From Corticibacter populi (GTDB lineage Bacteria > Pseudomonadota > Gammaproteobacteria > Burkholderiales > Burkholderiaceae_C), in assembly GCF_004217315.1 (NCBI RefSeq), contig NZ_SGWR01000001.1:1302001-1366000 (forward strand): a DNA stretch of 64,000 nt, written 5' to 3'. A program made the position numbers and the translations under genes. The notes under the pieces are model-generated. The model did not search any database. It worked only from the letters and a program-made list of their open reading frames with translations, and was not told where the DNA came from. Positions 1-64,000 of the stretch are shown here, piece by piece (the stretch's first letter is position 1; each line of letters opens with the position of its first letter).

Positions 1-2140
1 CCTGCAGCAGTTGCGCCGCACGCAGCAACGCCTCGGCACGCTCGGCCACTGGCGTGGCCTGCCAGATCGGCGCGGCGCGCCCGGCCTCGGCGATGGCCTG
101 GCGCAACTGGCCCTCATCGGCCAGGCAGACCTGGCCGATGACGTCGTAGCGGTCGGCCGGGTTGCGCACCTCCTGCCATGTGAGCGGCGCGGCGGACGAT
201 GCCTGGCCCGGCACGGTCGGCTGCGCCGTCCAGCGCACATCCACGCTGCCCAGCAGCGCCGCCGACAGCGAGGCCAGGCGCTGCTCGTTGCTCAGGTCCA
301 GCCCGGCCGAATTGAGTCGCCCCTGCGCTTCATACAGGGCGCGCGGCAATGGAATGCGGTCGTGCGGGCGACCCAGCGGCTGCAGCGCCAGCGCCACCTC
401 CACCGGGTCGGCCACCAGCCGTTCGATGGGCATCGAGGCATCGCCGATCTGGTGCACGAAGGAGGTATTGGCGCCGTTCTCCAGCAGGCGCCGCACCAGG
501 TAGGCCAGCAAGGTCTCGTGGCTGCCCACCGGTGCGTAGATGCGGCACGGACGCCCCAGCCGGCCCTCGGCCACCGGGCCGACCACCGCGTCGTAAAGCG
601 GCTCCCCCATGCCGTGCAGGCACTGGAATTCATACTGGCCGGCGTAGTAGTTCTGCCCGGCCATCTGGTAGATGCTCGCGAGCGTCTGCGCATTGTGGGT
701 GGCGAACTGCGGGAACACCGCATCGGGCACCGCCAGCAGCTTGCGCGCGCAGGCCAGGTAGGACACGTCGGTGTGCACCTTGCGGGTATGGACCGGATAG
801 CCTTCCAGACCGTCGATCTGCGCACGCTTGATCTCGCTGTCCCAGTAGGCGCCCTTGACCAGCCGCACCATCAGGCGGTGGCGGCTGCGACGCGCGAGAT
901 CGATGATCCAGTCCAGCACGAAGGGCGCGCGCTTCTGGTAGGCCTGCACCACGAAGCCGATGCCGTTCCAACCCGCCAGCGCCGGCTCCAGGCACAGGTG
1001 TTCGAGCAGGTCCAGCGACAGCTCCAGCCGGTCAGCCTCCTCGGCATCGATGTTCAGGCCGATGTCGTATTGCCGCGCCAGCTGCGCCAACGCCAGCAGG
1101 CGCGGATACAACTCGGCCATCACGCGCTCGCGCTGGGCACGCGCATAGCGCGCATGCAGTGCCGAGAGCTTGATCGAGATGCCCGGCCCTTCGTAGATGC
1201 CGCGCCCCTGCGACGCCTTGCCGATGGCATGGATGGCCTGCTCGTAGGCCTGCATGTAGCGCAGCGCATCTTCCTCGGTGGTGGCGGCCTCGCCGAGCAT
1301 GTCGTAGGAATAGCGAAAGCCCTTTTCCTCGAGCTTGCGGCTGTTGGCCAGCGCCGCCGCAATGGTCTGGCCGGTGACGAACTGCTCGCCCATCATGCGC
1401 ATGGCCGTGTTCACGCCCTGGCGGATCAGCGGTTCACCGCCGCGCGCGATCAGCCGCGTGAGCGCCGCGCCCAGCGTCTTCTCGCTGTGCACCGCCACCA
1501 GCTTGCCGGTGAGCATCAGGCCCCAGGTGGCGGCGTTGACGAACATCGAAGGCGAATCCGCATGGGCGCGCCAGTCGCCCCTGCTGACCTTGTCGCGGAT
1601 CAGCGCGTCGCGCGTGGCGCGGTCGGGAATGCGCAGCAGCGCCTCGGCCAGGCACATCAGGGCCACCCCTTCCTGGCTGGAGAGCGAGTATTCCTGCACC
1701 AGCGCCTCGACGCCACCGCTCTTCTTCTGCCGCCGCTCGCGCAGCGCCTCGACCAGCCGGCTCGCCAACACCTTGACGGCCTCGGGCTGCGGATTGCGCG
1801 CCAGGCCCACCAGCATCGGCAGGCATTCGGTCTCGGGCCGCCGATAGGCCGCAGTGATGGCCGCACGCAGTACCGACTGGGGCTGCACTTCCTGCGCAAA
1901 GGCATAGAACGGGGCACTGCTTTCCACCAGCGCCGCGCCGCCGCCATCCTCCGTCGCGGCCAACGCGCCGCCCCAATGGCCCAGGTCGGCCGGCAGCAGG
2001 CCCTTCTCGATGCTCTCGATATAGCCCAGCACCGCCTGCTTGTGCAGCCAGTGGGGCGAGCAGCCCAGTTGCTGCGCGGCGTCGCGCAAACGGTCCCGAA
2101 TCTGCTCGTCCACCTTGATGCCAATTGTCGTCGTTGCCAT
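1..2140 (-). CDS. putA: Trifunctional proline utilisation protein PutA (5' part; cut by window edge)
   Basis: PutA oxidises proline to glutamate in two steps (FAD proline dehydrogenase, then NAD P5C dehydrogenase), and in its trifunctional form also represses its own gene. The reading frame stays open off the left edge, giving the first 713 residues. Residues 1 to about 48 (start MATTTIGIKVDEQIRDRL) form a ribbon-helix-helix DNA-binding domain, so this is the regulatory form. The proline dehydrogenase barrel spans roughly residues 280-575 and carries the family motifs RLVKGAYWDSEIKRAQ and YAPVGSHETLLAYLVRRLLE. The aldehyde dehydrogenase half begins near residue 650. The ATG at 2140 was chosen because it starts the RHH domain directly. 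A GTTGCA inverted pair lies 57-85 bases upstream. Confidence 0.96.
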   Translation of the reverse strand, partial: MATTTIGIKVDEQIRDRLRDAAQQLGCSPHWLHKQAVLGYIESIEKGLLPADLGHWGGALAATEDGGGAALVESSAPFYAFAQEVQPQSVLRAAITAAYRRPETECLPMLVGLARNPQPEAVKVLASRLVEALRERRQKKSGGVEALVQEYSLSSQEGVALMCLAEALLRIPDRATRDALIRDKVSRGDWRAHADSPSMFVNAATWGLMLTGKLVAVHSEKTLGAALTRLIARGGEPLIRQGVNTAMRMMGEQFVTGQTIAAALANSRKLEEKGFRYSYDMLGEAATTEEDALRYMQAYEQAIHAIGKASQGRGIYEGPGISIKLSALHARYARAQRERVMAELYPRLLALAQLARQYDIGLNIDAEEADRLELSLDLLEHLCLEPALAGWNGIGFVVQAYQKRAPFVLDWIIDLARRSRHRLMVRLVKGAYWDSEIKRAQIDGLEGYPVHTRKVHTDVSYLACARKLLAVPDAVFPQFATHNAQTLASIYQMAGQNYYAGQYEFQCLHGMGEPLYDAVVGPVAEGRLGRPCRIYAPVGSHETLLAYLVRRLLENGANTSFVHQIGDASMPIERLVADPVEVALALQPLGRPHDRIPLPRALYEAQGRLNSAGLDLSNEQRLASLSAALLGSVDVRWTAQPTVPGQASSAAPLTWQEVRNPADRYDVIGQVCLADEGQLRQAIAEAGRAAPIWQATPVAERAEALLRAAQLLQ

Positions 2141-2520
2141 TTTCAAAGCCCGTCCGGGATTGATCCGCCGACATGCCCCACAGCGGTGCATGTCTCGGTT
2201 GCACGGATTCTAAAAAGGTGCAACCTCCATGGATATCGCTGTTTACCCCCATATGGATTGAAGGTTAACCATGTTGCGACCGAATGGATACAGCACAAAT
2301 CATGCCAGTTAACCAGCACCGATCGGCTGCCATCCGTCCGGGGCATGGGCATCAACGCCTTGCCGACAGCGCCAAGGCCCTGATCAAGGGGTTCACCAGG
2401 GGGTTCGGGTTCACCCGGCACTGGAAGACCCGCCGGGCCAGCAGCTGCCAGCCATTTGCATTATTCTTGCCGTTTGCTTCTTCAAACCTGTTTACGGTTC
2501 ACGCCAGCTCCACCAGCACC
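2141..2520. other. Divergent intergenic region putA / pfk
   Basis: No convincing gene is seen between the divergent putA and phosphofructokinase starts. The region holds the PutA-type operator and a GGTTAACC palindrome near 2262. The phosphofructokinase frame stays open upstream to 2284, but that extension shows no family similarity and is treated as leader sequence. Confidence 0.6.
2197..2225. promoter_or_regulatory. Putative PutA operator (GTTGCA inverted pair)
   Basis: GGTTGCAC at 2197-2204 and its exact reverse complement GTGCAACC at 2218-2225 are separated by 13 bases in the putA upstream region. The E. coli PutA RHH domain is known to recognise GTTGCA, which both half-sites contain. 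This fits autoregulation by the adjacent RHH-bearing PutA. A further near match, GTTGCG, lies near 2273. Binding is inferred. Confidence 0.6.
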
Positions 2521-3657
2521 ATGTCGCCATCCACCGTGTCCTCCCCCGGCCCTGCATCCATCCACGTCGGCGTCCTCACCGGTGGCGGCGACTGCCCGGG
2601 CCTCAACGCGGTGATCCGGGCCGTCACACAATCCCTGATCCGGGACGCAGGTGCACGGGTCACCGGCATCGAGCGAGGCTTTCTCGGGTTGATCGAGCGG
2701 CGCGTGCAGCCGCTCGACAGCCACGCCGTCAGCGGTATCCTGCACCAGGGCGGCACCATCCTCGGCGCCCACAACGCGGCCGATCCGTTCCACTGGCCGG
2801 GCAACGAGCGCGGTGGCGACGTCTCCGCCGACGTGCTGGCCTACGCCCGCGAGCTGGGGCTGGATGCCCTGGTCGTCATCGGCGGCGACGGCACCATGCG
2901 CATTGCGCACCGCTTCCAGCAGCTGGGCCTGCCGGTGGTCGGCGTGCCCAAGACCATCGACAATGATCTGCTGCACACCGAGCGCAGCTTCGGCTTCGAC
3001 AGCGCCGTGGCCGTGGTCGCCGAAGCATTGCAGCGCCTGGAGACCACCGCACGCAGCCACCGCCGCGTGATGGTCCTCGAGACCATGGGCCGCTACGCAG
3101 GCTGGATTGCGCTCGAAGGCGGCCTCGCCGGCGGTGCCGACGCCATCCTACTGCCCGAGCTGCCCTATGACCTGCAAGCCATCGCCACCCTGTGCCACGA
3201 GCGTGAAGCGGAGGCGGGCTTCACGCTCATCTGCATCGCCGAAGGCGCGCACCCTGCCGGCGGAGCAATGACCGTGCAGGCGCATCTGGCCCACAGCCCG
3301 GACCCGGTGCGCCTGGGCGGCGTGGGCGAGGCGCTGCGCGCGCAGCTGCAGCCGCTGCTCGCCAGCGAAGTGCGCAGCACCCAGCTGGGCCATGTGCAGC
3401 GCGGCGGCCAGCCCACGGCTTTCGATCGCGTGCTCTCCACACGCTTTGGCTGCCACGCCGCCGAGATGGTGGCGCGGCGCGAATTCGGCCGCATGGTCGT
3501 GCTGCGCGGCGATGCCTGCACCAGCGTGCCGCTCTCGGAAGTCGCTGGCGGCAGCCGCCGCGTGCCGCCCGACCACCCCTTGCTGCGCGCGGCCGCCAGC
3601 CTCGGCATTTCGCTGGGCCGGCCTTGCGGCGCAGCCCCATCATCTGCAACACCATGA
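2521..3657 (+). CDS. 6-phosphofructokinase, hybrid Gly/Lys type
   Basis: This enzyme phosphorylates fructose 6-phosphate to the 1,6-bisphosphate (cytoplasm, glycolysis). It is about 378 residues, starting [23 protein letters not shown]. Visible motifs are the N-terminal nucleotide loop [19 protein letters not shown], the catalytic PKTIDND, and MGRYAGW in the substrate region. Classical ATP enzymes have Gly then Gly at the two diagnostic sites (GGDGS and PGTIDND), while PPi enzymes have Asp then Lys. This one has Gly in GGDG and Lys in PKTIDND, a mixed signature known from ATP-dependent actinobacterial enzymes, so the phosphoryl donor is open. The frame is open from 2284, but similarity begins near 2521. 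The stop overlaps the ybaK ATG. Confidence 0.9.
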
Positions 3658-4127
3658 CCCCTGCCATCAACCTGCTGAAAAAAAACGGCATTGCCCACCA
3701 GGTCCACAGTTACCAACATGACAGCAACGCCAGTTCCTACGGACTCGAAGCCGTGGAGAAACTCGGTCTCGACCCAGCGCGCGTCTTCAAGACCCTGCTG
3801 GCGCAGACCGAGCACGGCGAACTGCTGGTGGCGGTCGTGCCCGTCAGCGGCACGCTCGACCTGAAGGCGCTGGCGCAGGCGGCCGGCGGCAAGAAGTGCG
3901 ACATGGCAGACCCGCAGGCCGCACAGCGCGCCACCGGCTACCTGGTCGGCGGCATCAGCCCGCTGGGCCAGAAGAAGGCGCACCGCAGCTTCATCGACGC
4001 CTCGGCACAGGCCTTCCCCACCATCCATGTCAGCGCCGGACGGCGCGGGCTGGAAATCGAGCTGGCGCCGCAGGATCTGGCGGCGCTCTGCGATGCGGCG
4101 TTCGCCGACATCGGCAGGAGCGCCTGA
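3654..4127 (+). CDS. ybaK: YbaK/EbsC-family Cys-tRNA(Pro) deacylase
   Basis: This 157-residue editing protein hydrolyses cysteine wrongly attached to tRNA-Pro, in the cytoplasm, in trans to ProRS. The start [20 protein letters not shown] is typical, followed by the conserved VFKTLLAQ segment with its substrate-pocket lysine and the C-terminal [12 protein letters not shown] motif of the family. Length matches the usual 155-160. Its ATG shares four bases (ATGA) with the phosphofructokinase stop, so translation is probably coupled, although no functional link between the two is obvious. Bacterial proS lies far away at 45.8-47.5 kb. Confidence 0.93.
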
Positions 4128-4177
4128 GCAATGCCTGATGCGGGAAGGCCCGCCAAGAAGGCGGCGGAATCTTCTCT

Positions 4178-4190
4178 CAGAACCTGTTCT
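4178..4190. repeat. Fragment of interspersed inverted-repeat family
   Basis: The sequence CAGAACCTGTTCT matches the terminal motif of the repeat at 45518-45757 and abuts the stop codon of the next, minus-strand, gene. Only the end of the element is recognisable here. Confidence 0.4.
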
Positions 4191-5362
4191 CAATGCCCGC
4201 CGCCGGCCAGGTCGATGCGCACAACGCTGTCCCTGGCATCCTTGCGGAAGGCCGGGTGCTGTTCGTCGTATGGCGCCTTCACAGTCACATACAGCGTCTG
4301 TCCATCGGGCGAGAGCGCCAGGCTGTTGGGATGCACTGGCAGGTCGATGCTGCGCTTGACCGTGTAGTTCGCCGCATCGATGATGGAGACGAAGCCGCTG
4401 CCGGGCTCGTGATTGCCGCGATGCGTGGTGACCAGCTCGCCCCGCGCCGGGTTGTAGAGGATGTCCAGCGCGCCAGACGTGAACGGTATGCGCTTGACGA
4501 CCTGCCCGGACGGCAGATCGAGAACGTAGACTTGGTTCTTCTGTCCGCCAGCGGCGAACAGGCGCCGGCCCGGCGCATCGAGCGCGATGTTGATGAAGAA
4601 ATTAGCCGGCTCGTCGGCCCGCGCCGCCGGTGTCTCGCCGGTGGAGAGACGCTGCACGATGGTGCCCGCATCCGGGTCGATCACCAGCACCTCGTTGACG
4701 CCACCCTGGCCGACATAGAGGCGGTTGGTTGCCGCGTCGTACGCCGCGCCCGCCGTCCAGATGCCGTCGCTGATGATGGTATGCGTCACGGCATTGGTGG
4801 CGCCATCGACGATCCACACCAGCCCCGGCTTGCCGGGGCTGGTGACGAACACCCGGTTGTGCTGCTCGTCGACGACGACCTTGCGGGTATTGGCCAGCGA
4901 CGCCTTGCCATCGGTGCCCTTGAGTGGCCGGGCCAGCTGGATCATGCCGGTGACGAACCCGCTCGTGGCATCCACCACCGTCAGCGCGCCATCCTTGGTA
5001 TTGCCCACATACAGCATGCCCGTGACGCGGTTGAATCCCAGGCCGTATGCGCGGCGCGGTATCTGGATGGTTTGCAGCACCTGCAGACTGCGTGCATCGA
5101 GGCGATGCACGAAACCAGCGCTTTGCGCATCGGCGATGTCAATGGTGGCGACGAAAACGGCATCGGCCTGCGGTACGTGGACGATTTCGTAGATGAGATC
5201 GAAGGCATCCTGCCTGAGCTGGGGGGCAGTGGCCAGGGCCGCCTGGGCGGACCCCGCAGCGGGCGGCGTCTGCAGCGCAGGCGCCGTCTGGCAGCCGGCC
5301 ACCAGCAAGCCTCCTGCCAACGGAACGGCAACGCGACGGGAAAGGGAAAAGATACCAATCAT
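4190..5362 (-). CDS. YncE-like beta-propeller lipoprotein of the siderophore unit
   Basis: A 390-residue exported protein. It has a lipoprotein signal ending at the lipobox VAGC with Cys24, then repeated blades with motifs such as ALTVVDATSGFV, RLYVGQGGVNEVLVIDPD and SLALSPDGQTLYVTV. These are YVTN/YncE-type propeller repeats. The start at 5362 is fixed by a GAGGAG ribosome site 8 bases upstream; the longer open frame to 5632 lies inside the receptor gene. It follows the TonB receptor by 20 bases in the same transcript. In E. coli, yncE also neighbours a TonB receptor gene and is iron regulated. The molecular role is unknown; it may assist ligand handling at the outer membrane or periplasm. 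Confidence 0.85.
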   Translation of the reverse strand: MIGIFSLSRRVAVPLAGGLLVAGCQTAPALQTPPAAGSAQAALATAPQLRQDAFDLIYEIVHVPQADAVFVATIDIADAQSAGFVHRLDARSLQVLQTIQIPRRAYGLGFNRVTGMLYVGNTKDGALTVVDATSGFVTGMIQLARPLKGTDGKASLANTRKVVVDEQHNRVFVTSPGKPGLVWIVDGATNAVTHTIISDGIWTAGAAYDAATNRLYVGQGGVNEVLVIDPDAGTIVQRLSTGETPAARADEPANFFINIALDAPGRRLFAAGGQKNQVYVLDLPSGQVVKRIPFTSGALDILYNPARGELVTTHRGNHEPGSGFVSIIDAANYTVKRSIDLPVHPNSLALSPDGQTLYVTVKAPYDEQHPAFRKDARDSVVRIDLAGGGH

Positions 5363-5382
5363 GCGAGACTCCTCAAGCGGTT

Positions 5383-7860
5383 TCAGAAGCTGTACCTGGC
5401 CGAGACCATGAAGTTGCGCGGCGCGCCATAGGTGCCGTGGGATCCGGTGCTGCTGAAGTAATGCTTGTCCAGCGCATTGTTCAGGTTGAGCGAAACGGAC
5501 AGACTGCGATCGAGCTGGTAGCGCACCATCAGGCTGACCAGCGCAAAGCTGCCTTGCCTGTGGTTGAAGTCGCTGCCGCTTGTCAAGGCGTTCTGCCATT
5601 GCAGTCCGCCGCCCAGCGTGAACCGATCCCATGCGCCGGGCAGTCGGTAGCTGGTGAACAGCTTCAACGTCTGACGCGGGACATAGGTCAGCACGCGTTC
5701 GCCGTCGTTGTCTTCAATGGTTGAATAGGCGTAGCCTGCTGCAAGTTGCCAGTCTGGCGCCAGTTCGCCGTTGAGTTCCAACTCGATCCCCTTGGCGCGG
5801 GTTTTGCCCAGCAAGTCGTAGGTGTACGTGTCGCTGTTCCAGACGGCCAGGTTGTCCACCTCGTTGCGGAATACCGAGAGGCTGGCGGTCAGGCGGCCGC
5901 CATGAAAACCGGCCTTGACGCCCGCCTCGTAGCCAACCCCTTCCTCCGGTTGCAACTGCGCCAAGGGGTAGTACTCGCTGAGCCAGGACTCCTGCGGGCG
6001 AAAGATCTTGGTGTAGCTCCCATAGACCGACCAGGTGTCGTTCAGCGCATGCACGATGCCAGCATAGGGCACGAAGGTGCTCTTGCGCTCGCGGGTGGCG
6101 TAATCGCCCCACAGCGTGCTGGCTTCATCGTAATCGCGCGTCCAGCGGGTCGCCCGCCCGCCCAGCAGCAGGCTGGTGGCATCGGTGAGCGTGAAGCGGG
6201 CGTTGACGAAGGCGCCGTAGTTGCGCTCTTGCCCATGGGAGTAGCTGGTCTGCGCGAACGTTGGCGCCGGGGCATTCGCCCAATCTTGCAAGGTGGTTGC
6301 GGTAGGGTAGTCCGCATCCAGTGTGTAGCCCGGACCTTGCGACTTGAGTTGCGACAGCGTGAGGCCGGCAATCAATTCGTGGTCACGGCCCAGCAACGGA
6401 AACACGCCGGAGACATAGGCATCGAGGTTGTCCTGCTTGTGCCGGTGCTTCCAGCGGTTCGGACGTATGGTTACGCCAGCGCCGGTTTCCGCATCGACTG
6501 CGCCGAGGAAGCTTGCGAGCAGGCCGTCGTAGTCATAGCGCGTATGGCTGTACTCCACCTTGCCGACCCATGCACTGGCGAAGCGGTGTTCCAGCGAGGT
6601 GAACAGGCCATCCATGTCGTGCTTGTAGTAGCGCCACTCCTGACTGATGTTGTCCGAGCGCGAACGTGGGATGCGTTCACCATTGCTGAAGTAGAGTGGC
6701 CGGCTGACGATGGCCGAGTCGGTATGCTGGCGCAGATGGTTGAAGCCGACGGTGAGCAGCGTGTGCGTGCCGAGGTCGAACTCGCCGATGCCGTATAGCG
6801 CTTGCTTCTTCTGTTCGAAACGATCCACCCAGGCACGCTCGCGCTTGTAGTCGCCGACCAGGCGCAGGCGTGCCGTGCCGCTTTCGTTCACGGCGCCGGA
6901 CAAGTCGGCTCCCGCGCCATAGCGGTTCCAGTTGCCGCCCTGTAGCGTCAGCGTGCGCTGCGTCTCGGCGGTCGGCCGCTTGCGGATCAGGTTGACCGTG
7001 GCCGCTGGCGTGCCCAGGCCGTTCATGACTCCAGTGGCGCCGCGCACCACCTCCACGCGATCGTAGGCAGCCGTATTGGCCAGGAAGGGGCTCATGCTGG
7101 TGGAAGTTGGCACACCGTCGATCTGGAAGTTGCCCAGGCTGGAGCCGCGCGCATAGATGTTCGGGCCATCCTGCCCGATCGTGCCTTGCTGGACGAAGAT
7201 GCCGGGCGTGGCATTCAGTGCGTCGACCAGCGTCTCGAGCTGCTGGTCGTCCAGCCGTTGACGCGTCAGCACGGTGACGGCCTGCGGCGTCTCCTGCGGC
7301 GTCAGGTTCAGCCGGGTGGAGCTGCTGGTGGAGAACGTGGTGTAGAGGCCGCTTCCTTCCGTGGTCGAACCGGGCGCCTTGCCGGAAACCAGCACCTCCG
7401 GCAAGGCCTCGTGCATGTCTGCATCGGACCCGGTTCCGGCGTCGATCGTCTGCACACGCTGCAGGTGGTAGCCGCCGGTGGCGCGTGCCTGCGCATGCCA
7501 GCCGGTGTCCGCGAGCAGCTCGTCAAAACCCTGCGAGACGGTATAACTGCCCTGCAGTCCCGGACTGCCGAACTCCGCCAGCGCGGTCGGGTCGAACACC
7601 AGTTGCACACCGGAGATGGCCGCAAACCGCGCGATGACATCGCTCAACGCCCCCGCGTCAATGGCATAGCTGCGCGCCACCGGCTGCGGACCATCGACAG
7701 CCTGGCTGGCAAACGCCGGGATCAAGGCGCCGCCGCCCAGCATCAGCGCCGCCACGGCTGCCCGCACGGCGATGGCATGCATACCTGGCCTGGGCCGAGT
7801 GGACGCGATGGCGGATGACCTGGCCAGGAAGCCGGGACGGGATCGGTATTGGGAGCACAT
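5383..7860 (-). CDS. TonB-dependent ferric-siderophore receptor with STN signalling domain
   Basis: An outer-membrane barrel of 825 residues importing a ferric siderophore at the expense of TonB energy. After a signal peptide ending near ALIPAFASQA comes an STN domain (ARSYAIDAGALSDVIARF onward). This periplasmic module signals to FecR/FecI-type regulators. Next are the plug (LNLTPQETPQAVTVLTRQRL) and a barrel closing with YGAPRNFMVSARYSF and its C-terminal Phe. The ATG at 7860 has GAAAGGA about 12 bases upstream; an internal Met before the hydrophobic core (MHAIAVRAA) is an alternative. The STN domain fits the fecI and fecR genes just upstream, suggesting induction by its own ligand. The siderophore cannot be named. 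Confidence 0.93.
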   Translation of the reverse strand: MCSQYRSRPGFLARSSAIASTRPRPGMHAIAVRAAVAALMLGGGALIPAFASQAVDGPQPVARSYAIDAGALSDVIARFAAISGVQLVFDPTALAEFGSPGLQGSYTVSQGFDELLADTGWHAQARATGGYHLQRVQTIDAGTGSDADMHEALPEVLVSGKAPGSTTEGSGLYTTFSTSSSTRLNLTPQETPQAVTVLTRQRLDDQQLETLVDALNATPGIFVQQGTIGQDGPNIYARGSSLGNFQIDGVPTSTSMSPFLANTAAYDRVEVVRGATGVMNGLGTPAATVNLIRKRPTAETQRTLTLQGGNWNRYGAGADLSGAVNESGTARLRLVGDYKRERAWVDRFEQKKQALYGIGEFDLGTHTLLTVGFNHLRQHTDSAIVSRPLYFSNGERIPRSRSDNISQEWRYYKHDMDGLFTSLEHRFASAWVGKVEYSHTRYDYDGLLASFLGAVDAETGAGVTIRPNRWKHRHKQDNLDAYVSGVFPLLGRDHELIAGLTLSQLKSQGPGYTLDADYPTATTLQDWANAPAPTFAQTSYSHGQERNYGAFVNARFTLTDATSLLLGGRATRWTRDYDEASTLWGDYATRERKSTFVPYAGIVHALNDTWSVYGSYTKIFRPQESWLSEYYPLAQLQPEEGVGYEAGVKAGFHGGRLTASLSVFRNEVDNLAVWNSDTYTYDLLGKTRAKGIELELNGELAPDWQLAAGYAYSTIEDNDGERVLTYVPRQTLKLFTSYRLPGAWDRFTLGGGLQWQNALTSGSDFNHRQGSFALVSLMVRYQLDRSLSVSLNLNNALDKHYFSSTGSHGTYGAPRNFMVSARYSF

Positions 7861-8182
7861 GGGAGCACATTCCTTTCGGCCGCATGGATGATGAAAACAC
7901 CGCCTCAAAAGCGCGGTCTTCATGCATTGCCGGATGAAAGGGAAAAAGTGATCACCCCGAATTGAAACGGGATGCAACACACCCCTGACCTGCATCTCGT
8001 GTCGCCCGGCGCGGCGCCCGGTGGCCCGGACGGCCAAGAGGCCACCGGAAGCAGGAGCACGGTCATCCCATCCGCCACGAATGGCCTCAGAACCTGTTCG
8101 CAGTCTTTTCGTGGCGCACGCGGACGGTCAAGAAAGCAGTGGGCAAGATGCCCGTCGCAGCCCGGACTGGCCGTCTCGGGCC
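7861..8182. repeat. Intergenic region with a copy of the interspersed repeat
   Basis: The 322-base gap between fecR and the receptor gene has no gene. From 8087 to about 8166 it carries a repeat copy: CAGAACCTGTTCGCAGTCTT, then TTTCGTGG and later CAGTGGGCAAGATGCCCGTC. It aligns with the reverse complement of the right half of the 45.5-kb element. A GAAAGGA ribosome site for the receptor lies near 7875. Confidence 0.6.
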
Positions 8183-9193
8183 TCACCTCGGCAGGACCGT
8201 GACCCAGTGGTTCGTCCTGCGCACCACACGGATCGGCAAACTGTCCGCCAGCAAGGCCAGGCCGGCGTCGGTGTCGTCCAGCGAAATGGAGCCGGAGACA
8301 CGCAAATGGGCCACGGCCGGATCACAGATCAACAAGCCGGGGCGGTAACGCGCCAGCTCGGTGATGACGGCATCGAGCCGCTGGTCCCTGGCCAGCAGCA
8401 TGCCGTTCTGCCAAAGCAGGCTGCCGGCATCCGCGGGCTCAGGCGCCGCGACCGCGTGGCGGTCGAACCGGGCCTGCTCGCCCGCTTTCAGAATCAGCGG
8501 CGCGCCACGCCACGGCTGCACGCGCACGGCATGCTCGAACACCGCGACGCGGGTACTGTCTTGATCAAGCTTGCGCACGCCAAAGCGTGTACCCAGGGCC
8601 TCCACGATGCCATGGGCGGTCTCGACGACAAATGGCCGCTTCCCGGTCTCTGGCGCGACCGTATCGGCATGGGTGGTGACAAGGATTTCACCTTCGACCA
8701 GGAGCAGCCGCCGCTCGCTGCCGCTGAAGACGATGTTGACGGCACTGCCGGTGTTGAGCGTGAGCCCGGAGCCATCGGGCAGCGTTTCGGTGCGGCGCTC
8801 GCCAGTGGCGGTGGCTACATCGGCCGTCCACTGCCGCCAGGGCAGTTGCCGCCAAGCCAGCCAACCGGAGGGACCGGCGATCAGCAGCATGCCCAGCCTG
8901 CGCAGATTGCGGCGTCGGGATGCGCCCCGGCCATCCTGCGCCAGGGTCTTGAGGGCCTGTTGTGCAGGCTCACCGGCGCCGCCCTGAAGCGGTGCCAAAG
9001 CCTGCATGACTTGCTGGACCTTTTGCCACGCGGCGGCATGTGCGCTGCTTTGCGCATGCCACTGCTGGAAGGCTTGCCGCTCGGTCTCGCCGGATTGTTC
9101 ATACTGCAGGCGCACCAGCCACTCAGCGGCCTCGCTCAGCAGGTTCCGGTCACCCTCCGGGGGCAGGCGCATTCGGCGCGGATCAGCGGACAT
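8183..9193 (-). CDS. fecR: FecR-family anti-sigma / sigma regulator
   Basis: A 336-residue inner-membrane regulator that holds and activates the partner ECF sigma factor in response to the ligand-loaded receptor. The N-terminal cytosolic part (EAAEWLVRLQYEQSGETERQ) has the DUF4880-type region. A single hydrophobic segment follows (LGMLLIAGPSGWLAW, about residues 100-115), then the periplasmic FecR domain with TATGERRTETLPDGSGLTLN and a C-terminal secretin/TonB-like part (ISLDDTDAGLALLADSLPI). It overlaps the 3' end of the sigma gene by 11 bases, indicating coupling. The order sigma, FecR, receptor is the classic cell-surface signalling arrangement. Confidence 0.94.
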   Translation of the reverse strand: MSADPRRMRLPPEGDRNLLSEAAEWLVRLQYEQSGETERQAFQQWHAQSSAHAAAWQKVQQVMQALAPLQGGAGEPAQQALKTLAQDGRGASRRRNLRRLGMLLIAGPSGWLAWRQLPWRQWTADVATATGERRTETLPDGSGLTLNTGSAVNIVFSGSERRLLLVEGEILVTTHADTVAPETGKRPFVVETAHGIVEALGTRFGVRKLDQDSTRVAVFEHAVRVQPWRGAPLILKAGEQARFDRHAVAAPEPADAGSLLWQNGMLLARDQRLDAVITELARYRPGLLICDPAVAHLRVSGSISLDDTDAGLALLADSLPIRVVRRTNHWVTVLPR

Positions 9194-9689
9194 GCCCGTC
9201 CAGGACCTGCATGCAAATGAGCAAGGCCTTGTGAATGTGTCGCCGCACGGTGATCGCGGCGATACCGGTCTGCGCGGCGATCTGCTGCAGGGTCAGTCCA
9301 TCGAGCTGTGCCAGCAGAAAGACCTGGCGCGTGCGCTGGGGCATGGCGGCCAGAAGCGCGTCGACCTGCATCAGCGCCTGAATGATGCCAAGGCGCTCCT
9401 CCGGTGAAGGGGTCAGCGCCGCGGGCATGTGCGCCAGCGCATTCAGGTACGCGCGCTGGATTTCCTCATGGCGCCAATGGTCGATCACCAAACCCTTGGC
9501 AATCCGGACAAGCAAGGCCCTCGGTTCGTGCCCGGAGTAGTCGCGCCGCGACACCAGCACGCGCAAAAAGGTGTCATGCGCCACATCCTCGGCATCGCAG
9601 TGGTTGTTCAGGCGACGCAACAGCCACGCCTTGAGCCAGCGATGGTGCTCGCCGTACAGGCTGGCGACATGGACTGGTGCGGCAGGCAT
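9183..9689 (-). CDS. fecI: FecI-type ECF sigma factor
   Basis: A 168-residue RNA polymerase sigma factor of the iron-starvation ECF group. Region 2 is visible at LYGEHHRWLKAWLLRRLNN and DAEDVAHDTFLRVL. Region 4 is at MPQRTRQVFLLAQLDGLTLQ with the helix-turn-helix IAAQTGIAAITVRRHIHKAL. It would direct transcription of the downstream receptor when FecR relays the siderophore signal. A Fur-box-like sequence lies 21 bases before its ATG, so iron should repress the whole minus-strand unit. It overlaps fecR. Confidence 0.95.
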   Translation of the reverse strand: MPAAPVHVASLYGEHHRWLKAWLLRRLNNHCDAEDVAHDTFLRVLVSRRDYSGHEPRALLVRIAKGLVIDHWRHEEIQRAYLNALAHMPAALTPSPEERLGIIQALMQVDALLAAMPQRTRQVFLLAQLDGLTLQQIAAQTGIAAITVRRHIHKALLICMQVLDGHVR

Positions 9690-9709
9690 GGCTACGGCTC
9701 GGCAATTTT

Positions 9710-9728
9710 AAAAATGATTCGCATTATA
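9710..9728 (-). promoter_or_regulatory. Fur box upstream of fecI
   Basis: On the minus strand the sequence TATAATGCGAATCATTTTT matches 14 of 19 positions of the E. coli Fur consensus GATAATGATAATCATTATC. It lies just before the sigma factor start, in a locally AT-rich patch. This implies Fur repression of the sigma-FecR-receptor-YncE unit when iron is plentiful. Confidence 0.8.
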
Positions 9729-9879
9729 TGAATGAAATGCGTCATCATCGGGCGCCTGGTGGTACCGCCATGACGGCCTGTCATGGCAGGCCATTGGATG
9801 CGCTGTGCGTGCAGGGGCGGTCATGTCCGCCGCGCCGTCCAGCAGCGGCCCGGCGCGCCGCCCATTCAGCGCACGGCAA

Positions 9880-10395
9880 TCACGTCGCGCTTCGCAGCCT
9901 GCGCACGGCCACAATCAGCAAGGCTGCGGCAAATCCCGCAAAGGCCATGAACGACCAGTTGGCGATCGAGAGGCCGAGGAAGGTCCAGTCGATGGCAGAA
10001 CAATCGCCCGAACCGCGGAACAGCATCGGAATGGCCCGGCTGATGGGGTAGTTCTCGACGATGCCGTAGAAGTCGCGCCCGCAACTCATGATCTCGGGCG
10101 GGTTCCACTGCAGCCAGCTCTGGCGCGCCGCGACGAAGGCGCCGAAGCCGCTGCCCAGCAGCGCCAGCGCGCCCCACAGGCCCTGCCACCAGCGCCGCTG
10201 CCACAGGCTGCCAATGGCGGCGAACACGCCGACGCCGATCAGCGCATAGCGCTGCACGATGCACATCGGGCAGGGTTCGAGCCCGATGCTGTGCTGCAGG
10301 TAGAGCGCAAAGGCCAGCAGGGCGGCACAGGTGATGGCGATGATGGCCAGCAGGCGCCGGGATGATGCAAAGAAAAAGTCGATCAGAGGCTTCAA
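9880..10395 (-). CDS. dsbB: Disulfide bond formation protein DsbB, TTG start
   Basis: A four-helix inner-membrane protein of 171 residues that reoxidises periplasmic DsbA and passes electrons to quinone. The first periplasmic loop has the catalytic EPCPMC pair, and the second loop has the Cys pair at MSCGRD and GSGDCSA. The start is TTG at 10395, with GAAGGAA about 9 bases upstream; TTG overlaps the cysA stop as TTGA. dsbB is thus the last gene of the sulfate transport operon, a placement that ties sulfur uptake to thiol oxidation. The alternative of an ATG start further in would remove the first helix. Confidence 0.94.
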
Positions 10396-11510
10396 GCGGA
10401 GGTTCCTTCCACGAACACGCGGGCGCGTCGTGGAGTCACCACCAGGGTATCACCCTCACGCAGGCCCAGTTCGGCATACCGTTCAGCCGAGATCTGTGCC
10501 TCGATGATCGGGTCTGCCGCGGACGTATTGTCCGCCTCTTTGGAGCCATTCTCGGCAATAAGTTCCAGCCGCGCGAGCGGGCCGACGACGATGGCCCGGT
10601 CCAGCCGCGCCACGATGCCGCGCGGCTGGCCTTCGGCGTTGAGTTCGGCGCCGGGCGAATACCGCTCGACATCGAGCTCATGCGGGCGCACGTAGGCAAA
10701 GGCATCACCGTTCTGCGAAGCATCGCCGGTCTTGAGCTGGATGCCCTCGATGCTGACGTCGCCGTTCTGGGCACGGCCATGGAACAGGTTGACATCACCC
10801 AGGAAACCGTAGACGAACGGGCTGGCCGGATTGTCCCAGACTTCCTGCGGCGAGCCGACCTGCTCGATCTGGCCGCGGTTCATCACCACCACGCGGTCGG
10901 CCACTTCCAGCGCTTCTTCCTGGTCGTGCGTGACGAAGATGCTGGTCACGTGCAGTTCCTCGTGCAGACGGCGCAGCCAGCGGCGCAGTTCCTTGCGCAC
11001 CTTGGCGTCGAGCGCGCCAAAAGGCTCGTCGAGCAGCAGCACCTGCGGCTCCACGGCCAGCGCGCGTGCGAGCGCAATGCGCTGGCGCTGGCCGCCCGAG
11101 AGCTGCGACGGGAAGCGATCGGCCAGCCAGTCGAGCTGCACCAGCTTGAGCAGGCTCATGACCTTCTCGCGGATCTGCGCCTTGCTCGGACGCTGGCTGC
11201 GCGGGCGCACGTTCAGGCCGAAGGCGACGTTGTCGAACACCGTCATGTGGCGAAACAGCGCGTAATGCTGGAACACGAAACCAACCTGGCGCTCGCGCAC
11301 ATGCACGTTGGTGGTGTCGCGTCCGGAGAACAGCACGGCGCCGCGGTCGGCCGACTCCAGCCCGGCGATGATGCGCAGCAGCGTGGTCTTGCCGCAGCCG
11401 GATGGTCCCAGCAGGGCAATCAGCTCGCCGGATTCGACATGCAGGCTGACGTCCTTGAGGGCGTGGAAATCACCAAAGGTTTTGCTGACGTTCTTGATTT
11501 CGATACTCAT
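10392..11510 (-). CDS. cysA: Sulfate/thiosulfate ABC transporter ATP-binding protein CysA
   Basis: The ATPase that powers sulfate and thiosulfate import (372 residues). It shows Walker [10 protein letters not shown], the Q-loop FVFQHYALF, signature LSGGQRQR, Walker [12 protein letters not shown] and the switch His in [12 protein letters not shown]-terminal TOBE-like regulatory domain follows from about residue 240. Expected partners CysW and CysT are directly upstream in the same direction, 15 bases from CysW. It continues into dsbB through a four-base overlap. Confidence 0.97.
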
Positions 11511-11525
11511 GGTGCGGACTCCGGT

Positions 11526-12530
11526 TCACTGGTTGCGCGCGGGCACGATCAGCGTGGGCTGCTGGGCCCAGGTGTTGGTGGCGGTGATGGGGCTGGCCCG
11601 GCCGACGGCCTGCTCGATCTGGGTGGCACTGGCGTACGGGTTCTCGGGCGCCGCTTCGGCAGCCTTCTTCAACTGCGCTTCGTGGCGCCATTCGGCCCAG
11701 GTCTTGAGCGCCAGCGTCACCAGCGCCAGCAACGCCAGCAGCGTGGCCACCGAGAAGGCAGCGACCGACTGGTAATCGGTATAGAGAATCTCCACATGCA
11801 GCGGAATGGTGTTGGTCTGGCCACGGATGTGGCCCGAGACCACCGAGACGGCGCCAAACTCACCCATGGCCCGCGCATTGCAGAGAATCACGCCATAGAT
11901 CAGGCCCCACTTGACGTTGGGCAGCGTGACGCTCAGGAAGGTGCGAAAACCCGAAGCCCCCAGCACGATGGCGGCCTGCTCCTCTTCGTTGCCCTGTGCC
12001 TCCATCAGCGGAATCAGCTCGCGCGCAATGAATGGAAAGGTCACGAAAACCGTCACCAGCACGATGCCGGGTACCGCGAAGATGATCTTCAGGTCGTGCG
12101 CCTGCAAAAAGGGCCCGAGCCAGCCATGGATGCCATAGAGCAGCACATAGACCAGTCCCGCCACCACCGGCGAGATGGAGAACGGCAGGTCGATGAGCGT
12201 GATCAGGAAGGCCTTGCCCTTGAACTCGTACTTGGCGATGGCCCAGGCCGCCATCACGCCGAAGACGATGTTGAGCGGCACGACGATGGCCGCCGTCAGC
12301 AGCGTCAGGCGCACCGCCGCCCAGGTGTCGGACGATTCGAAGGCCCGCAGAAAAGCTCCCGTGCCCTGCCGGAAGGCTTCGGCGAACACCGCGATCAGCG
12401 GCAGCAGCAGAAACAGCAGCAGAAAACCCAGTGCGATGGTGATCAGTACGCCGCGCACCAGCGGCGATTCAGTGGTGGTGACCGCATTGCGCGGCACACC
12501 AGTGGATGGGGTCTGGCTTGACTGGCTCAT
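11526..12530 (-). CDS. cysW: Sulfate ABC transporter permease CysW
   Basis: An inner-membrane permease subunit of 334 residues with about six helices. Its ABC-coupling EAA loop is visible at EEQAAIVLGASGFRTFLSVTLPNVKWGL. The start MSQSSQTPSTG at 12530 overlaps the CysT stop as ATGA, so the two permeases are translationally coupled; the open frame to 12563 is inside cysT. Conserved CysW segments include ALLLALVTLALK-like helices and GAVSVVSGHIRGQTNT. The C-terminal tail (after residue ~300) is Ala-rich and variable. Confidence 0.96.
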   Translation of the reverse strand: MSQSSQTPSTGVPRNAVTTTESPLVRGVLITIALGFLLLFLLLPLIAVFAEAFRQGTGAFLRAFESSDTWAAVRLTLLTAAIVVPLNIVFGVMAAWAIAKYEFKGKAFLITLIDLPFSISPVVAGLVYVLLYGIHGWLGPFLQAHDLKIIFAVPGIVLVTVFVTFPFIARELIPLMEAQGNEEEQAAIVLGASGFRTFLSVTLPNVKWGLIYGVILCNARAMGEFGAVSVVSGHIRGQTNTIPLHVEILYTDYQSVAAFSVATLLALLALVTLALKTWAEWRHEAQLKKAAEAAPENPYASATQIEQAVGRASPITATNTWAQQPTLIVPARNQ

Positions 12531-13672
12531 TTGTTGGCACTCCCGGTGGTGCGGCGCTGCCAAGCCTGCAGGCCATTGATGACGAACAACATCAGGAACG
12601 AGAACAGCAGCATCACCAGCGCAACAGCCGTGGCGCCCGCGTAGTCGTACTGCTCGAGCTTGCCGATGATGATCAGCGGCGTGATCTCCGAGACCATCGG
12701 CATGTTGCCGGCGATGAAGATGACCGAGCCATACTCGCCGAGCGCGCGGGCGAAGGCCAGCGCAAAGCCGGTCAGCAGCGCCGGCACGATGGCGGGCAGA
12801 ATCACCTTGTAGAAGGTTTGCCAGCGCGTCGCGCCCAGGCTGCCGGCGGCCTCTTCCAGTTCCTTCTCGAAGTCCTCGAGCACCGGCTGCACGGTCCGCA
12901 CCACGAAGGGCAGGCCGATGAAGATCAGCGCCACCACCACCCCCTTGGGCGTGAAGGCCACCTTGACGCCTTCGATGCCGCTCACCGAGGCAAACCAGCC
13001 ATAGGCCAGCAGCAGCAATCCGATTACCAGCGCAGCACCGGCCACCACGGCCAGCACCAGCGCCAGCGAGCGCAACGCGCCCGCCAGATGCACGGCCGCG
13101 CCCCTGCCGCTACCCAGACGCCCGAGCGCGAAGGCCAGCGCGCTCGCCAATGCACTCAGCAGCAGCAATCTGGGGCCGAACTGCTGCAGCAGCGGCAGCG
13201 TGTTCTGGAAGGCCTGCGCCGGCTGCTCCAGCCATTGACCCACCCAGCCGTTGGGCGCCAACAAAGCCGTCAGCGAAATGCCGGCAACCGCCGTCGGCAG
13301 TGCAAACGGCAGGTCCACCAGCGCATCGATCAGCTTCTTGAAGGGGAACTTGTAGCGCACCAGCACCCAGGCAATCAGCAAGCCGAACACCAGGTTGACC
13401 AGCGCCGCCAGCAGCGAGGCGCCAAACGTCAGCTTGTAGGATGCCACCACGCGCGGCGAGGAAACGGCGCTCCAGAACTGCTCCCAGGTCAACGTGAAGG
13501 TGTTGACGAACAGCGTGACCAGCGGAATGAGCACGATCAGGCTGAGGTAGAACAGGGTGTAGCCCATGGTGAGGCCAAACCCGGGAATCACCCGCTTGGG
13601 CTTGCCGCTGCGCCGGAACGGCTCACCCGTATTCAGCGGGGAAGAAGGGGATGCGTATGCCGATGTCGTCAT
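12527..13672 (-). CDS. cysT: Sulfate ABC transporter permease CysT (CysU) with an extra two-helix insertion
   Basis: The second permease subunit of the sulfate importer. Family motifs are clear: VIPGFGLTMGYTLFYLSLIV, LPFALPTAVAGISLTALLAP, and the coupling loop EEAAGSLGATRWQTFYKVILP. It is 381 residues, while E. coli CysU is 277. Most of the excess is one block, about residues 149-235, between NGWVGQWL and the conserved VKVAFTPKGV strand. The block contains two extra hydrophobic stretches (RLLLLSALASALAFALG; LALVLAVVAGAALVIGLLLL). The two added helices keep the topology parity. The function of the insertion is unknown. Confidence 0.95.
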   Translation of the reverse strand: MTTSAYASPSSPLNTGEPFRRSGKPKRVIPGFGLTMGYTLFYLSLIVLIPLVTLFVNTFTLTWEQFWSAVSSPRVVASYKLTFGASLLAALVNLVFGLLIAWVLVRYKFPFKKLIDALVDLPFALPTAVAGISLTALLAPNGWVGQWLEQPAQAFQNTLPLLQQFGPRLLLLSALASALAFALGRLGSGRGAAVHLAGALRSLALVLAVVAGAALVIGLLLLAYGWFASVSGIEGVKVAFTPKGVVVALIFIGLPFVVRTVQPVLEDFEKELEEAAGSLGATRWQTFYKVILPAIVPALLTGFALAFARALGEYGSVIFIAGNMPMVSEITPLIIIGKLEQYDYAGATAVALVMLLFSFLMLFVINGLQAWQRRTTGSANK

Positions 13673-13696
13673 GAGAAGGAACTTTCATCGCGGAAA

Positions 13697-13736
13697 GGCG
13701 CCTGCCCGCAGCACACACTGCCTGGATGCAGGCGCC
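13697..13736. other. Stem-loop between sbp and cysT
   Basis: GGCGCCTGC at 13697-13705 pairs perfectly with GCAGGCGCC at 13728-13736 across a 22-base loop. It lies in the 98-base gap after the binding-protein gene and before cysT, with no T-run. Such a stem can protect the upstream binding-protein mRNA and give the binding protein in excess over the permeases. This role is inferred. Confidence 0.45.
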
Positions 13737-13770
13737 CGGACGGGTCAGGGGCCGTCGTCGAAACCAGACG

Positions 13771-14784
13771 TCAGCGAGCCGGCTCGTAGATCTTGTCGAA
13801 CTCGCCGCCGTCGTTGAAGTGCACCTTCTGCGCCTCGCCTAGCGAACCGAAATACTTGTTGACACGGAACAGGTTGACCGGCTTGAACACGTCGGCATGC
13901 TTGGCCAGCACAGCTTCCGAGCGCGGTCGCAGGCCATGGCTGGCAGCGATCTCCTGCCCCTCATCGGTGTAGAGGAAGTCCAGGTAGGCCTTGGCGGCCT
14001 CGGCCGTGCCCTTCTTGGCCACCACCGGCTCGACGACGGCGACCGGGTTCTCCGCCAGCACGCTGCTCGACGGGTAGACCGCATCGACCTTGCCCTTGCC
14101 GAACTCGCGCTCAACCGACAGCACCTCCGACTCGAAGGTGATCAGCACATCACCGATGCCGCGCTGCAGGAAGATGGCCGTGGCATCACGCCCGCCCTTG
14201 CCCAGCACCGGCACGTTCTTGTAGAGCTGGCTGACGAAGGCGCGCGCATCATCCTCGCTGCCGCCCTTCTCCAGCACCGAACCCCAGGCCGCCAGATAGG
14301 CGTAGCGGCCATTGCCGCCGGTCTTGGGGTTGACCACGATGACCTGCACGCCGGGCTTGACCAGATCGCTCCAGTCCTGGATGTTCTTCGGGTTGCCGTT
14401 GCGCACCAGGAACAGCATGGTGGAAGTCGTCGGCGACGCATCATGGGGGAACTTCGTCGCCCAGTCCTTGGCCACCAGACCATTGTCGGCCAGGAACTCG
14501 ATGTCGGTGGTGGTGTTCATGGTCACCACATCGGCCTCCAGGCCTTCGCGCACCGCGCGCGCCTGCGCGCTGGAGCCGCCATGGGCCTGGTCGACCTTGA
14601 TGTCCTTGCCGGTCGCCTGCTTGTAGTGTTCGATGAACGCCGGGTTGATCTCGCGATAGAACTCGCGCGCCACATCGTAGGAGGCGTTGAGCAAGGTTTG
14701 CTGCGCCTGCGCCACGCCTCCCGCCACCGACATGGCCAGCCCGAGCAGAGCCAGCTTCAGCACATTGCGCTTGCCTGTTGTCAT
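13771..14784 (-). CDS. sbp: Periplasmic sulfate-binding protein
   Basis: A 337-residue periplasmic protein that captures sulfate for CysTWA. Its signal peptide ends at VAQA-QQ (about residue 28). Family motifs follow: LLNASYDVAREFYREINPAF, the AHGGSSAQARAV sulfate-binding loop, VIVVNPKTGGNGRYAYLAAWGS, and YLYTDEGQEIA-type segments near the C-terminus. Either Sbp or CysP could be the name; the sulfate-type loop and Lys-Thr-Gly-Gly-Asn-Gly favour Sbp. It is the first gene of the minus-strand sulfate operon. Confidence 0.95.
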   Translation of the reverse strand: MTTGKRNVLKLALLGLAMSVAGGVAQAQQTLLNASYDVAREFYREINPAFIEHYKQATGKDIKVDQAHGGSSAQARAVREGLEADVVTMNTTTDIEFLADNGLVAKDWATKFPHDASPTTSTMLFLVRNGNPKNIQDWSDLVKPGVQVIVVNPKTGGNGRYAYLAAWGSVLEKGGSEDDARAFVSQLYKNVPVLGKGGRDATAIFLQRGIGDVLITFESEVLSVEREFGKGKVDAVYPSSSVLAENPVAVVEPVVAKKGTAEAAKAYLDFLYTDEGQEIAASHGLRPRSEAVLAKHADVFKPVNLFRVNKYFGSLGEAQKVHFNDGGEFDKIYEPAR

Positions 14785-14940
14785 TGGTTACTTCCCTTTT
14801 TACTGAATGAAATAAGACGCGCCAATTCTCTTCATTTTTAATATAAAAAAGAACGATAATTTTGTTTTTTTCATATGCTCGTATGGTTATATGAATTCAG
14901 CGAAATCGGCAAATGATCCATTCCCTGCTGCGCACTTTTT
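14785..14940 (-). promoter_or_regulatory. AT-rich promoter region of the sulfate operon
   Basis: An AT-rich patch (runs such as TTTTTAATATAAAAAAG near 14837) stands out in a GC-rich genome just upstream of sbp. It holds a CATAT/ATATG dyad at 14872-14893 spaced by 12 bases. CysB-family LysR regulators bind AT-rich dyads before such operons, so control by CysB is likely, but no site is assigned. Confidence 0.5.
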
Positions 14941-14956
14941 GACTAGAATCCAGAAC

Positions 14957-15192
14957 TTGTCAGGAGAGCGCTGCGCCCCATCACACAGGTGCGCAGCCGC
15001 CGAAGGCGCAGGTAGGCCAGAGAGGCTGCCACAAAACGCTCAGGCAAAAGGACTGGCAAACAGCGGCCATCGCGCCGCTGCCACCCACTGGAGAGAGATG
15101 CGGCTCCGCCATCCGGACGCCCATCCACCGAAGGAGCAAGACGCCGGCAGCCCTGGCCGTTGAATCTCTCAGGTAAAGCGGACAGCAGGGTC
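14957..15192 (+). ncRNA. Tandem glycine riboswitch upstream of gcvT
   Basis: Two consecutive glycine aptamers precede the glycine cleavage genes. Aptamer 1 opens with GGAGAGCG at 14963 and closes with CGCTCAGGCAAAAGGAC near 15037. Aptamer 2 opens with GGAGAGAG at 15090 and closes with CTCTCAGGTAAAGCGGACAG near 15166. The paired GGAGAG and CTCAGG(C/T)AAA elements are the family hallmark. In known examples glycine binding turns the downstream glycine degradation operon on. The gcvT start lies about 50 bases beyond. Confidence 0.93.
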
Positions 15193-15241
15193 TCCCCCAT
15201 GGTCGATGGCCATGGCCCATGGCCTTTTGGAGACCGCCGCG

Positions 15242-16369
15242 ATGAACGCAGCAGCCCCGCTTCTCAAAACCCCCTTGCACGCGCTGCACCTCGAACTGGG
15301 TGCCCGCATGGTGCCCTTCGCCGGCTACGACATGCCGGTGCAATACCCGCACGGCCTGATGGCCGAGCATCTGCACACGCGCGCCGCTGCCGGCCTCTTC
15401 GACGTCTCCCACATGGGGCAGTTGCGCCTCGAAGGGCCGGATGCCGCCGCCGCGCTCGAAAGCCTGCTGCCGCAGGACGTGATCGGTTTGGGCCTGCACC
15501 GGCAGCGCTATGGACTGTTGCTCGATGAGGCTGGCGGCATCCTCGATGACCTGATGTTCGTCAACCGCGGCGAGGACCTGTTCCTGATCGTCAACGGCGC
15601 CTGCAAGGCCGCCGACATCGCCTGGATCGTCCAGCACATCGGCACGCGCTGCCGCATCACCCCCATGCCCGAGCAGGCGTTGCTGGCGCTGCAAGGCCCG
15701 AAAGCCGCCGAAGCGCTGGCCCGCCTCTTGCCCGGCGTCGGGCAACTGGTGTTCATGACCGGCAGCCCTTTCACATGGCAGGGTCACGCGCTCTACATCA
15801 CGCGCAGCGGCTACACCGGTGAGGATGGCTTTGAGATCTCGCTGCCGGGCGAGGCTGCCGAGGCCTTCGCACGCGCCCTGCTGGCGCAGCCGGAAGTGGG
15901 TCCCATCGGCCTGGGTGCGCGCAACTCGTTGCGGCTCGAAGCGGGCTTGTGCCTGTACGGCAACGATATCGACACTACCACCACCCCGGCACAGGCGGCG
16001 CTGAACTGGGCCATCCAGAAGGTGCGGCGCCACGGTGGCGCCCGCGCCGGCGGGTTCCCCGGTGCCGCCCGCGTGCTTGACGAACTCGACGACCCGGCCA
16101 GCCTGCCGCGCAAGCGCGTGGCGCTCGTCGGCCTTGAACGCGTGCCGGTGCGCGAGCACACCGAGCTGCAGGACACGGCCGGCCAGCATATCGGCACCGT
16201 CACCAGCGGCCTGCTCTCGCCCTGCCTGAACCAGCCCATCGCGCTGGCTTATGTCGACTTGGCGCACGCCGAGGCCGGCACCACGGTGCAGGCGATCGTG
16301 CGCGGCAAGAAGGTGCCCATGCAGGTCGCCGCCGCCCCGTTCGTGCCTCATCGCTACCACCGCGGCTGA
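15242..16369 (+). CDS. gcvT: Glycine cleavage system T protein (aminomethyltransferase)
   Basis: Transfers the methylene group from the lipoyl-bound aminomethyl intermediate on GcvH to tetrahydrofolate, releasing ammonia. It is 375 residues. Motifs are [42 protein letters not shown] and [20 protein letters not shown]. The start at 15242 has a GGAG about 10 bases before and begins in the usual family position; an in-frame ATG at 15206 is possible but unsupported. The gene follows the glycine riboswitch. Confidence 0.97.
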
Positions 16370-16530
16370 GCCGCGCCGGGCGGCGATGGCCGGCCGATGT
16401 GCAGCCGCATCCGGCGCCCGGCGCACCGCCCGGCCCCGGACAGCCGCTACAGTGTCTGTGCGCCGATGTCCGGTCACGGCCGGCAGGCACACAAGCCCTT
16501 GCAAGTTTTCATTTTCACCTGGAGCACACC

Positions 16531-16905
16531 ATGAGCCTGAAATTCTCCCGCGACCACGAATGGATCGACGCATCCAACCCCGCAGCCGCCATCGTCGGCA
16601 TCACCGTTCATGCGCAGGATGCGCTGGGCGACGTGGTGTTCGTTGACCTGCCCGAGGTGGGCGCCAGCTTCAAGCAGGGCGACGTCGCCGGCGTGGTCGA
16701 ATCCGTCAAGGCCGCCGCCGATGTGTACATGCCCGTCGACGGCGAAATCGTCGAGGTCAACGAAGCACTGCGCGACGACCCGAGCCTGGCCAATTCAGAC
16801 CCGCTCCAGGCTGGCTGGTTCTTCAGGATCACGCTGGCCAAGCCCGAGCAGCTCGACGAACTGCTCGATGCCACCGCCTACGAGGCTTTCACCAAGGAGG
16901 CCTGA
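16531..16905 (+). CDS. gcvH: Glycine cleavage system H protein (lipoyl carrier)
   Basis: The 124-residue lipoyl shuttle that carries the aminomethyl group among GcvP, GcvT and the lipoamide dehydrogenase. The lipoylated lysine is Lys60 in [15 protein letters not shown]. The family start [11 protein letters not shown] and the end [19 protein letters not shown] are intact. The start at 16531 is preceded by GGAG. It sits 161 bases after gcvT and 93 before gcvP. Confidence 0.98.
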
Positions 16906-16998
16906 GCTTGCACCCGGCGCAGCGCGTGCCCTGCCGCGCTGCGCCGGTAAAGCCGGCTGGCACGCCTTCCCCTTGTCCGATCTCCCCGCAACACCACC

Positions 16999-19917
<2,919 letters not shown>

Positions 19918-19944
19918 GCGAGCAAAACCGCTGCGCCGGCAGTC

Positions 19945-19976
19945 AAGGGGCATCCTCTTTCGGGATGCCCCTTTTT
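19945..19976 (+). terminator. Rho-independent terminator after gcvP
   Basis: AAGGGGCATCC at 19945-19955 pairs with GGATGCCCCTT at 19963-19973 over a 7-base loop and runs into a short T-tract. It lies 28 bases past the gcvP stop. Confidence 0.88.
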
Positions 19977-20043
19977 CATTGCCATTGCCATTGGCAATGG
20001 TGCGCACAGCAGATACACCGCCAGTGGCGTCGTGCCAACAGCT

Positions 20044-20832
20044 CTATGCCGCGCCTTCGAGTGTCACGACCACCGGCGCGTGATCGCTGGGCTTGGGCAG
20101 CTTGCGCGGCGCGCGGTCGATGTGGCAGGCCCTCAGCATGGGCCGCAGCGCATCGCTGAGCAGCACATAGTCGATGCGCAGGCCACGGTTCTTCTGGAAA
20201 CCCAGCATGCGGTAATCCCACCAGGAGAAGGTCTTCTCCGGCTGCTCGAACTGGCGGAAGCTGTCGAAGAGCCCCAGCGCAAGCAGGCTGCGCAGGGCTT
20301 CGCGCTCCTCGTCGGTGTGGTGGATGGTGCCCTTGAGGCCGACCGGATCCCAGGAATCGCGGTCATCGGCGGTGATGTTGAAGTCGCCGAGCAGCACCAG
20401 TCGGGGATGCTGGCGCAGCTCCCCGGCCACGAAGCCGTGCAGGTGGCGCAGCCAGTCGAGTTTGTAGCGGAACTTGTCGCTGCCAGGCTCCTGACCATTG
20501 ACGAAGTAGGCGTTGATGATTCGCAGGTCTCCGAATTCCGAAGACACCGTGAGCGTCAGCACGCGCGACTGCGCATCGTCGAAGCCGGGAATGTTGCGAA
20601 CCACATCGCGGCCGGCAGCGCGGCTGATGGTGGCCACGCCGTTGTAGGTGGGCTGGCCGAAGCTGTCCACCCCCTGGTAGCCCAGATCCTCGAAGTCCTG
20701 CCGTGGGAAACGTTCGTCCACCAGCTTGAGCTCCTGCATGCACAGCACGTCGACCGGATTCTGCTCGAGCCAACCTTTGACCTGCGGCAGGCGGACATTG
20801 AGTGAGTTGACGTTCCAGGTGGCAATCTTCAT
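20044..20832 (-). CDS. xthA: Exodeoxyribonuclease III
   Basis: A 262-residue Mg-dependent 3'-5' exonuclease and AP endonuclease of base-excision repair. Family motifs in order are MKIATWNVNSLNVRL, the metal-binding Glu in CMQELKLVDE, VLTLTVSSEFGDLRIINAYF, LLGDFNITADDRDSWDP, LGLFDSFRQ and the terminal SDHAPVVVTLEG with its catalytic Asp-His. The LxxLxxN-type catalytic set is complete. It is a single-gene unit on the minus strand. Confidence 0.96.
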   Translation of the reverse strand: MKIATWNVNSLNVRLPQVKGWLEQNPVDVLCMQELKLVDERFPRQDFEDLGYQGVDSFGQPTYNGVATISRAAGRDVVRNIPGFDDAQSRVLTLTVSSEFGDLRIINAYFVNGQEPGSDKFRYKLDWLRHLHGFVAGELRQHPRLVLLGDFNITADDRDSWDPVGLKGTIHHTDEEREALRSLLALGLFDSFRQFEQPEKTFSWWDYRMLGFQKNRGLRIDYVLLSDALRPMLRACHIDRAPRKLPKPSDHAPVVVTLEGAA

Positions 20833-20953
20833 CGCAAAAACAATCCCTTTGAATTCGAATCGCCATCGTACCAGCGCCCAGACGCGCCGCCCGCATCACA
20901 CACGCCGCCGGAGCGCTGGCGGTGCGTCGATTGCACATGCATGGATCGAGCAG

Positions 20954-20992
20954 CAAAAAAAGGCTGCCGGCCCATGCGGGGCCGGCAGCCTT
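20954..20992 (-). terminator. Rho-independent terminator of the flavoprotein monooxygenase gene
   Basis: AAGGCTGCCGGCCC at 20960-20973 pairs exactly with GGGCCGGCAGCCTT at 20979-20992, with a 5-base loop. Read on the minus strand the stem is followed by a T-run (the A-tract at 20954-20961). It lies about 48 bases past the stop at 21040. Confidence 0.9.
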
Positions 20993-21039
20993 CGCGTCTC
21001 GGCGAGACCCGTCACAGCAGCGGGCGGGGTGCCCGCGCC

Positions 21040-22290
21040 TCATTCCTTTTCATAGGCAAGGTAGTTGCGATGCACGGCAATGTGGTCCGCAATGTACTTG
21101 GCATCGTGCCAGCCGCCCCAGATGAAGGAAGAGGAACGGTTCGTCAGATCCGGCAGGCCCAGGAAGTAAATGCCCGTCTCGGACGAAATGCCGCGCTTGT
21201 GCAGCGGCGCGCCATTGGCATCGAAGGCATTGACGTCCAGCCAGCTGAAGTCGAACCGGAAACCGGTCGCCCAGATGATGGTTTTGATGCCGGCCTTGGC
21301 CAGATCCAGGCTGAGAATCGGATTCGTCAGGCATTCGGGGTCTTCCGGGATCTTCCAGGCCTCGGGCTCGGCGGGCAGGTCAACCCCATTGCGCTCGATG
21401 TAGGCATCCGCCTCGCGCAGGACTTCGAAGTAGTCCTCGTCGCCTTGCGCGATGTTGCGCTGCAGATCGTTCTCGAACTCGATCACGCCATTGTCATAGG
21501 CCTTGGTCACGCCCAGCAGGGTGATGCCGGTATGGGCGAGCCGGCGGAAATCCATGGTCTTGCCGCCGTCGAAACCGCTCACGGCAAAGGCGACATGCTT
21601 CTTCTTGGGCTTGGTGTTCACCTCGTCCCACATGCCCAGCACGCCCAGCCACCACACATAGTCGCGCTGGCGGTAGGAACGCGGCGGGCGATAGTGCTCG
21701 CCGACCGACAGGTAGACCGTCCGGCCCGCCTTGCGCAACTCCTCGGCGATCTGCGATCCGGACGAGCCGCCGCCAACCACCAGCACCGCACCATCGGGCA
21801 GTTGCGCCGGATTCTTGTAGGCCGACGAGTGGATCTGCTCGATGCCGCTGTCCTCGGGAACGATCTTCGGGAAGCTCGGCACCTGGAACGGCCCGGTCGC
21901 AGCCACCACGTGCATGGCCTCGATCACGCCCTCCGAGGTGGTCACCGTGAAGCCGGAGCGGTTGTCGTTGTGCCGGACATGCCTGACCTCGACGCCGGTG
22001 CGAACCGGTGCGGCGATCATCTTCGCATAGTCCTCGAAATACTGGGCCATGCGCTCCTTGGGCGGAAAGGCTTCGGGGCTGACATCATCGAACTTCAGGT
22101 TCGGAAAGCGGTCGTGCCAGGCCGGTCCGTTGGCAACCAGTGAATCCCAGCGCTCGGAGCGCCAGCGCTCGGCGATGCGCTTGCGTTCCAGCACGATGTG
22201 CGGGATGCCCATTTTTCCGAGGTGCTCGCTCATCGCGACACCGGCTTGACCAGCACCGACGACCAACGTATCGATTTTTTCAACTGACAT
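21040..22290 (-). CDS. Flavin-containing monooxygenase (CzcO-like FAD/NAD(P) oxidoreductase)
   Basis: A 416-residue soluble flavoprotein expected to use NADPH and O2 to oxygenate a nitrogen or sulfur centre, or a ketone. The N-terminal FAD fold is DTLVVGAGQAGVAMSEHL. A second Rossmann motif, AVLVVGGGSSGSQIAEEL near residue 170, binds NADPH. The intervening segment EQIHSSAYKNP carries the conserved His region of FMO/BVMO-like enzymes, and IIWATGFRFD is the FMO ATG motif. The substrate is unknown. It directly borders the uptake and catabolism cluster (22.8-35.4 kb), so a role in oxidising that compound is plausible but inferred. A strong terminator follows it. Confidence 0.88.
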   Translation of the reverse strand: MSVEKIDTLVVGAGQAGVAMSEHLGKMGIPHIVLERKRIAERWRSERWDSLVANGPAWHDRFPNLKFDDVSPEAFPPKERMAQYFEDYAKMIAAPVRTGVEVRHVRHNDNRSGFTVTTSEGVIEAMHVVAATGPFQVPSFPKIVPEDSGIEQIHSSAYKNPAQLPDGAVLVVGGGSSGSQIAEELRKAGRTVYLSVGEHYRPPRSYRQRDYVWWLGVLGMWDEVNTKPKKKHVAFAVSGFDGGKTMDFRRLAHTGITLLGVTKAYDNGVIEFENDLQRNIAQGDEDYFEVLREADAYIERNGVDLPAEPEAWKIPEDPECLTNPILSLDLAKAGIKTIIWATGFRFDFSWLDVNAFDANGAPLHKRGISSETGIYFLGLPDLTNRSSSFIWGGWHDAKYIADHIAVHRNYLAYEKE

Positions 22291-22820
22291 CTTTATTTCC
22301 TACATAGAGAGAATCCAAACCGGCTCTTTTCCAACCCCGGCACGCCCAGGTGCCGGCAACGAGCTTCCCAAGCGCATGCACCCCGTGAACGGGTTCTTAG
22401 AACCTGTTCATAGAAAACATCGTGCATGCATGGGATGCCAGTGTGCGCAAACTCGCTGCGCTTGAGAACTTCGATTTTTGGACGCTGGGCTTAGGAAAAA
22501 GCAAACGGCTGCCGTTGCGCCGCATGGCCTCGCCGCAAGCCGCATTGCATACGGCGCACACCTCCGAGAACCTGTTCACCATCGTCTCGCGGACCACGTT
22601 GCCTCGTCGAGCGATGCGATACAAGGATTCCGTTTTTCCGATGAGTGGCATCAATATCCACAAAGCCTTGCCAGCCGGCTTTTGCCGTATTCTTTGACGC
22701 AGTCGCACGCCGCATGGACCGAGCCATGCATGCCCGGGGCGCGAGGCGTCCGCAAGCCGATGTCTGCCCATATGTGCCCTGCCATGTCTCCGAGGCGAGG
22801 CCGTTCGCAACAGTGAAACC
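22291..22820. repeat. Gene-free 530-bp region with two degenerate interspersed-repeat copies
   Basis: No supported gene. TTAGAACCTGTTCATAG at about 22396 matches the repeat terminus. From 22564, GAGAACCTGTTCACCATCGT and then CCACGTTGCC...GCGATGCGATACAAGG align base-for-base with the left end of the 45.5-kb element. The region separates the monooxygenase gene from the divergent ABC ATPase gene, so both promoters should lie here. Confidence 0.65.
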
Positions 22821-23972
22821 ATGAATCCAGTTGAACCATCAGCCCCTCTGCGGGGCAGCCCCTTGTCCCAGGAATCCCCCATCGCCGTCAGTCTCGAGGG
22901 CGTGGTCAAGAAGTACCGCGACCAGACGGTGCTGCAGGACATCTCCCTGAAGATCCAGCGCGGCGAGTTCCTCACACTGCTCGGGCCTTCGGGCTGCGGC
23001 AAGACCACCCTGCTCAACCTCATTGCGGGCTTTGCGCAGGCCGACACCGGCGAGATCTTCATCGACGGCCAACTGGTCACCGACCTGCCGCCCCACGAAC
23101 GCCACATCGGCATCGTGTTCCAGAACTACGCGCTGTTTCCGCACATGAACGTCGAGCGCAACATCGGCTACGGACTGCGCATGCGCGGTGTGCCGGCCAG
23201 CCAGATCGCACAGCGCGTCAAGGACGCCATGGCGCTGGTCAAGCTCGACGGCCTGGGTCAGCGCAAGCCGCGCGAGCTCTCGGGTGGCCAGCAACAGCGC
23301 GTGGCCCTGGCACGCGCCCTGGTCATCGAGCCCAAGGTCCTGCTGCTCGACGAGCCCTTCTCCGCACTGGACAAGAGCCTGCGCGGCTCCATGCAGGTCG
23401 AGATCCGCGAGATCCAGCGCAAGCTGGGCGTGACCACGGTCTTCGTGACCCACGACCAGGGCGAGGCACTGAGCATGTCGGACCGGATCGCGGTCATGTC
23501 GCGCGGGCGCATCTGCCAGATCTCGACGCCCGATGCCATCTACCGCCACCCGGAAGATCCCTTCGTGGCATCGTTCCTCGGCGATGTGAACATCCTGCCG
23601 GCGCACTTTCACGGCGAGGATGCAGGCCGCATCTACCTGCGCCTGGGCGCGGGCCTGGTCAGCATCGAGCGCGAGCGGCTGATCGGCGGCGGGCACGACG
23701 GCGGACGGCTGGACATCTATGTGCGTCCGGAGCACCTGCGGCTCGAGCCCCTGCATGCGGACTCGGTGCTGACCGGCACGGTGGTGCACCATGTCTTCCA
23801 GGGCGACCATGTCGATACCTACGTAGATGTGGACATTGCCGTGCAGGGTCACCAGCGCGTGATGGTGCGCTCACCCGGCCTGGGTGTGATGGAGCAATGG
23901 CCCGTGGGCACGGTGACAGCGCTGGGCATGCCGCCGAGCGGCATGAGCGTCTTTCCCCCGAAGCCCGCATAA
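22821..23972 (+). CDS. ABC transporter ATP-binding protein, polyamine/opine/iron (PotA-like) class
   Basis: A 383-residue ATPase of the CUT1-like PotA/FbpC class. It has Walker [11 protein letters not shown]-loop FQNYALFPHM, signature LSGGQQQRV, Walker B LLLDEPFSALD and switch FVTHDQGEAL. A C-terminal TOBE domain (residues ~285-380) includes YVRPEHLRLE. No permease gene adjoins it; the only unpartnered permeases in the window are the PotB/PotC-like pair and binding protein at 27.4-30.3 kb on the other strand. They lack their own ATPase, so this is probably their motor. Substrate unknown. Confidence 0.9.
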   Translation: MNPVEPSAPLRGSPLSQESPIAVSLEGVVKKYRDQTVLQDISLKIQRGEFLTLLGPSGCGKTTLLNLIAGFAQADTGEIFIDGQLVTDLPPHERHIGIVFQNYALFPHMNVERNIGYGLRMRGVPASQIAQRVKDAMALVKLDGLGQRKPRELSGGQQQRVALARALVIEPKVLLLDEPFSALDKSLRGSMQVEIREIQRKLGVTTVFVTHDQGEALSMSDRIAVMSRGRICQISTPDAIYRHPEDPFVASFLGDVNILPAHFHGEDAGRIYLRLGAGLVSIERERLIGGGHDGGRLDIYVRPEHLRLEPLHADSVLTGTVVHHVFQGDHVDTYVDVDIAVQGHQRVMVRSPGLGVMEQWPVGTVTALGMPPSGMSVFPPKPA

Positions 23973-24055
23973 CCCGCCCCGCCTGCGACGGCGCGACGGC
24001 GCCTTTGCCCCTCTGAAAGCTGCGCCAGCTTCATTGGCCACGGAAACCGATTCCC

Positions 24056-25084
24056 ATGACAACGCCCTCCTCCATGCAAGCGATCATCGCCAGCCAGCCC
24101 GGCGGCCCTGAAGTCCTCTCCCTGGCCGAGCGCCCCATCCCGGAGCCCGGGCCCGGCGAAGTGTTGCTGCGAGTGCGTGCCGCAGGCGTCAACCGTCCGG
24201 ACATCATGCAGCGCCAGGGCCTGGCCAAGCCCGCAGCGGGCGTGACCGACGTGCTCGGCCTCGAAGTCTGCGGCGAGGTCGCCGCCTGCGGGCCCGGCTT
24301 GCCGCCACAGGCTCCGGGCCTGGAGCCTGGCGCACGCGTGATGGCCCTGCTGCCCGGCGGCGGCTACGCCCCGTGGTGCATCGCGCGCGTCGAGCACTGC
24401 CTGCCGGTGCCTCCGCAGTTGGGTGACGCCGAGGCGGCAGCGCTGCCGGAAGGGCTTTTCACCGTCTGGCACAACCTCTTCGAACTCGGTGCGCTGAAGA
24501 TGGGCGAGGCGGTGCTCATCCACGGCGCGGCGGGCGGCATTGGCACCCTCGCCATCCGCATGGCCTGCGCCGCCGGCGCGCGCGTCATCGCCACCGCCGG
24601 CCGCAAGGAACGGCTCGTGGCGCTGCGCGAGATGGGCGCGCTGGAGGCGATCTGCTACCGCGACACCGATTTCGTGGCTGCCTGCCGCTCCCTCACGGAG
24701 GGCCGGGGTGTGGATGTGGTGCTGGACGTGGTCGGCGGCGACTACGTGCGGCGCAATCTCGATGCGCTGGCCTTCGGCGGGCGGCACCTGAGCCTGTCCT
24801 TCCTGCAGGGCTCCCAGGTGTCCATCGAGCTGCTGACACTGATGCAGAAACAGCTGAGCCTGCACGCCTCGACCATGCGGCCCCAGCCGGACAGCGAGAA
24901 GGCGCGCATGGCCCGGGCGATCGCGTGCCATGTGCTGCCCCTGGTGGCCGACGGCAAGGTGCGCCCGCGCCTGCATGCGGCCCTGCCACTGGCCCAGGCA
25001 GCCGAGGCCCATCGCCTGCTCGAAAGTGGCGAAGTCTTCGGCAAACTCGTGCTGCTGCCCGAACAAGCCGGACGCCCGACCTAG
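24056..25084 (+). CDS. NAD(P)H quinone oxidoreductase, PIG3-type zinc-independent MDR
   Basis: A 342-residue medium-chain reductase that transfers hydride from NADPH to quinones or enones. The N-terminal GroES-like part has GEVLLRVRAAGVNRPDIMQR, typical of the quinone oxidoreductase and PIG3 branch. The NADPH motif is HGAAGGIGTLAIRMA. No catalytic-zinc Cys/His set is present. It lies 83 bases after the ABC ATPase and 37 bases before the GST gene, all in one direction, so co-transcription is likely. Confidence 0.9.
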   Translation: MTTPSSMQAIIASQPGGPEVLSLAERPIPEPGPGEVLLRVRAAGVNRPDIMQRQGLAKPAAGVTDVLGLEVCGEVAACGPGLPPQAPGLEPGARVMALLPGGGYAPWCIARVEHCLPVPPQLGDAEAAALPEGLFTVWHNLFELGALKMGEAVLIHGAAGGIGTLAIRMACAAGARVIATAGRKERLVALREMGALEAICYRDTDFVAACRSLTEGRGVDVVLDVVGGDYVRRNLDALAFGGRHLSLSFLQGSQVSIELLTLMQKQLSLHASTMRPQPDSEKARMARAIACHVLPLVADGKVRPRLHAALPLAQAAEAHRLLESGEVFGKLVLLPEQAGRPT

Positions 25085-25121
25085 CTCCATACTCGCTTTT
25101 ATCATCCACACCGCTGTGACC

Positions 25122-25742
25122 ATGCTGCAACTGCTCTACGCCCCCACCTCCCCCTACGTGCGCAAGGTCATGGCCAGCGCCCACTTGCTGGGCCTGACCG
25201 GGCGCATCCGGCTGCTCGATAGCGCCGCCAATCCGATCCACCGCGACGCGCGCATCGCGGCGCACAACCCCATGGCCAAGGTGCCGACCATGGTTCTGGC
25301 CGATGGCCAGGCGCTGTACGACAGCCGAGTGATCTGCGAGTACCTCGACAGCCTGGTGCCCGAGGCCGGCCTGTTCCCCAAGGATGGGGCGCAGCGCTGG
25401 CAGGCGCTGACACGCCAGGCACTGGGCGACGGCCTGCTCGATGCCGCGCTGCTGGCCCGCTATGAGTTCACGGCACGCCCAGAGGCACAGCAATCGGCCG
25501 CCTGGCGCGACGCCCAACTGGGCAAGGTCCAAGCCTGCCTCGACGCCATCGAACACCAGGCCGCCGAGCTGTCGGTGCAAGCCCCCACCATTGGCGAGAT
25601 CACGCTCGGCTGCGCCCTCGGCTACCTGGATTTCCGCTTTTCCTCGCTCGACTGGCGCACCACGCACCCCAAAGCCGTGCATTGGCACGCCCAGTTGCAG
25701 GCCCTGCCCGCCATGCAGGCCACCATTCCTCACGAAGCCTGA
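25122..25742 (+). CDS. Glutathione S-transferase family protein
   Basis: A 206-residue cytosolic GST. The thioredoxin-like N-terminal domain starts LQLLYAPTSPYVRKVMASAH, where the Ser in SPYVRK is the likely glutathione-activating residue. MAKVPTMVL carries the cis-proline and LYDSRVICEYLD the gamma-glutamyl site (Glu/Asp-Ser motif). The helical C-terminal domain begins near residue 85. The start at 25122 is at the usual family position; the open frame before it lies within the reductase gene. It is part of the 22.8-27.3 kb plus-strand run. Confidence 0.9.
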   Translation: MLQLLYAPTSPYVRKVMASAHLLGLTGRIRLLDSAANPIHRDARIAAHNPMAKVPTMVLADGQALYDSRVICEYLDSLVPEAGLFPKDGAQRWQALTRQALGDGLLDAALLARYEFTARPEAQQSAAWRDAQLGKVQACLDAIEHQAAELSVQAPTIGEITLGCALGYLDFRFSSLDWRTTHPKAVHWHAQLQALPAMQATIPHEA

Positions 25743-25755
25743 TCCATCTCTTACC

Positions 25756-26220
25756 ATGACCGGTACCACATCCTCCTCCGCCGCGCGGACCATCTGGTTC
25801 CTCAACGGCCCCAATGCAAATCTCTACGGGCTCGATGCCAACCAGGTCTACGGGCAGGAGAGTTTCCCCACCTTGCAGGCACGCTGCGAAGCCAAGGCCG
25901 CAGCCCTTGGGCTGGAACTGCGCTTCGAGCAGTCGAACTGGGAAGGCCAGCTCGTGGACTGGATCCAGCAGGCACGCGGCACGGTCAGCGGCATCATCAT
26001 CAATGCGGCCGGACTGACCTACAGCTCGGTGCCCATCCTCGATGCGTTGCAGTCCTTCCCCGGCAAGATCATCGAGGTGCACATGAGCAATATCTGGCGC
26101 CGCGAGAGCTTTCGCCATCACTCGTACATTTCCAAGGCGGCGGATGGTGTCATCGCCGGCCTCGGCGGCGACGGCTACGAGCTGGCCATCGAGGCCATCG
26201 CTCGGCTGATCCGCAACTGA
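25756..26220 (+). CDS. Type II 3-dehydroquinase-like protein with altered active site
   Basis: 154 residues with the AroQ (type II dehydroquinate dehydratase) fold: NGPNANLYG, VYG, INAAGLTYSSVPILDAL, EVHMSN and FRHHSYIS. Compared with M. tuberculosis AroQ, the lid Arg19 aligns with Asp in GLDANQVYG and the catalytic His81 (LTHTS) aligns with Tyr in LTYSS. Tyr24, Asn75, His101 and Arg112 are kept. A working shikimate-pathway enzyme normally needs Arg19 and His81, so this is probably a paralogue with a different reaction or a binding role. It sits 13 bases after the GST gene, within the putative catabolic run. A canonical aroQ would be expected elsewhere in the genome. Confidence 0.85.
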   Translation: MTGTTSSSAARTIWFLNGPNANLYGLDANQVYGQESFPTLQARCEAKAAALGLELRFEQSNWEGQLVDWIQQARGTVSGIIINAAGLTYSSVPILDALQSFPGKIIEVHMSNIWRRESFRHHSYISKAADGVIAGLGGDGYELAIEAIARLIRN

Positions 26221-26323
26221 TGCGCGGCTGGTAACCTATTGCGGTGCGCACCGCACAACCGCCATGGCCGCCAGCCCGCGCTGCCTGCCATACCGACCGT
26301 CTCCCCTCCCTCCCCGCTTGCCG

Positions 26324-27283
26324 ATGACCACTTCCGCCACCGCCACGCCCACGGGCGCGCTCGTCTTCTACAGCGAGTTCGACGACTTCGATACCTGGAA
26401 GCGCGCCTTGCAGGCCCAGCTGCCCGAATTGCAGGTGCTGCACTGGCGCGAGGTGACCGACCCGGAGGCCATCCACCATGCCCTGGTGTGGAAGCCGCCC
26501 GAAGGCTTCTTCAAGACCATGACGCAACTGCGGCTGATCATCAACCTCGGCGCCGGCGTGGACTCGCTGGTGGCGCGCAACGACCTGCCGCTCGGCGTGC
26601 CGATCACCCGCATCACCGATCCGCAGATGGCGCGCATGATGGCCGGCTACGTGCTCTTTGCCACGCTGCGACATGCTCGTGACATCCCGTTCTTCGAGCA
26701 GGCGCAGCGGCGCGGCGAATGGGCATACCGCCACCCGCGCAACCCCGAGGACATCCGCGTGGCCGTGCTCGGCCTGGGCGAGTTGGGCGCGCGGGCGGCC
26801 AGCGAACTGCAGCGCCAGGGCCTGACGGTGCTGGGCTGGTCGCGCAGTCCCCGGCACATCGAGGGCGTGCAATGCCATGCGGGGCTGGACACGCTCGATG
26901 GAGTGCTCTCGCAGGCCGACATCGTGGTGATCATGCTGCCGCTGACGGCGCAGACCCGCGGCCTGCTCGGCCGCGAGCGGCTCGCGCGCCTGCCCCATGG
27001 CGCCGCGCTCATCAACGTGGCCCGCGGCGCGCTGGTCGACCAAGCCGCGATGACGGAACTGCTGCAAAGCGGCCACATTGGCGCGGCCACGCTCGACGTG
27101 TTCGAGCATGAGCCGCTGCCGGCCGATGATCCACTCTGGCACATGGAGAACGTGCTCATCACCCCGCACCTGGCCTCGGTGGCCATTCCCGCATCGGCCG
27201 CCCGGCAGATCGCAGACAACATCCTGCGCATCGTTCGCGGCGAGACGCCGGCCAACCGGATCGACCCTTCGCTAGGCTATTGA
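26324..27283 (+). CDS. D-2-hydroxyacid dehydrogenase, glyoxylate/hydroxypyruvate reductase A-like
   Basis: A 319-residue NAD(P)H-dependent reductase of 2-oxo acids, GhrA-like. The nucleotide motif is VLGLGELGARAASELQ. The catalytic triad is visible as Arg in NVARGALVDQ, Glu in LDVFEHEPLP and His in ITPHLAS. The segment LIINLGAGVDSL is typical of the family. Start ATG at 26324 is chosen because similarity begins at GALVFYSEFDDFDTWK; an upstream in-frame ATG at 26264 adds a nonconserved Pro-rich leader. Last gene of the plus-strand run that starts with the ABC ATPase. It may reduce a 2-oxo acid product of that pathway. Confidence 0.91.
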   Translation: MTTSATATPTGALVFYSEFDDFDTWKRALQAQLPELQVLHWREVTDPEAIHHALVWKPPEGFFKTMTQLRLIINLGAGVDSLVARNDLPLGVPITRITDPQMARMMAGYVLFATLRHARDIPFFEQAQRRGEWAYRHPRNPEDIRVAVLGLGELGARAASELQRQGLTVLGWSRSPRHIEGVQCHAGLDTLDGVLSQADIVVIMLPLTAQTRGLLGRERLARLPHGAALINVARGALVDQAAMTELLQSGHIGAATLDVFEHEPLPADDPLWHMENVLITPHLASVAIPASAARQIADNILRIVRGETPANRIDPSLGY

Positions 27284-27292
27284 TCGTCTTGT

Positions 27293-27420
27293 TGAGAACC
27301 TGTCTGTGCGCCTTTCCCGGGAATCCCGGAAGGCTGCAAATCTCCAATACAGCGCAATGCAACGGGCGGCGCTGCCCATTGCATTTCTGACCTCCTGCGC
27401 GCGCCCCACGAAAGATGGTG
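27293..27420. repeat. Degenerate copy of the interspersed inverted-repeat family
   Basis: GAGAACCTGTCTGTGCG at the left and CTGCCCATTGCATTTCTGAC plus CTCCTGCGCG at the right align with the two ends of the element at 45518-45757. The internal GCGCAATGCAA also matches. About 130 bases, with diverged terminal repeats, between the convergent dehydrogenase and permease genes. Confidence 0.65.
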
Positions 27421-27439
27421 GTCTGCCGCTCCTGCCCCG

Positions 27440-28261
27440 TCAGCGGCTCTCTTCGATATTGAGCACCTTGCCCAGCCCCAGGAAGTAGTTGGCAAAGGCC
27501 AGCAGGCTGGCCGTGACGGCGATGTAGACGACCGAGAGGGCTGCCAGCGTCGGATCGGCGAACTCGCGCACATAGTTGTACATCGACACCGGCAGCGTCT
27601 GCGTGCGCTGCGTGGTGATGAAGAGCGAGGCCGTGAACTCGTTGAACGACATGATGGCAGCGAACAGCCAGCCGCCGAAGAGGCCCGGCGCGAGCAAGGG
27701 CACCGTGACGGTGAACAGCACCTTCAGCGGCGACGCCCCCAGGCTGGCGGCGGCCTGCTCCAGCCGTTCATCGAGGTTTTCCATCGAGACGTAGACGCTG
27801 CGCATCACGAATGGCAGCACCAGCATCACATGGCACAGGATCACGATGGCATAGCCACGCTGCACCTTGAACTGCGCCGCCAGGATCAAGAGTCCCAGGC
27901 CTAGCGTGAAGTGAGGAATCACCAGCGGCGAGAGCAGAATGGCCTGCAGGGTGGCCTTGCCGTGGAACTCCAGCCGCTTGACGGCGATGGCCAGGCAGGT
28001 GCCGATCACCAGTGCCAGCAAAGAAGCCCAGGCGGTGACGATCATGCTCGCGCGGAACCCATGCTGGAAATCGGGGTACGTGAAGACCCGGCCGAACCAC
28101 CGCCAGGACCAGGTTTCGGGCGGGAAGGCCAGCAGCGCCTTGTCATTGAAGGCCGCAACGGTGACCACGAACACCGGCAGCAGCACGAAGCCGAGGATGA
28201 GGCAGACCAGCACCGGGCCGGCCACGCGCAGTGGCAGCGGCAGGGAATGTCGAATGTTCAT
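27440..28261 (-). CDS. ABC transporter permease, PotC-like
   Basis: A 273-residue inner-membrane permease with six predicted helices. The first is PVLVCLILGFVLLPVFVVTVAAF, and the coupling loop is EQAAASLGASPLKVLFTVTVPLLAPGL. The length and the FNDFTASLFI-like segment (FNEFTASLFITTQ) place it in the PotC branch of polyamine/opine-type importers. It starts 1 base after the PotB-like gene. Substrate unknown. Confidence 0.92.
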   Translation of the reverse strand: MNIRHSLPLPLRVAGPVLVCLILGFVLLPVFVVTVAAFNDKALLAFPPETWSWRWFGRVFTYPDFQHGFRASMIVTAWASLLALVIGTCLAIAVKRLEFHGKATLQAILLSPLVIPHFTLGLGLLILAAQFKVQRGYAIVILCHVMLVLPFVMRSVYVSMENLDERLEQAAASLGASPLKVLFTVTVPLLAPGLFGGWLFAAIMSFNEFTASLFITTQRTQTLPVSMYNYVREFADPTLAALSVVYIAVTASLLAFANYFLGLGKVLNIEESR

Positions 28262-28262
28262 G

Positions 28263-29117
28263 TCAATGGCCTCCGGCCTTCTTGAGCTTGCGCGTCAACC
28301 CGCTGAGCACCATCAGCGCCACCACCGTCAGCGCCAGTCCCACGATGCTCAGGCTGGCCGCCAGGGGGAAATTCATCGAAGAGAAACCGAGCTGGTAGAC
28401 CAGCGTGGAGACGGTGGGCACGCGCCCGCCACCGATCATCTGCGGCGTGGCAAAGGCGCTGAAAGTCCATGCGAAGGCGGTGGTCGCGCTCGCCAGAATG
28501 CCGGGCATGGACAGCGGCAGCGTGACCGTCAGGAACGTGCGGATCGGCCCGGCCCCCAGGCTCTGGGCGGCCTTCTCATAATCTCGGTTGATGTGGGATA
28601 TGGCCGTGGCCAGCATGAGCACGACCACCGGGATCGTCACATGCACCAACGCCACCAGCACCCCCAGGTGCGTGAACATCAGCTCCAGCGGCCACTCGAT
28701 GATGCCCAGCTTGCGCAGCACGGTATTGAGGAAACCGTTGCTGCCCAGCACGATGATCCACGAATACGTGCGCACGATCTCGCCCAGGAAAAGCGGCGTG
28801 ATCGAGGCGATCAGGATGAAGGACTTGAGAACGCGGTTGCGCACGCGCACCAGCGCATAGGCCAGCGGGTAGGCCACCAGCAGGGAGAAGACCATGGTCT
28901 CCACACTCAACCGCAGCGTGTTCCAGAACGCCTGCAGATAGATGGGCTTGTCCAGGCCGGTGAAATTGGCCAGCGTCAGTCCGCCCACGTCCAGCGAGCC
29001 CGGGACATAGGCCCGCAGGCTGAACTGGAACACGGCGACCAGCGCCACGCAGATGCACAGCGCGACCATGGCTGCCGGCGAAACCAGCCATGCCTTCAAC
29101 CGGGAATGGGTGCTCAT
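28263..29117 (-). CDS. ABC transporter permease, PotB-like
   Basis: A 284-residue membrane permease. The first helix (SPAAMVALCICVALVAVFQFSL) and coupling loop EKAAQSLGAGPIRTFLTVTLPLSMPG fit the PotB branch. Start MSTHSRLKAW at 29117 was chosen; the open frame further upstream to 29216 is a low-complexity leader. It is followed almost immediately by the PotC-like gene and preceded by the binding-protein gene with about 124 bases between. Confidence 0.92.
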   Translation of the reverse strand: MSTHSRLKAWLVSPAAMVALCICVALVAVFQFSLRAYVPGSLDVGGLTLANFTGLDKPIYLQAFWNTLRLSVETMVFSLLVAYPLAYALVRVRNRVLKSFILIASITPLFLGEIVRTYSWIIVLGSNGFLNTVLRKLGIIEWPLELMFTHLGVLVALVHVTIPVVVLMLATAISHINRDYEKAAQSLGAGPIRTFLTVTLPLSMPGILASATTAFAWTFSAFATPQMIGGGRVPTVSTLVYQLGFSSMNFPLAASLSIVGLALTVVALMVLSGLTRKLKKAGGH

Positions 29118-29241
29118 GGTTCGATCGATCTTCCGTTTGCTTCGTTCTTCTTCGCGAATTCCCGCGCTCCTGCCGCAGCAGCTATGGCAGCTGCGGCAGG
29201 AGCGCGGTAGCGGCAAGGTGCGCCGGGCGCCGTCAGCCCAG

Positions 29242-30267
29242 TCAGTTCATGATGTTCTCGGTGAACCACTTGCGCCATTCGGCGGTCTTCTCGGCGCGCA
29301 GCTTGTCGTCGATGACGATCGCCTGGGTATCCCACTGCTCCTTGGTGGTGAACACGCCAGGCAGGGCGGCGTCCTCGGCGGAGACCGTCGCATTGTTCAC
29401 CACGGGGCTGGCTTTCTTGTAGGCCACGATCTTGGACTGCACCTCCGGCGAGAGCGCAATGTCCATGAACTTGTAGGCCAGCTCCGCTTTGCTGGTGCCC
29501 TTCATGATGCCCATGGTGTCCACGCCCAGCACGGCGCCTTCCTTGGGCATGACCACCTTGATGGGCACGCCCTGCCCGATCATGTGATAGGCATTCATCG
29601 ACAGCAGGATCTGCACCGGCGTCTCGCCAGTGGCGATGAGCTGCTGACTGTTGGCATCGTTGGTGTAGAACGCCTTGAAGTTGGGCTTGAGTGCTTTTAG
29701 CTTGTCCTCGCCCTTCTCCCAGCTGCTGGCGTCTCCGCCGGAGAGCAGCGCGGCCACGTTGATGATGTGGCTCGGATCAAAGTCTGGCGCGGCGATCTTG
29801 CCCTTGAGTTGCGGATTCCACAGATCCTCCCAGCTGCCGAACGTGATGCTCGGAGGCACCAGGTCGGGCCGGTAGCCGATGGTGTACACATAAGCCCAGC
29901 TGCCGATGTGGTAAGGGCTGATCTTGGCACGGTCGACCAGATTCGCGTAGTTGGGCAGCTTGCTGGTATCGAGCTCCTCGAACAGCCCGCCATCGACGTA
30001 AAGCCAGCCGATGTGCGAGGTGGTGAAGGTGATGTCGCTCTCGGGCGCGGTGGCCAGCTTGGCCTTGTTGAGGCGATCGATCGTGCCGCCGGTGATGTAG
30101 GTGACCGGCACCCCCGTCTGGCGGGTGAATTCCTTGCCGATGTTTTCATCGATCAGGTCCCTGAAGCTGCCGCCCCAGGTGCTGACCACCAGTGCCTCCT
30201 GGGCCCACGCCACGCTGGCCATCATCGCGCCGGACAGAATGCCGACCGTCATGAGTTTCCGAATCAT
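29242..30267 (-). CDS. Periplasmic binding protein of the PotD-like ABC importer
   Basis: A 341-residue extracellular solute-binding protein. The signal peptide is MIRKLMTVGILSGAMMASVAWA, cleaved before QEALVVSTWGG. PotD/opine-binding motifs follow: STWGGSFRDLIDENIGKEFT, KAKLATAPESDITF and NAYHMIGQGVPIKVVMPKEG. The ATG at 30267 has AAAGGG 8-10 bases upstream; the longer frame to 30549 is intergenic. It heads the minus-strand transport unit (binding protein, PotB, PotC) and is divergent from the RidA-like gene. A ligand cannot be deduced from sequence. Confidence 0.92.
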   Translation of the reverse strand: MIRKLMTVGILSGAMMASVAWAQEALVVSTWGGSFRDLIDENIGKEFTRQTGVPVTYITGGTIDRLNKAKLATAPESDITFTTSHIGWLYVDGGLFEELDTSKLPNYANLVDRAKISPYHIGSWAYVYTIGYRPDLVPPSITFGSWEDLWNPQLKGKIAAPDFDPSHIINVAALLSGGDASSWEKGEDKLKALKPNFKAFYTNDANSQQLIATGETPVQILLSMNAYHMIGQGVPIKVVMPKEGAVLGVDTMGIMKGTSKAELAYKFMDIALSPEVQSKIVAYKKASPVVNNATVSAEDAALPGVFTTKEQWDTQAIVIDDKLRAEKTAEWRKWFTENIMN

Positions 30268-30743
30268 TGAGTATCCCTTTCGGTTGATTGAAGCGCCACC
30301 GCACCGGTGCGCGAAACGAACGATTTCGCCATACGAGAAAGCATAAATCCTGCCAAATTCGCCCCTAGGCTCCGGACTCCGGGTGCTGCCCGGGCTCTTC
30401 CCCGGCGCCTCTGGCTGAACCTGGGCAAATGATGAAAGAGCTGTGGCGCAGGGCCAAGTCGCCTTTTCCGTAGGCATGGCTCGCTTTTCCTGACCGGCCC
30501 GCACCGGAGGGGGAAGCCGGAGCCGCGCGGCGCCACCGCAGCCTTGCACGCGCCACTGTCGGAAATTCCGAAACAGGCCACCGGAAAATACAAATAGGCA
30601 TGGCTACCGGTTGGGCCGACCATGGGGGCCGTTGCATCCCGGTGGGCTGGCAACGGCGCGGCGCAAGCCCCCAGCCATGGCCCGGCCATCGCACCAGCAG
30701 CCCACCAGTGCAGGCCAGACGAATCCACTCCCTCCAGGCGACC
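30268..30743. other. Divergent promoter region, binding protein / RidA-like
   Basis: 476 bases with no supported gene. It separates the divergent binding-protein and RidA-like genes, so promoters of both, and possibly the binding site of the LysR regulator at 33.2 kb, should be here. A GC-rich stem around 30380-30402 (GGTGCTGCCCGGGC...) was noticed, without a T-run. Confidence 0.5.
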
Positions 30744-31157
30744 ATGAAACACACCCGCATTCGCACCTTCAACACCAAGGCCACCTATCCCGAGCAGAAC
30801 CTTGACAACGACCTGTGCCAGGCCGTCGTCGCACGCGGACGCACCGTGTTCCTGCGCGGGCAGATCGGCCAGAACCTCGACACATCCGAAAGCGTGTGCA
30901 TTGGCGACGCGGCCGGCCAGGCCGAGCAGGCCATGGCCAACATCGCCATGCTGCTCAAGGAAGCCGGTGGCGAACTCGAGGACATCTGCAAGATCACCAT
31001 CTACATCATCGATCCGCGCTATCGCGAGGCGGTCTACCGTGTGGCCGGGCGCTGGCTCAAGGGCGTGTTTCCGGTCTCCACCGGCATCGTGGTCTCGGCC
31101 CTGGCCCGCCCCGAATGGCTGGTGGAAATCGACGCCACCGCCGTCATCCCCGACTGA
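30744..31157 (+). CDS. RidA/YjgF-family protein lacking the canonical arginine
   Basis: A 137-residue YjgF/RidA fold protein: YPEQNLDNDLCQAVVARGRTVFLRGQ, EQAMANIAMLLKEAGGELED, YIIDPRYREAVYRV and LVEIDATAVIPD. Archetypal RidA hydrolyses enamine and imine intermediates using Arg105 in a P-A-R-S/T motif. Here the corresponding motif is FPVSTGIVV, so Ser or Thr stands where Arg is expected. That places it in the Rid4-7-like groups whose reaction is not generally known. It is followed after 23 bases by the DUF1028 gene, an association that suggests a shared catabolic step. Confidence 0.9.
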   Translation: MKHTRIRTFNTKATYPEQNLDNDLCQAVVARGRTVFLRGQIGQNLDTSESVCIGDAAGQAEQAMANIAMLLKEAGGELEDICKITIYIIDPRYREAVYRVAGRWLKGVFPVSTGIVVSALARPEWLVEIDATAVIPD

Positions 31158-31180
31158 CGCCAGCACAAGGCACTGAGCGT

Positions 31181-31852
31181 ATGACCTTCTCCATCATCGC
31201 GCGCTGCCCGGCCTCCGGCCAGTTCGGCGCCGCCGTGGCATCTTCCTCGCCCGCCGTCGCGTCGCGCTGCATCCGCGCCCGCCAGGGCATTGGCGCGGCA
31301 GTGAGCCAGAACATCACCGACCCGCGCCTGGGCCCGCTGATCCTCGAGCGGCTCTCCGCCGGGCGCACACCCGTGCAGGCCCTCGAGGAACTGCAGCAGC
31401 GCCCGTTCATCGCCTATCGCCAGCTCATGGCCATCGACGCCTCCCATCCGCCAGCCGTCTTCACCGGCGCGCGCGCGCTGGGCACGCTCTCCAGCGCCAC
31501 GGGCGAGCATGCGGCGTGCGCTGGCAATATGCTCGCTTCCCGGGAGGTGCCGGCGATCATGCTGGCAACCTTCGAGCACGCACAGGGCTGCCTGGCCGAG
31601 CGCCTGATGCAGGCCATGCTGGCTGGCCAGGCTGCCGGCGGCGAGGAAGGCCCGGTGCACTCTGCCGGGCTGCTCGTCTATGCCGAACTGGACTGGCCCG
31701 TCGTCGACCTGCGCCTCGACTGGGTCGACGACAGCCCGGTCCAGGCGCTCTACACAGCCTGGAAGATCTATGAACCCCAGGTGCAGGACTACATCGCCCG
31801 CGCACGCGATCCACGCGCCGCACCCAGCTTTGGCGTTCCCGGCGACCTCTGA
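31181..31852 (+). CDS. DUF1028 protein, putative Ntn-type amidohydrolase
   Basis: A 223-residue DUF1028 protein. Family features are MTFSIIARCPASGQFGAAVAS, AVSQNITDPRLGPLILERLSAG, AACAGNMLASREVPAIM, QAMLAGQAAGGEEGPVHSAGLLVY and VDLRLDWVDDSPV. The residue after Met1 is Thr2; once Met is removed it could be the nucleophile of an N-terminal-nucleophile hydrolase, the fold class I associate with this family. No reaction is established here. It follows the RidA-like gene closely and lies next to an M20 deacylase gene, now separated by the IS110 insertion. Confidence 0.88.
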   Translation: MTFSIIARCPASGQFGAAVASSSPAVASRCIRARQGIGAAVSQNITDPRLGPLILERLSAGRTPVQALEELQQRPFIAYRQLMAIDASHPPAVFTGARALGTLSSATGEHAACAGNMLASREVPAIMLATFEHAQGCLAERLMQAMLAGQAAGGEEGPVHSAGLLVYAELDWPVVDLRLDWVDDSPVQALYTAWKIYEPQVQDYIARARDPRAAPSFGVPGDL

Positions 31853-31868
31853 GTAACCGTCTTAAAGG

Positions 31869-33010
<1,142 letters not shown>

Positions 33011-33013
33011 GTT

Positions 33014-33225
33014 AAAGATACAAGAACCTGCCTGGCCGGCATGACCTTGCATCACCATCAGGGCGCGCCCCCCCATCGCGGGCAGCGCAGCCCCTGTCCT
33101 GACATGGTGGATACACTGCAGGCTCACCGCTTCGCGCACGTCCGAGTATCACCGGCGGCACCGCCCGCCCACGGCAGTCCTCGTGCGCAAAGCGACTTTG
33201 CGCTGCACCTTTTTCCTTCGCTGCC
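33014..33225. other. Upstream region of the LysR gene
   Basis: About 210 bases between the IS110 edge and the LysR-type regulator. No gene seen. The insertion separates this regulator from the genes it probably controls. Confidence 0.4.
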
Positions 33226-34203
33226 ATGCTCAACCGCATCTCCCTGCGCCAAATGGAATATTTCGTGGCCACTGCCCAACACGGCAGCATTGCCACGGCC
33301 TCTGCGCAAATCCACATCTCCTCGCCTTCGATCTCGGCTGCCATTGCGCACATGGAAGCGGAACTGGGTGTGCAACTGTTCGTGCGGCATCCTTCCAAGG
33401 GGCTGGCCCTGACGGCCATTGGCACGCGGGTCATGCAGGAATGCCAGGACCTGCTCGAGCGCGCCTCCGGGCTGTACGACATCGCCTCGAATTCGAACGA
33501 CAGCATCCAGGGCACGCTGCGCGTGGGCTGCTTCCAGTCGCTGACGGCCATGATCGCGCCGGAAGTCATCTTCGGCTTTGCCCGCGCGTTCGGCAAGGTG
33601 GAGCTGCACATGGTCGAGGGCGACCAGCAGGAGCTCATGAACAAGCTGCGCACGATCGAGATCGACGTCGCCCTCACCTACGACCTGCAACTGGGCGAAG
33701 ACATCCGCTTCGAGACCCTGGCCCATCTGCCTCCGCACGTGCTGGTCAGCGAGTTGCACCCCATGGCCCAGCAACCGGCCGTCACGTTCGAGGAGCTGGC
33801 CCCGCAGCCCATGGTGCTGCTGGACCTGCCCATGAGCAGAGACTATTTCACCTCGCTTTTCGCCAAGGCCGGCGTCGAGCCCCATATCGTGGCCCGCTCC
33901 CGCTCGGAGGACGTGGTCCGCTCCATGGTGGCCAATGGCATTGGCTACGCCCTTTTCAACGTGCGGCCCCGCTCCAACCAGTCACTCGACGGCAAGCGCT
34001 TCGTGCGGCTGCGCCTGGCCGGCACGCCCCGCCCCATGCTGCTGGGTCTCGCAACCTACAAGCCCATGGCGCACTCGCGCCTGACCCAGGTGTTCATGCA
34101 GCGCTGCCGGGCGTACATCTCCGACCAGTACATCCCCGGCATGAGCGCGCCGAGCTTCTTCGACCCGCACATTGCCAGCACGGTGGACACCGATGCGCCA
34201 TGA
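33226..34203 (+). CDS. LysR-family transcriptional regulator
   Basis: A 325-residue LysR regulator. The N-terminal winged helix has ISLRQMEYFVATAQHGSIATASAQIHIS and SISAAIAHMEAELGVQLFVR. The effector domain begins about residue 90 (GTLRVGCFQSLTAMIAPEVI). The helix-turn-helix fits the class well. Downstream by 48 bases is the M20 deacylase gene. It most likely controls the flanking catabolic and transport genes, but the effector is unknown. Confidence 0.93.
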   Translation: MLNRISLRQMEYFVATAQHGSIATASAQIHISSPSISAAIAHMEAELGVQLFVRHPSKGLALTAIGTRVMQECQDLLERASGLYDIASNSNDSIQGTLRVGCFQSLTAMIAPEVIFGFARAFGKVELHMVEGDQQELMNKLRTIEIDVALTYDLQLGEDIRFETLAHLPPHVLVSELHPMAQQPAVTFEELAPQPMVLLDLPMSRDYFTSLFAKAGVEPHIVARSRSEDVVRSMVANGIGYALFNVRPRSNQSLDGKRFVRLRLAGTPRPMLLGLATYKPMAHSRLTQVFMQRCRAYISDQYIPGMSAPSFFDPHIASTVDTDAP

Positions 34204-34251
34204 CCAGCCCCTGCCACGGGCAGCATTGCACCGGCAAGCCGCCATTTCCCC

Positions 34252-35439
34252 ATGCCCATCGCCATGACCAGCCCATCTCCATCGGGCAGCCTTGAGCTGC
34301 TGCGCGAACTCATCGCCTTTCCCTCGGTCTCCCTCGCTCCCAATGCAGACCTGATGGCCCGTGTGCAAGAGTTGCTGAGCCAGGCCGGCATTACCGCAAC
34401 CCTGATTGCCGACCCAGAAGACGCCACGCGTTGCAATCTCTTTGCCAGCATCGGCCCGCAGGAAGTGCCCGGCGTGATGCTCTCGGGCCACACCGACGTC
34501 GTCCCCGTCCAAGGCCAGGCCTGGACCGTCCCGCCGTTCGAAGCCACCGGGAGCGACGGCCGCATCTACGGCCGCGGCAGCTCGGACATGAAAGGCTTTG
34601 TCGCCTGCGCGGTCAGGGCCATGATCCGTGCTGCCCACGCGCCGCTCAAGCGGCCCCTGCAACTGGCCCTGTCCTTCGACGAGGAAATCGGCTGCGTGGG
34701 CGTGCGCCACCTGCTGCGCGCGCTAGAAGGCACACTGCCCGCGCCCATGCTGTGCCTGGTGGGCGAACCCACCCTCATGAAAATCGGCACCGGCCACAAG
34801 GGCAAGTCCGCGTATCGCGCGCTGTGCCGCGGTCAGGCAGGCCACTCCGGCCTTGCGCCACACTTCGTCAATGCCATCCATACCGCTGCCGATCTGGTGG
34901 CGGCCATGCGCGACGTTCAGCAGGAGCTGGCCGAACACGGCCTGCGCGAGGCGGGCTACGAGATACCCTACTCCACCGTGCATGTCGGCACCATCAACGG
35001 CGGCAAGGCGCTCAACATCGTCCCCGGCGAATGCGAGGTGAACTTCGAGATCCGCTCCCTCGCGCAGGACGATCCGGCACGCATTCTCGCGCGCCTGCTT
35101 GCCCGCACCGAGGCGCGCATGCGCGACGCCAAGGCCTTGCCCGATGCAGCGCCACCCGAAGTGCAACTCGTCAACGCCTATCCCGGCCTCTCCACCGCCG
35201 AGGACTCCCCGGCGGTGCGCCTGCTGGCCTCGCTGTTGCCGCAAGGAACCAGCCGCACCAAGGTCGCTTTCGGTACCGAGGGCGGCCTGTTCCGGCAATG
35301 CTGGAACCAGACCCCCGTGCTGGTCTGCGGGCCCGGCAACATCGAGGTGGCGCACAAGGCCGATGAGTATGTGGAAGTGAGCCAGATCGCCGCCTGCGAC
35401 CAGATGCTCGCCCGGCTGACGGATCACCTCTGCGCGTGA
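34252..35439 (+). CDS. M20 deacylase, acetylornithine deacetylase (ArgE)-like
   Basis: A 395-residue dinuclear-zinc amidohydrolase. The zinc and catalytic residues are visible: His in SGHTDVVPV, Asp in GRGSSDMKG, the catalytic Glu pair in SFDEEIGC, Glu in CLVGEPT and His in NIEVAHKADEYVE. The dimerisation lid holds GHSGLAPHFVNAIHTAADLV. It is assigned as N-acyl amino acid deacylase of the ArgE type, but arginine synthesis is not indicated by its context. It follows a LysR regulator and lies near RidA-like, DUF1028 and ABC transport genes, so a catabolic deacylase is more likely. Confidence 0.91.
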   Translation: MPIAMTSPSPSGSLELLRELIAFPSVSLAPNADLMARVQELLSQAGITATLIADPEDATRCNLFASIGPQEVPGVMLSGHTDVVPVQGQAWTVPPFEATGSDGRIYGRGSSDMKGFVACAVRAMIRAAHAPLKRPLQLALSFDEEIGCVGVRHLLRALEGTLPAPMLCLVGEPTLMKIGTGHKGKSAYRALCRGQAGHSGLAPHFVNAIHTAADLVAAMRDVQQELAEHGLREAGYEIPYSTVHVGTINGGKALNIVPGECEVNFEIRSLAQDDPARILARLLARTEARMRDAKALPDAAPPEVQLVNAYPGLSTAEDSPAVRLLASLLPQGTSRTKVAFGTEGGLFRQCWNQTPVLVCGPGNIEVAHKADEYVEVSQIAACDQMLARLTDHLCA

Positions 35440-36026
35440 CAGCTTGCATGCCAAGGAACTGGACACGCGATCCGGCCTCGCCAATCGCGCCCACCGCCCC
35501 TGCGGTGTGATGGAGAATCCATGACACGCCGACAATTGTTGTAAAAAAATAACAAAAACACGTTGTTTCCGTTGTTATGAAAATACTCGGAAACATTTCG
35601 GAGTATGGCGGCCTCTCATGAACCAGTTCTGGTCCTGTTCCATGGCCGGCCCCTTGGTGGCACAGGGCCCAAGGCATGGTGATAGGTACGGCGCATCCAG
35701 GTCACCACGCCTTCCGCCAGAACGGTGAGAGACATAACAAATTACCAAAATTAATATTTAATGAAATCGATATTCTTGACGATGAATAAGCAATCTTCAA
35801 GAATGCGGCCTGCACCGGCATCGTGTCGTGCAACACGATGCCTTGGTTTCCCCTGCTACCGAGGTGGGGCATCCCCTCCACGCCGCCCACCACAGCGGCA
35901 AAGCCCCGGACATACGCGCGAACGCCTGGTACACGCTTGGTACAAGACCCGGTCCGCGCATTTGGATGGCACGGCGCCGTGCGGGTGGTCACAGGACCAT
36001 TCCCCACCGCGTCATACCCAGGCACG
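35440..36026. other. Gene-free 587-bp region, partly AT-rich
   Basis: No supported gene. The first 200 bases are unusually AT-rich for this genome, with a TTGTTGTAAAAAAATAAC tract and repeated TTGTT motifs at 35535-35580. They may hold a promoter for the following lytic transglycosylase gene or be imported DNA. Confidence 0.45.
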
Positions 36027-37079
36027 ATGACAATGAAAACAATCCATGCATGGAGTCCGTCCATGACGCACACGATACTGCGCCTGATCCGGACGTTGCT
36101 CCTGAACGCATTCGCCCTGCTGGGCATGAGCCTGGTCTTCATGGGCCTGCTCGTACACGTCAAGCCCGAACTCCTCGAACTCGGCGAACAACATCTGTAT
36201 GCCGCCTTGCACGACCGCACCGTGGCCCGCCACGAACTGGATGTGGCTCCCGAGGCACATCAACGGGTGACTGCCGTCGACCTGCTGGACCTCCCCGAAG
36301 AGCAGGCCGCGGTCGCTTTCTGGCTCAGTCGCAAGTACAAGGTGGCGCCCGAGCCGCTGGGGGCACTGGTGGCCGAGGCCTATGAACTGGGTCTCAAGCG
36401 CAACCTCGACCCGACGCTGATCCTGTCGGTCATGGCCATCGAGTCCCGTTTCAATCCCTATGCGCAAAGCGCCGTCGGCGCGCAGGGGCTGATGCAGGTG
36501 ATGACCCAGGTGCACGAGGACAAATACGCCCACTTCGGCGGCACGCGCGCAGCCTTCGACCCCGTGAGCAACCTGCAGGTCGGCTCGCTGATCCTCAAGG
36601 ACTGCATCGACCGCTTCGGCAGCGTGCGCAGCGGCCTGGTCTGCTATGTCGGCGCGGCCAAGCTTCCCAATGATGGCGGCTACTCCACCAAGGTGCTGGC
36701 AGAGCACGCCCGACTGCAGCAAGCCCTCGGCAATACCAGCAAGGTGCTGCCCAGCAGCTTCCTTCAGGCGCTGAAGGCACGCCGCCTGCAGCAGGCCGGC
36801 GAAGAAGCCGGCAGCATCGAGGTGGCCGGGGATGGCGCCGAACAAATGGCCAGCTGGACGGCGACCGCCGACACCGAGCCTGGCACCAAAGCCCCGACCA
36901 CCGCAGCCTTGCTCCCCGCACACCAACAGCTTGCCGCGCAAGATCACAGTTCCGCATCGGCGATGAGCGCACTCACCCCTCTGCCCATGGATTTCGGCCA
37001 GTTCGACCAGCCCGATCAATTGGTCTCGATGCGCGCACCATGGCAAATCAGCCAGCTAGAGGCAAGCCTGTCTCGGTAA
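36027..37079 (+). CDS. Lytic transglycosylase with SLT domain and membrane anchor
   Basis: A 350-residue murein-cleaving enzyme. After a membrane segment (LRTLLLNAFALLGMSLVFMGLLVHV, residues ~15-45), the SLT core holds the catalytic Glu in ILSVMAIESRFNPYAQ, with GAQGLMQVMTQVH and CYVGAAKLPNDGGYSTKVL. The C-terminal ~90 residues are low-complexity and Ala/Thr-rich. The start MTMKTIHAW at 36027 was chosen; ATGs at 36033 and 36063 are possible. An unusual Cys in GLVCYVGA replaces the more common Ala. Confidence 0.88.
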   Translation: MTMKTIHAWSPSMTHTILRLIRTLLLNAFALLGMSLVFMGLLVHVKPELLELGEQHLYAALHDRTVARHELDVAPEAHQRVTAVDLLDLPEEQAAVAFWLSRKYKVAPEPLGALVAEAYELGLKRNLDPTLILSVMAIESRFNPYAQSAVGAQGLMQVMTQVHEDKYAHFGGTRAAFDPVSNLQVGSLILKDCIDRFGSVRSGLVCYVGAAKLPNDGGYSTKVLAEHARLQQALGNTSKVLPSSFLQALKARRLQQAGEEAGSIEVAGDGAEQMASWTATADTEPGTKAPTTAALLPAHQQLAAQDHSSASAMSALTPLPMDFGQFDQPDQLVSMRAPWQISQLEASLSR

Positions 37080-37164
37080 GACAGTAGCAAAAACGCGCGC
37101 GACCGCAGGAGACTGAGACGCGCAGTCAGCCTCGAGTGCTTTGCCTTCGAAGCCCGCACCACTC

Positions 37165-37229
37165 AGGGCCTGTTCACGATCCTTCCGCGGGGCAATGTGG
37201 CCCGCGGAAGGATCTCGTGAACGGGCCTT
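37165..37229. terminator. Bidirectional-looking long hairpin between convergent genes
   Basis: The left arm 37165-37191 (AGGGCCTGTTCACGATCCTT, then CCGCGGG) pairs with the right arm 37201-37229, with two small mismatches, around a 9-base loop. It lies in the convergent gap of the lytic transglycosylase and DUF1631 genes and reaches the latter's stop codon. The arm ends, CCTGTTCACGATCCTT, resemble the interspersed-repeat terminus, so it may be a shortened copy used as a terminator. Confidence 0.6.
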
Positions 37230-39283
37230 CAGGCAGGCTGCAACTGTCCAGCCTGATGCAGCTGCAGCAATCGCCGGCGTGTCATGGTCTGGTTGCTGCC
37301 ATCGGCCGAAGTGAACATGAAGACCGTCCCATCCGGGCTGGCCCAGGAAAGACAGGTCCTGACCGCCTTGCTGTGCTCACCCACCATGAACCACGCACCG
37401 ACGCGCATGTCCAGCGAACTGTCAGCAGCGGTGCTCGCATCGGGACGCGCCGCAAAGGACGCCGTGGAAGCCTGCGCAGCCGCCACGCTGGCTGACGAAT
37501 GATTGGCACCGCCACCCGGCGCCTCCCGCTCTCCGGCTGGCAGGGGTGCAGGCACCGGCTGCTGCGTGGGGAAAGCGCTTGACGACAATGGCATCTGCCC
37601 GGAACCATGCGCCCCGGCAGGCTCGGCGTCGCCGTCGGATGGAGCATCCGCGGCCAGCTGGCGCGCCTGCTGGTGCAGGTTCCTGAGCTTGTCGACCGCC
37701 GCCACCACCTTCTCACTGGAGAGACCGACGCTTTGCAAGCCCTGCTGCACCTGAGACCACATGTGCTCCACGGCATCCTGCAATTCGGCATCATCCGCGT
37801 CCACCCAATGGTCGGACTGGACGCTGGCGAGCATCAGCGGCACCAGCGCCAGGTAACCGCTGGGGTCGCGATCCACCCATTCCTGCGCATCGATGGAGGA
37901 CGCCGATGGATGGCGCCTAACCTGCCGCAGAATGCTGCGCACGATCACCCTGGCCCAGGAGTCCATCACGAACTTCTGCACGCGCGGATGCGTCGCGGCA
38001 TACACCGGCAACGCCTCGATTCTGGCCATGACCACCTCCAGCAATTGCTGTGGCGACAATTCCTGCTGTTTCACCTCTGGCTGCGTGGCCGTCACGGTCT
38101 CCTCCTTGGCAACACTGTCGGCGCCGGCCACCGTCAGTGCTGCCCGAGCGTTTTCAAAAGCCTGGCCGCTGAGCGCTTGCGCCAGGCCGAAATGCGCGCT
38201 GACGTGCTGCAACTGCGTGAGATAAGGCGTGAATCCGCCGGCCGCGACACTGGCAAAACCGCCAGCGGACTGCGCCAGCCAGTCCAGCCATTGCCGCGCG
38301 GGGTGCGCGGCATCTCGCAAAAAAGCGGGGTCATTCTGGACGATGGTTCGCAATGCCGGCTGCCATTGCGCCAGCAGCGCCTTGACCGGTGGCAGGTGCG
38401 CCACGGCCCGGCCGGTCTGCGCCAGCAACCTGTCGAGGGTCCATCCATCCGCAGGCTCAGAACCCGGCGGGTTGGCTGGCGCATGCGCTGCGGCGGATGG
38501 TGCCACGATCGCATGAACCACATCGTTGCCAAGCAGGCGCAGCAACTCTTCCTGTGTCAACAGGGCATCCGGCGCAGTGTCCGGATCGACACTGAAATTG
38601 GCAATGCTGCCAAGGCCCGTACTGAGCGCACCAAAGCCCGTCGAGCGCTTCTGTACGGCCTCGACGCCAGCTTCCGAGAGGGTATTGGCGGCCACCTGGT
38701 AGGTGCGCGCCAGCGCAGGTGCCAAGGCGGTGGTGAGATTCCTCAGCAGCAGCAACCGCACCGGCTCGGGTGCCTCGCTCTGGTAGATCAGCTTCTGGGC
38801 CGCCAGCAAATAGTTTTCCGCGCGCAGCGGGTTGCGGCCCGGGCGCACGTAGGCATAGCCCCGGGCGGCGCTGACCAGGGCATCGAGCTTGTCCTGCGCC
38901 GACTCGACCGAGGCGTCGAGCGTGCGCTGCATGTGGGTGAGTTCCGAGCGTCCCTGGATCGACAACTCATCGCCCAGCCCCAATGTGCCCAGGCCCGAGG
39001 CCACACCCTCTTCCTGGCTGAACGGATCGAAATCGGTAACTTCCGAAAAGGCCCGCAGCAGGTAAGCCGGGTACTGCCGCACCCAGATCTCGTAGCAGGA
39101 ATCGAGCAACCGCAAGGCCTGCATGGCCGTGGCCGAGCGCTCCACCGCCCCCTGGTTGTGCTCGGCAAGCCTCACGCCTGTCTCGCGCAGCACGCGGCGG
39201 ATCAGGCCATCGCTCTCGCGAATGGTCGATGCAATACTGTTCTTGAGGATGTCCCGGTTTCGCCCGTTCTGGTTCGTCGTCAC
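37229..39283 (-). CDS. DUF1631 family protein
   Basis: A 684-residue protein of the DUF1631 family, common in beta- and gammaproteobacteria and of no established function. It is annotated in some databases as a thymidine phosphorylase-like protein without support. Residues ~20-60 hold RRVLRETGVRLAEHNQGAV and ~65-95 LLDSCYEIWVRQYPAYLLRAF. The start is GTG at 39283 (VTTNQNGRN), chosen because a clear AAGGGGCGAG ribosome site lies just upstream; the longer frame to 39355 lacks one. The tail from about residue 560 is Ala/Ser/Pro-rich. Confidence 0.85.
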   Translation of the reverse strand: MTTNQNGRNRDILKNSIASTIRESDGLIRRVLRETGVRLAEHNQGAVERSATAMQALRLLDSCYEIWVRQYPAYLLRAFSEVTDFDPFSQEEGVASGLGTLGLGDELSIQGRSELTHMQRTLDASVESAQDKLDALVSAARGYAYVRPGRNPLRAENYLLAAQKLIYQSEAPEPVRLLLLRNLTTALAPALARTYQVAANTLSEAGVEAVQKRSTGFGALSTGLGSIANFSVDPDTAPDALLTQEELLRLLGNDVVHAIVAPSAAAHAPANPPGSEPADGWTLDRLLAQTGRAVAHLPPVKALLAQWQPALRTIVQNDPAFLRDAAHPARQWLDWLAQSAGGFASVAAGGFTPYLTQLQHVSAHFGLAQALSGQAFENARAALTVAGADSVAKEETVTATQPEVKQQELSPQQLLEVVMARIEALPVYAATHPRVQKFVMDSWARVIVRSILRQVRRHPSASSIDAQEWVDRDPSGYLALVPLMLASVQSDHWVDADDAELQDAVEHMWSQVQQGLQSVGLSSEKVVAAVDKLRNLHQQARQLAADAPSDGDAEPAGAHGSGQMPLSSSAFPTQQPVPAPLPAGEREAPGGGANHSSASVAAAQASTASFAARPDASTAADSSLDMRVGAWFMVGEHSKAVRTCLSWASPDGTVFMFTSADGSNQTMTRRRLLQLHQAGQLQPA

Positions 39284-39391
39284 AGTCTCGCCCCTTCTGA
39301 CCCGCTGGCCGTCGGTCCGGCAGCACCTCCCGCATGACCGGCACCGCGGCGACATCGGCTGGAGCCGCGCCCGAGGCCACCCGGGTCGTCT

Positions 39392-41053
<1,662 letters not shown>

Positions 41054-41410
41054 TGTTCAATGAGTCCTATAAAAACCACGGCGCTACCCGCTCCTGGAAG
41101 AGTCCAGGACCACGGGCATCGAAGAAAAGTTGGCAAGGGCGCGCAGCGCCCCTCCTTGAGGCCCTTGACGCGGAACGGGACGCAACGCTTTTGAATCGCT
41201 CCCTTTCAGCCCTTTTTGATGGGGGAATACAAGTCCTTGCACATTATCCGCGGACTTATGTCAGAATACCGGCCATTGCGGTCTTCAGGCAACCGCAATC
41301 GTCCAGACCGAGCGTTTGTTTCGCTGCGCTTGATGCCGGTGCCTGCACCGCGCCACAGCCAGTCATTCTAATCAACAACGCAAACCGCCCCGCACTGAGC
41401 GGCCATTCGC
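41054..41410. other. Intergenic region ettA / rhlE
   Basis: A 357-base divergent gap with no supported gene. It carries an AT-enriched stretch around 41190-41275, where promoters for both genes probably lie. Confidence 0.4.
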
Positions 41411-43291
41411 ATGGCCGATGGGCAAAAACCATTACAACAAGCACTCCAGGTGCTCCTCAGAACTGTGACATTTGCATCATTGAACCTGTCCCCGGCCATC
41501 GTATCGGCAGTGACAGACATGGGCTATACCGAACCCACGCCCATCCAGACCCAGTCCATCCCCCTGATTCTGGCTGGCAAGGATCTGCTCGCCGGCGCCC
41601 AGACCGGCACCGGCAAGACCGCAGCCTTCGCGCTGCCACTCATCGAGCGCCTCTCCCAGGCGCCGGCAACCGGCCCGGGACGTCCCATCCGCGCGCTGAT
41701 CCTCAGCCCCACACGTGAATTGGCCGCGCAGATCGAGGAGAACATCCGCGCCTATGCCAAGAACCTCGATCTCAAGTCCACCGTCATCTTCGGCGGCGTC
41801 GGCATGACGCCGCAGATCAGCCGCGTCAGCAAGGGCGTGGACATCCTGGTGGCCACCCCGGGCCGCCTGCTGGACCTGCATGGCCAGGGTCATCTGCGCC
41901 TCGACCAGGTCGAATACCTGGTACTCGACGAAGCCGACCGCATGCTCGACATGGGCTTCATCCACGACGTACGCAAGGTGCTGGCCGTGCTGCCGGCCGA
42001 CAAGCAGTCGCTGCTGTTCTCGGCCACCTTCAGCGAAGAGATCAAGCAGCTCGCCAAGGGCTTGCTCAAGAGCCCCGAGTACATTCAGGTCACACCGCCC
42101 AACACCACGGTACAACGCATCAGCCAGGTGATCTGCCCGGTTGGCCGCAAGCAGAAGAAGCCTGCGCTGCTGAACATCATCTCGTCGCGCAACTGGAACC
42201 AGGTGCTGGTCTTTACCCGCACCAAATTCGGCGCAAACAACGTGGCCGAATACCTGAACCAGAATGGCATCTCGGCCATGGCACTGCATGGCAACAAGAG
42301 CCAGACCGCCCGCACCCAGGCACTCTCCAAGTTCAAGTCGGGCGAGTTGCGCGTGCTGGTGGCCACCGACATCGCCGCGCGCGGCATCGACATCGACGAG
42401 CTGCCACACGTGGTGAACTATGAAATCCCGAACGTGCCGGAGGACTATGTCCACCGCATCGGCCGTACCGGCCGCGCTGGCGCCGAAGGCCATGCCATCA
42501 GCCTGGTGTGCAAGGACGAGGAAGGCTTCATGATGGAGATCGAGCGCTTTACCAAGCAGGACATCCCGGTCGAGGCCATGCCCGAGTTCGGCCCCGAGCC
42601 CGATGAAGTGGCCGAGCCGATCGCCATGGGCCGTCAGACCCTCTGGGGTGGCGCCGGCAAACCACCCAGCCGCGACGTCATGCAGGCCGCCGCCAAGGCC
42701 GCGCGCCGCGAGATGATGGATCGCATGCAAACGCGCAACAAGCCCAAGGCATCGCGCACGCAGACCGCGACGAAGGGTGCAGAAGGGGCCAGCGCCCATG
42801 CCGACCATTCCTCTGGACAAGAGGATGCCGGCAGCTACAGCAATGATGGCAACGGCAAGCCCCAGCGCCGCAACCGCTTCCGCGCCGGCCGCAACAATCG
42901 CCCGCAACGCCAGGGCCAGCCCGGCGGCGAGGGCAACCAACCCGGCAATGCCGGCGGCAACCAGGGCAGGGCTCAGGGCAAGCCGGCGCAGCGCCAGGGC
43001 GCAGACAAGGCCAAACAGCAGCAGGGCGGCGGCGCCCGCTCACGCGATCCGCTGCTGCGTGCCGATGCACACCTGGGCACGCAAACCGGCATGTCGCTGG
43101 CTCCGGCCTACCGTGGCGATGCCTCGCGCCAGCCCGACCCGATGCGCACCAGCGTCGACAGCATGGCCCAGCGTGGCCGCCGCAACAATGGCGGTGGCAA
43201 CCGCAACAAGCCGCGCGGCGGCCAGGGTGGTATCTCGCCCCTGCAGCACAGCGGCATGCACGGCAGCGGCAAGGGCGGCAACCGCTATTGA
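41411..43291 (+). CDS. rhlE: DEAD-box RNA helicase, RhlE family
   Basis: A 626-residue ATP-dependent RNA helicase. Motifs in order: Q motif ([10 protein letters not shown]), [29 protein letters not shown] and, in the second lobe, [11 protein letters not shown] and [10 protein letters not shown]. The core ends near residue 400. The last ~220 residues are low-complexity and rich in Gly, Asn, Gln, Arg and Ala, typical of RNA-binding tails. The first 18 residues before [13 protein letters not shown] are unusual, and RhlE proteins normally start at that point, so the GTG at 41465 is an alternative start. Confidence 0.95.
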
Positions 43292-43366
43292 GCCTATGGG
43301 GATTGGCGCCCGCGCTGTATCCCCGCCCGGCCGGCCACGGCGGCCGGACCATGAAGACTGCACCAT

Positions 43367-44713
43367 ATGACCGTCCAGCAAAGCCTGCTACTGATCATCG
43401 CCTTGATCGCTGTCAGCGGCTTTTTCTCGATGGCCGAAATCTCACTGGCAGCAGCACGCCGCCTGCGTCTGCGCCAGCTCGCGGCCGATGGCGACGAACG
43501 GGCGCCGCGCATCCTGCAGATGCAAGAGCAGCCGGGCGACTACTTCACCGTGGTGCAGATTGGCCAGAATGCCATCGCCATTCTCGGTGGTATCGTTGGT
43601 GAGGGTGCCTTCAGCCCGTTCCTGACCGGGCTGCTGGAATACGGCATGGCGCCTGCGCTGGCACAGAAGCTGGGCTTCGTGCTCTCGTTCCTGCTGGTCA
43701 CCTCGCTGTTCATCCTGTTTTCCGATCTGGTGCCCAAGCGGTTGGGCATGGCCGAGCCTGAAAGGCTCGCGATGCTGCTGCACCGGCCGATGCGCATCTG
43801 CATCGTGCTGCTACGCCCTCTCGTGTGGATCTACGGCAAGATCACCGACGGCCTCTTCAAGTTGCTTGGACTGCCGATGCTGCGCGACGAGCGCATCACC
43901 TCCGACGACATCCTCGCCATGACCGAGGCCGGCACACAGGCCGGCGTGCTGGCGCAGAACGAACAGCGCGTCATCGCCAACCTGTTCGACATGGACAGCC
44001 GCCAGGTCACCAGCGCCATGACTTCGCGCGACCGCATCGCCTTCTTCCTGCGCGACGACCCTGACGAGCTGATCCGCGCACGCATCGCCGAGGAGCCATA
44101 CTCCACCTACCCGGTGTGCACGCATGACATCGACCACGTGGTCGGCTATGTCGATGCCAAGGATCTGTTCCAGCGCGCCCTCAACAACCAGCCGATCTCG
44201 CTCAAGGACGAGGCGCTGCTGCACAAGGCGCTGGTGATTCCCGACCGCCTGTCGCTGACCGAGACGATCGAACAGTTCCGCCAGGCACAAGAGGACTTCG
44301 CCGTCGTCGTCAACGAATACAGCCTGGTGGTCGGCATCGTCACCCTCAATGACGTGATGAGCACCGTGATGGGCGACCTGATGGGACCGGACGACGAGGA
44401 ACTGATCGTCCAGCGCGATGCCAGTTCCTGGCTGATCGACGGCATCACCCCCATCGAAGACGTGCAGCACGTGCTGCGCATCGACGAGCTGCCGCACAGC
44501 GAGGAATACGACACGCTCGCTGGCTTCCTGATGGTGATGCTGCGCCGCGTACCGCGCCGCACCGACGCGGTGACTTGGGCCGGCTACAAGTTCGAGGTCA
44601 TGGATGTCGACAGTTATCGCATCGACCAGGTGTTGGTCACACGGCTGAACGGCACCGTCGAAGCGCCCTCCCCGCCTGCCATCCCACAGATCAGCACGGC
44701 CGCCCAGGCCTGA
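43367..44713 (+). CDS. CNNM/CorC-type membrane protein with CBS domains
   Basis: A 448-residue HlyC/CorC family protein. The N-terminal CNNM part has three to four helices (LLLIIALIAVSGFFSMAEISLAAARR; LGFVLSFLLVTSLFILF). Two CBS modules span about residues 200-340 (DEAGTQAGVLAQNEQ and VVVNEYSLVVGIVTLNDVM). The CorC_HlyC transport-associated domain sits at the end (LAGFLMVMLRRVP). Such proteins affect Mg2+/Co2+ efflux, although the substrate here is not proven. Confidence 0.92.
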   Translation: MTVQQSLLLIIALIAVSGFFSMAEISLAAARRLRLRQLAADGDERAPRILQMQEQPGDYFTVVQIGQNAIAILGGIVGEGAFSPFLTGLLEYGMAPALAQKLGFVLSFLLVTSLFILFSDLVPKRLGMAEPERLAMLLHRPMRICIVLLRPLVWIYGKITDGLFKLLGLPMLRDERITSDDILAMTEAGTQAGVLAQNEQRVIANLFDMDSRQVTSAMTSRDRIAFFLRDDPDELIRARIAEEPYSTYPVCTHDIDHVVGYVDAKDLFQRALNNQPISLKDEALLHKALVIPDRLSLTETIEQFRQAQEDFAVVVNEYSLVVGIVTLNDVMSTVMGDLMGPDDEELIVQRDASSWLIDGITPIEDVQHVLRIDELPHSEEYDTLAGFLMVMLRRVPRRTDAVTWAGYKFEVMDVDSYRIDQVLVTRLNGTVEAPSPPAIPQISTAAQA

Positions 44714-44755
44714 GCATCGTTCGATAGCTTCGATGGCGCCCCACAAAAAGGGCAC

Positions 44756-45502
44756 TCAGCCCACGCCTGTGCCGCTGGCTTGCGCGGGCGCGGGCGCCGC
44801 TACCGGCGGCGCATCGTTCTCGGCGCTGACCACATCGACGAATTCCCAGCGTTTCTGGGCCGCCAACACCGCATTCGGGTACTGAGCGCGGCCGCGACTG
44901 CCGTTGTAGCGGCCCAGCGCCATGAAGAGATCGCCCTTCTCGATATCCAGGTAGTGGCGCAGGATCACGTTGCCAAAGCGCAGATTGGTCTGCATGTGAA
45001 ACAGCTTGGCAGGGTCGCCATCACCGATCACGCGCGTCCAGAACGGCATGATCTGCATGTAACCGCGTGCACCCACCACCGAGATTGCGTGCTTGCGAAA
45101 GGCACTCTCGACCTGAATCAGGCCCAGCACCATGGCGGTATCGAGACCGGCGCGACGGCTTTCATACCAGACCGTCTGCAGGAACTCATGGCGCACCGTC
45201 ACATCGGGCTTGTAGCGCGCCAGCTTCTCGCTGGTCGCGGTAAGCCAACGCAGGTAATGCAGCCGTCCGGCGGTGTTGACGAACACCGGCTCAGGCGGAG
45301 AGCCATAGGCAATGGCCGACTGCAGGGCCGAACGCACAGAATCCGACAGCGGCTCCTCCAGCTGCCCGCCGGCATGCGCCCACCCCGGCAGGCCCAGCCC
45401 GAGTGCGCCGACCGAAGCCAAGCCCAGCCACTGGCGCCGCGACAGCAGAGGCACTGCAGATGGCCGAGAAACCCCAGGCAGATTGCGAGAGAAGCTATGC
45501 AT
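44756..45502 (-). CDS. Lytic transglycosylase with Tat-type signal
   Basis: A 248-residue SLT-domain muramidase. The N-terminal stretch RRQWLGLASVGALGLGLPGWAHA holds a twin-Arg motif (SRRQWLG), suggesting Tat export. The catalytic Glu lies in VLGLIQVESAFRKHAIS, followed by GARGYMQIMPFW and FGNVILRHYLDIEKGDLFMALGRYNGS. It ends just after the CBS-protein gene. Its start lies only 15 bases from the interspersed repeat. In Burkholderiales this gene often adjoins proS, as here. Confidence 0.9.
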   Translation of the reverse strand: MHSFSRNLPGVSRPSAVPLLSRRQWLGLASVGALGLGLPGWAHAGGQLEEPLSDSVRSALQSAIAYGSPPEPVFVNTAGRLHYLRWLTATSEKLARYKPDVTVRHEFLQTVWYESRRAGLDTAMVLGLIQVESAFRKHAISVVGARGYMQIMPFWTRVIGDGDPAKLFHMQTNLRFGNVILRHYLDIEKGDLFMALGRYNGSRGRAQYPNAVLAAQKRWEFVDVVSAENDAPPVAAPAPAQASGTGVG

Positions 45503-45517
45503 CACCACATGAAAGGG

Positions 45518-45757
45518 CTTAGAACCTGTTTACGATCTTTTCATGGGCCACGTTGTCCCGACAGACGATGCGATGCAAGGCGCAAACCGCAGTCGGGCCG
45601 GTGGCCCGGCGAGGATTTGTCACGTCGCAGCGCGCGCCTGCCGGGACAACCCGAAGGGCAGGAGGTCAAAAACGCACCGGGCGGCGACGGGCGTCTTGCC
45701 CACTGCATTTTTGGCCTCCTGCGTGAACCATGAAAAGATCGTAAACAGGTTCTTAGG
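45518..45757. repeat. Best copy of the MITE-like interspersed element
   Basis: About 240 bases with 26-bp perfect terminal inverted repeats: AGAACCTGTTTACGATCTTT + TCATGG at 45521 and its reverse complement ending at 45754. It encodes no protein. Internal parts (GATGCGATGCAAGGCG, CTTGCCCACTGCATTTTTGG) recur in the other copies. It sits between the lytic transglycosylase and proS genes. No transposase with these ends is in the window. Confidence 0.8.
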
Positions 45758-45775
45758 CTGCCCGCCATGTCCGGG

Positions 45776-47521
45776 TCAGCCCACGCCCTGTTCTTTCAGG
45801 AAAGCCATAATGTTACCGGAAGAAACTTTCTGTGGCGATTCCTGACGGCGATGCTGGTATTCGAACTGGCCTTCCTTGAGGTTGCGATCCGAGATCACCA
45901 CCCGGTGCGGCACGCCAATCAGCTCCCAGTCGGCAAACATGGCACCGGGGCGCTCGCCACGGTCATCGAGAATCACGTCGACCCCGGCCTGGGCCAGTTG
46001 CGCGTGCAGTGCCTCGGCCGCCTCACGCACCGCCTCGCTGCGATCCATGCCGATCGGGCAGACCACCACCGTGAACGGTGCGATCGCGTCGGGCCAGATG
46101 ATGCCGCGCTCGTCATGATTCTGCTCGATGGCCGCCGCCGGCAGGCGCGTGACGCCAATGCCGTAGCACCCCATCTCGAAGAAGCTCGGCTTGCCCGACT
46201 CGTCAAGGAAAGTGGCCTCCATCGCCTTGCTGTACTTGGTCCCCAGGTAGAAGATGTGACCGATCTCGATGCCGCGCTCAATCGCCAGCTCGCCTTGGCC
46301 GTCGGGCGAAGGGTCACCCGCCACCACGTTGCGAATATCGGCCACCAGTTCGGGCTCGGGCAGGTCGCGCCCCCAGTTGACACCGGTGTAGTGGAAGTCC
46401 ACTTCATTGGCACCACACACCCAGTCGCCAAGCACCGCCACCTCGCGGTCGGCGATGATGCGCACCGGCTTTTGCAGGCCGATCGGACCCAGATAGCCGG
46501 GCTTGGCACCGAAGTGCTCGATGATCTCGGCCTCGGTGGCGAAACGGAAACCCTGGTCCAACCCCGGCACCTTGCCGACCTTGACCTCGTTCATGTCGTG
46601 GTCGCCGCGCAGCAGCAGCAGCCAAACCTGGCTGCCGGTGATGGCGCCTTGCTCGTCCAGCGTGTCGGTCGCCAGCACCAGCGACTTGACGGTGGTCCGC
46701 AGCGGGATCGACAGCAGGTCGGCCACGTCCGCGCAGGTGCTCTTGCCCGGCGTGGGCGTCTTGGCCAGCGGCTGGCCGGGTGCACTGCGCGGCCGGCTGG
46801 GCGCGGCTGCCTCGGCCTTCTCGATGTTGGCGGCGTAATCGCTGCCCGGGCAATAAATGATGGCGTCCTCGCCGGTGGCTGCGATCACCTGGAATTCCTC
46901 GCTCAGGTCTCCACCGATAGCGCCACTGTCGGCCGCCACAGCCCGGTAGCGCAGGCCGAAGCGGTCGAAAATGCGGCTGTAGGCCTCGCGCATGATCTGG
47001 TAACTCGCCTGCGCGCCGGCCTTGTCCTTGTCGAAGCTGTAGGCATCCTTCATGATGAATTCGCGCCCTCGCATCAGGCCGAAGCGCGGCCGGCGCTCAT
47101 CGCGGAACTTGGTCTGGATCTGGTAGAGATTGACCGGCAACTGCTTGTAGCTGCGCAGCTCGCTGCGGGCGATGTCGGTGACCACTTCCTCGCTGGTGGG
47201 CTGCATCACGAAGTCGCGGCCGTGCCGGTCTTTCAGGCGCAGCAGCTCGGGCCCCATCTTCTCGAAGCGGCCGGTCTCCTGCCACAGCTCGCCGGGCTGC
47301 ACCAGCGGCATGCTCAACTCGACGGCACCGGCACGGTTCATCTCCTCGCGCACGATGGCCGCCACCTTGTGCAGCACCCGCAGCCCCATCGGCATGTAGG
47401 TGTAGATGCCGGCGCTAACGCGCCGGATCAGCCCCGCACGGATCATCAGCTTGTGGCTGACGACTTCGGCATCGGCCGGCGCTTCTTTGTAGGTGGAGAC
47501 GAAAAATTGCGAAGCTTTCAT
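45776..47521 (-). CDS. proS: Prolyl-tRNA synthetase
   Basis: A 581-residue class II synthetase of the bacterial type charging tRNA-Pro. Motifs seen: [35 protein letters not shown] (motif 2 region), [27 protein letters not shown] and the class II motif 3 in [13 protein letters not shown]. The INS editing domain lies at about residues 225-380. The start [10 protein letters not shown] at 47521 is the usual family start; the frame reaches further to 47611 without support. It is divergent from rppH with 92 bases between. Confidence 0.97.
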
Positions 47522-47613
47522 GGAACGGAACCGGACGGTCGTAAGGGGAGTGCCCATTGGCTGCGCGGGGCAGTCGGGGCATAATGTCTTCAATTGAAAT
47601 TGAAGGTGCAATT

Positions 47614-48309
47614 ATGCTCGACAGGGACGGTTTCCGACCGAATGTCGGCATCATATTGCTCAACCAGAGGAACCAGGTTTTCTGGGGCAAACGCATACGG
47701 ACGCACAGTTGGCAATTCCCGCAAGGCGGCATCGACCGCGGTGAAAAACCCGAACAGGCCATGTTCCGGGAATTGCATGAGGAGGTGGGACTGCACCCGC
47801 ACCACGTCCGTGTCATCGCCCGTACCCGCGACTGGTTGCGCTATGAGGTGCCGGACCGCTTCATCCGCCGCGATGCGCGCGGACACTACCGGGGCCAGAA
47901 ACAGATCTGGTACCTGCTGCAATTGGTCGGCAACGACTGGGATCTGAACCTGCGTGCCACCGACCACCCCGAGTTCGACGCCTGGCGCTGGAACGAGTAC
48001 TGGGTGCCACTGGACGTGGTGGTCGAGTTCAAGCGTGGCGTCTATGAGATGGCGCTGACCGAACTCTCGCGCTTCGTGCCGCGCGGGGAGCCGCGCAACC
48101 GCTACCTGCGCGGCGGCTACCGCAACATCCGCCCGTCCATGCCCGAGCCGGAGGCAGAAGGCACCGCCGCGACGGTGGCGCTTGAGTTGCCCCGCGCGGG
48201 CATGCGGCGCACCGGCGCACGCACCAGTTCGATGCTGGTGGGCGCCAATGCGCCGCTGCCTCCCGGGGCCAGTTTCGACCCCGATCCGGCCGGTCCCAGC
48301 CGCTCCTGA
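47614..48309 (+). CDS. rppH: RNA pyrophosphohydrolase
   Basis: A 231-residue Nudix hydrolase that converts 5'-triphosphate RNA ends to monophosphate and so starts mRNA decay. The start [17 protein letters not shown] is the family start, with GAAGG 9 bases before. The Nudix box runs from [24 protein letters not shown]-terminal to residue ~170 there is an extra Pro/Ala/Arg-rich tail (to 231) longer than E. coli RppH (176). Confidence 0.96.
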
Positions 48310-48367
48310 TCTGATCCTGCGTGCGCTTTCTGCATGCTCCGCGCAGTAACGGTCGCGGTCGCTGCGC

Positions 48368-50467
48368 CTATTGCGGCCCCGGCTCGGCCGCACCCAGTGG
48401 CTGGCTCGCCGCATGGCTGCGCAGGCGCATGCCATTGGCCACTACGGCGAGGCTGATGCCCAGGTCGGCGACCACCGCCATCCACATCGTGGCCATGCCT
48501 GCCATGGCCAGCAGCAGAAACACGGCCTTGCCGGCCAGCGCCAGCACGATGTTCTGCCAGACGATGGCATGGGTCTGGCGCGCCAGCCGGAACACCGCCG
48601 GCAGCGCCCGCAGATGGCCGCCCATCAGCACCACGTCCGCCGTCTCCGCGGCAAGGTCGGTGGCATGCGGGCCACCCATCGCGATGCCCAGCGAGGCCTG
48701 CGCCAGCGCCGGAGCATCGTTGATGCCATCGCCAACCATGGCGGTGGCGCCATGCACCTGATTGAGCTTGGTCACGGCCACCAGTTTGTCCTGTGGCAGC
48801 AGCCCTCCCTGCGCATCGGCGATGCCGATCCGTTCTGCCATGTGCCGGGCCGCTTCGGGGCTGTCGCCGCTGAGCATCACGGTGTGCAGTCCCATCTGCT
48901 GCAGGCTGGCGACCGCCTGGCGCGCCTCGCCGCGCAGCGTATCGGTGACGGCAAACAGCGCGACGAGCCGACCTCCCCAGGCCAGCGCGGTCACGGAAAA
49001 GCCCTGAGCCCGCCACTGCGCAATGCGCGTCAGGGCCGCTCCGTCCGGCTGACCGACAGATTGCTGCGCCAGCCAGTGCAAGCTGCCCAGCCGCAAAGGC
49101 CGGGACTGCCAGTCGGCCACCATCCCGGAGCCGGGCGCTTCCTCGGCCGCCAGCTGTGCGGCCAGACTCGCATCGGCATGGCCTTGGGCAGCCAACCCAG
49201 CAGCAATGGCGCTGGCCACCGGATGCCGGGAGTGCACGGCAACGGCCTGGCCCAGCAGCAGCCAGCGCGCCGTAGTGGCGCTGGCTGACGCGCGATCCGG
49301 CGGCGCCAGCAGGCACCAGTCTTCCAACCGGGGACGGCCTTCGGTGAGCGTGCCGGTCTTGTCGAACGCCACGGCCCGAATGGCCTGGGCCTTCTCCAGC
49401 GCCTGCCCCCCCTTGAACAGCACACCATGGCGCGCCGCATTGCCCAGTGCACTGACGATGGCCACCGGTGTGGCTATCACCAGCGCGCAGGGACAGGCGA
49501 TGACCAGCAGTGCCAGTGCCCGGTAGAGCGCCTCCATCCAACCCCAGCCCAGCATCGGCAGCACCAGCGCCACCAGCAGCGCCAGCACCATCACGATGGG
49601 AGTGTAGATGGCGGCAAAACGATCGACGGTGCGCTGGATCGGTGCCTGCTCCTGCTGCGACTGAGCGACCATCTGCACGATGCGGTCGAGCATCGTGTGG
49701 CCTGCCGTGTCGGTAACACGCATCCGCAGCGAGCCGTTGCTGTTGATGCTGCCGGCATACAAGGCATCGCCCGGCTGCTTGTCCACCGGCGTGCTCTCGC
49801 CGGTGATCGGGGCCTGGTCGACGGCGCTGTGGCCGTGCAGCACCTGGCCATCGAGGGCGATGCGCTCGCCCGGCGCAATGAGGAGGGTGTCTCCGGGTTG
49901 CACGGCCTGCACTGCCACCAGCTCGACCTGCCCATCCGCCCCCTGCCGGCGCACGGTCTGCGGCACGCCGGCCATCAGGTCGCGCACCGCACTGCGGGCC
50001 CGTGCCATGGCCGAGTCCTCGAGCTTCTCGGCGGCCACGAACAAGGCCATGACCATGGCAGCCTCGGCCCAGTGGCCGATCAGGAAGGCACCGGTGACGG
50101 CCACCGACATCAGCGCCAGAATGTTCAGGCGGCCATGCAGCAAGGCCTTGAGCCCACTGCGGTACACGCCCAGCCCGGCCGCCGCGATGGCAGCCAGCGC
50201 CAATGCCATGCCCGCAGCTGCCAGCCACGCCGTGTTGCCGGATACATGGTCGGTCAGCTCGGCGGCCAGGCCCAACGACAGGGCCAGCACCACGCGCCAC
50301 CAGGGGGCCAGCACACCGTGATCATGGCCATGCTTTTGGCTATCCGCCTGGCCATGGTCATGATGGTCTGCCGGGCCGGCATGACTGCAATGGCAGCAGG
50401 CAGGGGTGTGCGGTGCATCGGGCATGGGTTCGGGCCGGATGCCCTGTGCTTCGGTTATTCTGTCCAT
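48368..50467 (-). CDS. Zn/Cd/Pb-type P1B ATPase (ZntA/CadA-like)
   Basis: A heavy-metal exporting P-type ATPase, 699 residues from the ATG at 50467. The core has CPCALVIATP, phosphorylation site [25 protein letters not shown] and GDGINDAPAL. The Asp in VVADLGISLAVV fits the Zn/Cd/Pb subgroup. There is no ordinary GMxCxxC domain; the N-terminus is instead Cys/His-rich (CCHCSHAGPADHHDHG, then KHGHDHG). The gene is divergent from a MerR regulator and is read from a MerR-type promoter. That promoter predicts a transcription start at the ATG, so the mRNA would be leaderless. A GTG at 50482 is less likely. Confidence 0.92.
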   Translation of the reverse strand: MDRITEAQGIRPEPMPDAPHTPACCHCSHAGPADHHDHGQADSQKHGHDHGVLAPWWRVVLALSLGLAAELTDHVSGNTAWLAAAGMALALAAIAAAGLGVYRSGLKALLHGRLNILALMSVAVTGAFLIGHWAEAAMVMALFVAAEKLEDSAMARARSAVRDLMAGVPQTVRRQGADGQVELVAVQAVQPGDTLLIAPGERIALDGQVLHGHSAVDQAPITGESTPVDKQPGDALYAGSINSNGSLRMRVTDTAGHTMLDRIVQMVAQSQQEQAPIQRTVDRFAAIYTPIVMVLALLVALVLPMLGWGWMEALYRALALLVIACPCALVIATPVAIVSALGNAARHGVLFKGGQALEKAQAIRAVAFDKTGTLTEGRPRLEDWCLLAPPDRASASATTARWLLLGQAVAVHSRHPVASAIAAGLAAQGHADASLAAQLAAEEAPGSGMVADWQSRPLRLGSLHWLAQQSVGQPDGAALTRIAQWRAQGFSVTALAWGGRLVALFAVTDTLRGEARQAVASLQQMGLHTVMLSGDSPEAARHMAERIGIADAQGGLLPQDKLVAVTKLNQVHGATAMVGDGINDAPALAQASLGIAMGGPHATDLAAETADVVLMGGHLRALPAVFRLARQTHAIVWQNIVLALAGKAVFLLLAMAGMATMWMAVVADLGISLAVVANGMRLRSHAASQPLGAAEPGPQ

Positions 50468-50473
50468 TCCGGC

Positions 50474-50504
50474 ATTGAGCACCTTGAAGCGGCTTGAAGG
50501 TCAA
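50474..50504 (-). promoter_or_regulatory. MerR-family operator-promoter of the metal ATPase
   Basis: On the minus strand, TTGACC (-35, 50504-50499) and CTCAAT (-10, 50479-50474) are 19 bases apart. Between and over them lies the dyad ACCTTCAAGC-C-GCTTCAAGGT (50481-50501, nine of ten arm positions paired). A 19-base spacer with a dyad is the hallmark of promoters twisted open by MerR proteins. The divergent merR gene is the expected regulator. Confidence 0.9.
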
Positions 50505-50575
50505 GCCGCACCCGCCAATGCCCTTGAAACTGCGGTGGCATTGACTGCACCGGACCCCGATCAAAGGCTTCCGTC

Positions 50576-51052
50576 ATGACGGCACCCTCGACATCCTCCC
50601 ATCCCCTGCTGCGCATCGGCGAGGCGGCACGCCAAAGCGGCGTCTCGCCCGCCAACATCCGCCACTACGAGCGCGCCGGCCTGCTGCCGCCCGCCGCCCG
50701 CCAGGACAACCACTACCGCGGTTACAGCGCCGAGGATATCCACCTGCTGCGCCTGATCCGCCTGTGCCGCTCGCTGGACATGTCGCTCGAGGAAATCCGC
50801 GAGATCATGGCACTGGACAGCCAGCGCCCGGCCGACTGCCAACAGGCCACCCATACCATCGCCAGCCACCTGGCACATGTGCAGCAGCGCATCGCGGAAC
50901 TGCGGCAACTGGAGCAGCGGCTGCAGGCCCTGCTGGCCGCCTGCAACGGACAGCAGCAAACCTGCCGGATCATCGAGGCACTGCACACCCAGGCCGACAG
51001 GCTCGACACCCATGCATCGGCAGCCCCCAGCGCCAGGCCGCGCCACGTCTGA
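50576..51052 (+). CDS. MerR-family metal sensor, CadR/PbrR type
   Basis: A 158-residue MerR regulator. Helix-turn-helix is seen at LLRIGEAARQSGVSPANIRHYERAG, with wing YRGYSAEDIHLLRLIRLC. The metal-site cysteines of the CadR/PbrR branch are in place: RPADCQQ, LLAACNG and QQTCRII. The C-terminus has His (THAS...PRHV), as in CadR. It should bind the dyad at 50481-50501 and activate the P-type ATPase gene in response to Cd, Pb or Zn. Confidence 0.93.
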   Translation: MTAPSTSSHPLLRIGEAARQSGVSPANIRHYERAGLLPPAARQDNHYRGYSAEDIHLLRLIRLCRSLDMSLEEIREIMALDSQRPADCQQATHTIASHLAHVQQRIAELRQLEQRLQALLAACNGQQQTCRIIEALHTQADRLDTHASAAPSARPRHV

Positions 51053-51103
51053 GCGCGGCCAACGCCCTGCAAGCATCCTGCAAACGCCGATTGCCCACCA
51101 GCC

Positions 51104-51892
51104 ATGCGCATCGCCAGCCCGTCTCAAGACTTCGCCAGGCACCTGCACGAGTGGTGGCTGCTGTGGTGGAACAACCTCTACCTCGGCTGCGCCATGCTGG
51201 TGCTGCTGGCCTATCCCAGCAGCCACCGACCCGCAGTCTGGCGCCTGGTGATGCGACGCGTCTACGAACGCCTGCACTGGCCGCTGCTGCTGTTCGTCGC
51301 CATCGGCGGCCTGACCAGCACGGTGATCACGCAGATCGTGGCGCAAACGCTCTTCAGCTACGGCCTGCTGCACACCACTGCCGCGCTGCTGATCCGCACC
51401 ATCCTGGTGGAGCTCGTGCCCATCGCGGCCGCGCTGGTGGTGGCCATCAAGCTGACCATCCCGCTGGGTGCCGAGCTGGCCACGCTGCGCCACAAGCGGC
51501 ACTTCGAGCAACTGGCGGCGGCTGGCGCCGATGCGCTGCGCGTGGAATTCCTGCCACGCCTGCTGATGGGCATCTATGCGGCCGTCATGTTCGCAGTGTG
51601 CGGCAGCGCCATCGTGCTGCTGACCATCTACCTGGGCATCTATGGCTATACCACCGCCGGCCTGCCGGTCTTCACGCACGCATTCGGCCGCACCATGACG
51701 CCGCTGTATGGCGCCATCTTTGCGGCCAAGGCCATCGCCTTCGGTTTCGTCGTGGCACTGATCCCGCTGACCACCGCGTTCTACGATGCGCGCTACGGTC
51801 TGCGCAGCGACTCCGAACTGGCCACGCTGGCGCGCCTGCTGGCCATTCTGGCGCTGGTCGAGGTGGTATCCTTGGTCGCCAATTACTACTGA
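51104..51892 (+). CDS. MlaE-family ABC lipid transporter permease
   Basis: A 262-residue MlaE-type inner-membrane permease. Family segments are LLLFVAIGGLTSTVITQIVAQTLFSYGL, ILVELVPIAAALVVAIKLTIPLGAELATLR and LPRLLMGIYAAVMFAVCGSAIVLL. It normally pairs with an MlaF-like ATPase, which is absent between it and the next gene. It opens the MCE locus of permease, MCE protein and lipoprotein, where the usual cytosolic subunit is missing. Confidence 0.9.
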   Translation: MRIASPSQDFARHLHEWWLLWWNNLYLGCAMLVLLAYPSSHRPAVWRLVMRRVYERLHWPLLLFVAIGGLTSTVITQIVAQTLFSYGLLHTTAALLIRTILVELVPIAAALVVAIKLTIPLGAELATLRHKRHFEQLAAAGADALRVEFLPRLLMGIYAAVMFAVCGSAIVLLTIYLGIYGYTTAGLPVFTHAFGRTMTPLYGAIFAAKAIAFGFVVALIPLTTAFYDARYGLRSDSELATLARLLAILALVEVVSLVANYY

Positions 51893-51984
51893 TCGGGGCA
51901 CGATGGCGCTCCGAGGACCTGCCCTCCTGTCCAGACGCTGCCGGTCATGCCGGCCCGTGCCAGCCAGCCCAGCGACCATGCGCG

Positions 51985-53007
51985 ATGACTGACAACCGCC
52001 CTTCCCCGGAGCCCGCCCCCGCGCCGCGCCCTGACACCAGATCCTCGCTGGGGCTGCCGCTGATCGCGCCGGTGCGGCATCTGCACATCAAATCCATGCT
52101 GCTGATGCTGGTGACGCTGCTGCTGACCCTGGGTGCCTTCGGCTACCTGCTGTATGCACGCGGCGTCTTCGAGGAAAAGCAGACGCTGATCCTGACCGCC
52201 GAGGATTCGGAAGGGATTGCCATCGGCATGGACCTGACATTCTCGGGCTTTCCGATCGGTTCCGTGCGGCAGATCGAGCTGACCGACACCGGCGGCGTGC
52301 GCATCATCATCGACGTGCCGGAGAAGAACGCGCACCGGCTGCGTGAATCGAGCATCTTCACGATGGTGCGCAATGTGCTCGGCAGCACCAGCCTCAAGGC
52401 CTACACCGGTGTCTGGGACGACCCGCCGCTGCCGGACATGGCCGAGCGGCCGGTGCTCTATGGCGATGCCTCGGCCGAGATTCCGCAGCTGATGGCCTCG
52501 GCACGCACGCTGCTGAGCAACCTCGCCGGCCTCACGGCCAGCGATTCGGATCTTGCCAGCAGCCTAGCGCACCTCAACCAGCTCAGCGCGGCTTTGGGCG
52601 GCAGCGGCGCCGAAGGGGGCGCCCTGCAGATGCTGCTGGGCAACGGCACCGAGGCGCAGCAGCTGCAATCGGCACTGCAGCAGGCCAATACCTTGTTGCA
52701 GCGACTCAACCGCATCGCTGGCCGCGCCGATGAACAGGTCTTCGGCCAGTCCGGACTGATGCGCGATGCCCACGCTGCAACCCGGCAGCTTGACGCCCTG
52801 TTGGCCGAGACCCGCACCAGCCTGCGCCAGCTCGACGCCATTCTCGGCGACGCCAAAACGATCAGCGGCAATGTCAGCAACGCCAGCGAGGACCTGGACG
52901 AACTGCGCGCCGAGATCGAACGCAATCTGCGCCGCATCGACAGCATGATGGCGCACTTGCAGGACCTCTGGCCGCTGCGCCAGAACCACCGCATCGAACT
53001 GCCCTGA
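51985..53007 (+). CDS. MCE-family (MlaD-like) lipid-binding protein
   Basis: A 340-residue protein with a single N-terminal membrane segment (SMLLMLVTLLLTLGAFGYLLYA, ~38-60) and an MCE domain (~residues 65-160: EDSEGIAIGMDLTFSGFPIGSVRQIEL). It forms the periplasmic ring in a phospholipid or sterol-like transport system. A long coiled-coil tail follows (residues ~170-330). The start at 51985 is MTDNRPSPEP; the earlier frame is inside the merR and permease genes. Confidence 0.91.
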   Translation: MTDNRPSPEPAPAPRPDTRSSLGLPLIAPVRHLHIKSMLLMLVTLLLTLGAFGYLLYARGVFEEKQTLILTAEDSEGIAIGMDLTFSGFPIGSVRQIELTDTGGVRIIIDVPEKNAHRLRESSIFTMVRNVLGSTSLKAYTGVWDDPPLPDMAERPVLYGDASAEIPQLMASARTLLSNLAGLTASDSDLASSLAHLNQLSAALGGSGAEGGALQMLLGNGTEAQQLQSALQQANTLLQRLNRIAGRADEQVFGQSGLMRDAHAATRQLDALLAETRTSLRQLDAILGDAKTISGNVSNASEDLDELRAEIERNLRRIDSMMAHLQDLWPLRQNHRIELP

Positions 53008-53020
53008 AGGCCAGCAGACC

Positions 53021-53767
53021 ATGCCCGCATCCTTCCTTCCCCCCGTCAATGCCGCCGCTACGGGGCATCTGCCACGGCGCGCAACATGGTGGCTGGCATG
53101 GATGCTTGCGGCACTGGGAGCACTGCTATTGACCGGCTGCGCCAGCCGGGCCCCGACACCGGATTGGCAAAGCCAGGCCGGCACGGCCCTCCAACACGCG
53201 CAAGCGGCCTACTTCGACGGGCGTGGCCCAGTCCACGCCCTGGAGTTGGCGCTGGCTCGCCAGCAGCTCGCACGCACCGCTTCGCCGCAGGAGCTGGCGC
53301 GACTGGAGTTGCGCCAGTGCGCCCTGCAGGCCGCCAGCCTCGACTGGCAGCCATGCACGGCCTTCGAGCCGCTGCGCGGTGCAGCGGAAGCACCGGAGCG
53401 GGCCTACGCCGCCTATCTGGATGGCACCAGGCTCTCCGCTGCCGAGCAGGCCCTGCTGCCCGCCTCCCAGCGCGCAGCAGCCGGTCTGCATCAGCTCGAT
53501 GCAGCCAGCCTGGCGACCGTTGCCAGCATCAACGAGCCGCTCTCTCGCCTGCTCGCCGCCGCACTGCTGTACCGGCGCAGCGGCGCGCTGAGCCCTGAAC
53601 TGCTGCAAACGGCCGTTGATACCGCGTCGCAGCAGGGCTGGCGCCGGCCGCTGCTGGCCTGGCTGTTGCGCCAGCAAAGCTATGCCCAAGAGCATCAGCT
53701 GAGCGCACTGCAGGAATCGACCCGGCTGCGCATCGCCATCATCGAGGGCCAGGGCGAATTGCCCTGA
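53021..53767 (+). CDS. Lipoprotein of the MCE locus (function unknown)
   Basis: A 248-residue predicted lipoprotein. The hydrophobic segment WWLAWMLAALGALLLTGCAS ends at the lipobox LTGC (Cys41). The body is Ala/Leu/Gln-rich with helical repeats such as HALELALARQQLARTASPQEL. It follows the MCE gene by 13 bases, in the position where an MCE auxiliary lipoprotein often lies, but I cannot recognise the PqiC-type domain. Its role is therefore only inferred from position. Confidence 0.75.
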   Translation: MPASFLPPVNAAATGHLPRRATWWLAWMLAALGALLLTGCASRAPTPDWQSQAGTALQHAQAAYFDGRGPVHALELALARQQLARTASPQELARLELRQCALQAASLDWQPCTAFEPLRGAAEAPERAYAAYLDGTRLSAAEQALLPASQRAAAGLHQLDAASLATVASINEPLSRLLAAALLYRRSGALSPELLQTAVDTASQQGWRRPLLAWLLRQQSYAQEHQLSALQESTRLRIAIIEGQGELP

Positions 53768-53849
53768 CAATCCCCGGTTTCATCATTTCCCTGCCATTGC
53801 CCCACCTTAGCCATGCCCGGCATGGCCACCCAAAGTTTTCCCGACCACC

Positions 53850-54299
53850 ATGCACATCGACATCCAAATCCTCGACTCCCGCCTGCAGACCCAACTGCCC
53901 AGCTACGCCACCGCCGGCAGCGCGGGGCTGGACTTGCGCGCCTGCCTGCAAGAGCCGCTGGTGCTGCAGCCGGGCCAGCCTGCCGAGCTGGTGCCCACCG
54001 GCATCGCCATGTACCTGAAGGATCCCGGCTATGCCGCGCTGATCCTGCCGCGTTCGGGCCTGGGCCACAAGCAGGGGCTGGTGCTGGGCAATCTGGTCGG
54101 CCTGATCGACAGCGACTACCAGGGGCAGCTGATGGTCAGCGCCTGGAACCGCAGCGCGCAGCCGATCCGCATCGAGCCGCTCGACCGCATTGCCCAGCTG
54201 GTGATCGTGCCGGTGGTGCAGGCGCAGTTCAACATCGTCAAGGCGTTCCCCAGCTCGGAGCGTGGCAGCGGCGGCTACGGCTCCACCGGCAAGCAGTAA
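53850..54299 (+). CDS. dut: Deoxyuridine triphosphatase
   Basis: A 149-residue homotrimeric dUTPase, giving dUMP for thymidylate synthesis and keeping uracil out of DNA. The five motifs are seen: [47 protein letters not shown] and [13 protein letters not shown]. The length is usual. It follows the lipoprotein gene by 82 bases and converges on relA. Confidence 0.97.
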
Positions 54300-54356
54300 G
54301 ATTGGAGCCGGCGGCAGGCACGACAGGCGGCGTGCCACGGCATCACCGCCGCCGTG

Positions 54357-56609
54357 CTACTTGCGCCGCGCCTGCCGCACGCCGGCGACGGTGCGCACCG
54401 CATCGAGCACGTTGTGCAGACGCGTGGCGCTCTGCACCTCGACCGTGAAGGTCATGCTGGCGGTGTTCTTGTGGCTGCGCGTCTGCACGCCGATGACATT
54501 GGTGCGCTCGCGGGTGAAGACGTCGGAGATGTCGCGCAGCAGGCCCTGCCGGTCGGCCGCCTCGACCTGGATGTCCACCGGGTAGACCGCCTTGCGGTGG
54601 CCGCTGTCGGCCGCCGCCGCATCGTCCCACTGTACGTCGATGACGCGTTCGGGCGAATGCTCGAGCATCTTCAGGAAATTCGGGCAATCGTGCCGGTGGA
54701 TGCCCACGCCCTTGCCGCGCGTGATGAAGCCGCCGATCTCGTCGGGCGGTGCCGGCATGCAGCACTTGGCCAGATGGGTCATCAGCGAATCCATGCCGAC
54801 GACCAGCACCTTGCCCGAACCGCCGCTGCGCGGCTTGCGCACCACAACGCCATCGTCGCCGGCCACCTCTTCCGCGGGCGCGGGGTTGAGCAGTACCTCC
54901 AGCGCGCGCATCGAGAACTCGTCCTTGCCGACCACCTCGAAGAAGGCCTCGGCGGACTTGAAGCCGAGCTGCTCGGCAATGTCCTCGAGCTTCATGGCCG
55001 TCTTGCCCTCGCGCTGCAGCACCTTCTCGACGATCTCGCGCCCCTTGGCAATGGTCTCCTGCAGCGCCTGCGCGTTGAACCAGGCACGCACCTTGCTGCG
55101 CGCGCGCTGGCTGCACAGAAAGCCCAGATCCTTGTTGAGCCAGTCGCGCGAGGGTCCCCCCTCCTTGGCGGCGATGATCTCGACGGTCTGGCCATTCTGC
55201 AGCGGCGTGTTGAGGGCCACCATCTGACCATCGACCTTGGCGCCGCGGCAACGGTGCCCCAGGCTGGTATGCACCGTGTAGGCGAAGTCCACTGCCGTGG
55301 CGCCCTTGGGCAGCTCGACGATGGAGGCATTGGGCGTGAGCACGTAGATGCGGTCATCGAACAGGCCGAGCTGGCTGACCTGCACCGAGTCGGCGAATTC
55401 ACGCTCCCAGGCCAGCAGCTGGCGCAGCACGGCGATCTTGGTGTCGTAGTCGCCATTGGCACTCACGCCGGCATAGCCCTTGACGCCGGCCTCCTTGTAG
55501 GCCCAGTGCGCGGCCACTCCGGTTTCGGCATGGTCGTGCATGGCCTGGGTGCGGATCTGGATCTCCACGGCCCGTCCGGCCTCGTCGCGCACCACCGTGT
55601 GCAGCGACTGGTAGCCGTTGGGCTTGGGCTTGGCGATGTAGTCGTCGAACTCCTCTGGCACCGGCTGGAAGTGCTCGTGCACCCAGCTCAGCGCCGCATA
55701 GCACTCCTCGACGCCCTGCACGATGATGCGCATGGCACGGATGTCGAACAGCTGGTCAAAGGCCAGCGACTTGCCGCGCATCTTCTTGACGATGCTGTAG
55801 ATGTGCTTGGGCCGCCCCTGCACGGTGGCATGGATGCCCCGCTCCTGCAGTTGCAGCTGCACGCTCGCGCACAGCTCGCGCATGTACTGCTCGCGCTCGC
55901 GGCGCTTCTCGTCAAGCAGCCGCGCCACTTCACGGTAGGTATCGGGCTCGAGAAAACGGAACGCCAGATCCTCGATCTCCCACTTGAGCTGCCAGATACC
56001 CAGGCGATTGGCCAGCGGCGCGAAGACGTAAAGGCTTTCCTCGGCCAGCGGTCGATCGACCGGCACCTTGGAGGCGGCGTGGTAGCGCAACGTCTGCAGC
56101 CGCGAGGCCAGGCGGATCAGCACCACGCGCAGGTCGCGCGAAAAGGCCAGCAGCATCTTGCGCACCGTCTCGGTGTGCTCGGCCTTGGCCTCGCCCTGTT
56201 TGCTGGCGCCAGAGCCACTGCGGGCCTGGCCCTGCACCTGCATGAGCTTGGAGGTTTCCACCGCCAGCGAGGCATAGGTATCGCCAAAACGCTTGGCAAT
56301 GGCCTCGTAGGGATTGTTCAGGTGGAACGAGGCATAAATCAGGTAGGTCGCTGCCTGCATGGCCTCGGAGCCGCCGATGGATGCCAGGATCTCGGCCACG
56401 GCATTGGCGTGGTCAAGCACATTCTCGCCATTGCGCAGCAACTCGCCGGCCAGCAGCGGCTCGGCAAAGGCGCGCGCGCGCGCCAGCATGTCCTGCTGCT
56501 GCGGCAGCATGGTGCTGGCCGCGCTGAGTACGAAGGGCGGCGCAGCATCCTGCTTGCCATCCGCCCTGGCGTGCATGGTTTCGGCAGATTTGACAAGCGG
56601 TGCGTTCAT
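54357..56609 (-). CDS. relA: (p)ppGpp synthetase RelA
   Basis: A 750-residue long RSH protein. The N-terminal hydrolase domain appears inactive: the HD pair expected in the AALLHDVVED motif is replaced by TYLIYASFHL (Ala93-Ser94). The synthetase domain is intact, with KHIYSIVKKMRGKSLAFDQ, FDIRAMRIIV, FDDYIAKPKPNGYQSLHTVV and EIQIRTQAMHDHAETGVAAHW. TGS (KGATAVDFAYTVHTSLG), helical and ACT domains (~residues 675-750) follow. So it makes (p)ppGpp on starved ribosomes and does not degrade it. The start MNAPLVKSAE at 56609 fits the family. Confidence 0.94.
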   Translation of the reverse strand: MNAPLVKSAETMHARADGKQDAAPPFVLSAASTMLPQQQDMLARARAFAEPLLAGELLRNGENVLDHANAVAEILASIGGSEAMQAATYLIYASFHLNNPYEAIAKRFGDTYASLAVETSKLMQVQGQARSGSGASKQGEAKAEHTETVRKMLLAFSRDLRVVLIRLASRLQTLRYHAASKVPVDRPLAEESLYVFAPLANRLGIWQLKWEIEDLAFRFLEPDTYREVARLLDEKRREREQYMRELCASVQLQLQERGIHATVQGRPKHIYSIVKKMRGKSLAFDQLFDIRAMRIIVQGVEECYAALSWVHEHFQPVPEEFDDYIAKPKPNGYQSLHTVVRDEAGRAVEIQIRTQAMHDHAETGVAAHWAYKEAGVKGYAGVSANGDYDTKIAVLRQLLAWEREFADSVQVSQLGLFDDRIYVLTPNASIVELPKGATAVDFAYTVHTSLGHRCRGAKVDGQMVALNTPLQNGQTVEIIAAKEGGPSRDWLNKDLGFLCSQRARSKVRAWFNAQALQETIAKGREIVEKVLQREGKTAMKLEDIAEQLGFKSAEAFFEVVGKDEFSMRALEVLLNPAPAEEVAGDDGVVVRKPRSGGSGKVLVVGMDSLMTHLAKCCMPAPPDEIGGFITRGKGVGIHRHDCPNFLKMLEHSPERVIDVQWDDAAAADSGHRKAVYPVDIQVEAADRQGLLRDISDVFTRERTNVIGVQTRSHKNTASMTFTVEVQSATRLHNVLDAVRTVAGVRQARRK

Positions 56610-56801
56610 ACGATGGCCACGAAGGAAAGGGCGATGCCCAGAATGCGAAGCTGGCGCTGGTGCGGTGATGCAGGTGCGGTTGCGTGTTGCGGATAGGGAT
56701 GTCCGAGTGCGGCGCTCACGGAACGGTGCCGCCCTCCCGGGCACTCCGGTGCAGCAGGTGCGGTGTGCGGCAATGATACGCACACGCCCGGATGCACGCT
56801 G

Positions 56802-57791
56802 TCAGTCAACATCGTCAAACCCGGGCGGCTGCGCGTCAATCAGGAATGGCAGCACCACCGCCGTCTGGTCGGCATGCACCAGCGTCGGCGCATGGCCCAC
56901 CCGCGCGAACTCCACCAGCCTCGCCCTGGGTCCGCGCAGCGTCATCCGCTGTGCCGCCTCGCGGGTGAGCAAATCCGACTCCGCTCCTCTCAAGAGCAAT
57001 GTCTGTGCCTGGATGCCATCATACAACTGCCACAGCAGGTGCTCGTTGGCGGCGGCTGCCGCCTCCGTCATGTCGGCAAACGCCACGGCAATGGCCGGGT
57101 CGTAGTGCAGGCCCAGGCGGCCGTTGTCGAGCGGGCGTAGCATGGGCCTCGAGAGCGCCAGCCACTCGGCATCGCTGTGCGGGCCGAAACTCGCGGCAAC
57201 GCGGCGCAGGTAGTCGGCCGCCTGCTGCTCCGAGTCGAACTCCGGCTGCTGACCAAGGTAAGTACCGATGCGCTGTATCGAGGCCCAGGTAATCACCGGG
57301 CCCACGTCATTGAGTACCAGACGCCGCAGCACCACCCGCCCGGGCGGCGGTGGCAGGGCCGCCACCGCCATGCCGATCAGCCCGCCCATGCTGGTGCCCA
57401 CCCAGTCGAGTTGCGTCACGGGCCGTCCTGCGGCGGCCGACTCTGCCAGCACCGTCTGCAGCAGCGTCAGCATGTCGGCTACATAAAAGGGCACCTGGTA
57501 GGACTGCGGGTCGGCCAACCAGTCGCTGCGGCCACGCCCCACCACATCCGGGCATATGACACGCGCATGCAGGCTGAGCTGGCGCGCCAGCACGTCGAAG
57601 TCGCGCCCATTGCGGCTGAGGCCATGCACGCAGAGAATCAGATGCCCGTCATCACCGCTTTCGGCGGCCGGCCAGTCCCAATAGGCCATGCGATGCATTT
57701 GCGCGTGCGCGGCGCCATTCGGGCCCGCTGCACTGGCGCCCTGGCAAGCGACGAAACGCAGAATCGGTTGAGCTTGTTCGGTCATGCGCAT
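56802..57791 (-). CDS. Alpha/beta hydrolase
   Basis: A 329-residue esterase-like alpha/beta fold protein. The oxyanion part is LCVHGLSRNGRDFDVLAR. The nucleophile elbow is DWVGTSMGGLIG (Ser in GTSMG). Acid and base are likely Asp in RGAESDLLT and His in VGHAPTLVH. Start options are 57791 and 57785 (MTEQAQPIL). The substrate is not evident. It is divergent from the 3-hydroxybutyrate dehydrogenase gene, so a polyhydroxybutyrate-related role is possible but unsupported. Confidence 0.88.
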   Translation of the reverse strand: MRMTEQAQPILRFVACQGASAAGPNGAAHAQMHRMAYWDWPAAESGDDGHLILCVHGLSRNGRDFDVLARQLSLHARVICPDVVGRGRSDWLADPQSYQVPFYVADMLTLLQTVLAESAAAGRPVTQLDWVGTSMGGLIGMAVAALPPPPGRVVLRRLVLNDVGPVITWASIQRIGTYLGQQPEFDSEQQAADYLRRVAASFGPHSDAEWLALSRPMLRPLDNGRLGLHYDPAIAVAFADMTEAAAAANEHLLWQLYDGIQAQTLLLRGAESDLLTREAAQRMTLRGPRARLVEFARVGHAPTLVHADQTAVVLPFLIDAQPPGFDDVD

Positions 57792-57929
57792 GGCCCCGGT
57801 TCATAATGGTGGCTCGGGTTCACATCGTCCCCCGGCAGTATCGACATGCAAACCGCAATGACGGCAACGCCGTGGCGCGGCCCTGCAGATCGATATCAGT
57901 CATCCTAATTGATCTGGAGATTGAAAATT

Positions 57930-58712
57930 ATGTTGAAAGGTAAAACTGCCCTGGTCACCGGCTCGACCAGCGGCATCGGACTGGGCATCGCCAAGGTGCT
58001 GGCGGCCCAGGGGGCCAATGTGCTGGTAAACGGTTTTGGCGACTCGGAGACGCCACGCAAGGAGATCGAGCAGGCCGGCGCCGCGCATGGCATCCGCACC
58101 GCCTTCCATGGCGCCGACCTCAGCAAGACCGAGCAGATCGAGGAGTTGATTGCCTTTGGCAACCAGACCTTCGGCCGGATCGACATCCTGGTCAACAACG
58201 CCGGCATTCAGCACACCTCACCCATCGAGTCGTTCCCGCCGGAGCGCTGGGATGCCATCATCGCCATCAACCTCAGCAGCGTCTTCCACACCAGCCGGCT
58301 GGTGCTGCCGTCGATGCGCCAGCAGAACTGGGGCCGCATCATCAACATCGCCTCGGTGCATGGCCTGGTGGGCTCGGTCGAGAAGGCCGCCTATGTGGCT
58401 GCCAAGCATGGCGTGGTGGGTTTCACCAAAGTCGCAGCACTGGAGACCGCCACCACCGGCGTCACCGTCAACGCCATCTGCCCGGGCTGGGTGCTGACAC
58501 CACTGGTGCAAAAGCAGATTGACGCACTGGCGCAAAAGCAGGGCATCACGGTGCAGGAGGCACAAAAGCAACTGCTGGGCGCCAAGGAGCCTTCGCTGCG
58601 CTTTACCACCCCCGAGGAGTTGGGCCAGTTGGCCGCCTTCTTCTGCTCGCCCGCCGGCGACAACATCCGCGGTGTGGCCTGGAACATGGACGGTGGCTGG
58701 GTCGCACAATAA
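57930..58712 (+). CDS. bdhA: 3-hydroxybutyrate dehydrogenase
   Basis: A 260-residue short-chain dehydrogenase that oxidises (R)-3-hydroxybutyrate to acetoacetate with NAD. The cofactor motif is TGSTSGIGLGIAKVL. The catalytic set is Ser in IINIASVHGLVGS and YVAAKHG. The C-terminal GDNIRGVAWNMDGGWVAQ is typical of BdhA. The start at 57930 has GGAG 10 bases earlier. It supports polyhydroxybutyrate use in this type of organism. Confidence 0.95.
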   Translation: MLKGKTALVTGSTSGIGLGIAKVLAAQGANVLVNGFGDSETPRKEIEQAGAAHGIRTAFHGADLSKTEQIEELIAFGNQTFGRIDILVNNAGIQHTSPIESFPPERWDAIIAINLSSVFHTSRLVLPSMRQQNWGRIINIASVHGLVGSVEKAAYVAAKHGVVGFTKVAALETATTGVTVNAICPGWVLTPLVQKQIDALAQKQGITVQEAQKQLLGAKEPSLRFTTPEELGQLAAFFCSPAGDNIRGVAWNMDGGWVAQ

Positions 58713-58743
58713 GCCATCAGCATGATGCGATAAAGCGGGGTTC

Positions 58744-58789
58744 GCCCCCATGACAAAGCCCGCCAGATGGCGGGCTTTGTCATGGGGGC
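58744..58789. terminator. Very strong 21-bp hairpin between bdhA and azurin genes
   Basis: A perfect 21-base stem (GCCCCCATGACAAAGCCCGC + C and its complement) with a 4-base AGAT loop. It lies 32 bases past the bdhA stop and 50 before the azurin stop, so it can end transcription from either side. No T-tract follows. Confidence 0.85.
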
Positions 58790-58839
58790 TTGCCAGCGCC
58801 GCCACCTCTGCGCGGACGCTGGCAATCGCTGTTAAGAAC

Positions 58840-59292
58840 TCAGGAGCCGAACTTCAGCACGCCCTTCATCAGCGCGGAGTGGCCAGGGAAAGAGCAGAAG
58901 TAGGTGTAGCCCTCGCCAGCGGTGAGCTTGCTGACGTCGAAGGTCACCGAATCGGTCTCGCCGCCGCCAATCATGTTGGTGTGGGCAATGATGCGGGCAT
59001 CGCCTTCGGGCAGATAGCCCTTGGCAGCGCCAGCCTTGATGCTGTCGTTGGCCACCGGCTGCACGTCGGCCGTCTTGGTCAGCACCCAGTTATGGCCCAT
59101 CACGTTCTTGGGCTGCTTGCCCACGTGCTTGAGCGTCACGGTGAATTCCTTGCAGCTCTGGTCAACCACGATTTCCTTGGTGTTGTACTGCATGGCGTCA
59201 TTGCCCTCGATGGTCACGCTGCAATCGGCGGCCATGGCCGGGGCGGCCAGCGCGGTCAGACAGGCGGTCAGAGCAAAGGGTGCAAATTTCAT
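58840..59292 (-). CDS. azu: Azurin (blue copper protein)
   Basis: A 150-residue periplasmic type-1 copper protein that carries electrons, for example to nitrite reductase or cytochrome oxidase. The signal peptide is [21 protein letters not shown], then [20 protein letters not shown]. Copper ligands are in place: His in VMGHNWVL and Cys, His and Met in [14 protein letters not shown]. The start at 59292 has GGAG just upstream. It is divergent from the cbb3 assembly genes and shares the FNR-type box at 59441. Confidence 0.97.
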
Positions 59293-59440
59293 TTGATTCT
59301 CCAGGTTTGCAACGGTGTCGAGACAGTCCCGGCCCTTGCCAGGCTGTCCATGAATGAACGCGTCAAGCATAACCGCCGATGACAGCCAAGGTGTTTGCGC
59401 TGCCTCAAAAACAGGCAATATTTCTGCTTCCGATCGAAGC

Positions 59441-59454
59441 TTGACCTAAGTCAA
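59441..59454. promoter_or_regulatory. FNR/ANR-type box between azurin and ccoI
   Basis: TTGACCTAAGTCAA is a perfect dyad TTGAC-N4-GTCAA, matching ANR/FixK-type targets and close to FNR (TTGAT-N4-ATCAA). It lies 149 bases before the azurin ATG and about 205 before ccoI, so it may serve one or both in low oxygen. Confidence 0.7.
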
Positions 59455-59659
59455 ACTTGCCGGACATAGGCGCCATGCGGCGCGTCCGCAGTGCCACAAT
59501 TCCAGCCATTCCAGTGCGTGTTCCGCCAGCAAGGCCCAGGCCCCCGACGGACCGCCCAGCGCCTGTTGCGCCGCGCCCGGCGAGCTGCCACCGCAGGGCT
59601 ATTTCCCGCCGTGTCAGTGGCAGCACCGCACGATCTGCCCCACCCCAACACGCCCCGCC

Positions 59660-62194
59660 ATGTGCGCGCAAAGCCTCCCTCCGCTCCCCCCGGTTCCCGG
59701 CACCACACCGCCGCCGCATGGCACGCCAGGATCGTCGGCCACCGAACTGATCGACGACCCGGGCGAATGGCCGTCTTTCAGTCAGCGCTGCGACCCGGAG
59801 GGCAAGGCGCTCACGCTGCGCGAGAAGGACGAGGCAATGCAGGCCGAGCAGGGCCCGGTGTTCTGGGCCTCGCAATTCACCCTGCAGGGCATGTATTGCC
59901 CGGCCTGCGCGCTGACCATCGAGGATGCGCTGATGCGCGTGCCCGGAGTCGCCTCGGTGCAGGTCAACGGCGTGCAGCAGCGCACACGGGTGGTCTGGCA
60001 GGCAGACCGCATCCGTCCTTCGGCGCTCATCAAGGCCATTGAGGCGGCAGGCTATGGCGCCACCCCGGGCAATGACGGGCAGGCCTTCGAGCAGCGCCGC
60101 GCGGCCAACCGGCTGATGCTGTGGCGCTGGCTTGTCGCGGGCTTTTGCATGATGCAGGTGATGATGTACGCATGGCCGGCCTACACGGTCAACGCGGACG
60201 GCATCGCCAGCGACCTGGTGCAATTGCTGCGCTGGGCCTCGTGGGTGCTGACGCTGCCGGTGCTGATCTTCTCCTGCGGCCCCTTCTTCAGGCAGGCCTG
60301 GCACGACCTGTGCCAGCGCCGCATCGGCATGGACCTGCCCATCGCGCTGGCCATTGCATTGACGTTCCTGGTCAGCTCGGCCGGCACCTTCGAGCCGGCC
60401 GGCATCTTCGGCCACGATGTCTACTTCGACTCGCTGACAATGTTCGTGTTCTTTCTGCTCAGCGGCCGCATGCTGCAGCTGCGGCTGCGCCACCGCGTGG
60501 CGGGCGAGCTCGATGCATTGGCCAACCGCATGCCCGAGCAGGTCGAGCGTCTCTCCGACCCGGATGACCTGGCCGCCGGCAGCACCCTGGTGGCGCTGCG
60601 CCAGTTGCGCGTGCGCGACGTGGTGCGCATCAAGCCCGGCGAAGGCTTCCCGGGCGACGGCACCATCGTCGACGGCGCGACCTGGGTGGACGAGGCATTG
60701 CTGACGGGCGAGTCCCGGCCGGTGCAGCGCCAGCCCGGCGACACCGTGATCGCCGGCAGCTTCAACCGCTCGGCCAGCGTATTGGTGCGCCTGGACCGGC
60801 TGGGCAACACCACGCGCTATGCGCAGATCGTCGATCTGATGGAGACGGCGGCGATGCAGAAACCCTACTTCGCGCAGCTGGCCGACCGCATCGCCGGCCC
60901 CTTCCTCCTGGCCGTGATCGTGCTGGCGGGTCTGGCCATGCTGTGGTGGTGGCCGCAGGATCCGGCCCGCGCCGTGATGGTGGGGGTGGCGGTGCTGGTG
61001 GTCACCTGCCCCTGCGCGCTGGCACTGGCCACCCCCTCGGCGTTGCTGGCGGCGGCCGGGGCGCTGTCGCGCCGCGGCGTGCTGGTGGCCAATCTGCAGG
61101 CGCTGGAGTTCGCTCCCAATGCCACGCTGGCCGTCTTCGACAAGACCGGCACGCTCACCGAGGATCGGCTGTTGCTTGGGCAGGTGCAGGTGCGCGCCGG
61201 CAGCAGCGCGGTCGAGGCCCTTGGCCTGGCGCTGCGCCTGGCGAGCCAGTCGCTGCATCCGGTCTCGCGAGCGCTGGTCGAGGAGACGCGCCGCCAGCAT
61301 CCGGAGCTGGCGCAGGAGACGCAGCCCCATGCTTCCATGCTCCTCGAGGGGCTGCGCGAGATTCCCGGCCAGGGCATCGAGGCCCATATTGATGGCATCA
61401 CCTACCGGCTGGGCTCGGCCGCGTTCTGCAAGGGCCTGGGTTCCGCCTCCGCAGCGCAGGCGGCGCGCGTACCAGCCAGTGCCGCGACAGCAGACATGGC
61501 CGCCAGTGATGAGGCGGCGCTGGCACGCGTCATGCTCGCCGACACATCCGGCTGGCTCGCCAGCTTTCACCTGAGCGAAACCATCCGCGCCGATGCGGCT
61601 GCCACAGTGTCCATCATGCGCCAGCTCGGCCTGAAGACGGCGCTGCTCTCGGGTGATCAGCCACAGGCAGCCGCGCAGATGGCGCAGCGGTTGGGCATCG
61701 ACATCGCCATGGGCGGCTGCAGTCCGCAGGACAAGCTCGACCAGTTGCAGCGCTGGCAGGCCCAGGGCGAGCGCATCGTGATGGTGGGTGACGGCCTCAA
61801 CGACGGCCCGGTGCTGGCCAAGGCCAATGTGTCCTTTGCCGTCGGCCAGGCCGTGCCACTGGCGCGTGCGCAGGCCGACTTCATCGTCAACAGCACGGCG
61901 TTGCTGCCCATTGCCAGCACGCTGCTGGTGGCGCGCCGCACGGTGCGCGTGATGCGCGAGAACCTGGCCTGGGCGTTCGGCTACAACCTGCTCTTCATCC
62001 CGATGGCACTGGTCGGCTGGATGCCGGCCTGGCTGGCCGGCCTGGGCATGGCCGCCAGCTCGCTGATCGTCATCGCCAATGCCGCACGGCTGACACGCTA
62101 CCAACCGCTGGCAGGCCAGCCCGCCGGTGCCACCCCGGCCGCGCCACCGCCCATTCCATTGACCGGCGCCCCGGCGCCGGCCACCCGTTCCTGA
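59660..62194 (+). CDS. ccoI: Copper P1B ATPase of cbb3 oxidase assembly (CcoI/FixI)
   Basis: An 844-residue heavy-metal ATPase supplying copper to cbb3 oxidase. The N-terminus has Cys in FSQRCDPE, typical of the FixI/CcoI cytosolic region, followed by the HMA-like motif [16 protein letters not shown]. Core motifs are [27 protein letters not shown] and [10 protein letters not shown]. Copper-subgroup residues in the last helices are GYNLLFIP and MAASSLI. It precedes ccoS and ccoN. The first ~65 residues are variable, so the exact start is uncertain. Confidence 0.93.
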
Positions 62195-62214
62195 AAGACC
62201 CCGAGAGAGACGCC

Positions 62215-62352
62215 ATGGACATTCTCTATCTGCTCATCCCGCTCTCCGTCATCCTGGTCCTGGCCATTCTGGCGGGTCTGTGGTGGGCGATCTACCACGG
62301 CCAGTTCGAGAACGTCGAACAGGAGGGCGAGCGCATTCTCAACAACGATTGA
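62215..62352 (+). CDS. ccoS: cbb3-type oxidase assembly protein CcoS
   Basis: A 45-residue single-helix membrane protein, [20 protein letters not shown] followed by [20 protein letters not shown], typical of CcoS/FixS, needed for cofactor insertion in cbb3 oxidase. Positioned between ccoI and ccoN, 20 bases after ccoI. It was identified by translating the gap; it is easily missed because it is short. Its stop codon overlaps the FNR box at 62349. Confidence 0.93.
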
Positions 62353-62362
62353 CCTGCGTCAA
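62349..62362. promoter_or_regulatory. FNR/ANR-type box upstream of ccoN
   Basis: TTGACCTGCGTCAA again forms TTGAC-N4-GTCAA, 64 bases before the ccoN ATG, and overlaps the ccoS stop codon. Both boxes share the same half-sites, indicating one low-oxygen regulator for the region. Confidence 0.8.
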
Positions 62363-62426
62363 GCGGCCCGCAACGCCGCCATTTCATACTTGCTTACAAA
62401 AATTCTTCTACAAGGATGTGATCGCG

Positions 62427-63860
62427 ATGGAAACAAGCAATCCAAGAGTGAACCACTACATCGACGGCCCGGTGCGGCTGTTCTCATTGATGGCAGTGGT
62501 ATGGGGGGTCGTCGGCATGCTGGTGGGCGTCATCATCGCCGCCCAGCTGACCTGGCCTGAACTGAACCTGGGTATTCCCTGGCTGTCCTACGGGCGGCTG
62601 CGGCCGCTGCACACCAACGCGGTGATCTTCGCGTTCGGCGGCTGCGCGTTGATGGCCACCAGCCTGCACGTGGTGCAGCGCACCTGCCAGGTGCCGCTGT
62701 TCGCGCCCAAGCTGGCCTGGTTCGTGTTCTGGGGCTGGCAGGCCGTCATCGTTCTGGCCGCCATCAGCCTGCCGCTGGGCTTCACCAGCGGCAAGGAATA
62801 CGCCGAGCTGGAATGGCCGATCGACATCCTGATCACACTGGTGTGGGTCTCGTATGCGATCGTGTTCTTCGGCACGATCGGCATCCGCAAGGTCAAGCAC
62901 ATCTACGTGGCCAACTGGTTCTTCGGCGCCTTCATCCTGGCGGTGGCCCTGCTGCATCTGGTCAACAGCGCCGCCGTGCCGGCGAGCCTGCTGCGCAGCT
63001 ACTCGGCCTATGCCGGCGTGCAGGACGCCATGGTGCAGTGGTGGTACGGCCATAACGCGGTGGGCTTCTTCCTGACCGCAGGCTTCCTGGGCATGATGTA
63101 CTACTACGTGCCCAAGCAGGCCGGCCGCCCGATCTATTCCTACCGGCTCTCGATCGTGCACTTCTGGGCGCTGATCTTCACCTACATGTGGGCCGGCCCC
63201 CACCACCTGCACTACACCGCGCTGCCCGACTGGGCGCAATCGGTGGGCATGGTGTTCTCGCTGATCCTGCTGGCGCCCAGCTGGGGCGGCATGATCAACG
63301 GCATCATGACCCTCTCGGGCGCGTGGCACAAGCTGCGTGACGACCCCATCCTGCGCTTCCTGATCGTCTCGCTGTCGTTCTACGGCATGGCCACCTTCGA
63401 AGGCCCGATGATGTCGATCAAGACCGTCAATGCCCTCTCGCACTACACCGACTGGACGGTCGGCCACGTGCACGCCGGTGCACTCGGCTGGGTCGGCCTG
63501 ATCTCGATGGGTTCGCTCTACTACCTGATCCCGCGCCTCTATGGCCGCGAGAAGATGTACTCGACCCGCGCCATCGAACTGCACTTCTGGATTGCCACCA
63601 TCGGCATCGTGCTGTACATCGCCGCCATGTGGATCGCCGGTGTCATGCAGGGCATGATGTGGCGCGCCATCAATGACGACGGTACCCTGACCTACACCTT
63701 CGTCGAAAGCGTCAAGGCCACCTTCCCGTTCTATGTGATCCGTCTGCTCGGTGGTCTGCTGTACCTCGGCGGCATGCTGGTGATGGCCTGGAACGTCTGG
63801 AAGACCGTGGCTGCCGGCCGCTCCGTCAAGGCCCCCATTCCGCAACTGGTGCAGGCCTGA
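62427..63860 (+). CDS. ccoN: cbb3-type cytochrome c oxidase subunit I (CcoN)
   Basis: The 477-residue catalytic subunit of the high-affinity terminal oxidase, inner membrane, 12 helices. Heme ligand His are seen in [13 protein letters not shown], the active site region in [23 protein letters not shown] and [20 protein letters not shown], and the last His pair in [14 protein letters not shown]. The start at 62427 is preceded by AAGGA. It follows an FNR-type box and precedes ccoO. Confidence 0.98.
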
Positions 63861-63923
63861 TCCGGTCGCTTCGTGACGCAGGGGAGCCGCCCGCTCCCCG
63901 CCCCCTCAACAAGGATGAAAAAC

Positions 63924-64000
63924 ATGAGTGACAACCACTCCCACGAAAAGAGCAAGGGTTTCAGCCACGAGAAGGTCGAGACCAGCAACTTCCTGATGAT
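63924..64000 (+). CDS. ccoO: cbb3-type cytochrome c oxidase subunit II (CcoO), 5' end
   Basis: The first 25 codons (MSDNHSHEKSKGFSHEKVET, then SNFLM) are visible before the window ends. The SHEKVE(T)xNFLM motif is diagnostic of the CcoO/FixO N-terminus, and the position after ccoN fits. AAGGA lies about 9 bases before 63924; an in-frame ATG at 63915 is an alternative. Confidence 0.9.
   Translation, partial: MSDNHSHEKSKGFSHEKVETSNFLM

Follow-up and report, generated by a model that had tools for sequence, protein, structure and literature searches.

A recurrent uptake-and-catabolism locus in Corticibacter populi, with a hin-type cassette and a divergent AroQ-like protein, may act on an imidazole-type compound

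The closest described counterpart of the locus considered here is the hin system of Pseudomonas putida U and P. aeruginosa, which converts imidazole-4-acetate to aspartate. The conversion is assigned (PMC6467879) to an FAD-monooxygenase (HinF, EC 1.14.13.5), an enamine deaminase (HinL) and two amidases (HinH and HinG, the latter EC 3.5.1.8), and the P. putida Hin sequences have accessions AWA45227-AWA45230; further background is from PMC8231116, PMC10912698 and PMC2842291. A flavin monooxygenase (FMO), a RidA-family protein and a DUF1028 protein are encoded together in the putative histamine cluster of Brevibacterium (PMC6467879), on an Arthrobacter plasmid (locus L093) and in C. populi. The Arthrobacter plasmid also has genes for a Cu amine oxidase, an aldehyde dehydrogenase (ALDH) and an aspartate ammonia-lyase, which are largely missing from the loci that share the C. 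populi gene module (module loci). Two other families in the locus have familiar relatives: the PotABCD and PotFGHI polyamine importers, and type II 3-dehydroquinase (AroQ).

Gene content and promoter elements

The locus was analysed within a 64 kb window (the whole stretch of DNA under study), and every gene named in a first-pass annotation was found at or near the place given (Table 1). The FMO had been described there as next door; it is present, but as a core member of the conserved module, not a neighbour. An IS110 transposase gene had been overlooked. This insertion is no part of the pathway: it was not found in either locus examined for it (L009 and L012), and it has one full-length match in the C. 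populi genome, with 40 of 157 candidates scored.

Table 1. Genes and promoter elements of the C. populi locus, in window coordinates
Feature	Position	Strand	Basis
Flavin monooxygenase (FMO), HinF-like, probable ring hydroxylase	21040..22290	-	module-specific clade 100/100 in FMO tree
Operator-like element GGAAAAAGCAAA, FMO/PotA divergent promoter	22494..22505	+	exact match of GGAAAAWRCRAA; conserved in related loci
Importer ATPase, PotA-type	22821..23972	+	TIGR01187 above cut-off
NAD(P)H:quinone oxidoreductase, PIG3 family	24056..25084	+	TIGR02824 above cut-off
Glutathione S-transferase (GST)	25122..25742	+	Pfam GST_N/GST_C
AroQ-like protein, distinct subfamily	25756..26220	+	loop Arg -> Asp, His -> Tyr
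D-2-hydroxyacid dehydrogenase, GhrA-like	26324..27283	+	solved relatives 4xa8/5vg6, E 6.7e-117 and 6.8e-117
Importer permease, PotC-type	27440..28261	-	
Importer permease, PotB-type	28263..29117	-	
Periplasmic binding protein, PotD/PotF superfamily	29242..30267	-	
Operator-like element GGAAAATACAAA, binding protein/RidA divergent promoter	30583..30594	+	second exact match; conserved in related loci
RidA-family protein, HinL-like, probable imine/enamine hydrolase	30744..31157	+	
DUF1028 protein with an Ntn-type fold, matching HinH by gene order; probable lactam/amide hydrolase	31181..31852	+	
IS110 transposase gene, between DUF1028 and LysR	31869..32948	-	NF033542 above cut-off
LysR regulator, HinK-like	33226..34203	+	best solved match 6m5f (HinK), 36-37% identity
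M20 amidohydrolase, HinG-like; probable N-formyl amino acid deformylase	34252..35439	+	profile name ArgE

The PotABCD-type importer is complete, as previously proposed; its ATPase gene is split off here and follows the permease genes in three related loci (L119, L120 and L132). The importer resembles the polyamine systems in subunit make-up and sequence family. Its binding protein, however, falls far below the cut-offs of the polyamine equivalog models, scoring 72.2 bits against 582 for PotD and 50.2 against 636 for PotF.

The AroQ-like protein belongs to the dehydroquinase family (PF01220, E 7.1e-49) and exceeds the cut-offs of NF003805-NF003807, while reaching 152.4 bits with TIGR01088 against a cut-off of 169.85. 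Its divergence, already suspected, is seen in the active site. Most of the aligned residues (Tyr, Asn, the second His and the second Arg) are retained, but the catalytic-loop Arg, present in 6/6 canonical rows, is Asp in 33/33 module rows, and the His of the HTS motif is Tyr in all 33. The same genome also encodes another AroQ, which has the canonical residues. Members of the divergent subfamily are probably misnamed where genomes annotate them as "type II 3-dehydroquinate dehydratase".

The element GGAAAAWRCRAA, a pattern taken from the first site, has two exact matches in the 64 kb window against 0.02 expected. They lie in the two divergent promoters, FMO/PotA and binding protein/RidA, and the element is retained in related loci. 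The LysR protein has HinK (6m5f), the LysR regulator that goes with the hin genes, as its best solved match. The E-value is 1.5e-58, whereas the next different regulator reaches 7.7e-24, but identity to HinK is only 36-37%. This HinK-like protein would control both promoters.

Relation to the hin genes

FMO, RidA, DUF1028 and M20 are encoded together here and correspond to HinF, HinL, HinH and HinG by family and gene order, as distinct from direct sequence comparison; the position of DUF1028 is that of the amidase. All eight Pseudomonadaceae stretches taken have FMO-RidA-DUF1028-M20 in the order F-L-H-G, with 49-52% identity to the C. populi DUF1028 and 44-47% to its M20. A fold search with DUF1028 returned 2imh first (E 4e-19) and then proteasome/HslV chains (E 2e-4 to 9e-4, TM-score 0.42-0.54), which supports the Ntn-hydrolase-type fold previously associated with it. 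The M20 enzyme exceeds the cut-offs of NF005710 and TIGR01892, the acetylornithine deacetylase (ArgE) family profile; this does not fix its substrate, because its probable counterpart HinG is listed as EC 3.5.1.8.

The enzymes have different histories in trees. The 24 FMO rows from module loci form one clade (100/100, stem 0.59), separate from the 39 module-less rows and outside the clade of the Pseudomonadaceae FMO-RidA-DUF1028-M20 loci; this clade tracks the importer and AroQ-like genes. RidA, DUF1028 and M20, in contrast, are not separable from hin-type cassettes: the quick trees, with few columns in the case of RidA, need 12, 8 and 6 changes of module label, of which starred branches force 3, 3 and 5, respectively. 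The three-gene cassette looks to have been exchanged with hin clusters, because, for example, Klebsiella and Pantoea DUF1028 fall in one group (99*) with Pseudomonadaceae hin-type rows. As far as sequence can tell, the locus is not simply the histamine pathway, since its FMO forms a separate clade tracking the importer genes while RidA, DUF1028 and M20 have been exchanged with hin. It also differs from hin in adding the importer, quinone oxidoreductase, GST, AroQ-like protein and 2-hydroxyacid dehydrogenase.

The accessory genes point the same way. LldD matches occur in 13 of the 32 module loci, AMDase-like matches in nine, Cu amine oxidase in none and ALDH in two (35 and 40% identity), against 0, 0, 7 and 22 in the 40 loci with an FMO and no module call; this contrast is biased by the origin of the queries (module loci supplied those for LldD and AMDase, the hin-like Arthrobacter plasmid those for Cu amine oxidase and ALDH), includes near-duplicate and truncated loci, and has all seven Cu amine oxidase matches in actinobacteria. 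Among the three locus groups compared, LldD and AMDase-like matches are confined to module loci. Most of the recurrent accessory genes encode 2-hydroxyacid enzymes rather than amine or aldehyde oxidases, and aspartate ammonia-lyase is found in 2/32 module loci, both from Aminobacter. In the window itself, the LldD and AMDase-like queries had no match, nor did those for ALDH, Cu amine oxidase and aspartate ammonia-lyase, which sets it apart from hin; judged by the Cu amine oxidase and ALDH queries, a hin-type amine/aldehyde-oxidising front end is missing from the window and largely missing from the 32 module loci. Histamine was rejected as the direct substrate on the grounds that the genome has no Cu amine oxidase match and module loci have few amine/aldehyde oxidation genes. 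Elsewhere in the C. populi genome, the best LldD relative (69% identity) was discarded as a partner, as neither module genes nor the promoter element occur in the 20 kb around it; the best aspartate ammonia-lyase match (488.5 bits, cut-off 681.2) was also set aside and may be a fumarase.

These comparisons bear on the reading that the locus encodes the ordinary imidazole-4-acetate pathway, with a diverged HinF of unchanged substrate and extra genes serving only uptake and side reactions. The interchangeable cassette and HinK-like regulator agree with it, and imidazole-4-acetate, if imported, needs no amine or aldehyde oxidase. We nevertheless consider it unlikely, given the long stem of the separate FMO clade and its association with the importer and AroQ-like genes, the restriction of LldD and AMDase-like matches to module loci among the groups compared, and a constant pair of AroQ-like protein and 2-hydroxyacid dehydrogenase that would be useless in that pathway.

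Recurrence and spread

All 13 genes are found together again in 16 loci examined, from Burkholderiales and from plasmids of Klebsiella, Pantoea, Rhizobium and Roseivivax. Gene order differs between loci, which are chromosomal or plasmid-borne and span several classes. (The short Pseudomonadaceae locus L102 falls within an additional module locus, L145, which is outside all counts.) An AroQ-like search of 398 Pseudomonadota genomes at E<=1e-46 gave 11 places in 10 genomes, C. populi included; all six places with at least 59% identity adjoin a 2-hydroxyacid dehydrogenase and have importer genes, whereas none of the five at 52-56% has this setting. DUF1028 has a match of any kind in 7/60 genomes of the relatives set (C. 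populi included, one marginal), and this RidA type in 15/300 genomes of the order, again with C. populi. The distribution is patchy, against wide vertical conservation.

The first-pass annotation had proposed a single uptake-and-catabolism locus, to be taken as a chance cluster if its genes occurred independently in related genomes and were not co-regulated. Recurrence of the 13 genes bears out the unit; co-occurrence was examined directly and upheld, and co-regulation was addressed indirectly, through the shared promoter element. Chance grouping of unrelated genes does not account for the locus. Patchiness could be read that way, this AroQ type (E<=1e-55) occurring in one of 300 genomes of the order, that of C. 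populi itself. Yet the 13 genes recur in several classes, variously arranged and either chromosomal or plasmid-borne, and one element is common to both divergent promoters; we regard the idea as refuted by conservation, its remaining probability being negligible.

Klebsiella plasmid records matched the binding protein (103 records), the AroQ-like protein (102) and RidA (105), with the full 13-gene set verified on one record. In the collection of papers searched, none was found on these plasmid genes in combination, none containing the name DUF1028, and none on DUF1028 together with RidA.

Proposed pathway

The probable role of the locus is uptake of a small imidazole-type compound, neither histamine nor plain imidazole-4-acetate, whose ring the hin-type cassette would then break; every reaction, the step order, the regulation and the substrate are what we infer. 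After entry through the PotABCD-type importer, oxygenation would come first: the FMO would hydroxylate a ring carbon adjoining nitrogen, giving a cyclic lactam. The remaining cassette would act on the opened ring. An N-formimino amino acid would arise when the DUF1028 Ntn-type hydrolase cleaves the lactam; its C=NH group would be hydrolysed by RidA, and loss of the formyl group, catalysed by M20, would leave an amino acid and formate.

This chemistry replaces the route first suggested, in which an acylated or amidated amine is imported, deacylated by M20, oxidised to an imine and 2-oxo acid, and reduced. The locus does encode M20, RidA, a polyamine-type importer and a 2-hydroxyacid dehydrogenase, but none of the 13 conserved genes encodes an amine oxidase or aminotransferase, and the core's closest characterised counterparts (HinF, HinL, HinH and HinG) act on imidazole-4-acetate and its products. 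Because of the Hin correspondence and the HinK-like LysR, ring hydroxylation, lactam opening, imine hydrolysis and deformylation are likelier, and the acyl-amine route is very improbable.

The same logic of hydroxylation, lactam and imine could open another five-membered N-heterocycle, such as a pyrrole or a methylated imidazole acid. HpaB-type monooxygenases also hydroxylate pyrrole-2-carboxylate, and one is present, with no FMO found, in 4/32 module loci. HpaB is not always a stand-in, because it lies beside an FMO in 2/40 FMO loci with no module call (L008 and L059); it also occurs in 8/34 RidA loci lacking both FMO and module. With the exchangeable HinG-like deformylase and HinK-like regulator pointing to imidazole, another heterocycle seems quite improbable.

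For the imidazole-type compound, the AroQ-like protein, GST and quinone oxidoreductase have no place in hin chemistry and can be placed only loosely. Together with the 2-hydroxyacid dehydrogenase, they would handle a side chain missing in histamine, joined in other genomes by an LldD-type oxidase or an AMDase/EutA-like protein. That side chain would most likely be a 2-hydroxy or 2-oxo acid; a 2-hydroxyacid as such is a tentative choice, for which imidazole-lactate is the simplest candidate and our best guess. A literature search on imidazole-lactate and imidazole-4-acetate, judged by titles and abstract openings, found none on bacterial genes. In its fullest form, which we hold to be somewhat unlikely, the proposal is that the locus encodes a second imidazole pathway, hitherto undescribed: an FMO diverged from HinF would oxidise an imported imidazole 2-hydroxyacid, for instance imidazole-lactate, a re-purposed dehydroquinase with Asp for Arg would act on the side chain, and a borrowed hin cassette would finish the breakdown, the module travelling on plasmids, including conjugative ones of Klebsiella.

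The comparison gives DUF1028 a testable role and delimits the subfamily that appears to be misnamed "type II 3-dehydroquinate dehydratase". A catabolic operon is probably present on many plasmids of Klebsiella, and its substrate can now be guessed.

Gene content and conservation of the locus

The 13-gene module, comprising a flavin monooxygenase (FMO), a PotA-type ATPase, a PIG3-type quinone oxidoreductase (QOR), GST, an AroQ-like protein, a 2-hydroxyacid dehydrogenase, PotC- and PotB-type permeases, a binding protein, RidA, DUF1028, LysR and M20, is real and conserved as a unit. All 12 genes that the first-pass annotation had assigned to an uptake-and-catabolism locus are borne out by gene calls and family scans; the FMO, which had been taken for a mere neighbour, belongs to the conserved unit. 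The IS110-bearing stretch has one full-length match in its own genome (40 of 157 candidates scored) and loci L009 and L012 show no IS110 match; in this strain the insertion may separate LysR-M20 from the transcript that carries RidA and DUF1028.

Features located in the window and in fetched loci
Feature	Location	Strand	Remark
FMO gene	window 21040-22290	-	
RidA gene	window 30744-31157		
IS110 transposase gene	window 31869-32948	-	between DUF1028 and LysR; absent from the first-pass annotation
Complete module copy and alpha-hydroxy acid oxidase gene	L117 8782-22089		Klebsiella pUUH239.2, conjugative plasmid; module annotated with generic names only
HutD, FAD-synthetase-like and HbpS-like proteins	L121 15945-18138		Aminobacter; embedded in the module; aspartate ammonia-lyase and asparaginase genes close by

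A scan of the RidA protein against genome_contigs confirmed at least 572 relatives, the best 80 loci of which (74-96% identity; many truncated by a contig end or at 10 kb) come from Alpha-, Beta- and Gammaproteobacteria and Actinomycetota. Within these best 80 of at least 572, under fixed identity limits, DUF1028 is found in 63, M20 in 45, FMO in 43, LysR in 40 and the AroQ-like gene in 18. All 18 AroQ-like loci also have the binding protein, both permeases and the 2-hydroxyacid dehydrogenase; the other 62 have no AroQ-like protein, QOR, GST, permease or 2-hydroxyacid dehydrogenase of the module type, and only one, the short contig L021, has the binding protein. RidA is itself unusually conserved, with 77-82% identity to actinobacteria among the matches listed, far above its partner proteins.

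Over all fetched loci there are 32 module loci, including near-duplicates (L044/L132, L094/L117, L096/L121 and two Cupriavidus, L011/L091), and the complete set is present in 16: 11 Burkholderiales loci, a Cupriavidus plasmid (L091) and plasmids of Klebsiella (pUUH239.2), Pantoea, Rhizobium and Roseivivax. Gene order varies among lineages, and within the stretch the Methylobacterium loci lack QOR and in some cases GST and M20 as well. An additional Pseudomonadaceae locus (L145), counted nowhere, has 11 of the 13 genes, with M20 and FMO not found within its stretch. The binding protein matches 134 plasmid records, 103 of them from Klebsiella.

When the AroQ-like protein was searched in 398 Pseudomonadota genomes (E<=1e-46, own genome included), 11 places were found in 10 genomes. 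The six with at least 59% identity all lie beside the 2-hydroxyacid dehydrogenase and with importer genes; RidA and DUF1028 are present at five, and at the sixth (L135) the fetched stretch stops at QOR. None of the five at 52-56% identity has module neighbours, unrelated ABC ATPases aside. On co-occurrence, the check proposed earlier, the result speaks for a conserved unit. Against wide conservation, DUF1028 has any match in 7 of 60 genomes, RidA of this type in 15 of 300 (own included in both) and module-type AroQ, at E<=1e-55, in one of 300, its own.

The AroQ-like protein and the two divergent promoters

The loop Arg is essential for dehydroquinases. In an alignment of 33 module rows (30 distinct) and six canonical ones (five genomic and one solved chain), this position is Asp in 33/33 module rows and Arg in 6/6 canonical rows, and Tyr replaces the HTS-motif His in 33/33, with His kept in 6/6; the Tyr, Asn, second His and second Arg are retained throughout. 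The Corticibacter populi genome has a separate second AroQ with canonical residues.

The module genes are probably co-regulated. Between the FMO/PotA and binding protein/RidA promoters, compared in the window and 11 loci, several closely related, the common word differs from the second promoter at a mean of 2.75 of its 15 positions; in three shuffles the best word differs at 4.17-4.58. The pattern GGAAAAWRCRAA has two matches in the window, one per promoter, where 0.02 would be expected, a figure that is not independent because the pattern was derived from these sequences. Outside the derivation set, exact matches lie upstream of RidA in L013, L015, L025, L028 and L021 and near the FMO start in L053, L060, L021 and L091; a single match (L113) occurs in loci without the module. 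There is no exact match in L019, L044, L132, the enterobacterial, Rhizobium, Roseivivax and Aminobacter loci or L133-L136, and the element is therefore confined to the Burkholderiales loci and part of the Methylobacterium loci and is no general trait of the module.

Relation to the hin pathway

In Pseudomonas, according to a review (PMC8231116), hinFLHG, under the control of HinK, convert imidazole-4-acetate to aspartate. In PMC6467879 a table lists HinF as an FAD-monooxygenase (EC 1.14.13.5), HinL as an enamine deaminase, HinH as an amidase, HinG as an amidase (EC 3.5.1.8) and HinI as aspartate ammonia-lyase. RidA of this type occurs in 28 of 79 Pseudomonadaceae genomes, and eight larger stretches taken from these all have the order FMO-RidA-DUF1028-M20, which equals hin F-L-H-G; by this match of names and order, DUF1028 would be HinH and the Pseudomonadaceae loci hinFLHG. 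Another of the 28 genomes (G351) has the importer module in place of this arrangement. The best solved matches of the LysR model are 6m5f, titled HinK, and 3fzv; since overall superposition is poor (rmsd 15-24), the link to HinK rests mainly on sequence (E 1.5e-58).

In a careful FMO tree of 63 rows, the 24 module rows, among them the window and the hand-labelled L021, group in a single clade (100/100; stem 0.59), separate from the 39 non-module rows. Placing the module label on quick trees takes 12 changes for RidA (104 rows, few columns), 8 for DUF1028 (85 rows, long branches) and 6 for M20 (66 rows); starred branches force 3, 3 and 5 of these, respectively. The importer, FMO and AroQ-like genes therefore travel together, with the ring-opening cassette exchanged with hin-type clusters, and this exchange suggests that the two share the same chemistry.

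Accessory genes and a proposed mechanism

The FMO was found in 22 of the 32 module loci; in four (L096, L121, L133, L136) the stretch holds an HpaB-type monooxygenase without an FMO, and in six (L013, L015, L019, L025, L028, L094) the stretch stops short of the FMO position of their relatives. A flavin reductase gene adjoins the HpaB-type gene in L096, L121 and L133.

In stretches of up to ~28 kb, query loci counted, the 32 module loci hold LldD-type oxidase in 13, AMDase/EutA-like proteins in 9, HpaB in 4, aspartate ammonia-lyase in 2, ALDH in 2 (40 and 35% identity) and Cu amine oxidase in none; the window has none of these genes. The 40 FMO loci without a module call (L021 included) have no LldD or AMDase-like gene, HpaB in 2 (beside the FMO, L008 and L059), ALDH in 22 (16 at >=46% identity), aspartate ammonia-lyase in 7 and Cu amine oxidase in 7, all actinobacteria. 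This contrast, biased in its own favour because the queries were drawn from members of the compared groups, speaks for a front end of 2-hydroxyacid enzymes in the module, as opposed to amine and aldehyde oxidation in hin-type loci, and hence for a substrate whose side chain may be a 2-hydroxy or 2-oxo acid.

The 34 RidA loci without FMO or module have no LldD or AMDase-like gene and HpaB in 8; 17 of them form a second kind of locus, in which the same RidA subfamily occurs with an agmatinase-type ureohydrolase (L036, L038, L039, L041, L042, L046, L048, L054-L057, L068, L076, L085, L088, L092, L095), and L068, L092 and L095 also have an M20 gene. The ureohydrolase may be a non-homologous stand-in for DUF1028 at an amidine step.

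In the proposed mechanism, the importer would take up the substrate, the FMO would hydroxylate the ring, DUF1028 (an Ntn-type fold by structure comparison) would open the lactam, RidA would hydrolyse the imine and M20 would remove the formyl group; the AroQ-like protein, GST, QOR and 2-hydroxyacid dehydrogenase may act on a hydroxyacid side chain. The module would represent a new form of the imidazole pathway of hin type.
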